DNA of 64,000 bases from positions 1,116,001-1,180,000 of the forward strand of contig NZ_JAHKRR010000001.1 in the NCBI RefSeq assembly GCF_018863395.1, in the 5' to 3' direction. Below the pieces are notes generated by a model that was given only the letters and a program-made list of their open reading frames with translations, did not search any database and was not told where the DNA came from. The translations under genes and the position numbers were made by a program. Each line of letters begins with the position of its first letter. Within the stretch, counting starts at the first letter, position 1. Positions 1 to 64,000 of the stretch are shown in pieces. This stretch comes from Sinomicrobium weinanense. Lineage in GTDB: Bacteria; Bacteroidota; Bacteroidia; Flavobacteriales; Flavobacteriaceae.

Positions 1-229
1 TAAAATAATGGAAAACCAGCCCGTAAAATGCAAACAGCACGCCCCCGGAAAAAGCAGCCGTTCCGAATATACCGCTGGCCACATACTGCAACAGCTTAAG
101 CGGGCCTGTCCCCCCGATCCCCGCCTGGATGATCGCCGCTGTGATATCCAGTGTCCCTGCCAGAAGCCCGGAAAGCAAAATGGCTTTTAATGAAGGGTTT
201 CTATATGCTTTCAAGTCATTATTTCCCAT
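1..229 (-). CDS. Small hydrophobic membrane protein, 5' part only
   Basis: An ATG at 229 on the minus strand opens a frame that stays open for 76 codons to the window edge, so the C-terminus is missing. It starts MGNNDLKAYRNPSLKAILLSG. Two hydrophobic, glycine-rich stretches follow: residues about 16-40 (LLAGTLDITAAII) and about 52-76 (ASGIFGTAAFSGGVLF). This looks like the start of a small multi-pass inner-membrane protein of about 150 residues, a type common in Bacteroidota. I do not recognise a function. It is divergent from the metal-uptake operon to the right. Confidence 0.6.
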   Translation of the reverse strand, partial: MGNNDLKAYRNPSLKAILLSGLLAGTLDITAAIIQAGIGGTGPLKLLQYVASGIFGTAAFSGGVLFAFYGLVFHYF

Positions 230-611
230 TACTGGTGATGCGTGAATTTTTAAAACAAAAACATAAGTTACTGAATATAAATTAATTAAAAATTATTTTT
301 GTTTTACATTTGATCTTGGTTTGGGCGGGTCAAACTCCCCGTCCCGCAAGCGGGACACCCTTCTTCATCTGAAGAGGGGTGCTTTTGAAATTTGCTAAAA
401 CACAGGTTTATTTCCAATAACAAAAATTAACACATCACCAATAATTTTCCATAAAGAGTTCATTACAAATTTTTTAGACCCGTGTTATAAAGGTACTTAT
501 TTTTCTGTTGCGTTAAATATCCGTTTCTGTTTGGCCATTTTGTCTTTATTACCTTTATTTGCAACATCGTTTCATTTACGACATTGTTTCACCAATAACC
601 AGATCCAGACT
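230..611. repeat. Intergenic region with two tandem hairpins
   Basis: A gap between divergent genes. At 341-356 there is a perfect hairpin (GTCCCGC, 2-base loop, GCGGGAC). It is directly followed at 356-381 by a 12-bp stem with one G-T pair (CACCCTTCTTCA / TGAAGAGGGGTG). The rest is AT-rich and should hold the promoters of both flanking genes, but no exact TAnnTTTG box was found. The hairpins could be a dispersed repeat remnant or could insulate the two genes. Confidence 0.5.
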
Positions 612-989
612 TTGAAAAGATCGTCCGGGCATATCGCATTTTTCTTCCTGATACTCTTCTGTATCTCGCAACTGGCTTATCCGCTGCATATTTTGAATGG
701 GAGCCATAGCCAGGAGACGGAAGCGCATGTTATTGCAACAAAAATTGCTGCTTCCGGGGATCATTCTCCCACACATTACGAACAGGAAACCCTGGCGCAC
801 AACTATTGCGATTGTCTTATCTGTATGCAAAGCCGTACGGTACCGGCATTCGGGCAACACCTCCCGTTATATCCCCCGGTTCTTATTCCGGCCCCTACAA
901 CACGTAAATATACCATAATACCCAAGTCTTTCCTCTCCATACACTTCACAGGCGATAATCCCCTGCGCGCTCCTCCTGCCGCCGCTTAA
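612..989 (+). CDS. Small Cys/His-containing membrane-anchored protein upstream of TonB receptor (DUF2946-like)
   Basis: The frame is open from TTG 531 and contains no ATG. I prefer TTG 612 because it gives a normal signal/anchor start (MKRSSGH, then IAFFFLILFCISQLAY), for about 125 residues. The mature part has scattered His and a CDCLIC motif around residues 92-97, and it ends in RAPPAAA. Short proteins with a membrane N-terminus, Cys/His motifs and an RxPP tail often precede metal-linked TonB receptors in Bacteroidota. A metal-binding or accessory role is inferred from that and from the next gene, which starts 54 bases downstream. The start codon is uncertain. Confidence 0.55.
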   Translation: MKRSSGHIAFFFLILFCISQLAYPLHILNGSHSQETEAHVIATKIAASGDHSPTHYEQETLAHNYCDCLICMQSRTVPAFGQHLPLYPPVLIPAPTTRKYTIIPKSFLSIHFTGDNPLRAPPAAA

Positions 990-1043
990 GCACACAGCAG
1001 CCAAAAAACAAATACATTTTTCAACTGGTCAATACATTGCACT

Positions 1044-3404
1044 ATGTGGCAAAATTGCATCGGAACACTCCTCGGTGTGTTCCTGTGTTCCGTTTCATAT
1101 ACCCAGGAACTATATGATATCAGGGGAAAGGTTACGGACAAGACTTCCGGAACTCCCCTGTCCGGAGCATATATTACCGTAGGAAAACATACGGGCATTA
1201 CAGACATCAATGGTATTTTTCAGGTACGGGACATTCCCGAGGGCCATTATAAAGTAAAGGCCACCTTTCTCGGCTATGCCGATACTGTTCTGGCCATAGC
1301 CATCCCCGCAGACACAACGTTGGAGATTACCATGTACGAAGGCGCTACCGCACTGAACGAAGTAGTGGTCAACGGCATAAAACACAGGAATTACAATGAA
1401 GTTGCCTCGCTTCCCTCCTATACGGTCTCGGAAGACTTTATGAACGAAAACAGGGAGAACAGCCTTATGCAAACCCTGAAAAAACTTCCGGGCGTAAGCA
1501 CTATCAATATAGGGTCCGGGCAATCGAAACCGGTGATCAGGGGTTTGGGTTTTAACAGGGTCGCCGTAATTCAAAACGGGGTAAAACACGAAGCCCAGCA
1601 ATGGGGCAGCGACCATGCACTGGAGATAGACCAATACGGTATTGAAACCATAGAGATCGTCAAAGGGCCTGCCTCTTTGCTATATGGTTCCGACGCCATT
1701 GCCGGAGTGGTCAATATACAACCTCCCGGGATACCGGAGAAAAACTCCCTGAGCGGGGAAGTAAACCTCCTGGCCGAGAGCAACAATGACCTCTACGGGA
1801 TATCGGCCGGTATCCGGGCCAGGAAAGACAAATGGTTTTACAGGGGGCGGCTTACCTTCAGGGATTATGCCGACTATAAAGTGCCCACAGATCAGATCAA
1901 CTACGAAAATTATATTTTCGACCTGCACAAAAGCCGGTTGAGGAATACTGCGGGTAATGAGATCAACGGCAGTTTTAGCCTGGGTTATGTTTCCGATCGG
2001 ATAAGATCTGAGACCTTTTTCAGCAATGTATACGCCAGGAACGGTTTTTTCGCCAATGCACACGGATTGGAGGTCCGGACCTCAGAGATCGATTACGACA
2101 GATCCGCCAGGGATATCGACTATCCGTACCACGAAGTCAACCACTTCAAGATCACCAACAATACCGTAGTGTTCAGTGGAGACCATACGTTCCGTTTTGA
2201 GCTTGGGTTTCAAAACAACCACAGGGAAGAACACTCAGAACCTGTTCCCCACGGCTATATGCCCAAACCGGACAACGGAAAGGAACGGGTGTTCAAAAAG
2301 AATACCTATACTTTAAATGCAAGAGACACTTTTAAAGCCGGTGATAAACACACCCTTACAGCGGGAGTTAACCTTGAGCTTCAGGACAATACCATTGGCG
2401 GATGGGGCTTTTTAATTCCCGGATACCAACGATTTACAGCCGGAATATTTGCCTATGACCAGTTTGAGATCCGCAATGACCTGCACCTTCAGGCCGGGCT
2501 GCGCTACGACTACGGGGTGATGGACACCGAGCCATATTACGACTGGTTCCCTTCTCCCCTAAGCAACAGTGACGGCACCACTTCTTATGTTCATTTGCAA
2601 AGGGCACAGGACAAAACCCGGAACTTTGGCAACGTTAGTGCTTCCCTGGGTTTAAATTATACGAAGGGCAATACCACCTACAAAATAAACCTCGGCAAGA
2701 GCTTTAGAATGCCGCTGGCCAACGAGCTGGCTTCCGACGGGGTTAATTATCACATGTACAGGTTCGAAAAAGGAGATCCTGACCTGGACCCCGAGCAATC
2801 CTATCAAATTGATCTTGCTCTCGAACACAGCAGCGGGGCTTTTGATTTCGGGATCAGTCCGTTTGTCAATTTTTTTCACAATTATATTTACTTAAACCCC
2901 ACTCCCGATTATTACGAATCCCTTCAGATCTACGAATATACCCAAAGCAAGGTATTCCGGATCGGGGGAGAGATCAGGGCCGGGATAACCCTTTTTGGAA
3001 AACTACGGCTCGATGCATCCGGGGAATATGTCTATTCCGAGCAAACAAGCGGTGTTAAAAAAGGCTATACCCTGCCATTCTCACCGCCATTGTCCGGTCT
3101 GTTCTCTGCCGAATATAAATTGAAGGACTTTCTTTTCTTCAAAAGCCCGCTGGTATTTACCAGTTACAGGATAACAGCCGAACAAAACGAGATCGTACCC
3201 CCGGAGCGACGCACTGCCGGGTTCCGGGTGATGGATTTTTCTTTTCTGACCGAAATAGACCTTTTCAGGACTCCCGTAGAAATGCGGTTAAAGGTCAACA
3301 ACCTGTTCGACTCCAAATACTTTGATCACACCAGTTTTTACAGACTTATAGAAGTGCCGGAAGCCGGCAGGAACTTTTCTGTTTCACTTGCAGTACCATT
3401 TTAA
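1044..3404 (+). CDS. TonB-dependent outer-membrane receptor, probable metal uptake
   Basis: 786 residues with a short signal peptide. A carboxypeptidase-regulatory-like domain spans about 27-110 (RGKVTDKTSG...DINGIFQV). The plug follows at about 115-225 (KLPGVSTI, IEIVKGPASLLYGSDAIAG), then a 22-strand-type barrel ending in aromatic Phe (SVSLAVPF). Such receptors import metal complexes or other scarce ligands using TonB/ExbBD energy. There is no SusD partner, so glycan import is unlikely. It sits between a Cys/His small protein and two His-rich DUF4625-type lipoproteins, a setting like that of ZnuD-type zinc receptors; the zinc assignment is inference. The start ATG 1044 is immediately followed by WQNCIGTLLGVFLCSVS, a plausible signal peptide. 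Confidence 0.9.
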   Translation: MWQNCIGTLLGVFLCSVSYTQELYDIRGKVTDKTSGTPLSGAYITVGKHTGITDINGIFQVRDIPEGHYKVKATFLGYADTVLAIAIPADTTLEITMYEGATALNEVVVNGIKHRNYNEVASLPSYTVSEDFMNENRENSLMQTLKKLPGVSTINIGSGQSKPVIRGLGFNRVAVIQNGVKHEAQQWGSDHALEIDQYGIETIEIVKGPASLLYGSDAIAGVVNIQPPGIPEKNSLSGEVNLLAESNNDLYGISAGIRARKDKWFYRGRLTFRDYADYKVPTDQINYENYIFDLHKSRLRNTAGNEINGSFSLGYVSDRIRSETFFSNVYARNGFFANAHGLEVRTSEIDYDRSARDIDYPYHEVNHFKITNNTVVFSGDHTFRFELGFQNNHREEHSEPVPHGYMPKPDNGKERVFKKNTYTLNARDTFKAGDKHTLTAGVNLELQDNTIGGWGFLIPGYQRFTAGIFAYDQFEIRNDLHLQAGLRYDYGVMDTEPYYDWFPSPLSNSDGTTSYVHLQRAQDKTRNFGNVSASLGLNYTKGNTTYKINLGKSFRMPLANELASDGVNYHMYRFEKGDPDLDPEQSYQIDLALEHSSGAFDFGISPFVNFFHNYIYLNPTPDYYESLQIYEYTQSKVFRIGGEIRAGITLFGKLRLDASGEYVYSEQTSGVKKGYTLPFSPPLSGLFSAEYKLKDFLFFKSPLVFTSYRITAEQNEIVPPERRTAGFRVMDFSFLTEIDLFRTPVEMRLKVNNLFDSKYFDHTSFYRLIEVPEAGRNFSVSLAVPF

Positions 3405-3437
3405 ATTAAAACCATAAACAATTAAAAATCAAATCAC

Positions 3438-4307
3438 ATGAAATCAAAATTCAGTTTTTTACACCTTTCATTTTTTATGACCCTGTTCGTACTGCTGACC
3501 TCATGCAGCAACGATGACGACAACATCAGCGACTCCGGCGACGACATCAATGCCGACCGTTTCACGGGATTAGAGATCGGAAATTCCAGTTTTGAGATCC
3601 CCCAGGCAACCACGGACCTGCATGTAGAATTCGACTATGAGGGCGAAAGCCAGGTGGAAAGCATCCGCTTTGAGATCTCCCCGGTCGATGTGGAAAGCCC
3701 GGGCAAGGGGGAAGTGGCCTGGGATGTCCCGGACTACGAAGTCCCTTCTAGTTATTACGAAGGACAGATCAATCCGCATATCCACCATCACGTATATTTT
3801 GACCCCGAAAACGGGAAATTCCCCAAAGTGCGCCCGGCCGTTGGAACATACAGGTTCAAGGCTATCGTAACGGAGAGCAACGGTACGGAAAGCTCCATTG
3901 CCAGGGAATTTAATGTGGTCAAAAAATTTGAGGATATCGAAATTGGTCACGAAGGAAAGGTGGAGGAAGGCAGTGACGACCTTCACACCGAATTCGGATA
4001 TAACGCCGGCGACAACGTGGTAGAAGACATTCGTTTGGAGATCTGGTTCGTGGAATGGCGGGAAGGCCAAAATGTAGCGCCCGGTGAATGGGACAAAGTA
4101 GATCACATACTACCGGAAAACATGTATAAAGGGCAAAAAAATCCTTTTATCCACTACCACCTTCCCATTGAACCGGAATATCCACAAGGAGATTACTGGC
4201 TCAACATCTACGTAACGGAAAGCGGCGAAAACGAGGCCATAAAACTGTCCCTGCCCTTCCAGGTCGTGGAAAAAGGGAGCCTGGACGGGGACGGGCATGA
4301 TCATTAA
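3438..4307 (+). CDS. His-rich lipoprotein with two DUF4625-like repeats
   Basis: 289 residues. An SPII lipobox (LLTSC, Cys23) is followed by an Asp-rich spacer (SNDDDN), as in surface-exposed flavobacterial lipoproteins. Two similar halves of about 110 residues each contain DDLH/TDLH near the start and a His-rich motif (NPHIHHHVYF in the first, NPFIHYHLPI in the second). The chain ends DGDGHDH. The halves resemble the next lipoprotein and DUF4625. The clustered His and terminal HDH fit metal capture for the receptor encoded 33 bases upstream. The function is inferred; the duplication and His motifs are seen directly. Confidence 0.8.
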   Translation: MKSKFSFLHLSFFMTLFVLLTSCSNDDDNISDSGDDINADRFTGLEIGNSSFEIPQATTDLHVEFDYEGESQVESIRFEISPVDVESPGKGEVAWDVPDYEVPSSYYEGQINPHIHHHVYFDPENGKFPKVRPAVGTYRFKAIVTESNGTESSIAREFNVVKKFEDIEIGHEGKVEEGSDDLHTEFGYNAGDNVVEDIRLEIWFVEWREGQNVAPGEWDKVDHILPENMYKGQKNPFIHYHLPIEPEYPQGDYWLNIYVTESGENEAIKLSLPFQVVEKGSLDGDGHDH

Positions 4308-4394
4308 AATACGCTAAACTGTCATTTCGGCGGGGCCGGGTACTCCCCGACTCCGCCCATATGGCAAGTATCGAAATATTTAAACACAAAAATT

Positions 4395-4871
4395 ATGACC
4401 CTTAAAACAAAAGTATTATACCTTCTGCCCATGGCCCTGATATGGAATTCCTGTTCTGACGACGATACGGTCGTAGACGACGAGAAACCGACAATAACGG
4501 TTGCTTATGAAAACGGATTCCCGACACCCTGTACCGGCCTGCAACGGGGCGGGACCTACACGATAAGGGCCAGGGTCAGCGACAATGATGCCCTGGCTGC
4601 ATACAGTATCGATATTCATCACAATTTTGACCATCATACCCATGACGACCAGGGAGCGAGTTGTGAGCTTGCCCCGTTGAAACAAGCCGTAGATCCGTTT
4701 ATTTATATGCAAAACTTTCAGATAGAAGGAAACCCGGGGACCTATGAAATAAACCGGGAAATAACCATTCCTGAAAATATCGATACGGGTGACTATCACT
4801 GCCAGCTTTCAGTCACCGACCGGACGGGATGGCAGTCACGGACCTCCATTGACATAAAGGTCATCGAATAA
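4395..4871 (+). CDS. DUF4625-like lipoprotein
   Basis: 158 residues with an SPII signal (WNSC, Cys20). A single immunoglobulin-like DUF4625-type domain has the motifs DNDALAAYSIDIHHNFDHHTHDD and DPFIYMQNF, matching the layout of each half of the preceding lipoprotein. Two further Cys lie at CTGLQRG and ASCELAP. Seven His lie within about 20 residues, suggesting a metal-binding surface. It is the last gene of the probable four-gene operon 612-4871, and the AraC gene that follows is convergent. Confidence 0.8.
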   Translation: MTLKTKVLYLLPMALIWNSCSDDDTVVDDEKPTITVAYENGFPTPCTGLQRGGTYTIRARVSDNDALAAYSIDIHHNFDHHTHDDQGASCELAPLKQAVDPFIYMQNFQIEGNPGTYEINREITIPENIDTGDYHCQLSVTDRTGWQSRTSIDIKVIE

Positions 4872-4873
4872 CC

Positions 4874-5758
4874 TTAGCTGTTCCCGACGCCAACGGCATA
4901 TTCCCTGTCGTTGGCCAGGAACTGCTGCTGGTAGTGCAGCGGGCTTTTGCCGGTGATGCCCTTGAAGTATTTGTGAAAGCTCGTAACATTATTGAACCCG
5001 CTTTCGTAATAGATCTGCTTGATGCTCATGTTATTTTCCATAAGGAGCTTACAGGCATGCCCGATCCTTATTTCGTTCAGGAACCGTATAAAAGTCTTCC
5101 GGGTCTTCGACTTAAAGTACCGGCAAAAGGAATTTTCACTCATATTGGCCACCTCCGCGATTTCCTTAAGGCTGATCTTTTTCCTGAAATTGGCATGGGT
5201 ATATTCGAAGACCCGGTTGAGCCTTTCTTCACACAATTCATCAGCGTTAAGCCTGAATCCGGGAGAAGCCAGCATCTGTTGCCGGCACCTGGAGATCAGC
5301 GTAAGGATCTCCATTAACAGAATAATCCTTCGCGATCCTTCGGAATGCAGGCTTTCTTCTAACAGGTCTTTCACTTTTTCCCTGTGTTTTCCGCTGACCT
5401 GTATGCCCCTTCCGGCTTTTTCCAGCGTTCGTTTTATAAGCCTGTTCTCGGGGAGGTCCAGGAAATCGTCTCCCCAGAAATTTTCACAGAAATGGGCCAC
5501 CCGTACATCGATATGATCGGTGAGGTCACTGTCGAACCGCCAGCAATGCGACAGGTTTGACCCTACCAGTACCACATCTCCGGCACTGAAGCGCGAAACA
5601 CTGTCGCCCACATATTGTACGCCTCTGCCACTTTTAAAGTGTATCAGTTCGATCTCGGGGTGATAATGTAACCTGTTGTTCACACCCGGGACTTTATCCT
5701 GCCGGATGCTGAACGAGTAATCGGGACCAACGGGGATCTTCAATAATTGGGACTTCAT
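4874..5758 (-). CDS. AraC-family transcriptional regulator with cupin sensor domain
   Basis: 294 residues. The N-terminal half is a cupin-like ligand domain (NRLHYHPEIELIHFKSGRG, FSAGDVVLVG). The C-terminal 100 residues form the double HTH (ISLKEIAEVANMSENSFCRYFK...IKQIYYESGFNNVTSFHKYFKGITGKSPLHYQ). AraC proteins of this layout usually control sugar catabolism. It is divergent from the GH95-like gene at 6097, so it probably regulates the glycan cluster to its right. Its stop is only 2 bases from the stop of the convergent DUF4625 gene. Confidence 0.93.
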   Translation of the reverse strand: MKSQLLKIPVGPDYSFSIRQDKVPGVNNRLHYHPEIELIHFKSGRGVQYVGDSVSRFSAGDVVLVGSNLSHCWRFDSDLTDHIDVRVAHFCENFWGDDFLDLPENRLIKRTLEKAGRGIQVSGKHREKVKDLLEESLHSEGSRRIILLMEILTLISRCRQQMLASPGFRLNADELCEERLNRVFEYTHANFRKKISLKEIAEVANMSENSFCRYFKSKTRKTFIRFLNEIRIGHACKLLMENNMSIKQIYYESGFNNVTSFHKYFKGITGKSPLHYQQQFLANDREYAVGVGNS

Positions 5759-6096
5759 CTGGATAATTGTTTTGGTTAGTAGTTTTTGTCAATAATCACT
5801 TTCAGGGCGATTGGTTTAAGCCGATCGTCAATGGTCGTTTAACAGCGTCTCCAAGTTATCCCTTTTTAAGGTCCCGATCGTCCGAAAAAGGGGTATCCAG
5901 CGTTCAGATATGGCGCTGGCAGCGGGCCCGGAACGGGTTATTTTTATCCTGTTACCGTTTTTAATTGCTAAAATCGTTTACTGAATGGTTAGATAAAAAC
6001 AATCTTTTCAGGAAAGGGAATTTTAATTTGCGGTCTCGCTGATCCAGTAATATTCATATCATCAAAATCAACTGATAAACCCATAATTCATATCCA
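5759..6096. promoter_or_regulatory. Divergent promoter region araC-like / GH95-like
   Basis: A 338-bp gap between divergent genes that must carry both promoters and the likely AraC site. It holds short inverted pieces such as GATTGGTTTAAGCCGATCGTCAATGG around 5812-5835 and AAAAGG/CCTTTTT around 5870-5892. No exact TAnnTTTG box or clear AraC direct repeat was found. Small open frames here look random. Confidence 0.35.
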
Positions 6097-8673
6097 TTGA
6101 CCTGCAAAGCAATATATATCACGGTATGCCTGAGTTTTATTTTCTGTATCACAAAAGCACAGGGTCCGGTAAGCCCCGGGGGCTCTCAGACCAAACACGG
6201 AGAACATAGCATACCATCGCAATGGCCGGATGTAGACTATGGCAAACTCATATCCCGGGCAGACCTCGTATACAACACCCCCGCAGAGCGAAGTGAAGCG
6301 GGGCATCCTGTGGGTAACGGCCGTATGGGCAGCCTGGTTTGGACCATTCCTTCTTCCCTGAAATTCCAGCTCAACAGGGTGGATGTTTTCGGCAACAATT
6401 CCGACTCCGATAATTTTTTCGAACGTCATACCGATTACTGCGGGGGCATTGGCTATGTGGATGTCGATTTCGGGGAGGACATTTTTAAGGGACCTGAATT
6501 CCGGCAGCACCTGTCTTGCCATGACGGGCTGGAAACTGTTGACGGAAAAGCTGTTCAGGCCAGCATACTGGCATGGGACGAAGCCGATGTCATGGCCATA
6601 AAGGTCAGGGACCGCCGCACTTCACAAGCCCCGGTATTTACAAACCTGAGAATGCTCCGGCCGGCCATTGCACGGAGCGGGGATCACTCAGCCATTTCCA
6701 AACTGGATATTGCAGGAGACCGTATTGTACTGACCCAGGAGTTCCGGGAAGATGATTACTATTGCGGTTCTGCCGTAGTTATAGGTATTTCCGGCAGAAA
6801 GGGAAAAGCGGAAATCACCAATGCATCTACCGTGCGCCTGTCTGCCACGCCCGGGAACGATACATTTACCGTATTTATGGCCAGTGCAGCGAGTTTTGAT
6901 CCGGATGAAAATATTGTGGACAAGGCTTTGAAAAAGCTCGAAACCGCACAAAAACAAGGTTTCGAGGGTTTATACGAGTCCAACCGAAAGTGGTGGGATG
7001 CCTACTGGAAAAGATCGTTCGTTCATTTGAGCAGTCCGGACCAGACAGCCGATCTCATCGAGCGGAATTATAACTACTACCTCTATGTCATGGCATCCAG
7101 TTCGCGGGGCGATTATCCTGTGAAATTCAACGGTATGCTATGGACCACAGGAGGTGATGCCCGGAAGTGGGGAGGATTGTACTGGGGGGCCAATCAAAGT
7201 TGCCTGTACAATGCGCTGTTCCCCGCCAACAGGCCCGAGCTCATGGACCCCATGTTCAATATGTATTCCAGGGGTTTTGAATCGTTTGCCACGGCAGCAC
7301 GGCAACAATGGGGCAGCAAAGGTATTTTTATCCCCGAAACTACGGGGTTCGACGGCATCCCTGCCCTGCCGGATGATATTGCAGAAGAAATGCGGCAATT
7401 GTACCTGGCTGAAAAACCGTGGAAAAACCGGTCGGAACGGTTTATGGACTACGCTTTTACCAAACTCCCCTTCCACAGCAGATGGAACTGGAAAAAGGAC
7501 GCAGGGTGGAAAGACGGGCAATGGCACGTAACAGATAAAGGTGGGGGACCCTTTGGCCATGTGACCCATATTTTCTCCAGGGGAGCCAAGATCGCCTATC
7601 AATACTGGTTGAAGTATGAATATACAGGAGACAGGAAATGGTTAAAGGACTACGCTTACCCTATGCTCAAAGGAGTTACAGAATTTTATCGCAACTTCCC
7701 GAATGTTAAAAAGGGAAAAGACGGAAAATACCATATTTACCACATCAATGATAATGAGTCGGTATGGGGAGCGCATAACACGATAGAAGAGATATCTTCC
7801 ATGCGGGGTATTCTGCCGGTAGTTATCAGGGCTTCCGAAATACTGGGTACGGACGCCGGCATGCGTCCCGTATGGAAGGAGTTTATGGACCATCTCTCCC
7901 CGCTACCGTTAAATACCGGTCTTTCCGAAGATAGCGTTCCCACTTCCCGTACATGGATCAAGGGATTACCACCCGTGGTACAGGGAAACCCCGATCGCAG
8001 CCCGGACCCCAACACCATGCCTCCCTGGTTCTTTGACCTGTGTACCCTGGAATCGGGGCAGGAAACCCTGGAGATCGCCAATAACACTTTCGATTCCTAT
8101 TTTCCGGACGGGATAGATAAAGACACCAAAGTCAATGTGCTTTCCAAATTACCCGTTGCAGGTGTTTTGCTCGGCAGGACAGCGGCTACCAGGTTTCTTA
8201 TTCCCAACCAGATCGAAACCACCGAAACTGAAGTGCTTCAAAACCGTATGGACCTTCGCGAAGGTTTTCAGGCCACCAGTGTTCAACGTTTGGGAAGGGC
8301 CGCAGAAGCCCTCCACTATGCACTTTGTCAAAGCGTACCCCCGGGACCGGGACAAGATCCGGTAGTTCATCTGTTCCCCGCCTGGCCCAAAACATGGAAT
8401 GCCGATTACACCTTGTTGTGCAGGGGCGGGTTTCTCGTGTCCTCTGCCATGAAGGACCAGGAGGTAAATTTTGTAAAAATACGGTCCAAGGCAGGAGGAA
8501 CATTCCGGTTGCGAAATCCATGGCCGGAACGGAATGTAATAATTTACAGGAACGGGGAAAAAACAGGAAGTTCCCGTAACGGCCTCATTGTTTTGAACAC
8601 TGAAATTAACGATCGCTATATCGTTGTTCCCGAAGGGACACATCCTCAAGAGCTTAAAAGATCAATACCATAA
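6097..8673 (+). CDS. Exported GH95-like glycoside hydrolase (DUF5703-type N-terminus)
   Basis: 858 residues starting at TTG 6097. An in-frame stop lies 21 bases upstream and there is no ATG, and the TTG gives a good signal peptide (CKAIYITVCLSFIFCITKA). The N-terminal beta-sandwich has HPVGNGRMGSLVW and FQLNRVDVF. The central and C-terminal part looks like an (alpha/alpha)6 barrel as in GH95 fucosidase/galactosidase relatives (NYNYYLYVMASSSRG, GGLYWGANQS, HINDNESVWGAHNTIEEISS). Family placement is from motif memory; the exact substrate is unknown. It is divergent from an AraC regulator and is followed by an SGNH hydrolase, fitting sequential attack on a decorated polysaccharide. Confidence 0.75.
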   Translation: MTCKAIYITVCLSFIFCITKAQGPVSPGGSQTKHGEHSIPSQWPDVDYGKLISRADLVYNTPAERSEAGHPVGNGRMGSLVWTIPSSLKFQLNRVDVFGNNSDSDNFFERHTDYCGGIGYVDVDFGEDIFKGPEFRQHLSCHDGLETVDGKAVQASILAWDEADVMAIKVRDRRTSQAPVFTNLRMLRPAIARSGDHSAISKLDIAGDRIVLTQEFREDDYYCGSAVVIGISGRKGKAEITNASTVRLSATPGNDTFTVFMASAASFDPDENIVDKALKKLETAQKQGFEGLYESNRKWWDAYWKRSFVHLSSPDQTADLIERNYNYYLYVMASSSRGDYPVKFNGMLWTTGGDARKWGGLYWGANQSCLYNALFPANRPELMDPMFNMYSRGFESFATAARQQWGSKGIFIPETTGFDGIPALPDDIAEEMRQLYLAEKPWKNRSERFMDYAFTKLPFHSRWNWKKDAGWKDGQWHVTDKGGGPFGHVTHIFSRGAKIAYQYWLKYEYTGDRKWLKDYAYPMLKGVTEFYRNFPNVKKGKDGKYHIYHINDNESVWGAHNTIEEISSMRGILPVVIRASEILGTDAGMRPVWKEFMDHLSPLPLNTGLSEDSVPTSRTWIKGLPPVVQGNPDRSPDPNTMPPWFFDLCTLESGQETLEIANNTFDSYFPDGIDKDTKVNVLSKLPVAGVLLGRTAATRFLIPNQIETTETEVLQNRMDLREGFQATSVQRLGRAAEALHYALCQSVPPGPGQDPVVHLFPAWPKTWNADYTLLCRGGFLVSSAMKDQEVNFVKIRSKAGGTFRLRNPWPERNVIIYRNGEKTGSSRNGLIVLNTEINDRYIVVPEGTHPQELKRSIP

Positions 8674-8756
8674 TGCATCGGGAAATGTATTTTTCTCCCT
8701 TTTTTATCAGAAAATAAAAAAATTCGCTTTTTATATTTTCATTAAAAGAATAATAT

Positions 8757-8764
8757 TAAATTTG
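8757..8764 (+). promoter_or_regulatory. -7 box TAAATTTG upstream of SGNH hydrolase
   Basis: An exact match to the Bacteroidota -7 consensus TAnnTTTG in a very AT-rich stretch, only 5 bases before the ATG at 8770. If used, the mRNA leader would be extremely short. No convincing -33 TTTG element is seen at the usual spacing. Confidence 0.4.
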
Positions 8765-8769
8765 AGAGC

Positions 8770-9546
8770 ATGAAAAATAAGATAAAACCAACCGACCGAA
8801 GAAATTTTATAAAATCAGCATCCCTCGCTTCCGCAGGTTTATTGGGTTTTAGTACCATGCAGGCCGGAAATACCGTTAAAAAAACATCCCTTAGCATTCC
8901 GGGTAAACTCACTGTATTGTTCCAGGGAGATTCCATTACCGATGCCGGAAGGGACCGGGGGCATTACTATGCGAACGACGTTCGCGGTATGGGGCACGGC
9001 TATGTGCTCGATATTGTAAGCCGTATCATGGCCGAGAACCCAAAAACGGAATGGGCCATCTACAACCGCGGGATCAGCGGCAATAAGGTGTATCAACTGG
9101 CCGACCGATGGAAAGACGATTGCCTTCAACTACAACCCGATGTACTGAGCATACTGATAGGTGTTAACGATTTCTGGCACACCCTGAACGGTAACTACAA
9201 CGGAACGGCCAAAGTCTATGAACAGGACCTGAGAAAATTACTGGACCGTACCCTGAAAAAGTTCCCCGATGTAAAACTTATCCTCGGTGAGCCTTTTGCA
9301 GTAAAAGGCGGCACAGCCATTACGGATCGATGGTCCTCCGAATTCAATGCTTACAGGGAAGCTGCTGCACAAATAGCCAAAGATTATAATGCGGTTTGGA
9401 TACCTTACCAGGAAGTTTTCGACAAGGCGTTGAAGACTGCCCCTGCCTCGTACTGGTGCCCGGATGGTGTGCATCCATCCATGCCCGGGGCTTATCTTAT
9501 GGCAGATGCCTGGATAAAAGGGTTTGAATCCATTTACAATACATAG
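8770..9546 (+). CDS. Tat-exported SGNH/GDSL hydrolase, probable carbohydrate esterase
   Basis: 258 residues. A twin-arginine signal (DRRNFIKSASLASAGLLGF) precedes the SGNH fold. Block I is QGDSITDAGRD (nucleophile Ser), block III is IGVNDFW, and block V is DGVHPSMPG (catalytic Asp and His). Family members include acetyl-xylan and rhamnogalacturonan acetylesterases. Its place between a GH95-like enzyme and two unsaturated-uronyl hydrolases suggests it removes acyl groups from a uronic-acid-containing glycan. A terminator follows at 9585. Confidence 0.88.
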   Translation: MKNKIKPTDRRNFIKSASLASAGLLGFSTMQAGNTVKKTSLSIPGKLTVLFQGDSITDAGRDRGHYYANDVRGMGHGYVLDIVSRIMAENPKTEWAIYNRGISGNKVYQLADRWKDDCLQLQPDVLSILIGVNDFWHTLNGNYNGTAKVYEQDLRKLLDRTLKKFPDVKLILGEPFAVKGGTAITDRWSSEFNAYREAAAQIAKDYNAVWIPYQEVFDKALKTAPASYWCPDGVHPSMPGAYLMADAWIKGFESIYNT

Positions 9547-9584
9547 CGTATTAAAGTAAACCAACCAAAATTTTTTATATCCGG

Positions 9585-9619
9585 AATTACCCCGATGTTC
9601 GTGTCGGGGTAATTTTTTT
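9585..9619. terminator. Intrinsic terminator after SGNH hydrolase
   Basis: A perfect 11-bp stem AATTACCCCGA (9585-9595) / TCGGGGTAATT (9604-9614) with an 8-base loop, followed by a T-run to 9618 on the plus strand. It ends the 8770-9546 transcript. Confidence 0.88.
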
Positions 9620-9648
9620 ACCCACAAAGTAAGATTCATGCTATAAGC

Positions 9649-9735
9649 CTGTCTTGAGCTCGCCTGCACTGATCCCTTTGGTAGACTCAGGATAAACTAA
9701 AGCCGAAGTGTCGAAGGGCCTGCCCTGAGGTAGTT
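9649..9735. repeat. Dispersed CTTCGACTACGCTCAGG-type repeat
   Basis: The stretch includes GTAGACTCAGGATAAACT, GTGTCGAAGGG and CCTGCCCTGAGG. These pieces belong to the same family as copies near 12440, 40610, 46745, 54065, 59605, 61196 and 63470. It has no coding capacity and lies between convergent genes. Confidence 0.55.
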
Positions 9736-9740
9736 GATTC

Positions 9741-10934
9741 TTATTTCCCTTCCAGGTGCTTTTTCCGGAGCAGTGCTTCCAGGTAGTAATAGTCGGCGTA
9801 AACCAGAGGTACGTCCACTTCGCTTCCGGACGGTTTGGAGCCTACACTGTGCAGTAGTATAAAGCCCTGTGCACCTCCTTCCGGAGCTGTGTATACTGTG
9901 GAAAGGGATTTTATGATCTTATCGGCAGCACTGCGATACTTTTTTCCTGCTTTGCTGAAGGTACTCAGTTCATACAAAGCCGAGGCTATTACAGCGGCTG
10001 CGGAAACATCTCTTTCCTCGTTAGGGATCTCCGGGGCATCGAAATCCCAGTAAGGTACCAGATCGGCAGGCATATTGGGGTGGTTAAGGATGCAAGCTGC
10101 GATCTTATCAGCTTGTTGTAAATACTCCTTGTTCCCGGTTTCCCTGTAACACATGCTATAACCGTAAAGCCCCCAGGCCTGTCCCCTGGCCCAGGCCGAT
10201 CCGTCACTGTATCCCTGGTGGGTATTCCTTTTTTCTACGGCACCGGTCACGGGGTCATACCCGATAACGTGGTAGGAGCTGTTGTCTTTGCGGAAATGAT
10301 TTTTCAGGGTGGTGTTGGCATGGCTGACGGCTACCTCATAAAAAACTGAATCTCCTGTGATCTCCGTGGCTGCAAAAAGCAATTCCAGGTTCATCATATT
10401 ATCGATGATCACCGGGAATTTCCATTTGTCCTTATTATGGTCCCAAGAGCGTATGGCTCCGACAGCAGGGTTAAAGCGCTTTATCAGGGTTTTGGCCGAC
10501 TGTACGATCACATCGCGATAATCCCTGTTTTTGGTAAGCCTGTACCCATTTCCAAAGCTGCAATAGACCTTAAACCCCATATCGTGGGTCCCGGCATTCC
10601 ATTTTTCCTTTTCTATACCGGCTGTAAAAGTTTCTGCATTTTTGAGCCATACACTATCCCTGTTGTATTCGTACAGGTACCACAATACTCCCGGGAAAAA
10701 ACCACTCGTCCAGTCGCCGGAATGGACCAGGCGGAGTTTCCCGGATGGTTCCAGGTTACGGGGGGAAATGCCTTTGCCATCGCCCTCCTTTTTTTCCTTT
10801 TCCACAGCGTTCAGCATAATCCCCGTTTGTTTTTCGGCATGCCGAAAGGCCCGGTCTACATCGGTCTGTTGTGCTGTACAGGAAAAAACAAGCAGCAGGG
10901 ATAAGAGAAGAAAGTAAAGTTTTTTATACATCAT
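9741..10934 (-). CDS. GH88 unsaturated glucuronyl hydrolase (lipoprotein)
   Basis: 397 residues with a lipobox ending at Cys19 (LLLVFSC). The (alpha/alpha)6-barrel signature of GH88 is clear: SGDWTSGFFPGVLWYLYE, THDMGFKVYCSFG (Asp), IDNMMNLELLF (second Asp), SDGSAWARGQAWGLYGY and VPYWDFDAPEIP. GH88 enzymes hydrate the 4,5-double bond of oligosaccharides made by polysaccharide lyases, releasing the unsaturated uronic acid. With the GH105 gene upstream on the same strand it points to a lyase-cleaved acidic glycan. A good -7 box lies at 10985-10978, so it has its own promoter. Confidence 0.92.
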   Translation of the reverse strand: MMYKKLYFLLLSLLLVFSCTAQQTDVDRAFRHAEKQTGIMLNAVEKEKKEGDGKGISPRNLEPSGKLRLVHSGDWTSGFFPGVLWYLYEYNRDSVWLKNAETFTAGIEKEKWNAGTHDMGFKVYCSFGNGYRLTKNRDYRDVIVQSAKTLIKRFNPAVGAIRSWDHNKDKWKFPVIIDNMMNLELLFAATEITGDSVFYEVAVSHANTTLKNHFRKDNSSYHVIGYDPVTGAVEKRNTHQGYSDGSAWARGQAWGLYGYSMCYRETGNKEYLQQADKIAACILNHPNMPADLVPYWDFDAPEIPNEERDVSAAAVIASALYELSTFSKAGKKYRSAADKIIKSLSTVYTAPEGGAQGFILLHSVGSKPSGSEVDVPLVYADYYYLEALLRKKHLEGK

Positions 10935-10977
10935 TGTTGGTTTTTAATATCAATAAGTGAGATTGGATCTTCAAGTT

Positions 10978-10985
10978 CAAAACTA
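10978..10985 (-). promoter_or_regulatory. -7 box for GH88 gene (TAGTTTTG on minus strand)
   Basis: Plus-strand CAAAACTA reads TAGTTTTG on the minus strand, an exact TAnnTTTG match, 43 bases before the GH88 start codon. Confidence 0.5.
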
Positions 10986-11096
10986 AGCACCTCCCTTATG
11001 TTTTTATTATGCTTTTTTAACCTGACATTATACGATATTGGCCATTTTCGGAAAAAGGACGGAACTGTATCAAGAGGATTTTTTTTTGCCCTGGAA

Positions 11097-12233
11097 TCAG
11101 CGCAGCAAGGCGGTGGTACACCACAGCACGGGGGCCTGCCCGTGCATATCCCCCACTATACGTTTCCGGTCGAGGTAATACTGTCTGTTGTTCTTTTTAT
11201 TGGTCCCCTGGCACACTTCCCGCACATCGCCATCGGGATTGATATAACCGGTCAGGGCTATCCAGCCTTTTCTCGCTGCCGGGCCGTATATCTCCTTGTC
11301 GAGCCATCCCTGTTTAACCCCGGTGATCATGGCAAAGGTGAACATCCCGGTACAGGAGGTTTCGGGCCACGAACCGGGATCGTCGACAAGCTGCCGCCAC
11401 ATACCGTCTTCAGCCTGATATTTCAGCAGGGAGGCCATCATGGTCTTATATCCTTTCATGATACGCGGATAATCCGGGTTCTCTTCGGGGAGTGAACGGA
11501 GCAACTCGGCCATCCCGGCTGCCATCCACCCGTTACCCCTTCCCCAGTAAAAAGGGACGTCGGGGGCATGATAGAACAATCCGTTGGGCTTTTGTAAGGT
11601 ATCGAGATATACCGTCATTTCCCGGGCGGCGCGTTCCATGTATTTCAGATCTCCCGTAGCCCTGTATGCCTGGGATTGTATGGCAGTGATCATATACATA
11701 TCATCTATCCACATACGGGTTTGCCAGGTAAGCCCCTTATCGTAATAAATGTGGGACTCCGGGGTTACCCTGGGGCCTTCCGGAGGCCCCCACTGTTTGT
11801 CTGCAAAGCCTTTTCCCATCTCCAAGTATTTTTGTTTGCCGGTCTGCATGTACAGTTCCAGGGGTACGGTACCGAAAACGGTATAATCGACATGATCGGG
11901 ATAAGGCACAAGATCTGCCTTTTCTGAGAGCAGTGGTTTAAAACGTTGCTCGAGACGCCGCGTCAGTACTGTATCTTTTATTTGTCCGGAAAAAGTAAGT
12001 GCTCCATACCAGGCACATACTTCGGAATAGGTGAGATTATTTGGTTCGCCCGGCCTGCCAAAATTCTGATAGGGTACGGCCAGAAAACGTTCTGTTACTT
12101 TCTGGCCTACTTCCCGTGGAGCCGCTCCATCGGGAAAATCCTTAAAATATTTGTCTGTTCCGGTGCTTTGGGGATCCTTACAGCCCAGGAGCAGCATACC
12201 GAGCATTACGGGGACCTGCCATCTTTTATTCAT
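11097..12233 (-). CDS. GH105 unsaturated rhamnogalacturonyl-type hydrolase (lipoprotein)
   Basis: The frame extends to 12263, but the second Met at 12233 begins a proper SPII signal (MNKRWQVPVMLGMLLLGC, Cys18), giving 378 residues. GH105 hallmarks are PDHVDYTVFGT, TWQTRMWIDDMYMI (catalytic Asp), FYHAPDVPFYWGRGNGWMAAGMAELL and ETSCTGMFTFAM. Family members cleave unsaturated galacturonyl or glucuronyl residues from lyase products of pectin, ulvan and related glycans. It probably works with the GH88 enzyme 162 bases downstream. Confidence 0.92.
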   Translation of the reverse strand: MNKRWQVPVMLGMLLLGCKDPQSTGTDKYFKDFPDGAAPREVGQKVTERFLAVPYQNFGRPGEPNNLTYSEVCAWYGALTFSGQIKDTVLTRRLEQRFKPLLSEKADLVPYPDHVDYTVFGTVPLELYMQTGKQKYLEMGKGFADKQWGPPEGPRVTPESHIYYDKGLTWQTRMWIDDMYMITAIQSQAYRATGDLKYMERAAREMTVYLDTLQKPNGLFYHAPDVPFYWGRGNGWMAAGMAELLRSLPEENPDYPRIMKGYKTMMASLLKYQAEDGMWRQLVDDPGSWPETSCTGMFTFAMITGVKQGWLDKEIYGPAARKGWIALTGYINPDGDVREVCQGTNKKNNRQYYLDRKRIVGDMHGQAPVLWCTTALLR

Positions 12234-12263
12234 CGTTGTTCTGCGGTTAGGGTTTTCAATCAA

Positions 12264-12595
12264 AAGTCAAACCGGTTGCAGGGGCTTTTCCATGCACCAG
12301 GTTATTTTGACAAGTTAAGGATAACAGCAGAACAAATATGGTCTGTTTTTAACCGGGTATTATATTTTTTTTGCAGATTACTAACAGAGGATTGTGTTTT
12401 CCTGAAAATAAAAAGGAGCTATCTAAAAAGCCTATACCCGCCATGTTGAACTTGCCTGTACTGAGTACAATCGAAGTGTTTCAACATCCCATTGCACTGA
12501 TCGGACAGTGAGGATGAGACCCTGAAACAAGTTCAGGGCGACGTAAAGGCTACTTTTAGATAGCTCCCCTTATATTTCTGTAAAACAGCTTTTTA
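12264..12595. repeat. Intergenic region with ~160-bp palindromic MITE-like element
   Basis: The outer arms are AAAAGGAGCTATCTAAAAAGCC (12411-12432, positions only) and its near reverse complement at 12548-12571. Inner pieces also pair (TTGAACTTG near 12445 with CAAGTTCAG near 12530). The interior contains the TGAGTACAATCGAAGTGTT piece of the dispersed repeat family. It has no coding capacity. The element sits directly downstream of lon and could fold at the end of the lon transcript. Confidence 0.6.
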
Positions 12596-15046
12596 TTAAA
12601 GTTCCTTGGCGTTCTTTACCTTCTGTGAGGTAATGGCCAGTTGAAGCACTTCGCTCATATCGGTAACATAGTGGAAAGTAAGTCCCTTGAGGTATTCGGG
12701 CTTTATTTCCTCGATGTCTCTCCTGTTCTCTTCACAGAGCAGTATTTCCTTGATACGGGCCCTTTTGGCGGCCAGTATCTTTTCTTTGATACCGCCTACG
12801 GGCAGTACCTTTCCTCTCAGGGTAATCTCCCCGGTCATGGCGATGTTCTTTTTAACTTTTCGCTGGGTAAAGAGCGACACCAGTGAAGTCAGCATGGTTA
12901 CCCCTGCACTCGGGCCATCCTTGGGGGTGGCTCCTTCGGGAACGTGGATATGCACATTATAGTTACTGAACACTTCGGGATTAATGCCGAGGTCTTCCGC
13001 ATTGGCTTTGATGTACTCCATGGCAATGGTGGCAGACTCCTTCATGACCTTCCCCAGGTTCCCGGTTATGGTAAGGGTTCCTTTGCCACGGGAGAGTATA
13101 GACTCTATAAAGAGAATATCCCCTCCTACGCTGGTCCAGGCCAGTCCGGTAACCACTCCGGCCACTTCGTTATTTTCGTACTTATCGCGCTCCATTCGGG
13201 CGGGGCCGAGGACCTTTTCTATGTCTTCTATGGAAACCTTGATATTGTACTCTTCTTCCATAGCAATAGATTTGGCGGCATAGCGCACCATTTTGGCGAT
13301 CTGTTTTTCCAGGCCGCGCACTCCGGATTCTCTGGTATAGCCTTCGACGATCTTTTCGAGGCCTTTTTTTCCTATTTTCATGTCATCAGAAGTCAGGCCG
13401 TGTTCTTTCAGTTGCTTGGGCAACAGATGCCTTTTGGCGATCTCCACTTTTTCTTCTATGGTATACCCGGTAACGTTGATGACTTCCATACGGTCGCGCA
13501 ATGCGGGCTGTATGGTGCTTAAATTGTTGGCTGTGGCTATGAACATGACCTTGGAAAGGTCGTAGCCGAGCTCCAGGAAGTTATCATAAAAAGCAGTGTT
13601 TTGTTCCGGGTCGAGCACTTCGAGCATGGCCGAAGAAGGGTCTCCTGCGTGGCTGGAAGTGAGTTTATCGATCTCATCCAATACAAAAACGGGATTGGAA
13701 GTACCTGCTTTTTTCAGGGACTGTATGATCCTTCCGGGCATAGCCCCGATATAGGTTTTCCGGTGCCCCCTGATCTCGGCTTCATCGCGCAGTCCGCCCA
13801 GCGACATTCTTACATATTCCCTGCCCAGCGCCTCGGCAATGGATTTACCCAGGGAGGTCTTCCCAACTCCGGGAGGGCCGTACAGGCACAGTATGGGCGA
13901 TTTCATGTCATTGCGCAATTTCAGTACGGCGAGGTATTCGATGATCCTCCGCTTTACCTCATCGAGCCCGTATTGGTCCCTGTCCAGGATGCGCTGCGCC
14001 CTTTTCAGGTCGAACTTGTCTTTGGAATAGGTGTCCCAGGGCAGTTCCAGCAGCAGGTCCAGATAGTTCCGTTGAATGGAATATTCGGCCACCTGCGGGT
14101 TCATGCGTTGTAGTTTGGCCAGTTCCCGCTCAAAGTGTTCTTTTACCTTGTCGTCCCATTTTTTTCCTTTGGCCTTCTTCTGCATTTCTTCGATCTCCTC
14201 TTCGTAAGATACCCCGCCGAGTTCTTCCTGTATGGTCTTCATCTGCTGATGCAGGAAGTATTCGCGCTGTTGCTGGTCCATATCGTGGCGTACCTTGGAC
14301 TGGATATCTATTTTCAGTTCCAGTTTCTGGAATTCTACATTGAGGTATTTTAAGGTAGCCAGCGCCCTTTCCCGAAGGTTGTTCATAGACAGGAGTTCCT
14401 GTTTTTCCTCCACACTAAGGTTCATGTTGGAAGAGACAAAGTTGATCAGGAAAGATCCGCTTTCTATGTTTTTGATGGCAAAGGATGCTTCTGAAGGGAT
14501 GTTGGGACTGTTCTTTATGATCTGAAGGGCCAGTTCCTTGATAGATTCAATGATGGCCAGGAATTCGGGATCATCCCGTTCCGGTCTTACCTCTCCTACT
14601 TCCCTTACCTTGGCCTGCATATAAGGTTCCGTGACCACTACCTGGTCTATTTCGAAACGCTTTTTCCCCTGGATGATTACCGTGGTATTGCCGTCGGGCA
14701 TCTGTAATACCCGGAGGATACGGGCCACGGTGCCCAGGTTGTTGATATCTTCTACGGCAGGGTTTTCTACTTCTTCATCTTTCTGGGATACCACCCCGAT
14801 CACCTTATCGCCATTATTGGCATCCTTGATCAACCGGATGGACTTGTCCCTTCCGGCCGTAATAGGTATCACTACACCCGGAAACAACACGGTGTTCCGC
14901 AAGGGCAGTATGGGGAGCTCCCTTGGCAGTTCTTCCCTGTTGATCTCTTCCTCGTCTTCCGGGGTCATTAACGGTATAAGCTCTGCGTCTTCGTCAATAC
15001 CCTGAAATGACAAACTGTCAATATTTAAAAACTTTGATTTAGCCAT
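12596..15046 (-). CDS. lon: ATP-dependent Lon protease
   Basis: 816 residues, full length for LonA. The N-terminal substrate domain ([18 protein letters not shown]) is followed by a coiled-coil linker, then the AAA+ module with Walker [10 protein letters not shown] and Walker [10 protein letters not shown]. The C-terminal protease domain has [11 protein letters not shown] (nucleophile Ser713) and GGIKEK (Lys756). It is a soluble hexameric protease that degrades misfolded and regulatory proteins. It is monocistronic, with a 318-bp upstream gap; a heat-shock-type promoter is expected but was not identified. Confidence 0.98.
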
Positions 15047-15364
15047 AATTTTTTATACGTCATTCTGTCATTGCAACAGATTAAAAAACAAACAATTGTT
15101 CAATATTTAACTTTCTAAAAATCAATATACAAACAAACTCAGCCACTTAAAGGCACTAGCATATCGCAATAGTTATGCCAAGTGCTATCGTAATGGGGCT
15201 ACCTTGGTTTCAGAGTATGGTGGACATTGTTAAATCGATTGCCAAATCACTATAATTCATGTTCTTATTGCAACAAAATCATAAAAAAACATGAATAATC
15301 TGCAAATTTTATGTAAATTAGATACTACACCCTATGAAATCAATAATCTTAAAATCCCTGTGTT
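15047..15364. other. Intergenic region lon / exported protein
   Basis: 318 bp between divergent genes, AT-rich on both flanks. A weak inverted pair TTCATGTT / AACATGAA lies at about 15256-15297. No exact TAnnTTTG box was seen on either strand, and no gene was found. Confidence 0.35.
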
Positions 15365-15820
15365 ATGAAAAATTTCATTTATGTCTTAGCCACTGTGTTC
15401 CTGGCTACCGTGTTTCTCGCCTGGAATCATTCCCAGGATACTGAAAAAGCCCGGCCGCTTTCACTTGAAGGTGTATGGGAACTGGTGAATTATTATACTT
15501 ATGAAGAGAATGAGGTCATAGACAGCTTTCCGAATTCTGAAGGATACCGTCAGGTAAAAATGTACAAGGACGGGAAAGTGATGTGGACCAGAAAAGTCCC
15601 GACAGACTCTACACAGTGGTATGGTTACGGTGGATATATTACCACAGATACGAGCCTGGTTGAAACACTGGAATACGGTTCTGCCAGTATGATGCGGATC
15701 ATAGATACTTCCAGAGTGTTCTCATTTGAGTTGCAGGGAGGAAAAGACTGGTTCCGGCAGATCAGCATCAACGAGAACGGCGACAGAACCTTTTCAGAAA
15801 ATTATATCCGGATCAAATAA
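15365..15820 (+). CDS. Small exported lipocalin-like protein of unknown function
   Basis: 151 residues with a signal peptide (FIYVLATVFLATVFLA) that includes a short in-frame repeat (ATVFLATVFLA). The mature part begins with a lipocalin-like motif (SLEGVWELVNYY) and then predicted beta strands ending FSENYIRIK. The GxW...ENYIRIK layout is common in Bacteroidota lipocalin-like proteins of unknown ligand. No operon partner is visible. Confidence 0.6.
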   Translation: MKNFIYVLATVFLATVFLAWNHSQDTEKARPLSLEGVWELVNYYTYEENEVIDSFPNSEGYRQVKMYKDGKVMWTRKVPTDSTQWYGYGGYITTDTSLVETLEYGSASMMRIIDTSRVFSFELQGGKDWFRQISINENGDRTFSENYIRIK

Positions 15821-15878
15821 GAAAAACAAACTCCGTGGATGCCCCCGGATCACCCCGGGAGCGGTGAAAGAGAACCAA

Positions 15879-16658
15879 CTATCGGGACACCGCCAGTATT
15901 TTCTTTACGAGGCCTATTTGCCCCAGGTGGTAGATATCGTGTTGTATAATGCCTTCCAGCATGTAATCTAAAGTATCCCCTCCGGGCACTGTTTCCAGGA
16001 GAAAATCATCCGTTTTATTGTTTAGCAACCTTATGATTTCTGCCTGGGTTTGCTCCAGTTCTCCCCATAAGGTACCCCATCCCTTCTGCCTTAGCTCTTT
16101 TACCGGCAGAAAATTCAGGGTTTCGACAGTATTATCCCTGTAATTCATATCTCCTGTGGCATACCTGATAAAAACCGTTCGCCAGTAAATACAATGCCAA
16201 ATAATCTCGGCAATGCTGTGTACGCCCGGAACAGGTTGCTCAAAAGCCTGGCTATGGCTTACATCTTTTAATTTTTCACAGAAACTCTCCGAGTGCCAGC
16301 TTTCCCCGTTAAACAACTCGTTTACCTGCCTTGTATAGTCCTTAATCCTGCTATTAGATACCGTAAAGGTCTCACAGTGCTTTACATTCTCTTCAAACTC
16401 CAGTAGCATATCCTTGTCTTCGGGATAATACTTTGCCTTCTCCATATCCTCCCCTGTAAAAGATCTTACCGCATCCGGCCCCGTCCATTCGGTCACCGTA
16501 TAAAAATCGCAGTGCTCCTTTCCCGGCGCCCTCCATACTTTTGCAGAGCGGTTGCCCTTGCATTGCAGGTATTCCGAAGTGCCCTGGTTCAGGAGGAACC
16601 AGAGGTATTTGTCCGCATCTTCCGGCCTGGTGCGGCCATGCCATATCCTTGTTAGCAT
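15879..16658 (-). CDS. Fusion of antibiotic-biosynthesis-monooxygenase-like and DinB domains
   Basis: 259 residues. Residues about 1-95 look like a ferredoxin-like ABM domain (MLTRIWHGRTRPEDADKY, FYTVTEWTG). Residues about 105-255 form a DinB/YfiT four-helix bundle with the His triad pattern: IAEIIWHCIYWR and IIQHDIYHLGQIG supply the metal ligands. DinB-fold proteins are metal-dependent thiol transferases or detoxifying enzymes. The fusion suggests one protein that handles a small aromatic or electrophilic compound; this is inference. It is divergent from a CGNR zinc-finger regulator with palindromes between them. Confidence 0.75.
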   Translation of the reverse strand: MLTRIWHGRTRPEDADKYLWFLLNQGTSEYLQCKGNRSAKVWRAPGKEHCDFYTVTEWTGPDAVRSFTGEDMEKAKYYPEDKDMLLEFEENVKHCETFTVSNSRIKDYTRQVNELFNGESWHSESFCEKLKDVSHSQAFEQPVPGVHSIAEIIWHCIYWRTVFIRYATGDMNYRDNTVETLNFLPVKELRQKGWGTLWGELEQTQAEIIRLLNNKTDDFLLETVPGGDTLDYMLEGIIQHDIYHLGQIGLVKKILAVSR

Positions 16659-16690
16659 TGTACTGTTTTTAGGTTAATGAATGAATTGAC

Positions 16691-16698
16691 TATCTTTG
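16691..16698 (+). promoter_or_regulatory. -7 box TATCTTTG for the CGNR regulator gene
   Basis: An exact TAnnTTTG match, 63 bases before the ATG at 16762. The predicted start point falls at the left arm of the palindrome at 16700. Confidence 0.5.
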
Positions 16699-16699
16699 C

Positions 16700-16752
16700 T
16701 TTACTATTAAAAATATTTTAGATAGTAAAATTAATTTATTTTACCAGTAAAA
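16700..16752. promoter_or_regulatory. Candidate operator: two TTTAC...GTAAA palindromes
   Basis: First site: TTTACTAT (16700-16707) and ATAGTAAA (16722-16729), a perfect 8-bp pair 14 bases apart. Second site: TTTTAC-CA-GTAAAA (16739-16752). They share the TTTAC/GTAAA half-site and fill the gap between the divergent CGNR and ABM-DinB genes, so they are good candidates for CGNR binding and autoregulation. Confidence 0.45.
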
Positions 16753-16761
16753 CAAATACTA

Positions 16762-17361
16762 ATGGTAAAAAAATATTCCATAAACAATATCCGTCTCGAC
16801 GGGGGGACGCTTTGTCTGGACTTTGTCAATACGGTACACGATCGTAAAAAAGAGCCGCTGCCTGACTATCTCTTGCACACAGATGATCTCGTGGCCTGGG
16901 GGATCCGCCTTGAATTGCTTCCGGAAAATACCCTGACACTGGCAGCCACCCAAAAGGGAAAGGATCCACTGAAGGAGGCCATTATCTTTCGCGAGTTGTT
17001 ATACCGTATTTTTTTTGCATTGGGCAAAGACGGATCCATTGTCCCGGAGGACCTGAAAACCTTTAACCATTACTTGTCTCACTACCTGCCATACCTGCGG
17101 ATAACAAAAGAGAATAACGGTTTTGACAGGACATGGGAACTCCCGGCAGAAGAAGTTTCCCGGATCATCGCCCCGGTTTTACTGGATGCGTACGACCTTA
17201 TATTATCGGATAAACTGCACCGGGTTAAAGAGTGCCCGAATTGTGGCTGGCTCTTTTTCGATGCAACCAAAAACGGCAGGCGCCGATGGTGCAGCATGAA
17301 GAGTTGCGGCAGCAGTGTCAAGGCTTTGGAGTGGTATCACAGGCAGAAGAAAAAGGGGTAG
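16762..17361 (+). CDS. CGNR zinc-finger / ABATE-domain regulator
   Basis: 199 residues. The N-terminal ABATE domain has LDGGTLCLDFVNTVHDR. The C-terminal CGNR zinc finger has ECPNCGWLFFDATKNGRRRWCSMKSCGSS, with all four Cys, and is followed by a basic tail. Such proteins are stress-induced putative transcription regulators. The gene is divergent from the ABM-DinB fusion at a distance of 103 bases, and the shared gap carries palindromes, so local regulation is likely. Confidence 0.9.
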   Translation: MVKKYSINNIRLDGGTLCLDFVNTVHDRKKEPLPDYLLHTDDLVAWGIRLELLPENTLTLAATQKGKDPLKEAIIFRELLYRIFFALGKDGSIVPEDLKTFNHYLSHYLPYLRITKENNGFDRTWELPAEEVSRIIAPVLLDAYDLILSDKLHRVKECPNCGWLFFDATKNGRRRWCSMKSCGSSVKALEWYHRQKKKG

Positions 17362-17465
17362 TTTTGGAGTTGTTGAGCTGATTGGTTTGGGCCGATAAGG
17401 TGTTGGTTGATCAGTATTACAACCTGCAGCAACCGGAAACTGGGAACCGGCAACCGCCCTTAAAA
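17362..17465. repeat. Short dispersed intergenic repeat (CCGGAAACTGGGAACCGGCAACC type)
   Basis: The stretch 17430-17456 (AACCGGAAACTGGGAACCGG and on) matches the CCAGTTGCCGGTTACAGG and AACCCGAAACTGGCAACCC pieces at 25727-25850, some in inverse orientation. It lies between convergent genes and is non-coding. Confidence 0.5.
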
Positions 17466-18557
17466 CTAAACCACCAACTTCACCGCCACAAGCAAAACTT
17501 CCTGTTCCTTACCTTTCAGTTTAATAGCTCCGAGGTGACGGATAGTAAAGTTATTTTCGAAATCCAGTTCGGAAAACAGGTCGGATGTGGCTATGACCTC
17601 TTCCCGGTACTTGGTGCACATTCCCAGGATACGGGAGGTAGTGTTCAGCACATCTCCGGAATAGGTAATGTCGCGTTTTACCACTCCGATCTCTCCGGCC
17701 ACTACCCTGCCGCAATGTATGCCTGCCTTAAAGGAAGGTACTATACCATAACGTCGTATATATTTGTCTTTTTTCTGATCTATATGTTTTTTCATTTCAG
17801 AAAAACACCGGATGCACTGAAGGTTTTCCACACCTTCTTTGAACTTCCATACCACAACCACCTCATCTCCCACATACTGATAGATGTTTCCGTGGTTTTC
17901 CAGGATAGGGTCGGTGATGTCCGCAAAAAAATCCTTGAGCAGGGCGTGGTAGGCTTCGTTGCCCAAACGTTCGGCTATGGCCGTAGAAGAGTTCAGGTCC
18001 AGGAACATAAATATCCTTTTTTCCGTTTTGGGCGTATTGTATTTTCCCATGATGATATTCCAGAAAGTATCGGGGCCATATTTGCTGTTCATCTGGAGGA
18101 GCAGCTGGGTCATCACCACGATAAACGACCATACCATCCCGTTCTTTACCGGGTAGCTGTCCGTGACAAAGTCGTAAAACGCTTCTCTGGAAACAGGATC
18201 ATACAAAGGCCTCCCGGTCTGGAAAGGCACAATGATCGCTGCCATGATAAACGTAATAAGGGCAATGATACAAACAAAAGTAACACTTACAAACAGGATG
18301 GTATACCAGTAGGGTTTATCACGGTATTTTACATTGATATAAAAGACCAGCAAACTCCCTCCGATCAATGCCCCTATAAGCCCGCCTCCTACATTACGCA
18401 TTACAGAAATGGCAAACGAATAATCTGCCGTGGGGCCCAGGGAAGTCCTGGTATGCAGGATCAGGTGGTCGTAAACTGCAATAATAAAGCCCAGGACCAT
18501 CCAGGCTATGACAATGGCCAATAATTGTTTAAGTTTGAGTTGCAGCCCCCTTTTCAC
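17466..18557 (-). CDS. Membrane-bound class III adenylate/guanylate cyclase
   Basis: 363 residues. Four to five N-terminal hydrophobic segments (about 12-30, 52-75, 84-112, 140-155) lead into a CYTH-independent class III catalytic domain at about 175-355. The metal-binding Asp are in FLDLNSST and YVGDEVVVVW. GIHCGRVVAGEIG and VKRDITYSGDVLNTTSRI are the usual purine and ribose-binding region. It would make cAMP or cGMP at the inner membrane; which one is not decided by the motifs. It is monocistronic, and no cyclic-nucleotide effector is adjacent, although a Crp-like gene lies at 31844. Confidence 0.88.
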   Translation of the reverse strand: MKRGLQLKLKQLLAIVIAWMVLGFIIAVYDHLILHTRTSLGPTADYSFAISVMRNVGGGLIGALIGGSLLVFYINVKYRDKPYWYTILFVSVTFVCIIALITFIMAAIIVPFQTGRPLYDPVSREAFYDFVTDSYPVKNGMVWSFIVVMTQLLLQMNSKYGPDTFWNIIMGKYNTPKTEKRIFMFLDLNSSTAIAERLGNEAYHALLKDFFADITDPILENHGNIYQYVGDEVVVVWKFKEGVENLQCIRCFSEMKKHIDQKKDKYIRRYGIVPSFKAGIHCGRVVAGEIGVVKRDITYSGDVLNTTSRILGMCTKYREEVIATSDLFSELDFENNFTIRHLGAIKLKGKEQEVLLVAVKLVV

Positions 18558-18683
18558 TTGTTGAATTTTCCCGGGATGTATCCCGGCAGCTTAATTCAAC
18601 TAAGTTAACAATTTTTTTAATGTTTTTGTACAGGTATACTTCCGGGCAAAAGAAAGGTTAAGTTCAGGGATGGAAGGTTATAA

Positions 18684-19577
18684 TCACTCACTTAAACTCT
18701 CAATATACCGTTGTTTATACCCTCCATAGTCGTCCTGAAAAAGTTGAAATGTCGTTACATCGTAGTCTACAGTACCTCCTGTACTGCTGTTCAGATTTCC
18801 GACATTTCTCTCTCCCCGGATCACTATGCCCATTCCAAAAGAAGGGAACCCGGGAAAAAGTTCTCCTTCCTCTGCATATACATCGGAAAGCAGTTCCCCG
18901 CTATCGGCATCGAATATTTTGCCCGCAGTGGCTTTTAATTCCTGTCCGACCTCCACACTGATAGTTTCCAGTTCCGGAATGTTAATAAAAGAAGTGAAAT
19001 CATCCGGAGAAATATTTTCAATAATATATACAGGTTCTTCGGTCATGGCTTCATTATAAAAGTTGGCTGCATTTAATTCCGTATTATATATTCCATACAC
19101 TTCAAACCTCAGGTTTTTGCCTTCCAGAACGTTCTTATCATTTTTAATAAAATTGATAAACCGGACCTTCTTATAACCTTCAGGGGCGGGTTCTCTCTCT
19201 TTGTCCGTTAATGGTTCCATTGGGATTACAATATCTCCCGTATAAAAAGCGGTTATTACTATATCTTCGCCAAAAACGGCGGTTCTTGTACTATCCAGCA
19301 ATACTTCTCCGCTTTTCTTTTTCTTTAACTCTATATTTAATTCTGTTCCCTCGGGATAATAATTTCCAGATGACCGCAAAGAGTCTCCGTTGATATAAAA
19401 GCCCAGTTCGTTTTCGCTGTCTCCTATCTTGGTGAAATTGAAATTCCGGACAGTTACATATGTCTCTTCCCCGACCAGGTCTCCTTCGGTGTCACAACCA
19501 GAAAATATTCCAGCAAATACAAGGCACGATATCCAGTATCTGATGTTTTTTATTTGTTTTGTATGTTTAATTTTCAT
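18684..19577 (-). CDS. Lipoprotein of unknown function, last gene of ECF/TonB locus
   Basis: 297 residues. A lipobox (IFSGC, Cys28) is followed by an acidic start (DTEGDL) typical of exported lipoproteins. The rest is beta-rich with no recognised domain (VTVRNFNFTKIG, KKVRFINFIKND). It lies 126 bases downstream of the beta-helix lipoprotein on the same strand, so it is probably co-expressed with the TonB receptor and may be a ligand-binding surface partner. This is inferred from position only. Confidence 0.65.
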   Translation of the reverse strand: MKIKHTKQIKNIRYWISCLVFAGIFSGCDTEGDLVGEETYVTVRNFNFTKIGDSENELGFYINGDSLRSSGNYYPEGTELNIELKKKKSGEVLLDSTRTAVFGEDIVITAFYTGDIVIPMEPLTDKEREPAPEGYKKVRFINFIKNDKNVLEGKNLRFEVYGIYNTELNAANFYNEAMTEEPVYIIENISPDDFTSFINIPELETISVEVGQELKATAGKIFDADSGELLSDVYAEEGELFPGFPSFGMGIVIRGERNVGNLNSSTGGTVDYDVTTFQLFQDDYGGYKQRYIESLSE

Positions 19578-19703
19578 AGGTCTGTTGGTTTATATTTTTC
19601 TTTATTAAAGCTGTTCTCCTTTCAACCATTATTTATAAAGAAGTACGGCGGTAACAGCCGTACTTCTTCCCTATTATTTTCAAGCGTTCTTCAAAGTAAA
19701 TAA

Positions 19704-21101
19704 TTAATACGGGTTGTTGTTAGGTTGATAGGACGCCCAATTGTCATCCCATCGACCGGAAGCACTGGCTCCAAATGCTCCTTTGTAATCTACCGGAACA
19801 AAAAAGCTCGAAAGGCCTGCATAACTGGTCCCGAAAGCAGGAAAAGGGCTTGCCAGGCCGTAATCCGGGCTGGAAGTATTGTAGGGATCTGTCAGGTTCA
19901 TAAAATTCGAATTTCCGGTATTTGTAGTGTTATCCATGTAATTAGGCTCACCGGTGGCAGAGGACGGCGATACAGGAGTGGTAAAAGCGTGTACCAGGTT
20001 GTTCCTGAATTCGGCTGTACCTCCCGATCCCAGTTTTCCGTCTGTTCCATTAAAATGAACTCCGGTATCATATCCTGCGATGATGGAATTCCGGAACACA
20101 AACGATGTATTTCTCCTCCAGTGATTGCCATTTAAAAGCGGGGTTGCAGCACCCCCGGTTTCCATACCGAGAATGGTAACGTTAGACAGTACCGGGCGGG
20201 TTATCGGGTTTCTACTACTACCATTACCGTCATTGTCGCACTCTATTCCATTGGGGTCTCCGGAAAAAACCACTCCCGGAACTTTTTTGGCCACGGCAAA
20301 TTGGATCTGCCCGGAATATCCAAAGTCAAAATCAAAATCATCATCGGCATTACCGAAGGCTATGAGGTTTTTGGCATTGACGGTTCCTCCGAAAAACTCA
20401 AAACCGTCGTCCTTACCGAAAGATACCTGGATGTTTTCCAGGGTAGTTCCGTGACCTACACCTCCTAAGGTAAGACCGTTGATCTCGTTACCTCCGCCGA
20501 GGTCTCGCCCGGCATACTCGATACGTACGTAACGCAGGGTTCCCGCGTTATGCCCCGGATTGGAACCTCCGAATGTTATACTTACGCCGTTAGGGATATC
20601 CTCATCCAAAATCCCCTCTATCTCTTCTGTATTTGGTTGATTGGTAGGTGCATCGCCCAACAGTATAATACCTCCCCAGTCTCCGGCAGCCCTGTTTCCC
20701 TTAGCCTGATCGGAAGTAAATACAATAGATTCCGCAGGGTTTTCTCCGTCGGCTACCAGCCTGCCTCCTTTTTCAACCAAAAGATAGGAGGCGCTTCCGC
20801 TTGTAGGTTCTGTCTTCCACTTCACCAGGGTATTTTTTTCTACGGTAAGGGTAACACCGTTAGCTACATATGTAGGTCCGTCTATAAACCACACCTTGTC
20901 ATTGGTCAGGGTGGTATTGGTATTTATTAAACCGGAAATGGTCCCGGTGGCGGAAGGCCAGCTCCTGTTGTCCACACCTACGGAAAGTGTTGCAAATTCC
21001 GCATTAAGGGTCGGATCGCTTTCTTCGATCGGGTCTTCTTTAGAGCAGCTTGTCAGCAGCACGGCCACGGACATAGCAAGTAAGCTAAATCTGGTTTTCA
21101 T
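19704..21101 (-). CDS. Beta-helix-like surface lipoprotein paired with TonB receptor
   Basis: 465 residues, lipobox LLTSC (Cys19). Parallel beta-helix character is seen in repeated short strands (NGVTLTVEKNTLVKW, LRYVRIEYAG, TTLENIQVSFGKDDGFEFFGG, ADDDFDFDFGYSG). Asp/Asn-rich turns may bind calcium. The end, VDYKGAFG...WDDNWASYQP, is a signature of a flavobacterial family regularly encoded just downstream of STN-type TonB receptors. It is likely a surface partner of the receptor whose stop lies 57 bases upstream. The ligand is unknown. Confidence 0.75.
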   Translation of the reverse strand: MKTRFSLLAMSVAVLLTSCSKEDPIEESDPTLNAEFATLSVGVDNRSWPSATGTISGLINTNTTLTNDKVWFIDGPTYVANGVTLTVEKNTLVKWKTEPTSGSASYLLVEKGGRLVADGENPAESIVFTSDQAKGNRAAGDWGGIILLGDAPTNQPNTEEIEGILDEDIPNGVSITFGGSNPGHNAGTLRYVRIEYAGRDLGGGNEINGLTLGGVGHGTTLENIQVSFGKDDGFEFFGGTVNAKNLIAFGNADDDFDFDFGYSGQIQFAVAKKVPGVVFSGDPNGIECDNDGNGSSRNPITRPVLSNVTILGMETGGAATPLLNGNHWRRNTSFVFRNSIIAGYDTGVHFNGTDGKLGSGGTAEFRNNLVHAFTTPVSPSSATGEPNYMDNTTNTGNSNFMNLTDPYNTSSPDYGLASPFPAFGTSYAGLSSFFVPVDYKGAFGASASGRWDDNWASYQPNNNPY

Positions 21102-21157
21102 AGGATTTGTTTTTAAGGTTGTTATTTATAGATCACTTAAAACTAATAGGCACTTTT

Positions 21158-24100
21158 CTAAAAGGTGTATTTAAAACTTAGGGTAAAGCTCCGCTGGCGG
21201 TCGTATCTGCGGCGTACCAGGTCGTACCTGGGATCGTAATTCTTTCCACTGGGGTCATGCAACGGTATGCTTAAACTATGCCCTTCCCCGTCCGGGTTCG
21301 GGGCTATTTTAACCCTGTTCTGCTTGGTTTTCGGGTCTATATTGTTATAATAGCGGATAATGGGATTGTTAAAAATATCGGCAAGGTTCAGTTTGATCTC
21401 CGCACGATTGTCCTTTAAAAAGGCATAGCGAAACTGGAGGTCCAATACATCGCGCGGCTTTTCGTATTCGTGATAAAAAGGGTCTCCGCTGGGCAATACG
21501 ATACGGGACCCTACCCGGTTATAACTGGCGGTAAAGCCAAAGTGTGCACCCGTATATTGTAAACCCCCGTTCACAATATAGGGAGCCTGCCCGTATAGCG
21601 GCCTGTTTTCCTCAACCACGGTCAGCTTATATATGGGGTTTCCTTCCTCATCGGTCTCTCCGGTATCTACGGGGACCTGTTCCCGATCATAGTAAATGTC
21701 GGACCATATCAGGGATGCATTGCCAAACAGGTACAGGTTCTCCCCAAAGGTAGAGTTCAGGAAAGCGAAGGATTTCCTGAAATCGATCTCCACCCCATAA
21801 TTCGTGGCCCGTTTCAGATTATAGAAACTTGCCCTTAAAGGTGTGGTTCCACCTCCGCTGTTGTTATCTAACTGTAGTTCAATGGGCTTGTCAAAATCCT
21901 TGTAAAAACCGGAAACCGAAAAAGATTCTTCGGGAGTGGGATAAAATTCCCATCGAAGTTCAAAGTTATCTACGGTAGTTTGCTCCAGGAGCTTTTCATT
22001 GCCTTCTTCATCTGTAATACCGTAACCTGAAACGACCACGGTACGCAAATTATAATCGTAATAGGTGTATTTGCCCAGTTCTGTAAACTCCGGCCTTGCC
22101 AGGGACCTGAAATAGGAAGCCCGGGCATTCATCTGTGGCGTAACCTCGTAAATAAGATTGGCCGAAGGCAGGAGGTCTGTTTCATATATCGTATAGGATT
22201 CGGGCTCTTCACTTATGGTCACCTCTCCTGTATCTTCATTTTTTTTCGTCTCCCTGATCCCGGTATCGGTTCTCATATCGTTATATTCTACCCGAAGCCC
22301 TCCGGAAAAATGCAGCTTGCCGAACAGGTAGGCATCCAAAGACAGGTAGCCCGCATGCAGGTCCTGCGATCCCTCATAGCCATTGCCCAGGCCATTTATT
22401 CCGCCTACTCCGACAGATTGCGGGTAATAGTGGAACAATTCTTCGTCAAAAGCATTCTGGTTCAATATCCTATAAATGGGAAGCCCAGCAAAATCAGAAA
22501 GACGGGTCCCGGTTTCCCCATGCGGACTGATCACGTACCTGAACTGATCAAAATCGGTTTTTCGTATACTTCCGGAATAACCGGCTGATAATTTGTTCTT
22601 ATTATGAGTGGCCGAAAGCGGTATTTCCAGGTTTAGTCCAGCCGTATACCGCTTTTCCCCGTACTTGCTGTAATAGTCCTTCGGACTTTCGATCTGCCTG
22701 TTGGTCACATACGAATCATAGGGAGGGTGAGAATTTCGGAATTCCTGAAAAACAAGCTCCCTGTCAGCGCTGCTAAACGAGGTAGAATAACTTCGCCCTT
22801 CATATTGTATATTGTTAGGCTGATTCCGGGTATAACCGGCGATCCCAAGGTCCCAGCCCAGTTTGGCATTTCGTTGCCCCAGGCTATGTTCTCCTTTTAA
22901 TGTACTCTGTCCGAAACTATTGACGATCCGCTCTTCTGCTACCCCTGTAACCGGCCAGCCTTCGTACAGGTTTATCCCGTTATAAATGGTATTTTCCGTT
23001 TCCAGCTTTTGGTAGAAGGTATTTTTAAGGCTTATCTTATGGGTGTCAAAGGCATAAGTGGCATTGAGCACCCCGCCCAGGCGGGTCAGGAAATTATAAC
23101 GGTCTCCCCCGGTAATAAATCTGCTGCCCGGTTCTTCTTCAAAATAAGCCTGTTTGGTCTGTTCATTGCGATAGGTCAGGGCTGCGGTCATGCCCAGGCG
23201 GTCATCGCCGGCAAGGTCGATGGTCTTCCCCAGGCTAATAGCATAATCCTGGGTAGGTTGCTGCGTATAACGGCTGATCCGGAAACGGTCGTTGCCGGGC
23301 ATTTGCCGGGAAAGCGGCACCAGTTCGTTTTCATTGACCCCGGCCCTGGCAGACTTCCTTAACTCATGGGCCAATACAGGCAACTTGCTGTCGGAACTTA
23401 ACAGCCCCAGGTAATCGTTCTTAAAGCGCGGCAGGGAATAAAAATCATCGAAGGTATTTTTATTGCCGCCTGTTCCGATCTTTATCGTTAAAAAATCTTC
23501 GCTGGGGATCTCTACCGTATTTACATTGACATAACCACCGGTAAATTCTCCCGGCAGGTCAGGGCTTGCCGTTTTGTGAACAATAACGCTTTCTACCAGG
23601 TTGCTGGGAATAATATCAAAGGCATAGTTCCTGCGGTTGGCTTCGGTACTGGGCATCAGGGCATTGTTCATGGCCACATTATTATAGCGTTCGGAAACCC
23701 CGCGTACCACTACATATTTATTGTCCTGTACATGGAGCCCGGTAACACGGGTAAGCACCTGGGCCACATCGTTGTCCGGGGTCCGGGCTATCTGTTCTGC
23801 CGTGATCCCGTCTATGGCGGTGACCTCGTTTTTACGGATGGCATTCAGTGCTGCTACGTTGTTTGCCCTGCGGTCATATTGAGCTGTGACCACCACCTCC
23901 TCCAGGGTTTCGCTGGAGGGTTGCAGTACAATGTCGAGCGTTGTGGTTTTTCCGGCTTCGACTACCACATCGGTGACGCGCTGTGTGGCGAAGGATATGT
24001 AGCTCACCCTCACGGTATAGGTTCCGGGAAGCAGTTGTATATCGTAATCCCCGTCAAACCCGGTAGAGGTTCCCAACGGCCTGCCCTCGATGATCATATT

Positions 24101-24526
24101 GGCTCCGGGGAGCGGTGCGTTCTGATCGTCATAGACATGCCCGTTGAGCCTTCCCTTTTTTTGCTGCTGAGCCCGTGGTACAAGGCGTAGGGACACGTTT
24201 TTCCCCTCTATACTGTATTCTAAGGGGACCTGCCTGTCAATATCACGAAGGATATCCTTTATAGGCCTGTTACCAATGTTTATATCTTTCTTTAATGTGG
24301 CATTTTCTAATTGAGATTCATCGAACAGAAAATTATAGTCTGTCTCTTCTATCAGTCTTTCCATAAATACTTTCAGGCTCTGTCCGGATTCCTGACCATA
24401 TGGAATAATCCCGGCGACAGGCGTAATGCGGGCATTTAACAGCTGTGTACATGTAAAAAATAAAAGGCAGACTTTTCCCAAATACCTGTTTGTAATTAAA
24501 CAGTATTCCTTAATTTTGGCTTTCAT
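21158..24526 (-). CDS. STN-domain TonB-dependent transducer/receptor
   Basis: 1122 residues. The order is signal region, secretin/TonB short N-terminal (STN) domain at about 50-110 (LIEETDYNFLFDESQL), carboxypeptidase-regulatory domain at about 125-210 (GHVYDDQNAPLPGANMII, GFDGDYDIQLLPG), plug at about 235-345 (GITAEQIARTPDNDVAQVLTRVTG), and a long barrel ending SFTLSFKYTF. The STN domain is the part that contacts FecR-type anti-sigma factors. It therefore both imports a ligand and reports it to the FecR/ECF pair encoded upstream. A terminator separates it from fecR, so its own promoter in 24527-24600 is probably the sigma-factor target. Confidence 0.95.
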   Translation of the reverse strand: MKAKIKEYCLITNRYLGKVCLLFFTCTQLLNARITPVAGIIPYGQESGQSLKVFMERLIEETDYNFLFDESQLENATLKKDINIGNRPIKDILRDIDRQVPLEYSIEGKNVSLRLVPRAQQQKKGRLNGHVYDDQNAPLPGANMIIEGRPLGTSTGFDGDYDIQLLPGTYTVRVSYISFATQRVTDVVVEAGKTTTLDIVLQPSSETLEEVVVTAQYDRRANNVAALNAIRKNEVTAIDGITAEQIARTPDNDVAQVLTRVTGLHVQDNKYVVVRGVSERYNNVAMNNALMPSTEANRRNYAFDIIPSNLVESVIVHKTASPDLPGEFTGGYVNVNTVEIPSEDFLTIKIGTGGNKNTFDDFYSLPRFKNDYLGLLSSDSKLPVLAHELRKSARAGVNENELVPLSRQMPGNDRFRISRYTQQPTQDYAISLGKTIDLAGDDRLGMTAALTYRNEQTKQAYFEEEPGSRFITGGDRYNFLTRLGGVLNATYAFDTHKISLKNTFYQKLETENTIYNGINLYEGWPVTGVAEERIVNSFGQSTLKGEHSLGQRNAKLGWDLGIAGYTRNQPNNIQYEGRSYSTSFSSADRELVFQEFRNSHPPYDSYVTNRQIESPKDYYSKYGEKRYTAGLNLEIPLSATHNKNKLSAGYSGSIRKTDFDQFRYVISPHGETGTRLSDFAGLPIYRILNQNAFDEELFHYYPQSVGVGGINGLGNGYEGSQDLHAGYLSLDAYLFGKLHFSGGLRVEYNDMRTDTGIRETKKNEDTGEVTISEEPESYTIYETDLLPSANLIYEVTPQMNARASYFRSLARPEFTELGKYTYYDYNLRTVVVSGYGITDEEGNEKLLEQTTVDNFELRWEFYPTPEESFSVSGFYKDFDKPIELQLDNNSGGGTTPLRASFYNLKRATNYGVEIDFRKSFAFLNSTFGENLYLFGNASLIWSDIYYDREQVPVDTGETDEEGNPIYKLTVVEENRPLYGQAPYIVNGGLQYTGAHFGFTASYNRVGSRIVLPSGDPFYHEYEKPRDVLDLQFRYAFLKDNRAEIKLNLADIFNNPIIRYYNNIDPKTKQNRVKIAPNPDGEGHSLSIPLHDPSGKNYDPRYDLVRRRYDRQRSFTLSFKYTF

Positions 24527-24607
24527 GTATTATCGGTATGTATGGATTAATTAATAATTATTGATTTTGCGATCGATCCTTATATTATTTTTCTTTGCAT
24601 ACTTTAT

Positions 24608-24638
24608 AAAAGCGTTGTTGGCCGCAACGCTTTTTTTA
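24608..24638. terminator. Intrinsic terminator between fecR and the TonB receptor gene
   Basis: A perfect 10-bp stem AAAAGCGTTG (24608-24617) / CAACGCTTTT (24625-24634) with a 7-base loop. T-tracts lie on both sides (seven T on plus, TTTTATAAAG on minus). It lies just after the fecR stop and before the receptor start, so it would cut read-through from the regulatory pair into the receptor. Confidence 0.78.
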
Positions 24639-24642
24639 TGCG

Positions 24643-25635
24643 TTAATCTTTCTTTTTAACAAGTAGTTTTCCCTCTCCCTGTTCCAGTTTCATATGATGG
24701 ATAAACAATATTTTCTGCATGGCATCTACGGGCGAAGTGTTATGAAAAAAACCGGAAACGTGTTTCGCCCGGTCTTCGGATGACAGGGCACTCATATCTA
24801 TTGCTATGTGATATACCCTGGATATCCTGGTCAGAGCTTCTGCTATGGTGGTGTTATGAAACACCAGCTTGTTTCCTTTGTAGAGACTTTCCCTGGTGTT
24901 TTGTATGGTTTCTATGCTGGTGTTATTGTTGATCTTGTCAAAGTTCAACAGCTCACCGGGGCGCATTTTGGCTAGTTCCCTTTCTTTGTTCTTTTCTTTG
25001 TCTTTCAGGATCACCTGAACAGAGCCTTCGGTAAGGACAACCTGGATGTTCTCCTCGAACGGATAGGCCTTAATGTTAAACATGGTACCGAGGACCCTCG
25101 TGGTAATGTCATCTGTCAGCACCTCAAAAGGCCTGAGGGTATCCCGGGCTACATCGAAATAAGCCTCTCCCTTTAGTTTTACATTCCTTTTTTCTTTCCC
25201 GAACCGGTCGGAATAGGAAACGGATGATCCCGGCTTGAGCCATATGACCGTTCCGTCTTCCAGATGTATTTCCCTTGCAGCAGGCCTGGTGTTATTCACT
25301 ACGGTCCATTGCTCCGCACGGTTTTGTTGCAGCAGGTATACTGCGCTCCCTCCTGCCAGGAACAATAGTATGGAGGCAGCCAGTATCAACGATCTTTTAA
25401 TTTTGGGGCTTAAAAGGCTTTTTACTCCCCCGGTCTCTTCCCGTATCGCGCTAAAAACAACGTCCCGGACAGCCCGGGAATCTTCCTGCGTTACCAACTC
25501 CGGAGCATTGTCCCATTCTTTTTGCAGCAGCCGGTCGGTTTCTTCCGGCTTTTCGCAAAGAAACTTTTCCACTTCCGCCGCCTCTTCGCCGGAGCACTTT
25601 CCTTCCCGGTATTTTTTAAAGAGTTTTAAATCCAT
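24643..25635 (-). CDS. FecR-type anti-sigma factor
   Basis: 330 residues. A cytoplasmic anti-sigma N-terminus (about 1-80, with GKCSGEEAAEVEKFL) is followed by one membrane segment (about 83-105, ILAASILLFLAGGSAVYLL). A periplasmic FecR domain follows (about 125-220: REIHLEDGTVIWLKPGSSVSY, LGTMFNIKAY), then a C-terminal DUF4974 domain (NKLVFHNTTIAEALTRISRVYHI). It holds the ECF sigma factor until the STN domain of the TonB receptor signals ligand binding. The gap to the sigma gene (218 bp) is filled with a dispersed repeat. Confidence 0.96.
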   Translation of the reverse strand: MDLKLFKKYREGKCSGEEAAEVEKFLCEKPEETDRLLQKEWDNAPELVTQEDSRAVRDVVFSAIREETGGVKSLLSPKIKRSLILAASILLFLAGGSAVYLLQQNRAEQWTVVNNTRPAAREIHLEDGTVIWLKPGSSVSYSDRFGKEKRNVKLKGEAYFDVARDTLRPFEVLTDDITTRVLGTMFNIKAYPFEENIQVVLTEGSVQVILKDKEKNKERELAKMRPGELLNFDKINNNTSIETIQNTRESLYKGNKLVFHNTTIAEALTRISRVYHIAIDMSALSSEDRAKHVSGFFHNTSPVDAMQKILFIHHMKLEQGEGKLLVKKKD

Positions 25636-25853
25636 TGGTCTTCTTAATTCACTTGTAGAACGATATGAAGACCTCTGAAAAATGAAATTAATGTTATGGG
25701 GAAATGAAGTTAGGGTTAATAGGGTTGCCAGTTACCAGTTGCCGGTTACAGGTTTAAAATGTTATGCTAAAGAGCTTCTTCTGAAAAAGGTAACTTTATT
25801 CAGGCATGCAAACCAGCAACCCGAAACTGGCAACCCGAAACCGGTACCTAGCT
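25636..25853. repeat. Dispersed inverted repeat between ECF sigma and fecR
   Basis: The pieces GCCAGTTACCAGTTGCCGG (near 25727) and CCCGAAACTGGCAACCCG (near 25821) are inverted relatives of each other and of 17430-17456. They would fold into a long imperfect hairpin in the sigma-fecR transcript. Confidence 0.5.
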
Positions 25854-26375
25854 CTAATTCCGGAATTTTTTAAGTTCGCGCCTCAGAAAGAGTTTGGCGG
25901 TCTCTATATTGGTCCTTATGGTAGTCACGGACAGTTGCAGGGTGTCGGCTATTTCGACGGGGCTTAATTCTTCGAACTGATATAGTGTGTAAATACGCTG
26001 TATGTGTTCCGGGAGTTTTTTTATGGCAGAGTGTACTGCCGCAAAGGCTTCTCCGGCAACCGGGCTGTCTCCCGAAGTATCGGCTATGGTATGATGGAGG
26101 TGTTCGTTCTCTTCCATAGAGGTCAGCAGGGCGTTCAACCGGTTTTGTTTGCGCATTTCGTCCAGAAAGGTGTTTTTTACCGTAACATAGACCAGGGCCT
26201 TCGGATTAGGGTGATCTTTGAATTTGTCTATATGTTTCCATATTTTTATAAAGGAAGTCTGGGTGATCTCGCGCGCCACATTCTCATCCCTGCTCAGGGC
26301 CTTTAAAAAATTAAAAGCCTTGCCGTGAGTTTCGTCGAACAGTTTCCGGAAAAAGATTTCGTTTTTGGCTGCCAT
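25854..26375 (-). CDS. ECF RNA polymerase sigma factor, FecI-like (Bacteroidota RpoE-type)
   Basis: 173 residues. Region 2 has FLKALSRDENVAREITQTSFIKIWKH. Region 4 has IKKLPEHIQRIYTLYQFEELSPVEIADTLQLSVTTIRTNIETA. It lacks regions 1 and 3 as expected for ECF factors. It is the first gene of the sigma-FecR-TonB receptor chain and should direct transcription of the receptor gene when FecR is signalled. Confidence 0.95.
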   Translation of the reverse strand: MAAKNEIFFRKLFDETHGKAFNFLKALSRDENVAREITQTSFIKIWKHIDKFKDHPNPKALVYVTVKNTFLDEMRKQNRLNALLTSMEENEHLHHTIADTSGDSPVAGEAFAAVHSAIKKLPEHIQRIYTLYQFEELSPVEIADTLQLSVTTIRTNIETAKLFLRRELKKFRN

Positions 26376-26689
26376 CTTCTGAACAAAAATTGCAGCTCTA
26401 ATTTAGAAATATGCCGTGGGCCGGCCGTTCTGTTATTGTTAACGGAATGTTACTTTTTAAACTCTGTCCATGCCCCGGATTCTCCCTTGTTTTGTTATAA
26501 ATGAAGTACCCGGAATACAAAAAATATCCGTAAAGGATCGGGGTGTAAAATGCCTCCCGGGTACCTCAACAATACACTATATCATACATAAACTTCACAT
26601 AAGGTTAACCTTATTTTCATTTTTCAAACCGGGTAACAAAAGGGGAAATCCGGATACTCAAAAATCATTGATCCGGACTACGAGACTGT
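26376..26689. other. Intergenic region upstream of ECF sigma gene
   Basis: 314 bp between the dnaE2-like stop and the sigma start. It contains an inverted pair GTACCCGG (26506-26513) / CCGGGTAC (26557-26564) and AT-rich flanks. A small plus-strand open frame here looks random. Confidence 0.4.
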
Positions 26690-29650
26690 CTAACTTTCAA
26701 ACCTGGGGTCCTGGATATAATCTTCTTTTCTCATCTTTACCACTTCTATACTGAAAAAACCGAACTCATTGACTACCTTTCCGTACATGCGGTATATACC
26801 TTTCCCCCTGAATTTGTTTTTATGTGCCACCGGAGGGAAAAGAACGGTATCGAATACCTCTCCGTAACAATCGATAAAGGTGGCAAAGAACATTTCCTTC
26901 CCGCGGTGGGTCTGTGTCTTTTTTATCGCCACGAGATAGCCGTAAATATCGATATACCTGTCCTGGCTGTATTTCAGGTCCTGGGCACCTTTGTGGCTCC
27001 GCGGCCTTTCCTGCAACAGTTCGAAAGGGCTGCACAGGCAGAACCCAAGCAGCTCCAACTGGTCAAACGCAGCTTCCAGCCCGGTGGTTTGCAATGCCGG
27101 GACTGCAAACTCTTTTTGTTGCGTCCTGAACATCTGGTACTGGGATTCTTCCCCGGGGACCACACCTTGTCTCAGATGTGCCTGCCACAGCAGTTCGTAC
27201 TTATCTGTCCCTGTAAACCGGAAAGCACCAACGCGTATGAGTATGGCCAGCTGCTCCACACTTATGGGCACCCTGTTTATAAAATCTTCCAGGGAGGCAA
27301 ACAGGCCGTTGCTGTCGCGTTCTTTCAGGATCCGGTAACAAACCCGGTCTTCGAGCTCTTTCAGATACCCGAAACCGAGATAAATGTCTTTTCCGGATAT
27401 CCGGGTCTCCATACGGCTGCTGTTAATACAGGGTACGTGAACTACGGCCCCCAGCATCCGGGCTTCGTGTATATAGATCTCCGGGCGGTAGAAGCCGCCT
27501 CCGTTGTTCAGCACGGCTACCATAAATTCCAGCGGGTAATAAGCCCTGAGAAACAGGCTCTGGTAACTTTCTATGGCATAGGAAGCGGAATGCCCTTTGG
27601 CAAAGGCATACCCCGCAAAACTTTCTATCTGTTTCCACACCTCCAGGATCACTTCATCGTCATATCCCTTTTGCCTGCAGTTGGCAATAAACCTGGCTTC
27701 GACCTCCCCGAATTCTGCCCGTGAACGGAACTTTCCGCTCATTCCCCTTCGCAATACATCAGCTTCGGCCAGGGTAAGCCCTGCAAAATGGTGAGCTACT
27801 TTAATCACGTCTTCCTGATAGACCATGACGCCATAAGTCTCGGGCATGATCTTCAGCAGTACGGGATGTGCCTGTTGTACCCGTTCGGGATCCTGGTGCC
27901 GGAGGATATATTCCCGCATCATCCCGCTTTTGGCCACTCCGGGACGGATAATGGAACTGGCCGCCACCAATCCCAGGTAATTGTCTACCTGCAATTTTTT
28001 GAGCAGCATCCGCATGGCAGGCGATTCTACATAAAAGCAGCCCATACACTGTGCACTCTCCAGCATGGCGTGTATTTTCGGGTCTTTTTTAAAACGGTTT
28101 ACATCGTGGATATCGGGGACTTCGGCTTCCGGACGGTTATACCGGATAATCTCCAGGGCCTCCTTGATCTTGGCCAGTCCGCGCTGGCCCAGTATATCGA
28201 ACTTGTACAGCCCTACGTCCTCGGCAATATGCATATCAAACTGTACGGTAGGATATCCCTTGGGGGGCAAAAAGGTGGCGGAAAAAGTGTTTAAGGGCAC
28301 TTCACTGATAAGGATACCACTGGCATGTACGCTGATATAGTTGGGCATCCCCTGGATGAGTTTCCCGTACTTTAAAACCAGTTGCGAAGGCTGGTCCAGG
28401 TCGTGAAGGTTGTAATGGCCTTCACTCAGGCGGTCGATATCTTCCTTGGGCAAGCCGAAGACCTTTCCCAGTTCCCGCACTACTCCTTTATAATTAAAGG
28501 TAACATAGGTGCCCAACAGAGCTACATTGGAAAAACGTTCAAAAATATACCGGGTAACATCGTCCCGGTCTCTCCAGGAGAAGTCGATATCAAAATCGGG
28601 CGGTGTACTCCGGAACAGGTTCATAAAACGTTCGAAATACAAATCCAGCTCCAGGGGGTCCACATCGGTAATGCCCAGCAGATAGGCCACGATGCTGTTG
28701 GCTCCGCTGCCCCTGCCCACGTGAAAGAACCCTTGTTGTTTGGCATAGGTTACAATGTCATAATTGATCAGGAAATAAGAGACAAAATCCTTTTGCCTGA
28801 TGAGTTCCAGCTCCCTCTGCAGGCGTTCCAGGGCCATATCCTGGTTGTCCGGGTAGCGGTAGTGGATGTTTTTCATGCAGCATTCCAGGAGATATGCTTC
28901 GTCCCGGGCCTTATCCCCGGTGTAAGTTTGCTGGTTACTGCTCTGTTTGGCCGCAGAAAAATCGAAGGTCACATGGCATTCCTTCATCAACCGGGCCGTA
29001 TTTTCCAGGATAAAATGATACTGATCGAAAGCCTTGTACAGGTTTTCCGGGGGATACATTTTTTCGTCTTCCGGAGCGGTATCTTCGGGAGACAATTTAC
29101 TGAGCAAAATATTCTTGTCTATGGCCCGAAGCAGTTTGTGGGCGTTAAAGTCCCTCCTGTTCCGGAAAGTCACAGGTTGAAGGACCACCAGCTTGTTCTG
29201 CTGATTCCGGTATACAGACAGGGGCAGCTTTCGCAGGTCATTGACAGAGATCCCTATGTATTCGTTTTCCCCGAGATCTTTAAACTGGTGTTGTGCTGCC
29301 TTTTCCAGGGGATAAATAATAACGGTATGCGGAATGGCCGGGGGGCGGCCGGGAAAATCCCTGCCTTCGTGCAGGTGTTCGGACAGAAAACTATTGAGTG
29401 CGGCATAGCCCGTATTGTCTTTGGCTATACCTACAAACTGCTGATCTGTGCCGTTCCTGAAATCCACGCCCACAATGGGCTTCACATCCATACTTTCTGC
29501 CTTACGGATAAAATTAAGGCAGGCCGAGGTATTGTTGATATCGGTCAGGGCCAGTTGTGCAACGTGGTTTTCACGGGCCAGTTCCAGGAGTTCCACTTCG
29601 GAAAAAGTACCGAAGCGCAGGCTGTAATAGGTGTGGCAATTTAAATACAT
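26690..29650 (-). CDS. dnaE2: DnaE2/ImuC-like error-prone DNA polymerase III alpha subunit
   Basis: 986 residues, shorter than replicative DnaE (about 1,160). The N-terminal PHP domain is degenerate: the usual HxH is CHTYYS and the later DH is TDIN. The polymerase core is intact (HVGRGSGANSIVAYLLGI, PDFDIDFSWRDRDD with the catalytic Asp pair, GQRGLAKIKEALEII, FAKGHSASYAIESYQ). The C-terminal HhH and OB parts (INRVPISVEQL, DIYGYLVAIKKTQTHRGKEMFFA) are present, but the tau-binding tail is absent. It is translationally coupled to the Y-family polymerase by a TAATG overlap at 29650, and both lie under the HTH-S24 repressor. The role is damage-induced translesion synthesis. Confidence 0.93.
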   Translation of the reverse strand: MYLNCHTYYSLRFGTFSEVELLELARENHVAQLALTDINNTSACLNFIRKAESMDVKPIVGVDFRNGTDQQFVGIAKDNTGYAALNSFLSEHLHEGRDFPGRPPAIPHTVIIYPLEKAAQHQFKDLGENEYIGISVNDLRKLPLSVYRNQQNKLVVLQPVTFRNRRDFNAHKLLRAIDKNILLSKLSPEDTAPEDEKMYPPENLYKAFDQYHFILENTARLMKECHVTFDFSAAKQSSNQQTYTGDKARDEAYLLECCMKNIHYRYPDNQDMALERLQRELELIRQKDFVSYFLINYDIVTYAKQQGFFHVGRGSGANSIVAYLLGITDVDPLELDLYFERFMNLFRSTPPDFDIDFSWRDRDDVTRYIFERFSNVALLGTYVTFNYKGVVRELGKVFGLPKEDIDRLSEGHYNLHDLDQPSQLVLKYGKLIQGMPNYISVHASGILISEVPLNTFSATFLPPKGYPTVQFDMHIAEDVGLYKFDILGQRGLAKIKEALEIIRYNRPEAEVPDIHDVNRFKKDPKIHAMLESAQCMGCFYVESPAMRMLLKKLQVDNYLGLVAASSIIRPGVAKSGMMREYILRHQDPERVQQAHPVLLKIMPETYGVMVYQEDVIKVAHHFAGLTLAEADVLRRGMSGKFRSRAEFGEVEARFIANCRQKGYDDEVILEVWKQIESFAGYAFAKGHSASYAIESYQSLFLRAYYPLEFMVAVLNNGGGFYRPEIYIHEARMLGAVVHVPCINSSRMETRISGKDIYLGFGYLKELEDRVCYRILKERDSNGLFASLEDFINRVPISVEQLAILIRVGAFRFTGTDKYELLWQAHLRQGVVPGEESQYQMFRTQQKEFAVPALQTTGLEAAFDQLELLGFCLCSPFELLQERPRSHKGAQDLKYSQDRYIDIYGYLVAIKKTQTHRGKEMFFATFIDCYGEVFDTVLFPPVAHKNKFRGKGIYRMYGKVVNEFGFFSIEVVKMRKEDYIQDPRFES

Positions 29651-30864
29651 TACTGTTTTCTATGTGCTAAAATGGTTGGAGGTTGTCCGTTAAAGGGATT
29701 GGTCATTCTCCCTATGGTCTTTACTCCCATGGCCGCGGCCCGGGTAATGCTGCGGTCGCCATACCGCAGGCGGATCTTGTCCATAGCCTGGTACAGGCGG
29801 ATGGTCTCTTCGGTATCTTCAAACAGGTTGATCTGATAGTTGCCGTGCACCAGGTGGCTGAACTTCACCCCGATAAGGCGTACAAGCAGCCTTCGGTTAT
29901 ACAGCCGGTGGAACAGTTCCAGTATCCTGGGGATAAGGATATGGTCGGCACTGGTGTAGGGGATTTTCATTTGTTTGGAATAGGTCTGAAAATCGGAATA
30001 CCTGATCTTTACACTGATACAGGCCGTAAGTTTTTCTCCTTTCCGAAGCTGAAAGGCCAGGTTTTCCGTCATGGCGGTCAGCAGCGACCGGAGCCGGTGC
30101 ACATCTATGGTATCCCGGTCAAAAGTCCGCTCTGTGGAAATGGATTTTCGTTCGGAAAAAGGAATTACCGGGGTCTTGTCTATCCCGTTTGCCCGCTCCC
30201 AGATGGTCAGTCCGTTACGGCCCAGCACGCGGTACAGCATTTCCCCCGGCATTTCCTGAAGGGTCCTTACCTGCTTTATGCCGAGGTTGCGCAGGGTCAG
30301 GTAGGTCTTGTCACCTATCATGGGAAGTTTCCTTATTGACAATGGGGCTAAAAAAGGTTTTTCCCGTCCGAACGCTATCCTGATCTGGTTATTGGGCTTG
30401 GCTTCGTTGGTGGCTACTTTAGAAACCACCTTGTTCACAGAAAGCCCGAAGGATATCGGCAATCCGGTTTCCCGGATGATCTTCTGCCGGAGCTCGGAAG
30501 CATAGCGATAAGTACCGAAAAAACGGTCCATACCCGAAAGGTCGGCATAGAACTCATCTATACTGGACTTTTCGAACAGGGGCACGTTTTCCCGGATCAA
30601 TTCGGTGACGGCCTCGGAATACCTGGTATATGTCGCGGCGTCTCCCTTAATGACCTTAGCGTCCTGGCACAACTCCTTCGCCAGTTTCATCGGCATACCG
30701 CTGTGTATACCAAAGGCCCGGGTCTCATAACTACACGCAGCTACCACTCCGCGGTCACTGATCCCTCCTACCAGCAAAGGCTGTCCTTCCAAGCGGCTGT
30801 CTAACAACCGCTCTACGGAAACAAAAAACGTGTCCAGGTCCAGGTGAAGGATAGTCCGGTTCAT
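29650..30864 (-). CDS. dinB: Y-family DNA polymerase (Pol IV type), catalytically complete
   Basis: 404 residues. The palm carries the metal ligands Asp9 in LHLDLDTFF and Asp103-Glu104 in SSIDEFYADLSG. The steric-gate and fingers region has VAACSYETRAFGI. Helix-hairpin-helix (IRKLPMIGDKT) and little-finger domains follow. QINLF near the C-terminus is a typical beta-clamp binding motif. ImuB proteins of classic mutasomes lack the acidic triad; this one keeps it, so it should be an active translesion polymerase. It is first in a two-gene operon with the DnaE2-like gene and divergent from the S24 repressor, with the operators between them. Confidence 0.95.
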   Translation of the reverse strand: MNRTILHLDLDTFFVSVERLLDSRLEGQPLLVGGISDRGVVAACSYETRAFGIHSGMPMKLAKELCQDAKVIKGDAATYTRYSEAVTELIRENVPLFEKSSIDEFYADLSGMDRFFGTYRYASELRQKIIRETGLPISFGLSVNKVVSKVATNEAKPNNQIRIAFGREKPFLAPLSIRKLPMIGDKTYLTLRNLGIKQVRTLQEMPGEMLYRVLGRNGLTIWERANGIDKTPVIPFSERKSISTERTFDRDTIDVHRLRSLLTAMTENLAFQLRKGEKLTACISVKIRYSDFQTYSKQMKIPYTSADHILIPRILELFHRLYNRRLLVRLIGVKFSHLVHGNYQINLFEDTEETIRLYQAMDKIRLRYGDRSITRAAAMGVKTIGRMTNPFNGQPPTILAHRKQ

Positions 30865-30870
30865 ATATCA

Positions 30871-30881
30871 GGAATTTTTCC
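30871..30881. promoter_or_regulatory. Operator O1, GGAATTTTTCC
   Basis: An 11-bp palindromic core GGAA-TTT-TTCC centred at 30876, at the predicted transcription start of the polymerase operon. The flanks do not extend the palindrome. It is the weakest of three sites. Confidence 0.7.
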
Positions 30882-30888
30882 AAAAATA
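30881..30888 (-). promoter_or_regulatory. -7 box of the Y-polymerase/dnaE2 operon (TATTTTTG on minus strand)
   Basis: An exact TAnnTTTG match on the minus strand, placed between operators O1 and O2. A TTTTG at 30908-30904 may be the -33 element. Repressor on O1 and O2 would cover both promoter elements. Confidence 0.6.
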
Positions 30889-30903
30889 TGGAATTTTTCC
30901 ATA
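30887..30903. promoter_or_regulatory. Operator O2, 17-bp perfect palindrome
   Basis: TATGGAA-TTT-TTCCATA, centred at 30895, two helical turns (19 bases) from the centre of O1. It lies in the spacer of the polymerase promoter. Confidence 0.75.
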
Positions 30904-30927
30904 CAAAAGGAAATGATCCGGTGTTTT

Positions 30928-30944
30928 TTTGGAATTTTTCCAAA
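30928..30944. promoter_or_regulatory. Operator O3, 17-bp perfect palindrome
   Basis: TTTGGAA-TTT-TTCCAAA, centred at 30936, 41 bases from the centre of O2. It covers the TTTG (-33) element of the repressor's own promoter, so it should give negative autoregulation. Confidence 0.75.
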
Positions 30945-30952
30945 TTAAAGCC

Positions 30953-30960
30953 TATATTTG
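30953..30960 (+). promoter_or_regulatory. -7 box TATATTTG of the HTH-S24 repressor gene
   Basis: An exact TAnnTTTG match with TTTG at 30928-30931 upstream, a 21-base spacer. The box ends 4 bases before the ATG at 30965, so the transcript should start at or next to the start codon and be leaderless. Confidence 0.65.
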
Positions 30961-30964
30961 TCTT

Positions 30965-31717
30965 ATGTCCAAAAACTTAAATACCGAAATACGGCACTTT
31001 AAAATGCTCCGGCAGGAACTGAACCTGACGCAACAGGCTTTTGCCGAGCGCCTGGGTATCAAAAATTCCACGGCAGATATCGAAAGGGGAAAGACCAGGA
31101 TATCCGGGGAAGTGGTCGCCGCATTGCTCGAACAGTTCGGGATCAATCCGCTGTGGCTGTTCGGGAAAAGCGAACAGAAGTATCTGCGGAGTACGGAACA
31201 AAGTATACTTCCCAAAGTAGTGACCTTAAATTCGTCGGAAAACGAAAATATCGTACTGGTAAATGTCAGGGCCTCCGCCGGGTATGCACATAACCTGCAG
31301 GACCCGCAGTGGTATGATACCCTCCCCGCCTTTGACCTGCCCCTGCCCGAATACCGCAATGCCTCGCACCGGGGGTTTCAGGTAGAAGGCAACAGCATGC
31401 ACCCCGTATTGCATTCCGGGGAATGGGTCATTGCACGTGCAGTAGAAAAGCTGTCGGACATTAAAGAAAACCTGATCTATGTGGTAGTACTGCCAGATAC
31501 GGTGGTCGTGAAAAAAGTCGTTGTTTCCGGAGAAAAACTACAGCTTGTCTCTATCAATCGGGAATATCCTGCAATTGAAGCAAATGCCGGGGACGTACAG
31601 GAGATATGGCAGGTAATCAGTAAGATCTCCGGCCAGCTGGAAATGGCTTCGCAAAACCTAGGGACCTGGGCCGAAGAGATCAGATCGGAACTGAAAGAGA
31701 TACGAAAACGGCTGTAA
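30965..31717 (+). CDS. HTH-S24 (CI/LexA-like) self-cleaving repressor
   Basis: The frame is open from 30929, but ATG 30965 sits just after the promoter and gives a normal HTH start, for 250 residues. The HTH_3 domain spans about 13-60 (MLRQELNLTQQAFAERLGI). The linker has ASAGYA with Ala105-Gly106 as the expected autoproteolysis bond. The S24 peptidase domain has Ser144 in GNSMHP and Lys183 in VVVKKV. RecA-filament-stimulated self-cleavage would lift repression, as in LexA and CI. It is divergent from the two-polymerase operon and flanked by three matching palindromes. It is likely the local SOS regulator. Confidence 0.93.
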   Translation: MSKNLNTEIRHFKMLRQELNLTQQAFAERLGIKNSTADIERGKTRISGEVVAALLEQFGINPLWLFGKSEQKYLRSTEQSILPKVVTLNSSENENIVLVNVRASAGYAHNLQDPQWYDTLPAFDLPLPEYRNASHRGFQVEGNSMHPVLHSGEWVIARAVEKLSDIKENLIYVVVLPDTVVVKKVVVSGEKLQLVSINREYPAIEANAGDVQEIWQVISKISGQLEMASQNLGTWAEEIRSELKEIRKRL

Positions 31718-31718
31718 A

Positions 31719-31790
31719 TCGGTGGTTCGGTATTTGGTGATCAATATTCGGTAATCAATATTCAGTGATCGGTATGGAATTATGCGGGTG
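31719..31790. repeat. Left member of an inverted repeat pair flanking the Crp/methyltransferase genes
   Basis: Tandem pieces GGTATTTGGTGATCAATATTC, GGTAATCAATATTC and AGTGATCGGTATGG (all short forms of one motif). The reverse-complement relative CCGCATACCGATCACCGAATACC is at 33449-33471, on the other side of the two-gene block. A further copy is at 38901-38920. Confidence 0.55.
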
Positions 31791-31843
31791 GTATTTTGAA
31801 AATATCTCCTGCATTCAATAAACAGGCAATTGAATAAGAAGAT

Positions 31844-32422
31844 ATGAAAAAAGATTTTTTTCAAACGATCTATAACAGTCCTCATATCGGGAAAACAGAT
31901 TACGAAGAAATCGCTAAGGCACATAGCCAAATGGATGTACGGTCAGGAAGCTTGCTTTTAGAAGAAGGTAAAATTGCCAGTGAGTTTTATATTATTGAAA
32001 AAGGGTTGTTCAGGTCATTTGTTTATGATTATGACGGTAATGAAGTGACGACTGAATTTTATGGCCCAAAAGAATTATTAATAGAGTCTTTTTCCTTATT
32101 TCACAGAAGCCCTTCGATGGAAAATTTTCAGGCGTTATCAAACGGAACAGTCTGGAAAATTGAATATCAATTATTTCAGCAATTGCTTGGTAAAATAGAA
32201 GGGTTACGGGAATGGGGAAGAACCTGGGCCACCAGTCATTTGTTTATCATAAAAAAACGCTCTATCAAAATGCTGACAATGAATGCTACCGACAGGTATT
32301 TAAATCTGTTAAATGAAAGACCTCAGATTATCCGGCAAGTTCCATTAAAGTTCATAGCATCTTATTTAGGTATTACCGATACCTCATTGAGCAGAATACG
32401 AAAAGAAATTGTAACCACATAG
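31844..32422 (+). CDS. Crp/Fnr-family transcriptional regulator
   Basis: 192 residues. A cyclic-nucleotide-binding-like jelly roll (RSGSLLLEEGKIASEFYIIEKGLFRSF, GNEVTTEFYGPKELLIESFSLFHRSPS) is followed by a C-terminal winged HTH (VPLKFIASYLGITDTSLSRIRKEI). The phosphate-binding Arg of true Crp is not obvious, so the ligand is unknown. It sits 83 bases from a methyltransferase gene, which it probably regulates. Codon use is more AT-rich than in the flanking genes. Confidence 0.9.
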   Translation: MKKDFFQTIYNSPHIGKTDYEEIAKAHSQMDVRSGSLLLEEGKIASEFYIIEKGLFRSFVYDYDGNEVTTEFYGPKELLIESFSLFHRSPSMENFQALSNGTVWKIEYQLFQQLLGKIEGLREWGRTWATSHLFIIKKRSIKMLTMNATDRYLNLLNERPQIIRQVPLKFIASYLGITDTSLSRIRKEIVTT

Positions 32423-32504
32423 TATTTCTTGCCATATGGAAAGAGTATCCTGATTTTCCGACATTAATTTTGCTGCATTGATCATTTTAAAAACAGTAAC
32501 TTTA

Positions 32505-33368
32505 ATGTCATCGGATATGAAACAAAGCAAAAAAACAGCACAACCCGACAACACAGCATTGCGGACAGCTTTATGGAGAGCTTTACACGTTTTGGCAGAC
32601 GACAGGCCTTATGTCATTGAAGACAAAATAGGTTATGACCTGATCAAACCCGAAGACAACTGGCAGGAACGTCCTGATATGAAATATACCAGACGGCTTC
32701 GTGCTTCTATTGTTGCCCGTGCCCGTTTTGTTGAAGACCTGGCAAAAGAACAAATCGAAAAAGGAGTAAAGCAGTATGTTTTGCTGGGGGCCGGACTTGA
32801 CAGTTTTGCGCAACGAAATACAGAAATCGGTCCGCAGGTTGATATTTATGAAATTGATCAACCGGATACATTGGCCTGGAAAGAAGAAAAACTTATTCAG
32901 AACGGTTACAAAGTTCCGGGCAATCTTCATTTCGTTCCAGTTGACTTTGAAACTTCATCCTGGTGGAATGAATTGCTAAACAAAAACTTTGACATCAGCC
33001 AAAAAGCCTTTGTTTCCTGTACAGGGGTTACCCTTTATCTTACCAAAGAAGCCATTATGGACACACTTGAGAAAATGACTTTACTTGTTTCGGGTTCGGT
33101 TATTGCAATTGCATTTTATTTACCATTGGACCAGCTCGACGAAGAAGACCAACCGATGCAGGAAATCGCTAATAAAGGAGCCGAAGCATCGGGGACTCCA
33201 TTTCTTAGTTTTCTATCAATCAATGAAGTAGTAAAACTTGCAGAAGATATCGGGTTGAAAGGCCTGCAAATCATATCAACAAAAGATATGACAGAAATGT
33301 ATTTTAAAGACAGAAAAGATAACCTTTTACCGGCAAGCGGAGAATATTTTCTGGTTGCGAGCATATAA
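32505..33368 (+). CDS. Class I SAM-dependent methyltransferase, LCM/TIGR00027-like
   Basis: I chose ATG 32505 over the upstream TTG 32478, giving 287 residues. Motifs of the leucine-carboxymethyltransferase-like family are YTRRLRASIVARARFVEDL, YVLLGAGLDSFAQR (SAM-binding glycine loop), YEIDQP (acidic ribose-binding residue) and FVSCTGVTLYLTKEAI. Members methylate carboxylates or small secondary metabolites; the substrate here is unknown. It follows a Crp-like regulator, and both genes are AT-richer than the surroundings and enclosed by inverted repeats, suggesting a recently gained pair. Confidence 0.88.
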   Translation: MSSDMKQSKKTAQPDNTALRTALWRALHVLADDRPYVIEDKIGYDLIKPEDNWQERPDMKYTRRLRASIVARARFVEDLAKEQIEKGVKQYVLLGAGLDSFAQRNTEIGPQVDIYEIDQPDTLAWKEEKLIQNGYKVPGNLHFVPVDFETSSWWNELLNKNFDISQKAFVSCTGVTLYLTKEAIMDTLEKMTLLVSGSVIAIAFYLPLDQLDEEDQPMQEIANKGAEASGTPFLSFLSINEVVKLAEDIGLKGLQIISTKDMTEMYFKDRKDNLLPASGEYFLVASI

Positions 33369-33429
33369 AAACATATCGGCAAACGAAAGGTAAAGCGCTT
33401 CTGATTCCGCACTACACTTGTACTTCATC

Positions 33430-33475
33430 ACCATCCTTATATCATCATACCGCATACCGATCACCGAATACCCTT
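33430..33475. repeat. Right member of the inverted repeat pair flanking the Crp/methyltransferase genes
   Basis: CCGCATACCGATCACCGAATACC is the reverse complement of the motif at 31719-31790. It lies immediately downstream of the methyltransferase stop. Confidence 0.55.
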
Positions 33476-33517
33476 TTTAAATCCCCGTATTTTCTTAATA
33501 AATATTTCCGTTATCCT

Positions 33518-33525
33518 TACTTTTG
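33518..33525 (+). promoter_or_regulatory. -7 box TACTTTTG of the FUSC gene
   Basis: An exact TAnnTTTG match, 18 bases before the ATG at 33544. Confidence 0.5.
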
Positions 33526-33543
33526 TAGCCAGCAAACCGGAAT

Positions 33544-35766
33544 ATGAATCGCCAGCTCCAGAAATTCCTAGAAAGTACCGACTTTATCAGGGCCGTTAAA
33601 GTAGCCATCGCTGCTGCTACACCGGTTATCCTGTTTTCTTACCTGGATCTTTTCAGCATTGGTTTTACCATAGCCCTGGGAGCACTGTTTACATTTATCA
33701 GTGATATTCCGGGCAACCTGCGCCACAGGATCAACGGAATGCTGGCTTCTAACCTGATCGCTACCGGGAGCACCGTGATCGTCAGCCTGGCTACGGTAAA
33801 CCACTGGATCTTTTATCCCGTACTTATCCTGCTGGTATTCTTCCTGTCCATGATCGCCGTTTACGGGCACCGGGCCACCCTGGTCTCCTTTTCCGGCCTG
33901 CTGGCTATGTCGCTTTCCTTCGCTCACAGCTACACCGGATGGGACCTTCTCGAACACGCCGGACTGATGATAGCCGGCGGATTGTTCTACCTGTGCATTT
34001 CCATGACATTTCATTACATAAGGCCTTACAGGTATGCAGAACTCCAGATGGCCGAATGTATCCTTCTCACTGCCAGGTACCTGAAACTCCGGGGCAAGTT
34101 GTGGGATGCCCATGCCAACAGGGATAAGATCACTGAAAAACTGCTCACCCTCCAGATAGAGCTCAACGATATTCACGAAAAACTCCGGGAAACCCTGATA
34201 CGCAACCGGACCAAGAGCGGTTCTTCCAATCAGAACAGGAGGTTGCTCATTGCCCATATAGAACTGGAGGAGATCCTGGAACTGGCCATGGCCACTTCTT
34301 TTGATTACGAAAAACTACACCAGGCATTCGGCAAATATTCTTATGTGTTAAACGCTTATCAGCACCTGGCTTATAACCTCGCCGCTCTGCTGAACCAACT
34401 AGGGCAAAGTGTGGAAAAAGGGAAAAAATACACTTCCGAGCACCGCCCGTATAAGGAGCTGGAATCTTTCAAAAAAGCCATAGACCGCTATGAGGCAGAG
34501 GCAGGTTTGTCGTCTTCCGGTACTTCCGAGGAAGTACTGATGCTTATCAATATGTTCAACTATGTGGAAAAGCAGGTAGAAAAGATCAAGGTAGTGGAAT
34601 ATACTTTTACCCCTGCTGTAAAACCGAAGGAACTGAAACGCGGGGACAGGGAATTGGAAAAACTGCTTACACTACATCATTATTCGCCTATAACACTGAC
34701 TCAGAACCTCAGTTTTTCCTCTACCATATTCCGGCACTCCCTCCGCCTCACCCTCACTGTGCTGGCCGGGTTCCTTATCGGCAACATACTGACTATACAG
34801 AATACCTACTGGATATTGCTCACCATCGTGGTGATCATGCGCCCGGGTTATGGACTCACCAAACAGCGCTCTTATCACCGTACTATCGGAACCCTGGCCG
34901 GAGGAGCCATTGCCTTCGGTATCATTTCCATAGTACACAACACTACCATACTCGGTATTTTGGCCATGACCTGCATGGTACTCGGATTTTCCTTTACCCA
35001 GCGGAATTACCCGATCGCAGCCACTTTTATCACCCTGTATGTGATCTTTGTCTACGGTATGCTTTCCCCGGATATACAGGATGTGATCCTGTTCCGGATC
35101 ACAGATACCCTTATCGGTACGGTCCTGGCCTTCAGTGCCAATCATTTTTTATGGCCTTCGTGGGAATTTCTAAGCCTGCCTACCTTCCTGGAAGATTCCA
35201 TAAAGGCTACGAGAGATTATATCCGGGAGATATCTGTCTTTTACAATAAAAAAGGAGAAGTCCCACTTTCCTATCCCCTGGCCCGGAAACATGCCTTTAT
35301 TGAAACAGGCAACCTGATGGCCTCTTTTCAGCGTATGACCCAGGAACCCAAGTCCAGGCAAAAGCAATTGAGACAATTTTATACGCTTGTAGTACTCAAC
35401 CACGCTTTATTGTCTTCCGCAGCCTCCCTCGGCGCCTTTATACAGTCGCGAAAAACAACAAAGGCATCGGAAGCCTTTAACGCCATTACCAATGCCATTA
35501 TCAAGAACCTGGACAATGCTGCTGCCTTACTCACCGAAGGCCAGAAAATACCTGTGGACACGGAGACCAGAAAAATGCTGAACCTCCGGTTTACCGAGCT
35601 AAAAGCGATACGCGAAAAGGAAATAAGAGCTTCCAACGGTGTCCATGACGATACTTTTAAGTTAAAAATGGAAGAAAGCCAGTTGGTTATCCAACACCTG
35701 ATAGGATTGACCAACCTCTCCGAAAATATCGAAAAAGCTGTAAGGGAAATACAGAAGAACCGGTAA
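33544..35766 (+). CDS. FUSC-family inner-membrane protein (YccS/aromatic-acid exporter-like)
   Basis: 740 residues with two hydrophobic blocks, each of several membrane segments: about 15-165 (VAIAAATPVILFSYLDLFSIGFTIALGALF, then ISMTFHYIRPYR) and about 395-545 (FRHSLRLTLTVLAGFLIGNILT, WILLTIVVIMRPGYGLTKQRSYHRTIGTLAGG). Between and after them lie soluble helical domains. The PGYGxTxxRxxxRxxGTxxGG motif is typical of the FUSC superfamily, whose members include aromatic-acid efflux proteins. It is followed 28 bases later by a lipoprotein gene, probably one transcript. The substrate is unknown. Confidence 0.88.
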   Translation: MNRQLQKFLESTDFIRAVKVAIAAATPVILFSYLDLFSIGFTIALGALFTFISDIPGNLRHRINGMLASNLIATGSTVIVSLATVNHWIFYPVLILLVFFLSMIAVYGHRATLVSFSGLLAMSLSFAHSYTGWDLLEHAGLMIAGGLFYLCISMTFHYIRPYRYAELQMAECILLTARYLKLRGKLWDAHANRDKITEKLLTLQIELNDIHEKLRETLIRNRTKSGSSNQNRRLLIAHIELEEILELAMATSFDYEKLHQAFGKYSYVLNAYQHLAYNLAALLNQLGQSVEKGKKYTSEHRPYKELESFKKAIDRYEAEAGLSSSGTSEEVLMLINMFNYVEKQVEKIKVVEYTFTPAVKPKELKRGDRELEKLLTLHHYSPITLTQNLSFSSTIFRHSLRLTLTVLAGFLIGNILTIQNTYWILLTIVVIMRPGYGLTKQRSYHRTIGTLAGGAIAFGIISIVHNTTILGILAMTCMVLGFSFTQRNYPIAATFITLYVIFVYGMLSPDIQDVILFRITDTLIGTVLAFSANHFLWPSWEFLSLPTFLEDSIKATRDYIREISVFYNKKGEVPLSYPLARKHAFIETGNLMASFQRMTQEPKSRQKQLRQFYTLVVLNHALLSSAASLGAFIQSRKTTKASEAFNAITNAIIKNLDNAAALLTEGQKIPVDTETRKMLNLRFTELKAIREKEIRASNGVHDDTFKLKMEESQLVIQHLIGLTNLSENIEKAVREIQKNR

Positions 35767-35794
35767 AGGACAATTTATAACTCATTAACCCGAC

Positions 35795-36766
35795 ATGACC
35801 CCGAATAAAAAGCATTACTTTTTCATCATATTCACTGTGATCATGGCATGTAAAAACCCATCTCCCGAATTCGAACTCCTTCACCGCCAGACATTGCCGG
35901 GAATACCTTCTGCTTCGGGAATGGTCGTGACCGAAAGTGGTATATACATCACCGGGGACAATACTCCAAAATTATTTAAACTCGATCAGAACTACGAACC
36001 CATTGCAGAAATACCTGTATCCGACCCTGCACTTTCCGGGCCCGACGGTATAATTCCCAAACCGGACAAGCCTGACTTCGAAGCCCTGGAAATCATTACG
36101 TACAAAGGCAGAAAAAACCTGTTTCTTTTTGGTTCCGGCTCCAAATCCCCGCAACGGGATGTCATGGTACAGGTCGATCCCGAAACCAAACAAAAGGTAC
36201 ATACCTTTTCACTGGAAAAACTCTATGACCGCATCCGGAACAATCATATCCCCGAAGGCCGCGAACTCAATATCGAAGCCGCAGCAGTCAACGGAGACAG
36301 ATTGTATCTCTTCCATCGGGGGAGCAACCTTATACTGGATTATTCCCTCAATGCCTTTTTCCGGTACATCGACGGAAATACAGATTATCCAGAACCCCGG
36401 GCCTTTCAGGCAGAACTCCCCCGGATAAACGGTATCGAAGCCGGATTCTCCGGAGCCACAGCCATTCCAGGCGAAAATAAAATACTCTTCACCGCATCCG
36501 TAGAAGACACTCCCAATGCCATCGACGACGGGGAAATACTGGGCAGCTTTACAGGGATTGTAAACTGCGCCGAGTTAAAAGACGGCTATCGCCCGGATAC
36601 CGTGCTTCTTTCCGAAAGTACAGAAAAGGAGGAAGCCCTAAAGATAAAGGTAGAATCCGTAGCCATTCTCCGGCAGCTCTCCCCCCGGAAGATCAGGATT
36701 GCCCTGGTCACAGACAGTGACAATGGCAGGGGTTCGGAATTGCTGGATGGAATACTGAAATGGTAA
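35795..36766 (+). CDS. Lipoprotein with propeller-like repeats (DUF6929-like)
   Basis: 323 residues. The N-terminus is hydrophobic and ends at Cys19 (VIMAC), consistent with a lipoprotein. The rest shows propeller-like strands (ASGMVVTESGIYITGDNTPKLFKLD, FEALEIITYKGRKNLFLFGSGSK, LNIEAAAVNGDRLYLFHRG, NGIEAGFSGATAIPG). The GxGSK and FHRG motifs recall the DUF6929 group; the assignment is from memory. It is 28 bases downstream of the FUSC gene, so a shared transcript is likely. Function unknown. Confidence 0.65.
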   Translation: MTPNKKHYFFIIFTVIMACKNPSPEFELLHRQTLPGIPSASGMVVTESGIYITGDNTPKLFKLDQNYEPIAEIPVSDPALSGPDGIIPKPDKPDFEALEIITYKGRKNLFLFGSGSKSPQRDVMVQVDPETKQKVHTFSLEKLYDRIRNNHIPEGRELNIEAAAVNGDRLYLFHRGSNLILDYSLNAFFRYIDGNTDYPEPRAFQAELPRINGIEAGFSGATAIPGENKILFTASVEDTPNAIDDGEILGSFTGIVNCAELKDGYRPDTVLLSESTEKEEALKIKVESVAILRQLSPRKIRIALVTDSDNGRGSELLDGILKW

Positions 36767-36906
36767 TGCCGTAACACGTGGATAACGGCATCCCTATCCA
36801 TTTTACTTCCAGTATCATCTTCCCCTACAAGGCATATTTACTGTCAAAAAAATATTATTTTAACCGATGTATTTCCTTAACTTTATGATTTAACAAAAAA
36901 TATTTT

Positions 36907-38901
36907 ATGCATAAAATCTTTACCCTATCATTATCATTCATCTTCTTTTTTACATTTTCCACCTCCGTCCGGGCACAGTCCGTAACTGACAGCCTCAGAA
37001 ATGAGCTGCAAAAAGCCACATCCGACAGTTCCAGGGCTGCCCTCAGGATGCGCATTGCCGAAAGGCTCCCTATGAGCGACAGTATTGAAGCGGAAAACCA
37101 TTTCCTGGAAGCACTATCGCTTGTAGACCGGGAAAAACATATCGTACTTACTGCCAGTATCTATGCCGACATGGGCCGGTTGTACTACAACCTATACAGG
37201 TATGAGGAATCTCAGCAATACATGGACACTGCAATAAATGTCTTAAAAAAGGATACCTCCCTGATGTCCCGGAAAAAGCGCGCCCATTTTCAGATGAATA
37301 TTGCGGCACTCTATGGCGTGAACGGAGATGTCAGGAAACAGCAGGAACAGTATTTCAGGCTCATCCCCGTTTTTATCAAACTTGGCGATACGGCAAACCT
37401 GGCCTTTACGTACAGGAACCTGGGAGAGATCTTTTCCAATAAGAAACAATACCCCAGGGCCCTGGAATATTACAAACAGGCGCTCCATACTTACGATGAG
37501 TCGGATAGAAATAGTTATTACGCCGGTGCAAGTCACCTCGATGTTGCCATGTGCCTGGGCGAAATGGACAGCTTACAGGGCATGGAACACTATTTACAGG
37601 AAGCCGAAGATATTTTGAGATCCAGCGGGGATACTGTAGAACATATGGCTTTTTTATATTACCTGAAAGGAGAACTGGCTTTTAAGAAGAACGACTTTCG
37701 CAAAGCGGAAGAAATGTACCGGACCGGCCTTGACATTGCCAGGGATTTTAAAAGTTTTCACTTTATGTCCACTGCCTTTATGGGCCTGGCCAATACATAT
37801 CAGGAACAGGAGAAATATGAAAAGGCCCTGGCCGCTGCCAAAGAATTTTATCGCCTCGGGGGAGATCTCAGGGATGTTAGCTTTCAGTTGACCGCCCTGG
37901 AAATGCTGGGCGATCTGGAATTTAAACTCAATCATTTTCCGGAATCGTACTATAATCTCAAAGAATACATCAAGGTCTCGGACAGCCTTAACGAGGTGGA
38001 GATCACCAAAACCATGCACCAGCTGGACAAACAGTACGAAACTTCCCAAAAAGAAAAACAGATCGCAAAACTGGAGTTCGAAAAAGAAACTGCAGAGTTA
38101 AGGCTCGTAAGAAACAGGCTTGGCATATGGTTGCTTCTCATCACCGTTATAGCCCTGCTGGTCATCAGCATACTGTATTACCTGTATTATAAGAAAGGGA
38201 AAAGGCTTATTTCTCAACACAAAAGGGTACATCAACTGGAAATGGACACCATGAAACAGGAGCACAAAATATCGCTACTGTCTGCTACGATAAAAGGGGA
38301 AGAACACGAGCGCAGCAGAATAGCCCAGGATCTTCACGATGGCCTCGGCGGACTGCTTTCGGGAATAAAACTGTCCCTGTCCAATTCCCTGGGAAAAATG
38401 CAGGAAGCACCTGAAAAAGAAGCTGTTTCCGGAGCTGTAAAACACATCGATGAAGCTGTGGACGAATTGCGTTTCATTGCACAAAGCCTTATGCCCCAGG
38501 TATTGCACATCCAGGGATTGGGCGAAGCCGTAAAGCAGTTTTGCAGCAAGATCGCCCACCCCGACATTTCGGTGACCTGCCAGGTGATCAATGTGGGCAA
38601 CGACATTCCCGAAGACACACAGATCACTGTATACCGTATTATCCAGGAACTTGTAAACAATGCCGTAAAACACGCCGAAGCCTCCCAGATACTGGTGCAA
38701 CTGCAACAAAGCAAGGATGTACTTTTCCTTACCGTGGAAGATAACGGAAAAGGATTTGATCCGGACACAACCCTGAAATCCGGAGGGCTTGGTATGTCCA
38801 ATCTAAAAGCCAGAATGGAATTGCTGGAAGGGGAAATGGATATAAGTTCTGCCCCCGGCACGGGTACATCGGTGAACCTGGAATGCCGGGTGGGGCGGTA
38901 G
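36907..38901 (+). CDS. TPR-domain sensor histidine kinase (HisKA_3 / NarL-type)
   Basis: 664 residues. A signal peptide (SLSFIFFFTFSTSVRAQ) leads into periplasmic tetratricopeptide repeats at about 30-370 (TYRNLGEIFSNKKQYPRALEYYKQAL is one unit). A membrane segment follows at about 398-420 (LGIWLLLITVIALLVISILYY), then a coiled coil and the HisKA_3 dimer domain with phospho-acceptor His477 (RIAQDLHDGLGG). The HATPase has IIQELVNNAVKHA and VEDNGKGFD. The partner should be a LuxR/NarL-type response regulator, which is not adjacent. Confidence 0.94.
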   Translation: MHKIFTLSLSFIFFFTFSTSVRAQSVTDSLRNELQKATSDSSRAALRMRIAERLPMSDSIEAENHFLEALSLVDREKHIVLTASIYADMGRLYYNLYRYEESQQYMDTAINVLKKDTSLMSRKKRAHFQMNIAALYGVNGDVRKQQEQYFRLIPVFIKLGDTANLAFTYRNLGEIFSNKKQYPRALEYYKQALHTYDESDRNSYYAGASHLDVAMCLGEMDSLQGMEHYLQEAEDILRSSGDTVEHMAFLYYLKGELAFKKNDFRKAEEMYRTGLDIARDFKSFHFMSTAFMGLANTYQEQEKYEKALAAAKEFYRLGGDLRDVSFQLTALEMLGDLEFKLNHFPESYYNLKEYIKVSDSLNEVEITKTMHQLDKQYETSQKEKQIAKLEFEKETAELRLVRNRLGIWLLLITVIALLVISILYYLYYKKGKRLISQHKRVHQLEMDTMKQEHKISLLSATIKGEEHERSRIAQDLHDGLGGLLSGIKLSLSNSLGKMQEAPEKEAVSGAVKHIDEAVDELRFIAQSLMPQVLHIQGLGEAVKQFCSKIAHPDISVTCQVINVGNDIPEDTQITVYRIIQELVNNAVKHAEASQILVQLQQSKDVLFLTVEDNGKGFDPDTTLKSGGLGMSNLKARMELLEGEMDISSAPGTGTSVNLECRVGR

Positions 38902-39213
38902 TCGGTGATCGGTATTCGTTCCGGGTGTTAAATATCTATATTATGTGTTTCCCTGAATACCGTTCTTTGGGGCCATCCTGCGGGTTTCATAAAAATCCCT
39001 GATTTCCGGTATTTCCGGGTAAGAGGTACCACAGTATATTTGTTAATACAATACCGGTTGTGCGGATAGAGGGGGTAATTTTATCCGCACTAAGGTATTC
39101 GTAAGTTTGGGGTGATGAAATAGCCATAGATACACAAAACGGACCCTGTTCTGGATCCGGATTGCTTCTTTGGCTATTTCGCTTTTATTATTGAGGGATC
39201 TTACCGGAGTGAC
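38902..39213. repeat. Intergenic region with GGTGATCGGTATTCG repeat and a GAAATAGCC hairpin
   Basis: The first 20 bases carry the same GTCGGTGATCGGTATTCG motif as 31719-31790 and 33449-33471. Further right, GAAATAGCC (about 39118) and GGCTATTTC (about 39172) pair across 45 bases. The genes on both sides are convergent. No gene was seen. Confidence 0.45.
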
Positions 39214-40584
39214 CTATACGGCCAGCACCTCAGTCAGTTCTTTGAGCGACACTGCTTTTTGTTCTCCGGTCTGCATGTTTTTCAGGGTATAGTGGCCTTT
39301 GTTCATCTCATCTTCCCCAACCAGTATAGTGAACGGAATACTCCTTTTGTCGGCATACTGCATCTGTTTTTTCATCTTGGCATTGTCAGGGTACAGTTCT
39401 ACCTTAATACCCGATCTTCTCAGTGACTGTATTGCTTTTATGCTGTACAGGGCTTCTGCTTCTCCGAAATTGATAAACAATGCCCTGGAGGAAGAGGTCA
39501 CGGTTTCGGGAAATAACCCGAGTTCTTCAAGGACGAGATAGATGCGGTCCAGCCCGAAGGAGATACCCACACCGCTGATGCCTTTAAGGCCGAATATTCC
39601 GGTGAGGTCGTCATACCGGCCGCCTCCGCCTATGGAACCCATGGCCACACCAGAGGCTGCCACTTCAAAAATGGCGCCGGTATAGTAGTTGAGCCCGCGT
39701 GCCAGGGTAACATCCAGGTCGAGAGTAGCGGCCTCCAATCCGGTCGCTTCGATCGTATTGCAGATAAAACGCAGTTCTTCCACTCCTTTTGTCCCTTCTT
39801 CCGAGCTGCCTAGCAATTCGGATAAACGGTCCAGTTTTTCAACGGCTGTCCCGGTAAAGCGGAACAAAGGCTGTACTTTTTCTATGGCAGCTTCGGAGAT
39901 CCCCTTTTCCAGCATTTCCTTCTTCACTCCCTCTTCTCCTATTTTATCGAGCTTGTCCAGGGCTACGGTAAAGTCGATCAGTTTGTCTTTTTCGCCTATC
40001 ACTTCGGCAATACCCGAAAGTACTTTCCGGTTGTTGATCTTGATCGTTACCCCCTTGAGCCCCAGGGCAGAAAAAACCGTATCGTAGAGCTGAACAAACT
40101 CCACTTCCTGCCAGAGCGACTGTGACCCTACAACATCGGCATCGCACTGGTAGAACTCCCTGAAACGCCCCTTCTGGGGCCTGTCGGCACGCCATACGGG
40201 TTGTATCTGATACCGTTTGAACGGGAGGTCTATTTCGTTCTGGTGCTGCACCACATAACGGGCAAAAGGAACGGTAAGATCGTACCGGAGTGCTTTTTCC
40301 GATATTTTCCCGGTCAGCCTGGTGCTGTCCTTACTTGTATACAGGGCGTCATCTACCTTACGCAGAAAATCGCCGGAATTGAGTATTTTAAAAATAAGCC
40401 GGTCCCCTTCATCCCCGTATTTTCCCATCAGGGTCGATGAGTTTTCAAAGCTGGGGGTCTCGATAGGCTGAAAACCGAACAATTCAAAATGCTTTCGTAT
40501 GACCGAAATGATATAATTTCGCTTGGCTACTTCTGCGGGAGAAAAATCCCGGGTTCCTTTAGGTATACCTGGTTTTTGTGCCAT
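39214..40584 (-). CDS. hisS: Histidine--tRNA ligase
   Basis: 456 residues, a class II aminoacyl-tRNA synthetase that charges tRNA-His. N-terminal [12 protein letters not shown] is typical, and motif 2 is RAFARYVV-like ([13 protein letters not shown]) followed by [29 protein letters not shown]. The histidine-A motif is [13 protein letters not shown]. Motif 3 is [10 protein letters not shown], and a C-terminal anticodon domain follows ([20 protein letters not shown]). It is complete and probably monocistronic. Confidence 0.98.
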
Positions 40585-40589
40585 GTTGA

Positions 40590-40733
40590 TGGGTTCAATG
40601 TTTAAAGTTCAACCCTTCGACTACGCTCAGGGTGACAGGTTCAAGGTTCAAAGTTTGGTCCTTGAGCGGTGGTCCCTGAGCGAAGCCGAAGGGAGCCGAA
40701 GGGCAAATATCTTAATTTTTGACATAACCGCCA
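40590..40733. repeat. Dispersed repeat cluster upstream of hisS
   Basis: This contains TTTAAAGTTCAACCCTTCGAC, TACGCTCAGGGTGACAGG, GGTTCAAGGTTCAAAGTTTGG and CCCTGAGCGAAGCCGAAGGG as short adjoining pieces. Relatives lie at 46728-46845 and 61170-61260. Some pieces are tandem (GGGAGCCGAAGGG). Confidence 0.6.
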
Positions 40734-41210
40734 TTATTCTTCGTTCATTATCTCATAGAACCAGCGATACAGTTCGCCTTTGGTAATTACGGCACCCTTT
40801 TCGATCAGTTCAAACCTGTCCCGGTTCCGGTCTTCGGAATACGCTTTGGTGGCTGTCATGATCTCTACCATATCGGTCATAAAGTGTTTTTTGAACCAGC
40901 CGAAGCCTTCCTTTGTCGTCAGGTCAATATCCGGGTTCTGTACTCTTATGGCGATGAGCTTCATCTCCTTGTCCGCAAGGTAAAAGAGGTGCATTTGCCG
41001 GGCCGATATGTTTTCCAGGTATTCTACCTTGTTGAGCACGCCTTCCCAGATCAGGTCGCTGAACACATCGAGTTCCTCCTCAGCGGCTTCGGGTTTTTCC
41101 TGCTTTATCTCTTTCCATTCGTCGGCAGTGATGGATTGTGTGGCCAGGAAATTGATAAATTCCTGGTGCAGTTCTTCCATCTGCTCTTTTGTAAGTCGCC
41201 TGTATTTCAT
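40734..41210 (-). CDS. Small cytosolic protein of unknown function (DUF6495-like)
   Basis: 158 residues, charged, with no signal or membrane segment. Motifs MKYRRLTKEQMEELHQEFINFLATQSI and WFKKHFMTDMVEIMTATKAYSEDRNRDRFELIEKGAV place it in a conserved flavobacterial family that I associate with DUF6495; this is from memory. It lies between hisS and a TonB receptor gene on the same strand. Function unknown. Confidence 0.7.
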   Translation of the reverse strand: MKYRRLTKEQMEELHQEFINFLATQSITADEWKEIKQEKPEAAEEELDVFSDLIWEGVLNKVEYLENISARQMHLFYLADKEMKLIAIRVQNPDIDLTTKEGFGWFKKHFMTDMVEIMTATKAYSEDRNRDRFELIEKGAVITKGELYRWFYEIMNEE

Positions 41211-41235
41211 GTTTATCCTGTTATCCTATCTATAT

Positions 41236-41272
41236 AAAAAAACCGTTTTCATCCCTGAAGAACAAAAACGGT
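41236..41272 (-). terminator. Intrinsic terminator after the Oar-like receptor gene
   Basis: Stem ACCGTTTT (41242-41249) / AAAACGGT (41265-41272). Read on the minus strand it is followed by a run of seven T. It ends the 44406-41299 transcript. Confidence 0.75.
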
Positions 41273-41298
41273 GCAAATTTCTTATTTTTCTTTCAGAA

Positions 41299-44200
41299 TT
41301 AAAAGCTATAACGCAAACCAAATTGTATCTGCCACCTGGAATCCAGGTTGCTGTTGTAGACAAATGTCCTGGTTTGATCCGGATTAAAGGTATATACAGG
41401 GGTGTTATTTTCTACCCTAACTCCGATAGGTTGTGTATTAGTGATCTCCTGTACCAGTCCCCAATCAGAATTGATGAGGTTGCCAAGGTTAAGGATATCC
41501 ACACTGAACTGAATGGTATTGACCTTGTCTTCAGAGACCTGAATATTGTAATCCTGTAAAAATTTAAAGTCCCATCTTCCCCTCCACGGCGCTATGGCCC
41601 CGTATCTTTCGGCATACTGCCCCCTGCGGTCGCTGAGATAATCGTCTTGTTGAATATAATTTTCCAGGGCTTCTGCCTGGCCCTGACCGGTGAACTGCAT
41701 TTCGTTGACCTCGGCAGCGGTGGGAATATAGATAAGATCGTTCATCACCGAACCGTCGTTATTAATATCCCCTCCATAAGTATAACTGAAACGTCCGCCC
41801 TGAGCATATTCGAAAAAAGTGGATATGGTTGTAGCCCATTTGTCGTTACCGTATTTCCATTGCTTGGATGCTATTCCAACAATACGGTGTTTGTCCCCGT
41901 ACTTGGAATGTGCCAGCACATCGTTGTTTACGTTGTTCAAAGCGGGGTTGAACGTAAAAGCATCGCCGGTGATCTCGGCTTCAATGGAATTTACGTCCCT
42001 GGAATCGAGATAATTGTAAGCCAGGCTGGTGTAAAGGCCGTTATCAAAGTGCTTCTGCAGGCGAAGGGAAGCATTGAACACCCTGCCCTTGTTTGAATTG
42101 GTCAGCACATAGCCGGGGTACTCCCCTTTATCTTCAGGGCCATAGACCATCCTGGAATCTACACCGTTTAGTGTAACGGTAGGGGTTTTTAATCCCCAGT
42201 TCTGTACATGTACGGCATTGATATCCCTGGTATAGGCCAGGTCGGCCGTTGCGATCAAACCGTTCTCAAACCTGTAATCGATGCCCAGGCTGCTTCTCCA
42301 TACCTGGGGGAATTTAAAGTCGGGGTCGACGATCTGATAAAAGAACTGGTCTATTCCGCTCACCTGGTTGCCTATCCATACAAAAGGTAACCGCCCGGTA
42401 AAAACACCCGTACCTCCACGCAATTGCAGGGATTTATCGCTGTTTATATCCCAATTAAACCCGAGGCGGGGCGACCACAACAGGTTATCATTCGGCATTT
42501 TGGTGGAATCAAAGAATACCTCTTCTCCCGTATCGGGATCAAAATAGGCCGTGGACGGGTTGTAGAACTGGCCGTTGTCGGTATCTATGTATTTCTGCAC
42601 CAGGTCGGAGGTATTAAAGTACAGGGGCTTATCGATACGGACGCCGTAAGTGAGCTTAAAGTTTTCTGTAATATTCCATTCGTCCTGCAGGTAAAAGGCC
42701 AGTTGCCCCACATTGACCTCAGAAAGGTTCCATCCACCGTCATTGCCATCGCCCGCAGCGTTTTTTGCTTCGAAGGTGGCCATGGCGTTGTCAAATGCTT
42801 CCTGGTAATTGGCTGCACTAAAATCATTGATATCCACACTTGCGAATATATCAAAACCATACCCGGTGAGGTTAAAGGAATTCTTGAACATGAACTTTTC
42901 AAAAGAAACTCCAAAGGTATAAGTGTGGTCTCCCCGGAAATAATTGAGGTTATTGGTCACCTGGAAAACCTTTTGATCCAACCTGTTATTTATGGAAAAG
43001 GGCTCATGCCCGGCAATGATATAAGGAGAACCGTCCTTGGTGATATTGATCACCGGAGCGGGAGTGGAAAAAGGGTCCCGGAAATCGTTGAAATGGGTAT
43101 ATCCCACCTGCAACTTATTCGTTATATGATCTGTGAAGTTAGAGTTCAGCTCTATCAAAAAGGACTGGATCTCATTGTTTATACGATACCCGGAATTCCT
43201 GAACTGAAGCGTAGTGGCATCCGGTCCCCTTCTGCTTATGGCAGTGGGATGTGCCGGCTTTTCCTTGGAAGCGTCGAGAAAGTTATAGATAAAAGCCAGG
43301 CGATTCTTGTCATTGATGTTCCAATCGAGCTTAAAAATTCCCTTTACAGACTCTGTCTCGTGGATATATCCTTCATAAGACCCGGTTTCGTAGCCCAGGG
43401 CTGCCAAATCATTGGAAACAGCCATAAGATCGCTTTCAAGTACGCGCGATTCATTAATGGTGCCCGTACCCCTGTTAGCTATCCAGGAAGACCCCAGGTC
43501 TTCCCGTTGGTCACGTTCGAAATTAGCAAAAAAGAAAAGTTTGTTCTTTACTATCGGGCCTCCTATACTCGCTCCGTATTGCGCCTGGGTGAGTTTGGGG
43601 ACAAAGATTTTTTCGCCTTTCACTTTACTGCCCGTAAGGTCCTGGTTCCGGTAAAAGCCGTAGACCGTACCGTGAAATTCATTGGTTCCGCTCTTGGTCA
43701 CGGCATTGACCGATGCCCCTGTAAAACCAGATTGTGTTACATCATAGGGTGCAGTGGCCACCTGTATCTGGTCGATAGCATCCAGTGAGATAGGTTGCGC
43801 CTCGGTTTGTCCGCCCGGGGTGGCAGCATCCAATCCGTAGGGGTTATTAAAAATAGAACCATCCAGGGAAAAATTATTATACTGGTCGTTCCTCCCTCCG
43901 AACGATCCTCCGCTGGCCGATGGTTCCATCCTGGTAAAATCCTGTGCAGAACGCGTAATGGTAGGCAGGGTGGTCAGTTCCCTTCTTCCCACATTGGTCT
44001 CTGCCCCTGTCCGGCCACTGCCAAAGACTCCCGTCCTGCTCCCGGTAATCACCACCTCTTCGAGTTGCTGGCTGTCTTCTATCAGAGCCACATCTGCGGT
44101 TAGGGTCTTTCCGAGTTCCAGGAAAACATCGGTATATTCCCGGGTTTGAAAGCCAATATAAGATATGGTTACTGTATACGGCCCTCCTACTCTCAGGTTG

Positions 44201-44406
44201 AGTAAATTGAACCTGCCATCGAAATTCGTAGCAACGCCATAGGTAGTTCCCGTCGGTGTATGAACGGCAACCACATTGGCACCGGCAAGTGGTTCATTAT
44301 CAGTATCGGTAATAAGGCCTTTCATATTGGCCGTAGTTACCTGTGCCCGGATAGCCCCCGCAAAGACAAACAGCAAAAGCGCTAATAAAATCTTTGTTTT
44401 TTTCAT
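41299..44406 (-). CDS. Oar-like TonB-dependent receptor with CarboxypepD_reg domain
   Basis: The frame reaches 44451, but ATG 44406 begins the signal peptide (MKKTKILLALLLFVFAG), for 1035 residues. A carboxypeptidase-regulatory domain (MKGLITDTDNEPLAGANV, NFDGRFNLLNLRVGG) precedes an atypical plug (SAQDFTRMEPSASGG, QYNNFSLDGSIFNN, VNAVTKSGTNEFHGTVYGFYRN) and a barrel ending QIQFGLRYSF. This layout matches the Oar/OmpA-related receptors of Bacteroidota, which are linked to adhesion or protein and oligopeptide export or import. There is no SusD partner, and the gene is followed by its own terminator. Confidence 0.93.
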   Translation of the reverse strand: MKKTKILLALLLFVFAGAIRAQVTTANMKGLITDTDNEPLAGANVVAVHTPTGTTYGVATNFDGRFNLLNLRVGGPYTVTISYIGFQTREYTDVFLELGKTLTADVALIEDSQQLEEVVITGSRTGVFGSGRTGAETNVGRRELTTLPTITRSAQDFTRMEPSASGGSFGGRNDQYNNFSLDGSIFNNPYGLDAATPGGQTEAQPISLDAIDQIQVATAPYDVTQSGFTGASVNAVTKSGTNEFHGTVYGFYRNQDLTGSKVKGEKIFVPKLTQAQYGASIGGPIVKNKLFFFANFERDQREDLGSSWIANRGTGTINESRVLESDLMAVSNDLAALGYETGSYEGYIHETESVKGIFKLDWNINDKNRLAFIYNFLDASKEKPAHPTAISRRGPDATTLQFRNSGYRINNEIQSFLIELNSNFTDHITNKLQVGYTHFNDFRDPFSTPAPVINITKDGSPYIIAGHEPFSINNRLDQKVFQVTNNLNYFRGDHTYTFGVSFEKFMFKNSFNLTGYGFDIFASVDINDFSAANYQEAFDNAMATFEAKNAAGDGNDGGWNLSEVNVGQLAFYLQDEWNITENFKLTYGVRIDKPLYFNTSDLVQKYIDTDNGQFYNPSTAYFDPDTGEEVFFDSTKMPNDNLLWSPRLGFNWDINSDKSLQLRGGTGVFTGRLPFVWIGNQVSGIDQFFYQIVDPDFKFPQVWRSSLGIDYRFENGLIATADLAYTRDINAVHVQNWGLKTPTVTLNGVDSRMVYGPEDKGEYPGYVLTNSNKGRVFNASLRLQKHFDNGLYTSLAYNYLDSRDVNSIEAEITGDAFTFNPALNNVNNDVLAHSKYGDKHRIVGIASKQWKYGNDKWATTISTFFEYAQGGRFSYTYGGDINNDGSVMNDLIYIPTAAEVNEMQFTGQGQAEALENYIQQDDYLSDRRGQYAERYGAIAPWRGRWDFKFLQDYNIQVSEDKVNTIQFSVDILNLGNLINSDWGLVQEITNTQPIGVRVENNTPVYTFNPDQTRTFVYNSNLDSRWQIQFGLRYSF

Positions 44407-44463
44407 AAAGTGTTGAGTTAGTTGTATATTAAAACTGATTTTAACATACAATATACAACAAAA

Positions 44464-44488
44464 AAAAGCCGCTTTATAAGCGGCTTTT
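44464..44488 (-). terminator. Intrinsic terminator of the rpsF-rpsR-rplI operon
   Basis: A perfect 10-bp stem AAAAGCCGCT (44464-44473) / AGCGGCTTTT (44479-44488) with a 5-base loop. On the minus strand it is followed by a T-run. It lies 27 bases after the rplI stop. Confidence 0.9.
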
Positions 44489-44514
44489 AAGATTTTATTA
44501 ACGCTGTCGGTTAA

Positions 44515-44967
44515 CTATTTGGCTTCCGCAGCAACCTCGAAAGGCAGGTCTACGATAACCTCCCTGTGCAGTCGGATAACGGCATTGTATTTTCCGGTTC
44601 GCTTAACGCTTCCACCGTTGATAGTAATATATTTCTTTTCAATGCCATGGCCTTCTTTTTCGAGGGCTTCTGCAAGGTTTATAGTGGTCACGGAACCAAA
44701 GAGTTTGTCTCCGCTTCCTGCCTTGGCAGTGATCTTGATCTCTAGTTTATTCAGGGCTTCGGCAGTTTTCCTGGCATCGTCGATGACCTTCTGCTCTTTG
44801 AATGCCCTTTGTCTCAGGGTCTCTGCCAGTACTTTCTTGGCAGAAGGTGTAGCCAGTATGGCAAACCCCTGCGGAATAAGATAATTACGACCATAACCGT
44901 TCTTTACGGTTACCAAATCGTCTTTAAATCCTAAATTATCTACGTCTTTCTTTAATATTAATTCCAT
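44515..44967 (-). CDS. rplI: 50S ribosomal protein L9
   Basis: 150 residues with the L9 N-terminal signature (MELILKKDVDNLGFKDDLVTVKNGYGRNYLIPQG), a long connecting helix and the C-terminal domain (GSGDKLFGSVTT). It binds 23S rRNA at the base of the L1 stalk. It is last in the conserved S6-S18-L9 operon, 13 bases after rpsR. Confidence 0.98.
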   Translation of the reverse strand: MELILKKDVDNLGFKDDLVTVKNGYGRNYLIPQGFAILATPSAKKVLAETLRQRAFKEQKVIDDARKTAEALNKLEIKITAKAGSGDKLFGSVTTINLAEALEKEGHGIEKKYITINGGSVKRTGKYNAVIRLHREVIVDLPFEVAAEAK

Positions 44968-44980
44968 AGTCTGCCCTTTT

Positions 44981-45277
44981 TTATTTTAACAAATCAGCTA
45001 CATAAGGCATTAAAGCCAGGTGCCGTGCTCTTTTGATAGCCACAGACACTTTTCTCTGGTACTTCAACGACGTTCCGGTAAGTCTCCTGGGTAAGATCTT
45101 GCCTTGTTCATTTACAAATTTGAGCAGGAAATCCGGGTCTTTATAGTCGATATATTTGATTCCGGATTTTTTAAAACGGCAGTATTTTTTAGCCTTGCTC
45201 GTTTCTATGTTCAGCGGGGTCAGGTATCTGATTTCCCCGTCTTTTTTTCCTTTGGCTTGTTGTTCGATAGATGACAT
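44981..45277 (-). CDS. rpsR: 30S ribosomal protein S18
   Basis: 98 residues. The core [22 protein letters not shown] and [33 protein letters not shown] is the S18 signature. It pairs with S6 on the platform of the small subunit. It lies 6 bases after rpsF. Confidence 0.98.
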
Positions 45278-45283
45278 AATTCC

Positions 45284-45622
45284 TTACGCTTTTTGGTTCA
45301 ACTTGTTCCTACGTTTCTCTGCCCAAGCAATAGCGTGCTTGTCAAGACTTACGGTTAAATAACGCATAACCCTTTCGTCCCTTCTGAATTCTGTTTCGTA
45401 AGCAGCGAGAACCTCTCCGGCCACTTTGAATTCAAACAGGTGATAAAAGCCGCTCTTTTTGTGCTGAATGGGATAAGCCAGCTTTTTAAGCCCCCAATCC
45501 TCTTTGGATACAAATTCCGCTCCCCTGGAAGTTAAGAAATCTTCGAACTTCTTAACTGTTTCCTTTACCTGGGTATCAGATAAAACGGGATTAAGAATGA
45601 AAACAGTTTCGTAATGATTCAT
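45284..45622 (-). CDS. rpsF: 30S ribosomal protein S6
   Basis: 112 residues. MNHYETVFILNPVLSDTQVKETV and DWGLKKLAYPIQHKKSGFYHLFEF are typical S6. It is first in the ribosomal operon, with a leader of about 110 bases that may hold an S6:S18-responsive structure. Confidence 0.98.
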   Translation of the reverse strand: MNHYETVFILNPVLSDTQVKETVKKFEDFLTSRGAEFVSKEDWGLKKLAYPIQHKKSGFYHLFEFKVAGEVLAAYETEFRRDERVMRYLTVSLDKHAIAWAEKRRNKLNQKA

Positions 45623-45747
45623 TTGTTAATATTTAATTTGTTTTTAATAGGTTAAATGGAATGCCTTTTGATCATTTCTGTCGATATCCGAAAACTTCAG
45701 ATACGGGCATTTCATAATTAACATTTTTATTTTGAGGCGCAAAAATA
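45623..45747 (-). ncRNA. Candidate rpsF leader with long-range stem
   Basis: On the plus strand GGAATGCC (about 45658-45665) pairs with GGGCATTTC (about 45704-45712), closing an internal segment. This lies between the predicted promoter (-7 box at 45747-45740) and the rpsF start. S6:S18 autoregulatory leaders are known in many bacteria, but I could not confirm the specific bulged binding motif here. Confidence 0.3.
45740..45747 (-). promoter_or_regulatory. -7 box of the ribosomal operon (TATTTTTG on minus strand)
   Basis: Plus-strand CAAAAATA is an exact TAnnTTTG match on the minus strand, about 118 bases before the rpsF start codon. Confidence 0.5.
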
Positions 45748-45865
45748 CTGCTTTTATGTTTTAACAACAAAAAATATGCATCAATATTTGATCCTATTAT
45801 TTATTTTATTCCTTTTTTCTACCACAAAATTGGTGGATGGGAAAAATTTCAGTAAAATTGTTTAT

Positions 45866-45873
45866 TATTTTTG
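45866..45873 (+). promoter_or_regulatory. -7 box TATTTTTG of the LytTR regulator gene
   Basis: An exact TAnnTTTG match 119 bases before the ATG at 45992, giving a leader of about 115 bases. The rest of the 45748-45991 gap is AT-rich, with a short GC-rich piece (GCAGGGCCCCCCAACC) near 45910. Confidence 0.45.
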
Positions 45874-45991
45874 TCTTATCCCAACTACCCCCGGGATAAA
45901 ACCATAAACGCAGGGCCCCCCAACCAAGTGCCCATAGACGATTTTTTCGCATATAACAGGAATGAACTTAACCAAAAGGCAATAGCTAGCA

Positions 45992-46681
45992 ATGAAGATG
46001 AATTGCATAATTGTAGATGATTCCAACATTCAGCGAATGGCGGTGGCGAAACTTATTAAGAATAACAACTCTCTTCAACTCATCGCTGAATACGGAAATG
46101 CCATTGAAGCTAAAAACGGATTAAAGCTGAAAAAGGTAGACCTTATTTTTCTCGATATAGAAATGCCTATCATCACCGGATTTGACCTCCTGGAATCTTT
46201 GCAGGATCCTCCGCAAGTGATCCTCATCACCGGGAAAGCGGAATACGCACTGAGGGCCTTTGACTACGATGTCACCGACTACCTGCACAAGCCCATATCC
46301 ATGGAACGCTTTGACATGGCCGTTAAACGGGCACTGGAAAAACACAAGCTCAAAACAGCGGCCAAGGAGGACGACGATCATATTTTTGTGAAGAGCAACC
46401 TGAAAAAACACAAGGTTTTCCTCAATGAGATCAAATGGATAGAGGCTTTGGGCGATTATGTAAAACTGGTTACCGAAGAAGAGAGCATCATTGTGCTTTC
46501 GACCATGAAATCCTTTGAGAACGAACTCCCGTCAGAACGTTTTATGCGGATACACAAATCCTTTATTATCAACCTGGACAGGGTAGACCGCTATAACAGC
46601 CGTATTGTAGAAGTAAGCGGCACCAAACTACCCTTAAGCCGTAACCGCAAGGCCCAACTGGCAGAAATACTCGGGAAATGA
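45992..46681 (+). CDS. LytTR-family response regulator
   Basis: 229 residues. The receiver domain has the acidic pair near the start (IIVDDS), the phospho-acceptor Asp55 in LIFLDIEMP and Lys in YLHKPIS. The LytTR DNA-binding domain at about 128-229 has IKWIEALGDYVKLVT and FMRIHKSFIINLDRV. The usual partner is a LytS-like (HisKA-lacking) kinase, which is not adjacent, so it is an orphan in this window. Confidence 0.96.
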   Translation: MKMNCIIVDDSNIQRMAVAKLIKNNNSLQLIAEYGNAIEAKNGLKLKKVDLIFLDIEMPIITGFDLLESLQDPPQVILITGKAEYALRAFDYDVTDYLHKPISMERFDMAVKRALEKHKLKTAAKEDDDHIFVKSNLKKHKVFLNEIKWIEALGDYVKLVTEEESIIVLSTMKSFENELPSERFMRIHKSFIINLDRVDRYNSRIVEVSGTKLPLSRNRKAQLAEILGK

Positions 46682-46848
46682 TACGGGTGTTCGGGTATGC
46701 GGATGTGAGGATATATGAGCTGGAAATTTATAGCACTTTGAACCTTCCCTTCGATTTTAGTTTATCCTGAGTACTTCGATAAACTCAGTATAGTATTTAA
46801 CCGAAGGGCTCAGGGGCCAAAACTTTAAACCTTGAACCATTCAATACA
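46682..46848. repeat. Dispersed repeat cluster between LytTR gene and priA
   Basis: This contains CACTTTGAACCTTCCCTTCG, TATCCTGAGTACTTCG, GATAAACTCAG, CCGAAGGGCTCAGGGG and CTTTAAACCTTGAACC. It is the same family as 40590-40733 and 61170-61260, partly in inverse order, and separates two convergent genes. Confidence 0.6.
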
Positions 46849-49326
46849 CTAATACGTATCTACATCAAAAGCCACCCGGACACTCCTGTAAGTTGCTATG
46901 GCTCCGAAACTTTTGTGAATACGCAATATCCCCTCTTTTACGGCCCTGAGGTTTTGTCCCTGCGGGATCTTTATCAGTATATCCTTGATATAATGGTTCC
47001 TTATCCTCCCTACCGACGGTGATTCCGGCCCCAGTATATATTCTTTTTTCCATCCGGCGGCACCGAAATAGTTTTGCAGGGCTCCTGCATACCATACAGA
47101 TCCTTCCTGCACCGTATTGTAATTTTTGTGCCTGAGGGAGATCTTTATAAGCCGGTAAAACGGCGGATAGCAAAACTGTTTCCTGTCATTGAGCTGATCG
47201 GTGAACATGTCGCCGTATTTATTCATGGAGGCCTGCTGCAATATCTGGTGGTAGGGGTTGTAGGTCTGTATGATAACCCTGCCCCGTTTTTCGGTCCTTC
47301 CCGCACGGCCCGCCACCTGTAATATCAGCTGAAAACTGCGTTCGAAAGCCCGGAAATCGGGATAATTGAGCAGGCTGTCCGCATTCATGATCCCCACCAG
47401 GCTCACATTCCGGAAGTCCAGTCCCTTGGTAAGCATCTGTGTTCCTACGAGAATATCGATCTCCTGTTGTTCAAATGCGGTGATGATCTTTTCATAACCG
47501 TATTTGCCGCGGGTGGTGTCAGAATCCATCCTTCCGGTCCTGGCATCGGGAAACAGTGATCTCAGTTCTTCCTCTACCTGTTCGGTGCCGAAGCCTTTGG
47601 TCTCCAGCTCGCTACTTCCGCAGGCCATGCAGCTCAGCGGCAGTGCTATATGATACCCGCAATAGTGACAGCGCAGCTGCTTCCTGGTCTGGTGATAGGT
47701 GAGGCTGACATCACAACTGGGACACTGCGGACTGTGCCCGCAGGTATTGCATTCCATAACAGGAGCATATCCCCGCCTGTTCTGGAAAAGGATAACCTGT
47801 TCGTCTTCAGCCAGGGAATCCCTGATCTCTTCCATCAAGCGATCGGAAAAATGGCCTTTCATTCTTTTCTTTTTCCGCTTGTCTTTGATGTCCACCAGCT
47901 CCATTTCCGGCAACAGTACATTGCCATACCTCCGTGTCAACCCTACCAGCCCGTATTTCCCTGTTTTGGCGTTGTAACTGCTTTCCACGCTCGGTGTGGC
48001 AGAGCCGAGCAGCACCCTGGCCCCGTACATGTGTGCCAATACTACGGCAACATCGCGGGCGTGGTACCTCGGAGCGGGATCGAATTGCTTGAAAGAGGCC
48101 TCGTGTTCCTCGTCCACAATAACCAGTCCCAGGTCAGAAAACGGCAGGAACACCGACGATCTGGCACCGAGTACGATCCTGGTCTTAGGGGAATTCCTTA
48201 ATAAGTTGTTCCATACCTCTACCCTTTCGTTATTGGAATATTTGGAATGATACACACTTACCTGTTCGCCAAAATAATTTTGCAGACGATGAATGAGTTG
48301 CGAAGTAAGGGCGATCTCGGGCAACAGGTAAAGCACTTGTTTTCCACGTGCGAGCACCTCTTCAATGAGCTTTACGTAGATCTCCGTCTTTCCGGACGAC
48401 GTAATACCGTATAGCAGGGTAACGTCCCCGCTTTCAAAATGTTCTTTGATCTCAGACAGTGCTTTGGCCTGGAACTCATTGAGTTCCCTGGTTTCATTCA
48501 CAGGGTTCCCCGAATATTCTACCCGGTCGGTCCGTATATGGTAATCTTCTAGTATTTTCTTGTCCAGCAAGGTCTTGATCACAGCGGCAGACGCGCCGGT
48601 CTTCTCCTGAAGTTCCTTTAGTTTTACCGGTTTTTTGGTGCTTGCAGAAATGGAAAACAGGCCCATCAGTACTTCCTTCTGTTTCTGTGCCCTGCCCAGG
48701 GTATCCAGCAATTCCCGCAAGGCTTCTTCGGAGTCGTAAGCCGGGGCTACACGTACAAACCGTACCAGTTTGGGGCGATACTGTTCGTGTATCTCCTCCT
48801 TGACGCGGATAACGTCTTTTTCCAGCAGGCGCTTTAATACGGGAAGCACGTTCTTTTTGTCTAGGATTGCCGAGATCTCGGTGACTTTCAGTATGGGCTG
48901 GTGTTGTAGTGCTTCATAGATGAGCCATTCGTCGTCTTTCAGTGTGGTTTCGGAGGCGGAGAACTCTTCGTTCCTCAACACGATGGTCTCGCTTTCTATG
49001 AGCAATGCCCCCGGAACAGCAGCCCGGAATACTTCGCCCGGAGCACACATATAATAGGAAGCGATCCAGAACCAGAGTTGTAATTGCTTTTCCGTTACTA
49101 TCGGGGCTTCATCAAGGATCTGGTGTATCTCCTTGGCTTCGTAGATCTCCGGCGCATTTTGGTGTAACTTACAGGCAAGTGCGGTATATATCCTTGATTT
49201 GCCGAACGGCACCGCTATCCGCATTCCCGGGCGTATAAAACCATATTCCCTTTCGGATATGCGATACGTAAATTGTTTTTCTATGGGTATGGGCAGAATA
49301 ACGTCTACAAAATACTCTTGTTGCAT
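46849..49326 (-). CDS. priA: Primosomal protein N' (replication restart helicase PriA)
   Basis: 825 residues. An N-terminal DNA-binding domain (VDVILPIPIEKQFTYRI, RPGMRIAVPFGKSRIY) precedes the superfamily 2 helicase with motif I (YGITSSGKTEIY), DEEH box (IVDEEHEASFK) and motif III (LLGSATPS). Eight Cys form two zinc sites (CNTCGHSPQCPSCDVS, CHYCGYH, CMACGS). The C-terminal helicase lobe has GTQMLTKGLDF and QVAGRAGR. It restarts stalled replication forks. Complete. Confidence 0.98.
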   Translation of the reverse strand: MQQEYFVDVILPIPIEKQFTYRISEREYGFIRPGMRIAVPFGKSRIYTALACKLHQNAPEIYEAKEIHQILDEAPIVTEKQLQLWFWIASYYMCAPGEVFRAAVPGALLIESETIVLRNEEFSASETTLKDDEWLIYEALQHQPILKVTEISAILDKKNVLPVLKRLLEKDVIRVKEEIHEQYRPKLVRFVRVAPAYDSEEALRELLDTLGRAQKQKEVLMGLFSISASTKKPVKLKELQEKTGASAAVIKTLLDKKILEDYHIRTDRVEYSGNPVNETRELNEFQAKALSEIKEHFESGDVTLLYGITSSGKTEIYVKLIEEVLARGKQVLYLLPEIALTSQLIHRLQNYFGEQVSVYHSKYSNNERVEVWNNLLRNSPKTRIVLGARSSVFLPFSDLGLVIVDEEHEASFKQFDPAPRYHARDVAVVLAHMYGARVLLGSATPSVESSYNAKTGKYGLVGLTRRYGNVLLPEMELVDIKDKRKKKRMKGHFSDRLMEEIRDSLAEDEQVILFQNRRGYAPVMECNTCGHSPQCPSCDVSLTYHQTRKQLRCHYCGYHIALPLSCMACGSSELETKGFGTEQVEEELRSLFPDARTGRMDSDTTRGKYGYEKIITAFEQQEIDILVGTQMLTKGLDFRNVSLVGIMNADSLLNYPDFRAFERSFQLILQVAGRAGRTEKRGRVIIQTYNPYHQILQQASMNKYGDMFTDQLNDRKQFCYPPFYRLIKISLRHKNYNTVQEGSVWYAGALQNYFGAAGWKKEYILGPESPSVGRIRNHYIKDILIKIPQGQNLRAVKEGILRIHKSFGAIATYRSVRVAFDVDTY

Positions 49327-49354
49327 GGAACAAATATAAGGAAGAAGAAAGACG

Positions 49355-49786
49355 TTATTTCACCCGGAACCAGTTTTGCGTACGGAAAAAGAAAGCAACA
49401 TAGCCCCGTACGTTCAGTTTGTCCGGGTCGTCTTCGTCCAGCCATAGTTTACAGCGGTATTCTTTTCCCTTGTTAGGGTCCAGTATGCTTCCGCCGGAAT
49501 ATTCACCGCCGTCTTTTTCCAGACCCTCGACAATGACCATTCCCAGGATGGGCTTGTCCTTTTTATCTCCTTTGCATTTATCGCATTTGGCATCCTGCCT
49601 GTCTTTATTTACGATCTTTACCACTTTTCCATATACCTTTCCGTTTTCCTGATATATTTCTACTACCGATTTTTCCTGTCCTGTTTCGTCGTCTATCGTC
49701 TTCCATTGACCAAAAATATCCTGGGCTGTTGCAGAAACAATCCCCATCAGGAAAAAAATACCGCATAACTTTACGATGTGTCCCAT
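49355..49786 (-). CDS. Exported DUF2147 protein
   Basis: 143 residues with a signal peptide (VKLCGIFFLMGIVSATAQ). The DUF2147 core has DIFGQWKTIDDETGQEKSVVEIY and GKVYGKVVKI, a CDKCKGD motif, a LGMVIVEGL strand, and the end GYVAFFFRTQNWFRV. It is periplasmic, with a beta-barrel-like fold and no known reaction. It lies between priA and yihY on the same strand. Confidence 0.85.
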   Translation of the reverse strand: MGHIVKLCGIFFLMGIVSATAQDIFGQWKTIDDETGQEKSVVEIYQENGKVYGKVVKIVNKDRQDAKCDKCKGDKKDKPILGMVIVEGLEKDGGEYSGGSILDPNKGKEYRCKLWLDEDDPDKLNVRGYVAFFFRTQNWFRVK

Positions 49787-49821
49787 CTTCTCTGTTTTTT
49801 ATGATTACAGAAATAAATATA

Positions 49822-50742
49822 TTAAAATTTTCGTTTCAGGCTGCGCAGGGAAGCATTTAGTTCAAAACCGAGCAGCAGTATATTGGAGTTGAGCCAGATA
49901 TACAGCATCAGTATCAACAGGGCTCCGATAGAGCCGTATAATTCGTTGTACTGGGAAAAATTTTCAATATATACCCCGAAGAAATAAGATGTAAGGACAA
50001 ACAATATGGTAGTCAGGAGTGCGCCGGGTGAGAAAAAGCGGGTGTTTTTGCCTTCGGCTGTACCAAAATAATAAAGTATGGAAGTAAAAAGATAGGCTAT
50101 GAACACAAAGAACAGGTATTTTCCCATATTGATCCACAGTTCCACATTTTCGATATAGCCCCCCTTGCTCAACCTGTCTATGATATCGGTCTGAAAAAAG
50201 ATAAAGGCCGCGACCGAAAACAGTAGCAACAGGGCCATGATAACCGCTACCCCCAGGGCTATAAAATATTGCCTGATCACGTTTCTGCTGATCTTTACAT
50301 GATAAGAAGTCTCAAACCCTCCGAAAACGGCATTGATCCCGTTGGTCATCAGAAAAATGGAGAGCACGAATACCGAAGACAGCAGGCTCCCCCTTTTTTT
50401 TCCGGCAATATCACTAAAGATCGGATTAAAATAAGAAGCGGTTTCCGGGGGTAGCAACCCATCGATAAACTGGAGGAACTGGGTTTGAAAATCTTTAATG
50501 GGCACATAAGGAATGAGGTTGAGCACAAACAGCAAAAAAGGAAAAATAGCCATAAAAAAACTAAAGGAAATGGCACTCGCCCTGTATGTCAACGCCCCTT
50601 TGACTATGCCGAGCACATACATTTCCAGCAGATCATAAACCGAAAGCCCTTCAAATGCCCTCAATTTTATCTTCTTGAAAAAGGCAACAAGAAGGTTGAT
50701 CACAGGAATTTTAGAGAGCTTTTCTTCTATTTCTAATGACAT
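49822..50742 (-). CDS. YihY/BrkB-family inner-membrane protein
   Basis: 306 residues with six predicted membrane segments. Signature pieces are GALTYRASAISFSFFMAIFPFLLF, LLSSVFVLSIFLMTNGINAVFGGFETSYHV, and GSIGALLILMLYIWLNSNILLLGFELNA. The family was once called ribonuclease BN but is a membrane protein of uncertain role. Upstream lies the large palindrome at 50774-50860. Confidence 0.93.
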   Translation of the reverse strand: MSLEIEEKLSKIPVINLLVAFFKKIKLRAFEGLSVYDLLEMYVLGIVKGALTYRASAISFSFFMAIFPFLLFVLNLIPYVPIKDFQTQFLQFIDGLLPPETASYFNPIFSDIAGKKRGSLLSSVFVLSIFLMTNGINAVFGGFETSYHVKISRNVIRQYFIALGVAVIMALLLLFSVAAFIFFQTDIIDRLSKGGYIENVELWINMGKYLFFVFIAYLFTSILYYFGTAEGKNTRFFSPGALLTTILFVLTSYFFGVYIENFSQYNELYGSIGALLILMLYIWLNSNILLLGFELNASLRSLKRKF

Positions 50743-50773
50743 ATCGATTTACGATTTGAGGTTATTTTGGGTT

Positions 50774-50860
50774 ACCCCCCCCTAGCCCCCCTCAAGGGGG
50801 GAACTTTTCTCTTTTAAAGAGCGCTAATGTTCCCCCCTTGAGGGGGGCTAGGGGGGTGTT
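50774..50860. repeat. Large C/G-rich palindrome, copy 1
   Basis: Arms of about 31 bases (50774-50804 and 50829-50860) are near-perfect reverse complements. Each contains CCCCCCTCAAGGGGGG or its mirror, itself a palindrome. A 24-base loop contains TTTTAAAGAGCGCTAAT. It lies between nadC and yihY on the same strand, so it may act as an attenuator or mRNA 3'-end. A related, partly decayed copy is at 61066-61153 with the same loop core TTTAAAGAGCG. Confidence 0.8.
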
Positions 50861-50896
50861 CCCTTCCAGATAATCCGATCTATTCCAACTTCTTCT

Positions 50897-51760
50897 CTAC
50901 CCATCAACAGCTTTCAGGCTCAGGTCCATATTGTAAACCGAATGTGTGAGTGCTCCGGATGAAATATAATCCACACCGCATTCGGCATATTTTCTTATGG
51001 TGCTTTCATTGATCCCACCCGAAGATTCCGTCTGGCATTTTCCTGCGATGCGTTTTACGGCCGTTGTCGTATCTTCAAAACTAAAGTTGTCGAGCAATAT
51101 TCTGTACACCCCTCCGCATTGCAGGATCTCCTCCACTTCGTCAAGGTTCCTGGCCTCCACAATTATTTTAAGGTCTTTTCCTTTTTCCTCCAGGTATTTC
51201 CGGGTCTTGGTAATGGCTTTGGTGATCCCCCCGGCAAAATCGATATGATTGTCTTTAAGCATAATCATATCATAGAGCGCAAATCTGTGGTTTTCACCAC
51301 CTCCGATCTTTACGGCCCATTTTTCCAGGGCCCTTATTCCCGGGGTGGTCTTACGGGTGTCGAGTATTTTTGCCCCGGTACCTTCCAGAAGGTTCACGTA
51401 TTTCCGGGTCTTGGTGGCAATGGCACTCATACGCTGCATGGCATTGAGCGTCAAACGCTCTGCTTTGAGTATGGACTGTGACCTCCCTTCCACATAAAAA
51501 GCAATATCACCGTGTTTTACCTTTTGTCCGTCCCGGATCTGTACCTCCAGGCGAAGGTCTCTATCTACATGGTCAAAAATTTTTTCAGCAAACTCCACTC
51601 CGGCTATAATACCCTGGTCCTTGACCAGCAGTTTGGCCTTTCCCTGTGCCGAAGCGGGGATACAGGCCAGTGAACTGTGATCGCCATCGCCCACATCTTC
51701 GCGTATGGCATTGGCAACGATCAGGTTTATTTCACGGTCGAATTGTTCTTTTGAGATCAT
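50897..51760 (-). CDS. nadC: Nicotinate-nucleotide pyrophosphorylase (carboxylating)
   Basis: 287 residues. It converts quinolinate and PRPP to nicotinate mononucleotide in NAD synthesis. Signature motifs are AERLTLNAMQRMSAIATKTRKYV, DTRKTTPGIRALEKWAVKIGGGENHRF and IMLKDNHI, plus the C-terminal GGINESTIRKYAECGVDYISSGALTHSV. nadA and nadB are not in the window. It is followed by the large palindrome and then yihY. Confidence 0.98.
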   Translation of the reverse strand: MISKEQFDREINLIVANAIREDVGDGDHSSLACIPASAQGKAKLLVKDQGIIAGVEFAEKIFDHVDRDLRLEVQIRDGQKVKHGDIAFYVEGRSQSILKAERLTLNAMQRMSAIATKTRKYVNLLEGTGAKILDTRKTTPGIRALEKWAVKIGGGENHRFALYDMIMLKDNHIDFAGGITKAITKTRKYLEEKGKDLKIIVEARNLDEVEEILQCGGVYRILLDNFSFEDTTTAVKRIAGKCQTESSGGINESTIRKYAECGVDYISSGALTHSVYNMDLSLKAVDG

Positions 51761-51887
51761 ATATTGACGGTTTTGTCGCTAAAATAATAATATATTTACG
51801 ATTTATCCCTCGGCTACGCTCGGGAACCGGTGGAAATTTCCCGGAAAATACTTGCACCTTATAATTCCCGGGGTTTATTTTGTGCCT

Positions 51888-52361
51888 ATGAATATAAAAC
51901 TTCTGGCCATAGGCAAGACAGACCGTACTGCTTTGCAATCGCTCATACAGGATTACGAAAAGCGGCTCGGGTTTTACGTGCGATTTGAAACGGAGATTAT
52001 TCCGGATATCAAAAACACCGGAAAACTGAGTGAAGCGCAGCAAAAAGAGAAAGAGGGCGAGCTTATCCTCAAAAAATTACAGCCCACGGACATCCTGGTC
52101 CTGCTGGATGAAAATGGAAGAGAATACACCTCGGTCGGTTTCTCCGAATTTCTTCAGAAAAAGATGAATTCAGGCATCAAACAACTGGTCTTCGTCATCG
52201 GTGGCCCTTATGGCTTTTCGGATGCAGTATACCGGAAAGCACAGGGAAAACTGTCCCTGTCCCTTATGACATTTTCGCACCAGATGGTCCGCCTGTTCTT
52301 TACCGAACAGTTATACAGGGCCTTTACCATACTGAATAACGAACCTTATCATCACAAATAA
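51888..52361 (+). CDS. rlmH: 23S rRNA pseudouridine-1915 N3-methyltransferase
   Basis: The frame begins at 51852, but ATG 51888 gives the standard start MNIKLLAIGKT and 157 residues, the normal RlmH length. SPOUT features are LVLLDENGREYTS, FVIGGPYGFSDAV and SLMTFSHQMVRLFFTEQLYRAFTI with the C-terminal knot ending EPYHHK. It methylates pseudouridine 1915 in helix 69. It is followed by a perfect 26-bp inverted repeat. Confidence 0.97.
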   Translation: MNIKLLAIGKTDRTALQSLIQDYEKRLGFYVRFETEIIPDIKNTGKLSEAQQKEKEGELILKKLQPTDILVLLDENGREYTSVGFSEFLQKKMNSGIKQLVFVIGGPYGFSDAVYRKAQGKLSLSLMTFSHQMVRLFFTEQLYRAFTILNNEPYHHK

Positions 52362-52428
52362 AGTACGAGGTTAGAAGTACGAAGTCAGCAAGTCTCCTTT
52401 TAACTTCGTACTTCTAACCTCGTACTTT
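52360..52428. repeat. Perfect 26-bp inverted repeat between rlmH and rdgB
   Basis: The left arm (52360-52385) and right arm (52403-52428) are exact reverse complements (core GTACGAGGTTAGAAGTACG), separated by 17 bases. The repeat begins at the last codon of rlmH and ends 20 bases before rdgB. It could end the rlmH transcript or shape the rdgB leader. It is related in style to the GTCCGAAGTCCGAAG pieces near 53955 and 54185. Confidence 0.85.
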
Positions 52429-52447
52429 TAACTTTAAATCAACTATA

Positions 52448-53026
52448 ATGAAACTGGTTTTTGCAACCCACAATAAGAACAAATTACACGAAGTAAAAGC
52501 ATTGCTGCCGGACAACATCGCACTCCTTGGCCTGGATGATATAGGTTGTGACGAAGATATTCCCGAAACTTCAGATACCATTGAAGGGAATGCCATCCAA
52601 AAAGCAGACTATATTAAAGAGAAATACGGCTATGACTGCTTTGCCGACGATACCGGGCTGGAGGTCGATGCCCTTGATGGTGCTCCGGGAGTGTACTCGG
52701 CCCGTTATGCCGGGGAAGCAAAAAATACGGACGACAATATAGAAAAGCTGTTGCGTGAACTTCGGAGCAAAGAGAACAGGAACGCCCGGTTCAAAACAGT
52801 GATCGCCCTTCACCTGAACGGGGAACGGGTACTCTTCGACGGTATTGTAAAAGGCCGTATCACTGAAGAAAGATCGGGTAAGGGCGGATTCGGGTATGAC
52901 CCCATATTCCTGCCGGAGGGTTATGAAAAGACTTTCGGAGAACTTCCCCTGGAAGTAAAGAACCGGATAAGCCACCGCGCCAGGGCCGTAAATCAGCTTA
53001 TTGATTATCTGAAAGAGATGAAATAG
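52448..53026 (+). CDS. rdgB: Non-canonical purine NTP pyrophosphatase (RdgB/HAM1)
   Basis: 192 residues. Motifs are VFATHNKNKLHEVKALL, DTIEGNAIQKADYI, CFADDTGLEVDALDGAPGVYSARYAG, GKGGFGYDPIF and SHRARAVNQL. It hydrolyses ITP, dITP and XTP to keep them out of DNA and RNA. Its stop is 6 bases from the stop of the convergent PAP2 gene. Confidence 0.98.
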   Translation: MKLVFATHNKNKLHEVKALLPDNIALLGLDDIGCDEDIPETSDTIEGNAIQKADYIKEKYGYDCFADDTGLEVDALDGAPGVYSARYAGEAKNTDDNIEKLLRELRSKENRNARFKTVIALHLNGERVLFDGIVKGRITEERSGKGGFGYDPIFLPEGYEKTFGELPLEVKNRISHRARAVNQLIDYLKEMK

Positions 53027-53032
53027 GCAGGG

Positions 53033-53893
53033 TTAAAATACACCTACCACTCCTACTCTTCCCGGGCCGACATTGAGGTTCCAGGACACTTTCCTGGCTT
53101 TTTTCTTATAGGGCGAGGCATATTTTGTGTCGAGATAGCTGTCTACGGCCTCTACTGTGGCTATACTTATGGCAACACTCAGCACTACGTCGGTCAACCA
53201 GTGAGCCCCTTCCCATAGACGGGAAACCGGCGGTATAAGCCCTACGGTGTAGATCCCGGCTTTGGCCCAGGGGTTATTTACCAGTTTGGCCAGGGCGTAA
53301 GCATTGGTAAAAGACAATATCGTATGCCCCGAAGGGAAGGAATGATAGTCTGCACTATCGGGAAAAGGGTCGAATGTGTCTTTGGATTTTCCCGTTCTTG
53401 GCCGGGCACGGCCTACCACCATTTTACTCACCTGCTGCAGCAAACCTGCGGCACTTGCCGAAGAAATAAGGAGCACTCCAGTCCTCCTCCATTTTTCATT
53501 TTTGGTGAACAGCCCCGTGAGGTAAACCGCTCCGGTAAGCATATAATTGTTCTGCGGGCTTCCGTAATACCATCCGTAATCGCGTATCACTTTGGGAATA
53601 TCATCCCGTTGCCGCATAAAGAAATCGCTGGCCTCTTCATCCACAAGATAAAGCAGGCCTGTGCCTGCCACTACCCCGCCAAAGGTAAGCCAGTCGTCTC
53701 CTTCCCAGTGAAAAGGGCGGCTGTAAACATATCCTATTCCACCAAGCATATTAACCCCGTCGTATTTGAACATCTGCCAGCGGGTCTTCTCTTTTTCAGG
53801 TTTTTCGATCTCCTGACCATTAGACAACAGGGAAATCCCCAGAAAACACAAAGCAAAAAGATTCCGTAGGTAAGTGGTATGAAGTTTAAGCAT
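53033..53893 (-). CDS. PAP2-family phosphatase, exported/membrane
   Basis: The frame continues to 54004, but its first 37 codons are a repeat-derived extension. ATG 53893 (MLKLHTTYLRNLFALCFLG) gives a signal sequence and 286 residues. The phosphatase triad motifs are KMVVGRARPRTG (C1), FPSGHTILSFTNAYALA (C2) and SRLWEGAHWLTDVVLSVAI (C3). The lipid phosphate phosphatase fold acts on undecaprenyl or phosphatidyl phosphates at the periplasmic face; the actual substrate is not decided. Confidence 0.92.
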   Translation of the reverse strand: MLKLHTTYLRNLFALCFLGISLLSNGQEIEKPEKEKTRWQMFKYDGVNMLGGIGYVYSRPFHWEGDDWLTFGGVVAGTGLLYLVDEEASDFFMRQRDDIPKVIRDYGWYYGSPQNNYMLTGAVYLTGLFTKNEKWRRTGVLLISSASAAGLLQQVSKMVVGRARPRTGKSKDTFDPFPDSADYHSFPSGHTILSFTNAYALAKLVNNPWAKAGIYTVGLIPPVSRLWEGAHWLTDVVLSVAISIATVEAVDSYLDTKYASPYKKKARKVSWNLNVGPGRVGVVGVF

Positions 53894-53949
53894 ATTTGAT
53901 CTGTCTTTTATCACAGTGCCCGAAAGGAGCCCAAAAACGGATCGCAAGA

Positions 53950-54217
53950 TACGACAAAAGGTCCGAAGTCCGAAGTTGGAGGTCAGGGGTTTTAGGGTAG
54001 ACATACCTTAGCTTTGAGTATTCGGGGATATGAACAGGAAAATTATAACTTGCATGTCAGAACACCAAAACCTGTTATCCTGAGCGCAAAAGTTTATACT
54101 GAGCGTAGTCGAAATAAAGGATTGAACCTTGATTCAATATTAAGATGCATGTCCTGTCTGAAGTCTACGTACATCAATTCTACTTCGGACTTCGGACTTC
54201 GGACTTCCGACCTAAAG
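53950..54217. repeat. Long-range inverted repeat pair (TCCGAAG repeats) around 53950-54217
   Basis: Left member at about 53959-53990: GGTCCGAAGTCCGAAGTTGG. Right member at about 54183-54213: CTTCGGACTTCGGACTTCGG, then CTTCCGACC. Each has tandem 7-base units, in opposite orientation. Between them at 54062-54115 lie the dispersed pieces ATCCTGAGCGC and CTGAGCGTAGTCG. The spacer carries no gene. Confidence 0.6.
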
Positions 54218-54874
54218 TCAGTTTTTCCCGGAGTTAAAAAAAGAAACCTTATAACCGGGGTTTTTCAATGTGAGTACATCGCCAATATCGCCCAGGATCT
54301 CGTCAACAAGGCCGTAATCTTTGGCTTCCGGGGCACTCATAAACCTGTCGCGCAAAAAGAGTTCTTCGATCTCTTTCCGTGTATGACCGGTATTGTTACC
54401 TATGATATGAAAAAGTTGCGCCTGGATACGCTCCTGCTCATGGGTGGCAATGCGCACATCCTCGGTATAACCTTTAGCCCCGCCGCTGGCCGGGTGCATG
54501 TGTACTGTGGCATGGGAAAGCGCATAACGTTTTCCTTTTGCCCCCGAGGTGAGCAATGCCGTGGCCATACTTCCCGTAAAACCCACGGCCACCGTAGATA
54601 CGGGGGCAGACATCATTTTAATAGTGTCATAAATGGCCATGCCTGCATAAACACTGCCTCCCGGGCTGTGGATATACAGATCTACCTTCTTTTTGGGGTC
54701 CTGGCTGTTGAGATAGAGCAACTGCGCCACGACAAGATTGGCCACCTGGTCGTCTATGGGCGAGCCCAGAAATACAATACGTTCTTTTAGTAACAGGCTG
54801 TATATGTCATAGGCCCGTTCTCCCCGGTCTCGGTTATCGATGACCATGGGGATCACTCCGGATGAAAATTCCAT
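54218..54874 (-). CDS. Divergent ClpP-family serine protease (second ClpP paralogue type)
   Basis: 218 residues. The fold and catalytic triad are present but off-consensus: Ser102 in VGFTGSMATALLTSG (usual GMAASMGAxLL), His127 in TVHMHPASGG (usual MIHQPxGG) and Asp176 in LRDRFMSAPEAKDYGLVDEI. The N-terminus has SLLLKERIVFLGSPIDDQVAN. Neither tig nor clpX is adjacent, unlike the usual clpP locus. It is probably the extra ClpP of Bacteroidota, forming mixed or specialised barrels; this is inferred. Confidence 0.9.
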   Translation of the reverse strand: MEFSSGVIPMVIDNRDRGERAYDIYSLLLKERIVFLGSPIDDQVANLVVAQLLYLNSQDPKKKVDLYIHSPGGSVYAGMAIYDTIKMMSAPVSTVAVGFTGSMATALLTSGAKGKRYALSHATVHMHPASGGAKGYTEDVRIATHEQERIQAQLFHIIGNNTGHTRKEIEELFLRDRFMSAPEAKDYGLVDEILGDIGDVLTLKNPGYKVSFFNSGKN

Positions 54875-54933
54875 TTTTTTAGATGTTAGATTTTAGATAT
54901 GAGATTTTAGATTTGGGGGATTGGGTGGGCGGG

Positions 54934-55215
54934 TTATATTTTATTATTAGCGGAAAAAATTTTTCGGATCCTCTTGCGGAAATTGTTGTGTTTTTCTTCG
55001 TGAAAAAGTTTGTGGTGTACTGATGCTATTTCGGTTTTCAGTTTTTTCCGTCCATAAGCCTGGATGTAGCCATAGGCGTCTTTTTGGGCGGCGAGTTTCT
55101 GCCTGAGGTCCTCGCTCAGGTATAGTTTTACATCCATCATCAGGGCATCAGCCCCGGTGTCTTTCCGGAAGATACGGTCTTCCAGTTGTTTGGTCTCAAG
55201 CCATGAAGTCTTCAT
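54934..55215 (-). CDS. Small basic protein overlapping the ECF sigma gene
   Basis: 93 residues, strongly charged, with no membrane segment or signal. It has a helical middle (SEDLRQKLAAQKDAYGYIQAYGRKKLKTEI) and a basic tail (NNFRKRIRKIFSANN). Its start at 55215 overlaps the end of the ECF sigma gene by 20 bases (to 55196), so the two are translationally coupled. A cytosolic anti-sigma or partner role is plausible from position, but there is no known domain to support it. Confidence 0.65.
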   Translation of the reverse strand: MKTSWLETKQLEDRIFRKDTGADALMMDVKLYLSEDLRQKLAAQKDAYGYIQAYGRKKLKTEIASVHHKLFHEEKHNNFRKRIRKIFSANNKI

Positions 55216-55744
55216 AGTGCAATGATTTTTCCCGGATCTTATTTCTCACTTTTTCCAGGCATTTATATTTCTGAACCGTCGCTGAACGCACACTTCGAAA
55301 ACCGAAGTGCCCCGCCATTTCCTTCATGCTGATTTTGTCGTAATAGAAGGCTTTCAGCATATCCATACATTTCTTCCCCGCCTGTTCCAGGAAATCTGCA
55401 ATATTTTCCCGTGCCGGGCTTCCAACAAGAGATACCCCGGCAATGTCTTCGGAAATACTGTTTTGCCCTGCCGCTTCGCTAAACCTGTTGCCTTCCGCAT
55501 ACATCCTGTACCAGAGCTTTTTGGCCACTCCCATCAGGTAAGCCCCCTCATTCCGTATGGCAGGAGCGTCCGGGGCAACTGCTTTTTCATAATAAACAAC
55601 AAGGCAGTCCTGGAAAATATCCCTGGCATCTTCCAAAGTCCCGCCCCGCTTTCGGACGTAGGTGGCTACATCGGGAAAAGACAGCTTATAGAGCCGCAAA
55701 AACAACTTTTCCCTTTCCCCGGGTGTTTTTATGTTATTTTGCAT
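55196..55744 (-). CDS. ECF-type RNA polymerase sigma factor
   Basis: 182 residues. Region 2 has YKLSFPDVATYVRKRGGTLEDARDIFQDCLVVYYEKA. Region 4 has LEQAGKKCMDMLKAFYYDKISMKEMAGHFGFRSVRSATVQKYKCLEKV, the HTH that reads the -35 box. It belongs to the Bacteroidota group with long linkers, not to the FecI type. The stop lies inside the downstream 93-residue gene. Confidence 0.88.
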   Translation of the reverse strand: MQNNIKTPGEREKLFLRLYKLSFPDVATYVRKRGGTLEDARDIFQDCLVVYYEKAVAPDAPAIRNEGAYLMGVAKKLWYRMYAEGNRFSEAAGQNSISEDIAGVSLVGSPARENIADFLEQAGKKCMDMLKAFYYDKISMKEMAGHFGFRSVRSATVQKYKCLEKVRNKIREKSLHYEDFMA

Positions 55745-56024
55745 AGCAGTTTATTAATGTATTTGACTTTATTCCGGTAACACTTCCGGAACGGCTTTTA
55801 TATCTATGTGTCCGTTCGGGCGGAAATATCACCCTGAAAAAACATATTTTTTTTATCCACATCTAATTTACGACCTTTTGCGGGTATCGAAAAAAACACT
55901 TTCACTCTCCTAACTATATCTGTCACAATTAATTCCGAAAACACAGGTCAAAACAAATAATTGGCAAAAAGTAACGAATAACCACGAATAAAGAGTACCT
56001 TTGCCCCTTATTTTAAATTAATAT
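55745..56024. promoter_or_regulatory. Divergent gap ECF sigma / DEAD helicase, with -7 box at 55996-56003
   Basis: The box TACCTTTG (55996-56003) is an exact TAnnTTTG match 22 bases before the helicase ATG. The rest is AT-rich with no gene. A cold-responsive leader might be expected for a DEAD helicase, but the predicted leader is short. Confidence 0.45.
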
Positions 56025-57737
56025 ATGAACAAATTTGAACAATTAGGACTGAACGAGGAGCTTTTAATGGCTATTGAAGATATGGGGTTTGAAACACCTT
56101 CCGAGGTACAGGAAAAAGCGATCCCGGTCCTTCTCGCCGATAATACCGACATGGTTGCCCTGGCACAAACCGGAACAGGGAAGACCGCTGCTTTCGGTTT
56201 TCCGCTCATCCAAAAGATCAACGCTAACGATAAGACCACACAGGGGCTTATCCTTTCGCCCACAAGAGAATTGTGCTTACAGATCGCCAACGAACTGAAA
56301 AACTATTCCAAATATGTCAAAGGCCTCCGCGTTGCGGCCATTTACGGCGGGGCGAGTATTACCGAACAGGCCAGGGATGTAAAGAAAGGGGCCCAGATCA
56401 TTGCGGCCACTCCGGGAAGAATGCAGGATATGATAAACCGGGGGATGGTAAACATATCGCAAATAGAATACTGCATACTCGATGAAGCGGATGAAATGCT
56501 GAACATGGGGTTCTATGAAGATATCACTTCTATCCTCTCTCATACTCCGGAAGAAAAGAACACCTGGCTGTTCTCTGCTACCATGCCCAAAGAGGTATCC
56601 ACTATTGCCAGGAAATTCATGCACAAGCCCGAAGAGATCACCGTTGGTGCCAAAAACTCCGGGACCGATACGGTACAGCACGAATACTATCTCGTAAACG
56701 GCAGGGATCGTTACCAGGCACTGAAACGCCTGGCCGATGCCAATCCGGATATATTCTCGGTTATATTTTGCCGAACCAAGAGAGACACGCAAAACGTAGC
56801 TGAGAAACTCATTGAGGACGGCTATAATGCTGCAGCGCTGCATGGCGACCTGAGCCAGAACCAGCGCGATATGGTTATGAAATCTTTCCGCACCCGTCAA
56901 ATACAGATGCTGGTAGCCACCGATGTGGCCGCAAGAGGGATCGATGTGGATGACATTACCCACGTGATCAATTATCAGTTGCCCGATGAAATAGAGACCT
57001 ACAACCACAGGAGCGGACGTACGGGCCGTGCCGGAAAATCAGGTATTTCCATGGTGATCGTTGCTAAAAGCGAACTGAGAAAGATAAAGGCTATCGAAAG
57101 GATCATCAAAAAACAGTTCGAAGCCAAAAAGGTCCCCAACAGCATGGAGATCTGTGAAATACAACTCTATCACCTGGCCAGCAAGATCAAGAATACCGAG
57201 ATCAACGAGGAGGTGGATCATTACCTTCCTGCCATTAACGATGTACTCCGGGACATTGACCGGGAAGATCTTATCAAAAAGATGGTCTCTGTGGAGTTTG
57301 GAAGGTTTTTCAACTATTACAAGAAGGCCAAAGACCTGAACGTAAGCAGCAGTGGAGGCCAAAACCATGCTTCTGCTCCCGAAGACCTTCCGGAAGGAGG
57401 GAACGTACGCTACTTTATAAATGTAGGTGAACGGGACGGTTATGACTGGAAGTCCCTGAAAGATTTCCTTCGGGATACCGTAGACCTTGGCCGGGACGAT
57501 ATTTTCAAGGTGGATGTCAAAGAGAGTTTTTCTTTTTTCAATACCGATGCCACGCACACTGAGGACATTCTCAGGACCTTTACCGATTTTAAAAAGAACG
57601 GGCGTTTTATCAATATCGAAATTTCCAAAAACCCCGGAGGAAGTAAGAAAGGCCGCGACCGGAATCGCAAAGGCAACAGGTTTTCCGCTTCGGACAAAGG
57701 CTTTGGTAAAAAAGGAAAAAAAGGGAGAAGACGATAA
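56025..57737 (+). CDS. deaD: DEAD-box ATP-dependent RNA helicase (DeaD/DbpA-like)
   Basis: 570 residues. Q motif (FEQLGLNEELLMAIEDMGFETPSEVQ), motif I AQTGTGKT, Ia PTRELCLQ, DEAD box LDEADEML, SAT, and lobe-2 HRSGRTGRAG are all intact. A C-terminal DbpA-type RNA-binding domain (VRYFINVGERDGYDW, DIFKVDVKESFSFFNTD) and a basic Gly/Lys/Arg tail follow. It remodels rRNA or mRNA, typically in ribosome assembly and cold growth. Monocistronic. Confidence 0.96.
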   Translation: MNKFEQLGLNEELLMAIEDMGFETPSEVQEKAIPVLLADNTDMVALAQTGTGKTAAFGFPLIQKINANDKTTQGLILSPTRELCLQIANELKNYSKYVKGLRVAAIYGGASITEQARDVKKGAQIIAATPGRMQDMINRGMVNISQIEYCILDEADEMLNMGFYEDITSILSHTPEEKNTWLFSATMPKEVSTIARKFMHKPEEITVGAKNSGTDTVQHEYYLVNGRDRYQALKRLADANPDIFSVIFCRTKRDTQNVAEKLIEDGYNAAALHGDLSQNQRDMVMKSFRTRQIQMLVATDVAARGIDVDDITHVINYQLPDEIETYNHRSGRTGRAGKSGISMVIVAKSELRKIKAIERIIKKQFEAKKVPNSMEICEIQLYHLASKIKNTEINEEVDHYLPAINDVLRDIDREDLIKKMVSVEFGRFFNYYKKAKDLNVSSSGGQNHASAPEDLPEGGNVRYFINVGERDGYDWKSLKDFLRDTVDLGRDDIFKVDVKESFSFFNTDATHTEDILRTFTDFKKNGRFINIEISKNPGGSKKGRDRNRKGNRFSASDKGFGKKGKKGRRR

Positions 57738-58060
57738 GAAACTGTTTTAATTTTATACTATGGAGGTTTGATTTTCAACATGGAATACGGCCTCCATATT
57801 TCCCGGCGTGTTTCTGACAAAAGTGTAAAGCCCCTTATTACACAGGCCTGTCTAACCGGGTTGTTACTGGGATTTCAACAGCAAACCAGCTGTTAATTGT
57901 ATATTAAAAAAATACGGAAACACGCACTTTTTTCATTTTGGTTTAGTATTTTTAGCCTCCGGACAAACCTTAACGGAAAGGGCTATATTTTTCAGATTGG
58001 GATTCACGAATGTACAGGAACATATCTCTTTCTACGCTCCCGGAAAAAATAAATTGACTA
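57738..58060. other. Intergenic region after deaD with a TATGGAGG/CCTCCATA hairpin
   Basis: A perfect 8-bp stem TATGGAGG (57759-57766) / CCTCCATA (57791-57798) with a 24-base loop may act as a weak transcript end. The remaining 260 bases are AT-rich with no gene; no exact TAnnTTTG box was found before the GTG at 58061. Confidence 0.45.
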
Positions 58061-58828
58061 GTGAAAAAGACAATTCCATTTATATTCTCCCTGTTTTTTA
58101 CGGTGTTATGCTTTTCTCAGGAAACAAGCAGCGTTAAAGGCGTGGTATTCAACACCAGTACTGATAAGACCATGGACAACGTACACGTGGTAAACCTCAA
58201 TCAGGTGATCGGTACCGTGACCAATTCCAACGGGGACTTCCAGATCACTGCCAGTGTCAATGACACGTTATATTTTTCCTTCCTCGGTTTTAAATCCATA
58301 AAGATCAGGGTGACCAATGACATGCTTAAATTCGACGGCACCCGGATAGGAATGACGGAACTTGCCTATGCCCTGGAAGAAGTGGTCTTAAAACCCTACA
58401 AACTCACAGGCTACCTGGAGATCGATGCCAAGAACATCCCTATAAACAATGCGGGACGGTACAGCATCTCCGGGCTTCCCAAGGGCTACGAAGCAGGAAA
58501 CGCCAATCCCGGAGCTATTTCCAAGGCGTTAGGCGCCATTTTTAACCCGGTGGATTTCCTGCATAATATCTTCGGCAAGAAACCCAGGGAAATGCGTAAG
58601 CTGCGAAAGATGAAAGAAGACGATGAAATACGTAATCTCCTGGCCTCTAAATTCGACCGAGAAACCCTGGGCGAACTTCTACAGATAGAGCGCGTAGACA
58701 TCGACGAAATATTGCGGAACTGCAACTATTCCAAAGATTTTATCCGTACTGCCAACGACCTCCAGATCCTGGATGCCATACACGATTGTTACGAAGAATA
58801 CAAAGTACTTAACCGCGTCGACCAATAA
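58061..58828 (+). CDS. Exported CarboxypepD_reg-like domain protein, GTG start
   Basis: 255 residues starting at GTG 58061, which gives a proper signal peptide (KKTIPFIFSLFFTVLCFSQ). The N-terminal carboxypeptidase-regulatory domain (SSVKGVVFNTSTDKTMDNVHVVNLNQ, GDFQITASVNDTLYFSFLGFKS) resembles the N-terminal domain of TonB receptors but has no plug or barrel. The C-terminal helical part has DFLHNIFGKKPREMRKLRKMKEDDEIRN. It is a conserved flavobacterial family of unknown role, probably periplasmic. The convergent trmH stop is 30 bases away. Confidence 0.8.
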   Translation: MKKTIPFIFSLFFTVLCFSQETSSVKGVVFNTSTDKTMDNVHVVNLNQVIGTVTNSNGDFQITASVNDTLYFSFLGFKSIKIRVTNDMLKFDGTRIGMTELAYALEEVVLKPYKLTGYLEIDAKNIPINNAGRYSISGLPKGYEAGNANPGAISKALGAIFNPVDFLHNIFGKKPREMRKLRKMKEDDEIRNLLASKFDRETLGELLQIERVDIDEILRNCNYSKDFIRTANDLQILDAIHDCYEEYKVLNRVDQ

Positions 58829-58857
58829 GATTATTTATTCGGAGTCCCGGAATAAGA

Positions 58858-59550
58858 TTATCTGTCTTTATCGTTCCCGCGGGTTTTAAACTCGCTATAT
58901 CCCGAATAATATCTTTTCAGGACATCTTCTGAACTCCTTATGCTTTTTTTGGCCCAGTCTATCCGTTTCTCCAGCACCTCTTCTTCCGTAAGCTGCCAGG
59001 AAATATCCGACCTTCGCAGTTTTTCGGTCAGGGTATGCAGGATGATGGCAGCTGAAACGGAAATATTAAGGCTTTCCGTAAATCCCGCCATCGGTATCTT
59101 TAAATAACCGTCAGCTTCAGCCATGACTTCTTCCGAAAGCCCTTCTTTCTCCGTACCGAAAAATAAGGCCGACTTTTCGGAAACATCAAAATCATCGACA
59201 AAACAGGAATCGTTATGCGGTGTGGTGGCGATGATCCGGTATCCCTTTTCCCGGAGTTCTTTTATACAGTTTTGTGTAGACGCATAGCGGTGCACATCCA
59301 CCCATTTCTGTGCCCCCATAGCTATGTTCTTGTCCAGTTGATGGCCAAAACGTTCCTCGATGATATGTGCTTTCTGTATTCCAAAAACATCACAGCTACG
59401 TATCACGGCACTGGTATTGTGCATTTGGTAAACGTCTTCTATGGCCACAGTAAAATGATTGGTCCGGCCGGATAGTATCTCTGCGAACTTTTGTTTTCTT
59501 TCCTCGGTGAGGAAGCCTTCCAGGTATTGCAGTAATGCAGTATCTGCCAT
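58858..59550 (-). CDS. trmH: tRNA (guanosine-2'-O-)-methyltransferase TrmH
   Basis: 230 residues. A SpoU/TrmH SPOUT enzyme: FTVAIEDVYQMHNTSAVIRSCDVFGIQ (motif 1), ALFFGTEKEGLSEEVM (motif 2) and LKIPMAGFTESLNISVSAAIILH (motif 3, knot). The N- and C-terminal helical extensions match TrmH, which methylates G18 in the tRNA D loop, rather than rRNA enzymes. Confidence 0.93.
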   Translation of the reverse strand: MADTALLQYLEGFLTEERKQKFAEILSGRTNHFTVAIEDVYQMHNTSAVIRSCDVFGIQKAHIIEERFGHQLDKNIAMGAQKWVDVHRYASTQNCIKELREKGYRIIATTPHNDSCFVDDFDVSEKSALFFGTEKEGLSEEVMAEADGYLKIPMAGFTESLNISVSAAIILHTLTEKLRRSDISWQLTEEEVLEKRIDWAKKSIRSSEDVLKRYYSGYSEFKTRGNDKDR

Positions 59551-59782
59551 TTGGGTTTACGAATTACGATTTTGGATTTACAATTTATCATTCCCGGTTC
59601 ACGAGCCTGACAAGGGGCTCAGGGCAAACTAAAACCCTGGGGAAAACTGCCCCAATTTACATTTTTTTGATCAACCGGAATATAAATGCTCTTCGTGTAT
59701 TCGTGGCAAAATAAATCACAACCACAATTTCCGGACACCACTAATCAAAAAATTAATATATTTCCGGGACAAAAGCAGTACG
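59551..59782. repeat. Intergenic gap with repeat remnants trmH / sirtuin
   Basis: This contains GACAAGGGGCTCAGGGCAAAC near 59609 (dispersed-repeat piece, read in fragments) and an AT-rich promoter zone for the sirtuin gene. No gene was seen. Confidence 0.4.
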
Positions 59783-60469
59783 ATGAAAAAAATAGTTGTT
59801 TTGACCGGTGCGGGGATCAGTGCGGAAAGCGGTATCAATACCTTCAGGGACGCTAACGGACTTTGGGAAGGGCACGACATCATGGAAGTAGCATCACCGG
59901 AAGGTTTCCGGAAAGATCCGGCACTGGTGCTGGATTTTTACAACAAACGGAGGCGGCAACTCTTCGAAGTAGGCCCGAATACCGCCCATTATGCCCTGGC
60001 CGACCTTCAAGAGGTATATCAGGTGAGCATTATCACTCAGAATGTGGACGATCTGCACGAACGGGCGGGAAGCAAAAATGTTGTCCACCTACACGGTGAG
60101 TTACTGAAAGCCCGCAGTACTTTTGACGAAGACCTGGTCTACGACTGGAAAAAAGACATCCACATCGGTGATTTTTGCGAACACCACCACCAGCTCAGGC
60201 CTCATATTGTCTGGTTTGGCGAAGCCGTGCCCATGATGGACAAAGCCATTTCTGAAGTAGCTGATGCTGATATCCTTATGGTGATCGGCACCTCCATGCA
60301 GGTATATCCCGCAGCAGGGCTGGTTCACTATACCCAAAAAAATATTCCTGTTTATTTTATAGACCCCAAACCCAATATTCAGGAAAACAGCATGGACAAC
60401 CTCACTATCATTGCCGAAAAGGCTACGACAGGTGTCCCAAAAGCCATTTTCCAAATCAAAAACCCCTGA
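59783..60469 (+). CDS. cobB: Sirtuin, NAD-dependent protein deacylase (class III-like) lacking zinc cysteines
   Basis: 228 residues. NAD site GAGISAESGINTFRDANGLWEG, QNVD (86-89), catalytic His104 in HLHGEL, and the C-terminal MVIGTSMQVYPAAGL. Tyr53 and Arg56 (YNKRRR) match the YxxR pattern of SIRT5-like desuccinylases and demalonylases. The usual CxxC...CxxC zinc module is missing: that region has only Cys132 (FCEHHHQLRPHIVWFGE). It is followed 3 bases later by a HEAT-like gene, so probably one transcript. Confidence 0.93.
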   Translation: MKKIVVLTGAGISAESGINTFRDANGLWEGHDIMEVASPEGFRKDPALVLDFYNKRRRQLFEVGPNTAHYALADLQEVYQVSIITQNVDDLHERAGSKNVVHLHGELLKARSTFDEDLVYDWKKDIHIGDFCEHHHQLRPHIVWFGEAVPMMDKAISEVADADILMVIGTSMQVYPAAGLVHYTQKNIPVYFIDPKPNIQENSMDNLTIIAEKATTGVPKAIFQIKNP

Positions 60470-60472
60470 ACA

Positions 60473-61063
60473 TTGCCAAAAGACATATATCACAAACTAC
60501 AATACGTAACCGCCCTGCGGAAACCCCGAAAGGAGCTCTCCGAAGAGATACTGGCCACTCCTTCCCTCTTTCCGGACCTGTTAAAGGCCTGCTTTGCGGA
60601 AGACAACAAGACTTCGACCAAAGCCTGTTGGGTACTCGAATTTGTCTGCAAGGAAAAACTCGAATGGATACTTCCGTATACAGACACTTTTATCGACAAT
60701 ATCCCGAAGCTAAAGGCCGACGGTGCTATAAGGTCCACCGGAAAAGTATACGAACTTCTTTGCGAATACTATTTCAGCAAACAGCAAAACCCGGTCAGGA
60801 AATCGCTTACTGAAGAACAGCTCGGAAAGATCGCAGAAACCTGTTTCGACTGGCTTATCGGAAATGAAAAAGTAGCTGTAAAGGCCTATGCCATGCGTTG
60901 CCTTTTCCTGCTCGGGAAAAAATTTCAATGGATATATCCGGAACTACAACTGGTACTCCAACAGGGTTACACCCAACACTCTGCTGCCTATCGCTCCAGG
61001 GCAAAACACATCCTGGACAAGATCAGGGAAATTGAGGTAGATGGAAACAGATTGATTGAATAG
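60473..61063 (+). CDS. HEAT-repeat-like flavobacterial protein, TTG start
   Basis: 196 residues, starting at TTG 60473, 3 bases after the sirtuin stop. All-helical, with repeated helical pairs (LFPDLLKACFAEDNKTSTKACWVLEFVCKEKLEWILPY, AYAMRCLFLLGKKFQWIYPELQLVLQQGY). It belongs to a conserved flavobacterial family that I recognise from genomes but with no known function. HEAT-like shape suggests a scaffold. Translational coupling to the sirtuin gene is likely. Confidence 0.75.
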   Translation: MPKDIYHKLQYVTALRKPRKELSEEILATPSLFPDLLKACFAEDNKTSTKACWVLEFVCKEKLEWILPYTDTFIDNIPKLKADGAIRSTGKVYELLCEYYFSKQQNPVRKSLTEEQLGKIAETCFDWLIGNEKVAVKAYAMRCLFLLGKKFQWIYPELQLVLQQGYTQHSAAYRSRAKHILDKIREIEVDGNRLIE

Positions 61064-61397
61064 GTGGGGAACACCCCCCTGCCCCCCTCAAGGGGGGGAG
61101 TTCTATATTTTTTTAAAGAGCGTTATAGTTCCCCTATCGAGGCGGGCAGAAAGGAGTAAAACGTAACGAAATACTCAAAACCTTAAACCCTGAACCTTCC
61201 CTTCGACTCTGCTCAGGGACCAAACTTTGAACTTTGAACCTTGAACTTTAGACCTGTTAATATCTCAATTTTACTTAAATTCGCAACATAGACCTTTGGG
61301 AGTATGCAGACAAGGTACAGCAATGTATACAGGATGAAGGACAATACCCGCTCAACTCCCGAACTGTACGGCAAAAACACACTAAAAACAGAATAAA
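61064..61397. repeat. Intergenic region with palindrome copy 2 and dispersed repeats
   Basis: The left arm at about 61066-61101 (GGGGAACACCCCCCTGCC, then CCCTCAAGGGGGGG) matches copy 1 at 50774-50804, and the loop core TTTTTTTAAAGAGCG also matches. The right arm at about 61128-61153 is decayed (GTTCCCCTATCGAGGCGGGC). Then 61170-61260 carries CTGAACCTTCCCTTCGACTC, TGCTCAGGGACC and TTGAACTTTGAACCTTG. The gap separates the HEAT-like gene from the thiolase gene. Confidence 0.7.
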
Positions 61398-62573
61398 ATG
61401 TCAAGAAAAGTAGTAATAGTCGCAGCAGCAAGGACTCCGATAGGGAGTTTTATGGGAGCCCTGTCCGGCGTCCCTGCCCCGAAACTGGGAGCTGTGGCCA
61501 TAAAAAGTGCTCTCGAAAAAGCAAATGTATCCCCTACCCTGGTAGACGAAGTACTTATGGGCAATGTGGTACAAGCCGGAGAAGGCCAGGCCCCGGCCAG
61601 GCAGGCGGCAATTTATGCCGGAATACCGGATACCGTGCCCTGCACAACCGTGAACAAGGTATGTGCCAGTGGTATGAAAGCCGTTATGCAGGGCGCACAG
61701 GCCATAGCCCTCGGCGATGCAGATATTGTGGTAGCCGGAGGAATGGAAAATATGAGCTCTATTCCACATTACGTACATATGCGCAAGGGACTGAAATTCG
61801 GCCCGGCATCATTAGAAGACGGTATGCAGAAAGACGGCCTTGTGGACGCCTACGACCACAATGCCATGGGTGTATGCGGAGACCTCTGTGCCACGGAATA
61901 TGGTTTTTCGAGAGAAGACCAGGACAATTTTGCGATTCAGTCCTACCAGCGGTCCGCCAAAGCGTGGGAAGAAGGTAAATTTTCCGAGGAAGTGGTCCCG
62001 GTGGAAGTACCACAACGAAAAGGAGATCCTGTTCTGGTAAAAGAAGACGAAGAATATAAAAATGTTATCCTCGATAAAATACCTTCCCTGCGTCCTGCGT
62101 TCTCTAAAGACGGTACGGTAACCGCTGCCAACGCCTCAACCATAAACGACGGTGCCGCAGCCTTTGTATTGATGAGTGAAGAAAAAGCAACAGCACTGGG
62201 GCTTAAACCCCTGGCTACCATTAAGGGATATGCCGATGCTGCCCAGGAGCCGAAATGGTTTACCACCGCCCCGGCCAAAGCACTTCCCAAAGCTCTTGAA
62301 AAAGCAGGAATAGCCCTGGAAGATGTTGACTTTTTTGAGTTTAACGAAGCCTTTTCCGTAGTGGGACTGGCCAATATGAAAATACTCGGACTGTCGGACG
62401 ATAAAGTCAATGTTAACGGCGGAGCTGTTTCTCTCGGCCATCCCCTGGGATGTTCCGGGGCCCGTATCCTGGTGACGCTGATCCATGTCCTGAAACAAAA
62501 CAACGCAAAAACAGGTGCCGCTGCCATATGTAACGGCGGAGGCGGAGCTTCGGCCATCATTGTTGAAAGATAG
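61398..62573 (+). CDS. Acetyl-CoA C-acyltransferase (thiolase)
   Basis: 391 residues, full length for the degradative/biosynthetic thiolase family. N-terminal AARTPIGSFMGALSGVPAPKLG, nucleophile Cys89 in NKVCASGMKAVMQGAQ, NEAFSVVG (His/Asn region), GGAVSLGHPLGCSGARILVTL (catalytic His and Cys) and the C-terminal CNGGGGASA. It condenses or cleaves acetyl-CoA/acetoacetyl-CoA in fatty-acid or ketone metabolism. It is the only such gene here, so the direction of use is not decided. Confidence 0.97.
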   Translation: MSRKVVIVAAARTPIGSFMGALSGVPAPKLGAVAIKSALEKANVSPTLVDEVLMGNVVQAGEGQAPARQAAIYAGIPDTVPCTTVNKVCASGMKAVMQGAQAIALGDADIVVAGGMENMSSIPHYVHMRKGLKFGPASLEDGMQKDGLVDAYDHNAMGVCGDLCATEYGFSREDQDNFAIQSYQRSAKAWEEGKFSEEVVPVEVPQRKGDPVLVKEDEEYKNVILDKIPSLRPAFSKDGTVTAANASTINDGAAAFVLMSEEKATALGLKPLATIKGYADAAQEPKWFTTAPAKALPKALEKAGIALEDVDFFEFNEAFSVVGLANMKILGLSDDKVNVNGGAVSLGHPLGCSGARILVTLIHVLKQNNAKTGAAAICNGGGGASAIIVER

Positions 62574-62692
62574 TAAATTAGTTTTGGAGTCTTGGAGTCC
62601 TGGAGTTTATTAGTATAAACAGCCACAAAATAAGAACTCCCCAAGTCCGGGACTCCAAAACTAAAAAACTAAAAAAACTGACGATAAAATAA
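62574..62692. repeat. Inverted repeat between thiolase and NlpC/P60 genes
   Basis: A perfect 14-bp pair TTAGTTTTGGAGTC (62578-62591) / GACTCCAAAACTAA (62651-62664). The inner pieces TTGGAGTCCTGGAGT and ACTCCCCAAGTCCGGG nearly pair as well. It may act as a transcript end for the thiolase gene. Confidence 0.7.
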
Positions 62693-63442
62693 ATGCAATA
62701 CGGAATTTGTAACCTTAGTATCGTTCCTTTACGATCTCATCCTTCCGACACGGCCGAACTTACCTCTCAGGTCTTGTACGGCGAACATTTTAAAGTACTA
62801 GAACAACAAAAATACTGGAGCAGAATCCGTCTGGCATTCGACAGGCACGAAGGGTGGATAGACAACAAACAATTCCTGAAAATAGAAGAAGAAACGTATA
62901 AAAATATGGACAAAGACGCCCCGGGGCTGTCTTCTGACATGGTGGAATTTATCACAGACCACAACGGGCAGCTTATGCCCGTTTCCATAGGGTCGCATGT
63001 AAGCACTTCTTCTTTTTTTTCACATCAGTTCGAAGGCCGGGTGCAATCCGGAAAACAAGCCAAGGAAAACCTGGTCGATACTGCTTTCCTGTTTCTGAAC
63101 TCCCCACACCAGCACGGCGGAAAAACTCCATTTGGCATCGATGCCGCAGGACTGGCACAAATGGTCTATAAGTTAAACGGATATTCCCTGTTAAGAGAAG
63201 CCGCACAACAGGCTACACAGGGAGAACCCCTGAGCTTTATCGAAGAATCGGAACCGGGCGACCTGGCGTTTTTCGACGATGACGAAGGCAATATCGTACA
63301 TGTTGGGATCATCATGGAAGACAACTATATTATCCACGCCTACGGCAAGGTCCGCATTGACCGTATCGACCACACAGGCATTTTTAACACAGATGCCCGA
63401 AGGCATACACACAAGCTCCGGGTTATTAAAAAGATCATTTGA
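62693..63442 (+). CDS. NlpC/P60-family protein with the catalytic Cys replaced by Ala
   Basis: 249 residues with no signal peptide. An N-terminal SH3-like domain (GICNLSIVPLRSHPSDTAELTSQVLYGE) is followed by a C40/NlpC-P60 fold. The active-site motif, normally GxDCSG, reads FGIDAAGLAQMV: codons GAT GCC GCA put Ala151 where the nucleophile Cys should be, and the preceding YxWGG is HQHGG. The His side remains (NIVHVGIIMEDNYIIHAYG, His203 and His215). It looks like a non-catalytic cell-wall-binding relative or a recently inactivated enzyme. The frame is intact, so it is not an obvious pseudogene. Confidence 0.9.
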   Translation: MQYGICNLSIVPLRSHPSDTAELTSQVLYGEHFKVLEQQKYWSRIRLAFDRHEGWIDNKQFLKIEEETYKNMDKDAPGLSSDMVEFITDHNGQLMPVSIGSHVSTSSFFSHQFEGRVQSGKQAKENLVDTAFLFLNSPHQHGGKTPFGIDAAGLAQMVYKLNGYSLLREAAQQATQGEPLSFIEESEPGDLAFFDDDEGNIVHVGIIMEDNYIIHAYGKVRIDRIDHTGIFNTDARRHTHKLRVIKKII

Positions 63443-63617
63443 CAACACATTTCAAACGCATAAACAACTGTCAGGTCGAGCGCAGTCGAGACCTCTTTTA
63501 GAGACCATTCGGGCTAAAATCCCTCGACTACGCTCGGGGTGACAGAAATGTCATTGCCAATTTATGCAGTTGCATAGATGTCACTTCTACTAATTAGGTG
63601 TTGAGATTTAGCGTTTG
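63443..63617. repeat. Inverted dispersed repeat downstream of NlpC/P60 gene
   Basis: The left arm 63468-63490 (CTGTCAGGTCGAGCGCAG, then TCGAG) and right arm 63523-63545 (CTCGACTACGCTCGGGGTGAC, then AG) are near-perfect reverse complements. This is the fullest copy of the window-wide CTCGACTACGCTC repeat family, and lies between convergent genes. Confidence 0.75.
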
Positions 63618-64000
63618 TTACTCCCTAATTAGCTTTTTATACTTAATCCGTTTCGGTGTTACATCAGTACCGAGGCGTTTTCGTTTGTTCTCCTCGTAAT
63701 CGGAAAAACCACCTTCGAAAAAGTACACTTCCGAATTGCCTTCAAAGGCGAGGATATGTGTACAGATACGATCCAGGAACCAACGGTCGTGCGAGATGAC
63801 CACGGCACACCCTGCAAAGTTTTCGAGGCCTTCCTCGAGTGCTCTCAGCGTATTTACGTCGAGGTCGTTCGTGGGTTCGTCCAGGAGCAATACGTTCCCT
63901 TCTTCCTTGAGGGTCATGGCCAGGTGGAGCCTGTTCCGCTCTCCTCCGGACAAGGCCTCTACTTTTTTGTTCTGCTCACTTCCCGAAAAGTTAAAACGGC
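63618..64000 (-). CDS. ettA: Energy-dependent translational throttle protein EttA, 3' end
   Basis: The frame is open to the window edge, so the first about 430 residues are outside. The visible 127 residues show the second ABC domain: FSGSEQNKK, signature [15 protein letters not shown], Walker [14 protein letters not shown]-loop [12 protein letters not shown], and the EttA C-terminus [16 protein letters not shown]...[16 protein letters not shown] protein that binds the ribosomal E site and links translation to ATP/ADP ratio. Confidence 0.95.

Follow-up and report, generated by a model that had tools for sequence, protein, structure and literature searches.

What does a repressor gene control when it stands back to back with two translesion polymerase genes, and does that control stop at its own locus? 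The question is raised by Sinomicrobium weinanense, in which three such genes occupy positions 26690-31717 of the 64,000-nucleotide stretch of DNA analysed here (the window). We regard the locus, with a probability of roughly 0.88, as an autoregulated SOS-type mutagenesis cassette. The type of switch is already described in Flavobacteriaceae, and the modest addition made by this genome is that it holds two copies.

Anatomy of the cassette

Reading frames were found where the original prediction had placed them, with a repressor gene divergent from a coupled pair of polymerase genes 100 bp away. The repressor (30965..31717, forward strand, 250 aa) was taken to start at the ATG at 30965, the list of open reading frames beginning at the first TTG, 30929. 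On the reverse strand lie a Y-family polymerase (PolY; 29650..30864, 404 aa) and a DnaE2-type C-family polymerase (26690..29650, 986 aa), joined at a TAATG junction, where the last base of the PolY stop codon (TAA) is also the first base of the DnaE2 start codon (ATG). The reading of 26690-31717 as an SOS-type repressor and translesion synthesis cassette is supported.

The repressor and its relatives

The repressor combines an HTH_3 domain (Pfam, 2e-11) with a Peptidase_S24 domain (2.9e-12), and the match to PF01381 bears out the proposal of a CI-type HTH regulator. Its putative cleavage bond, Ala105-Gly106, and its Ser144/Lys183 dyad sit exactly where they had been numbered. Bond and dyad are invariant in 21/21 aligned repressors and in all 79 rows of a wider alignment (81 translations, two of ≤150 aa being left out). 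A structure model of low confidence (mean pLDDT 64) resembles both LexA and lambda CI. At locus L094 of Salegentibacter agarivorans, the repressor is 54% identical to that of the window and its promoter carries GGA-N5-TCC sites; the locus comes from the strain whose repressor, given as WP_075324850.1, has been characterised. Judged by its sequence, the window's protein is a GGA-N5-TCC-type non-canonical LexA of Flavobacteriaceae.

Identity as a canonical LexA was dropped, the TIGR00498 cut-off being missed; indeed, TIGR00498 is not among the profile matches of the window repressor. No canonical LexA was found in the draft genome (98.5% complete), and in the genus 0/6 genomes exceed the TIGR00498 cut-off against 6/14 controls.

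GGA-N5-TCC is the operator of the Flavobacteriaceae 'non-canonical LexA' (Sanchez-Osuna et al. 2021, PMC8565304), and both repressor binding and mitomycin C induction have been published for S. agarivorans, with recA uninduced (PMC8565304). The window's system shares with this family the HTH_3 and S24 domains, the Ala-Gly and Ser-Lys residues, its occurrence in Flavobacteriaceae, and the placement of sites, which lie both in the promoter of the repressor gene itself and upstream of a dinB-type/dnaE-type operon. It differs in that the repressor is divergent from its predicted polymerase targets, and in that nearly all of the regulon that can be detected falls within two such cassettes. In Elizabethkingia, too, a repressor and an error-prone polymerase are encoded opposite each other, and mitomycin C induces the two genes, but the operator there is TTAC-AAATT-GTAA and is treated with the CTAA-N5-TTAG group (PMC8565304). 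The idea that the locus departs from known cassettes in a way needing a new explanation finds no support, since the repressor family, the operator, the induction in relatives and the PolY-DnaE2 pair are all published (PMC8565304, PMC6511836, PMC12926913).

The operator array

Four GGANNNNNTCC sites, three of them strong, lie within the 100-bp divergent region. Across 20,000 dinucleotide-keeping shuffles the mean number of operator sites was 0.05, and no shuffle reached three. The candidate operators O1 (30871..30881, 18.4 bits), O2 (30890..30900, 19.9 bits, 19 bp from O1) and O4 (30931..30941, 25.8 bits, the top score in the window) are each GGAATTTTTCC. The candidate O3 (GGAAATGATCC, 30909..30919) is degenerate in the window, at -3.1 bits, and the site at the equivalent place in the genome's second cassette scores 22.5 bits. 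These scores come from a matrix of 183 GGA-N5-TCC sites upstream of named relatives' repressor genes, trained with the four Sinomicrobium loci left out and with the GGA/TCC core fixed by construction. Scanned over the 64 kb, it gives the three cassette sites 18.4-25.8 bits and the next best place 3.6. Further, 77/79 of the named relatives' repressor promoters hold at least two GGA-N5-TCC sites per 220 bp; among control 220-mers from those relatives' loci, the share that does so is 0.16% when they are drawn at random and 0.14% when they are matched for AT content. The divergent control region and its operators were absent from the original prediction.

Both promoters can be placed on this array, using for their -7 elements what we take to be the Bacteroidota consensus. 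The predicted element of the repressor promoter (TATATTTG, 30953..30960, forward strand) begins 11 nt beyond O4 and ends 4 nt before the ATG; the repressor mRNA would presumably be leaderless. The predicted element of the PolY-DnaE2 promoter (TATTTTTG, 30881..30888, reverse strand) is touched by O1 and fits TAnnTTTG, at -24 (L219). Of the 79 relatives' repressor promoters, 42 have a TAnnTTTG element at a distance of 19-22 bp from where the last site starts, and the exact motif is absent from 15 of 30 PolY promoters (115 bp each).

By analogy with the characterised relatives, repressor dimers would occupy the operator array in the divergent region and close both promoters. RecA-ssDNA filaments would then provoke self-cleavage at Ala105-Gly106 by way of Ser144 and Lys183, and induction would follow, with PolY and DnaE2 made together through translational coupling. 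With RecA and the sliding clamp, the two polymerases may form a mutagenic translesion complex of the DnaE2B-PolY-RecA type.

A second cassette and the extent of the regulon

A second complete repressor-PolY-DnaE2 cassette, the C9 copy, lies on an 11.9-kb contig, where its neighbours include a transposase and AbiGi/LmuB-like ORFs. Trees place its DnaE2 clearly with Zhouia (97/97); support is weaker for its repressor (86/85, in a tree of close-type repressors only), and the tree of PolY does not resolve its position. Because it has the same operator type as the window's cassette and a nearly identical repressor HTH segment, the two cassettes probably cross-talk. For the same reason, the suggestion of a self-contained local circuit needs qualifying: operator arrays turned up nowhere but in the two cassettes, as the suggestion implies, yet there are two of them, in the same code. 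The evidence fits a local circuit that would be common to both.

There is little sign in the genome that the two switches control anything else. A wider SOS regulon, in which the repressor would be a global regulator (of recA, dinB, uvr, splB and others) and the cassette one target, is nevertheless an alternative to be weighed, since GGA-N5-TCC regulators govern several operons in relatives (PMC8565304). Four patterns and the matrix found no operator array outside the two cassettes, and the matrix scan gave no site above 9 bits in the dinB region or in the 1.5 kb upstream of recA. Of the 58 candidate operators above 4 bits that were examined, the cassettes contain seven. Another 45 fall deep within ORFs of 100 aa or more, and of the six found elsewhere, only two precede such an ORF by 250 bp or less. 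One plausible non-cassette site speaks for wider control, an intergenic one at C1:796623 (17.7 bits, about 40 bp before an ORF), as do the genome-wide pattern counts, all four of which exceed their backwards-pattern controls (252 vs 121, 61 vs 30, 12 vs 7 and 54 vs 16). The sites listed were about 50 of the 252, from a pattern that served only to choose the first stretches, 50 of the 61, all 12, and 50 of the 54, which places 11/61 and 4/54 outside those listed; the patterns were strict, with one-mismatch sites outside their scope. Against it, too, the genome has just three Y-family genes, none of which we read as UmuC. On balance we consider a wider regulon unlikely.

If the regulon of the autoregulated cassette is limited to the polymerases, this would be a natural SOS response that mutates without repairing, and the two same-code cassettes in each cell would allow a direct test of cross-regulation after horizontal gain. 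We speculate, tentatively and as a possibility that we do not favour, that the response of this repressor family has here shrunk to a minimal SOS of inducible mutagenesis, run by two autonomous cassettes that read each other's operators, one of them apparently acquired horizontally, such that the gain of a second cassette would rewire control of the first.

Distribution across the Flavobacteriaceae

A survey of 149 family genomes, 76 with PolY and 73 without, found a repressor of either of two types in 75/76 of the former and 25/73 of the latter, with 26 weaker repressor matches (E 1.8e-12 to 9.4e-4) left out of this comparison. Promoters were examined at 30 of 79 PolY places. Here GGA-type sites are present in 23/24 genomes with the close-type repressor (the window's included) and in 0/6 with the distant type alone. 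In the lone close-type exception, a SRAP gene separates the repressor from PolY; four sites lie in the stretch from the SRAP start to the repressor start, and a further one is inside SRAP. PolY adjoins the repressor in at least 8 of 80 named loci, a lower bound because contig ends cut loci near the repressor (for example L081, L121, L124 and L151).

This distribution bears on whether the locus is a prophage or plasmid remnant, in which a CI-like repressor came to lie beside the polymerases by chance and does not regulate them. The CI-type HTH and S24 domains would suit such an origin, as would the plasmid location of some related cassettes, but across the family the linkage is met repeatedly, in at least three layouts, and the operators with it, even where gene order has changed. 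A recent phage origin of the repressor was itself dropped, there being no close relative among the phage records of the collection searched (three records, best identity 28%). We consider a remnant very improbable.

The polymerase pair

PolY has IMS and IMS_C domains, and the claim that it keeps its acidic triad is confirmed as far as residues can tell of activity: D9/D103/E104 is intact in the window and at 30/30 PolY loci checked. The DnaE2-type protein carries PHP, DNA_pol3_alpha, finger and HHH_6 domains, with PDFDIDF and KFDILG motifs; the exact KFDILG string is absent from the DnaE2 of Zhouia, L098, L136 and G010.

ImuA, predicted to be missing, was not found in the draft genome, where the only match to its model is below the cut-off and sits inside recA. 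All six genus genomes fall below that cut-off, and the sensitivity of the test is not demonstrated, because 0/14 control genomes pass it. The three Y-family genes of the draft (window, C9 and C25) all keep D/D/E, and none is an ImuB-type dead protein. A divergent form of the classic imuA-imuB-dnaE2 mutasome under LexA, likewise a damage-regulated operon, would account for Y-family and DnaE2-type genes in one operon with an S24 repressor, yet we dropped it as the least probable reading, given that ImuA is not found (with the limit just stated), that the Y-family active site is kept, unlike that of dead ImuB, that the regulator is not LexA by TIGR00498, and that the large Bacteroidetes DnaE2B group tied to active PolY is distinct from the ImuA/ImuB-linked DnaE2A (PMC12926913).

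An ImuA-less pair of active PolY and DnaE2 has already been published (PMC6511836, PMC12926913). Comparing genes, we found no clear difference from this Bacteroidetes PolY2-DnaE2 or putative DnaE2B-PolY-RecA complex, which likewise has an operon of active-type PolY and DnaE2-type genes (PMC6511836, PMC12926913). A cassette apparently uncharacterised in its genus is thereby placed in a published regulator family and with a published polymerase pair. PolY also has a QINLF clamp-like motif at residue 344 and, from residue 357, a weak stretch resembling the RecA N-terminus that is only suggestive of a motif: it scores 25, a value matched by 109/2000 shuffles and close to the 23 of a DinB-tail control. 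The corresponding scores, both unshuffled, are 32 for the C9 copy and 34 for Zhouia.

The cassette and its published counterparts

The ORF list of the window bears out the predicted gene positions. A repressor with HTH_3 and S24 domains (30965-31717, + strand; start taken as the ATG at 30965, the listed ORF beginning at an upstream TTG) lies opposite in direction to PolY, a Y-family polymerase retaining its D9/D103/E104 triad (29650-30864, - strand). PolY is joined by TAATG to a downstream gene for a DnaE2-type protein (26690-29650, - strand). The anatomy described in the original prediction, comprising ORFs, domains, TAATG coupling and catalytic triad, is thus confirmed. The repressor reached no cut-off among curated NCBIfam models, and its nearest named relatives occur in Sinomicrobium pectinilyticum (82%) and S. 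oceani (80%). By sequence, the closest solved structure to PolY is DNA polymerase IV (7yll, E 1.6e-57). A QINLF string at residue 344 of PolY looks like a clamp-binding motif.

The cassette is a published system. According to PMC8565304, LexA is missing from Bacteroidetes and S24 repressors carrying a CI-type HTH domain serve instead. These fall into two clusters, one with GGA-N5-TCC operators, found mainly in Flavobacteriaceae, and one with CTAA-N5-TTAG operators; EMSA demonstrated repressor binding, and mitomycin C was shown to be an inducer. The same text describes dinB homologues, often sharing an operon with a gene for DNA polymerase III alpha, as dominating the GGA-N5-TCC network, and two or more sites per promoter as common. 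Active Y-family polymerases paired with DnaE2 and without ImuA are recorded in Bacteroidetes (PMC6511836), and the PolY-DnaE2 system has been named DnaE2B-PolY-RecA (PMC12926913). The proposed repressor-PolY-DnaE2 mechanism is well supported by its kin, and the cassette adds little new to the published system. Its small remaining interest lies in a regulon apparently reduced to two mutagenesis cassettes with a common operator code. Among the Sinomicrobium literature matches listed, no title concerned DNA repair.

Operator array and predicted promoters

The original account of the cassette held for its genes and had missed their control region. The 100 bases separating the repressor and PolY start codons hold four GGANNNNNTCC sites (starts 30871, 30890, 30909 and 30931; spacing 19, 19 and 22), and none of 20,000 dinucleotide-keeping shuffles of this gap reached even three. 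We scored sites with a matrix built from 183 sites before named relatives' repressor genes, four Sinomicrobium loci excluded, its GGA and TCC letters being fixed by site selection. The window sites score 18.4, 19.9, -3.1 and 25.8 bits in order, which makes the third degenerate and the other three strong. The highest score elsewhere in the 64 kb is 3.6 bits.

Predicted -7 elements (consensus TAnnTTTG) adjoin operator sites at both window promoters. Of 79 repressor promoters from relatives, 42 have an element of this type after their last site, but the exact TAnnTTTG is absent from 15 of 30 PolY promoters. At the repressor promoter the predicted element (30953-30960) ends 4 nt upstream of the ATG, so that the repressor mRNA may be leaderless. 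Equally tight spacing is visible by eye in several relatives, and a longer leader in others.

A second cassette in the genome

Contig C9 of the same genome (11,895 bases) carries a second complete repressor-PolY-DnaE2 cassette (L026, 5363-10396) in the window's layout, with 70%, 84% and 75% identity respectively. Its four-site operator array (9546, 9565, 9584 and 9605) is spaced much like the window's and scores 20.9, 22.9, 22.5 and 14.5 bits. Because the two repressors differ at only 3 places in a 29-residue HTH stretch, the cassettes are likely to cross-regulate. PMC3919608 already lists Bacteroidetes that have two or three DnaE2 genes per genome, which means that possession of a second one is in itself no novelty.

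In the DnaE2 tree, the C9 copy pairs with Zhouia amylolytica (97/97) and the window copy falls in a group with Sinomicrobium (98/98). The repressor tree weakly agrees (86/85), and the PolY tree did not resolve the C9 placement. The nearness of its DnaE2 to Zhouia suggests that the C9 cassette was gained horizontally. C9 also bears an rve-type, IS3-like transposase ORF and an IS66-type piece. Its LmuB-like fragment (113-910), transposase ORFs (1144-2596) and AbiGi-like ORF (10723-11595) place a mutagenesis cassette amid defence and mobile genes.

Extent of the regulon

The genome (98.5% complete, 30 contigs) holds three Y-family and three C-family genes: DinB and a 1479-aa DnaE on contig C25, and the two PolY-DnaE2 pairs. 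Canonical LexA was over cut-off in none of six genus genomes versus 6 of 14 controls. ImuA, which the original account did not see in the cassette, was over cut-off in none of the six, but also in none of the 14 controls, leaving search sensitivity uncertain; the sole ImuA-model match of the window's genome falls inside recA.

The genome-wide operator scan covered exact pattern matches, giving 61 sites for GGAAWWWTTCC (50 among the matches listed), 12 for WWGGAWWWWWTCCWW and 54 for WGGAWWWWWTCCW (50 among the matches listed). Within the fetched stretches 58 sites exceed 4 bits. Most (45) lie deep within ORFs of at least 100 aa, seven are those of the cassettes (three in the window and four on C9), and six are left elsewhere. 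These six comprise C9:2754 (22.8 bits), by eye inside an apparent cut-off gene; C1:796623 (17.7 bits), ~40 bp before an ORF resembling an acetyltransferase by eye; C25:497635 (13.4 bits), ~200 bp before one resembling ribosomal protein S12 by eye; and three sites scoring 8.9 to 10.6 bits, within 250 bp of which no ORF of 100 aa or more begins. The matrix scan found no site above 9 bits in the recA and dinB regions. On these results the local circuit originally proposed is the better reading of the genome. Every pattern nevertheless outnumbers its backwards control (252 to 121, 61 to 30, 12 to 7 and 54 to 16), and a few genuine single sites may therefore be concealed among the matches.

Distribution across Flavobacteriaceae

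Repressor searches of 149 family genomes found members of a close group in 54 of them (E < 1e-50) and members of a distant group in 49 (E 1.9e-34 to 3.9e-17), with both types in three genomes and 26 weaker matches left out of the grouping. We infer that these groups are the two published operator clusters. With E up to 1e-60 as the limit, 76 of the genomes have PolY, and a repressor of either group accompanies it in 75 of these, as against 25 of the 73 genomes without PolY, counts that are not independent events because the genomes are related. In the sole exception, G017, a weak match to the repressor (E 9.4e-4) sits near PolY, at a distance of a few hundred bases.

PolY lies divergently within 6 kb of 7 of 55 close-type repressors, the window genome's two included, and of 31 of 53 distant-type repressors. 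The order repressor, dnaE2, polY was found in the one distant-type genome checked (G034) and, from gaps of ~3 kb, appears to recur in further members of that group. PolY adjoins the repressor in at least 8 of the best 80 named loci (L076-L080, L098, L136 and L151, the last on a contig ending before any DnaE2).

Among the PolY promoters examined (30 of 79 PolY places), those of genomes having a close-type repressor contain matrix matches in 23 of 24 cases, including where the repressor sits elsewhere, and those of the six genomes with the distant type only contain none. Site pairs at exactly 19 bp are present in 22 of the 23, one of these 22 using a one-mismatch site; the available portions of PMC8565304 contain no statement of this exact pairing. 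The close-type exception, G010, has a gene for an SOS response-associated peptidase (SRAP) between repressor and PolY (L250, 5140-5988, in PolY's direction). Four sites there lie between the start of SRAP and that of the repressor, and a further one falls within SRAP itself.

Related cassettes on plasmids

Three of five matching plasmid records were examined (L283, L284 and L285), one of them typed as conjugative. On plasmids of Chryseobacterium shandongense and Emticicia, the gene for an HTH-S24 repressor runs divergently to those for PolY and a DnaE2-type protein, the S24 match of the Chryseobacterium repressor being below Pfam's cut-off, and an Adhaeribacter plasmid carries SRAP, PolY and DnaE2-type genes. 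A different palindrome, TCATAATTTATGA, stands between the divergent Chryseobacterium genes, and a CTAA-N5-TTAG site precedes PolY on the Adhaeribacter plasmid.
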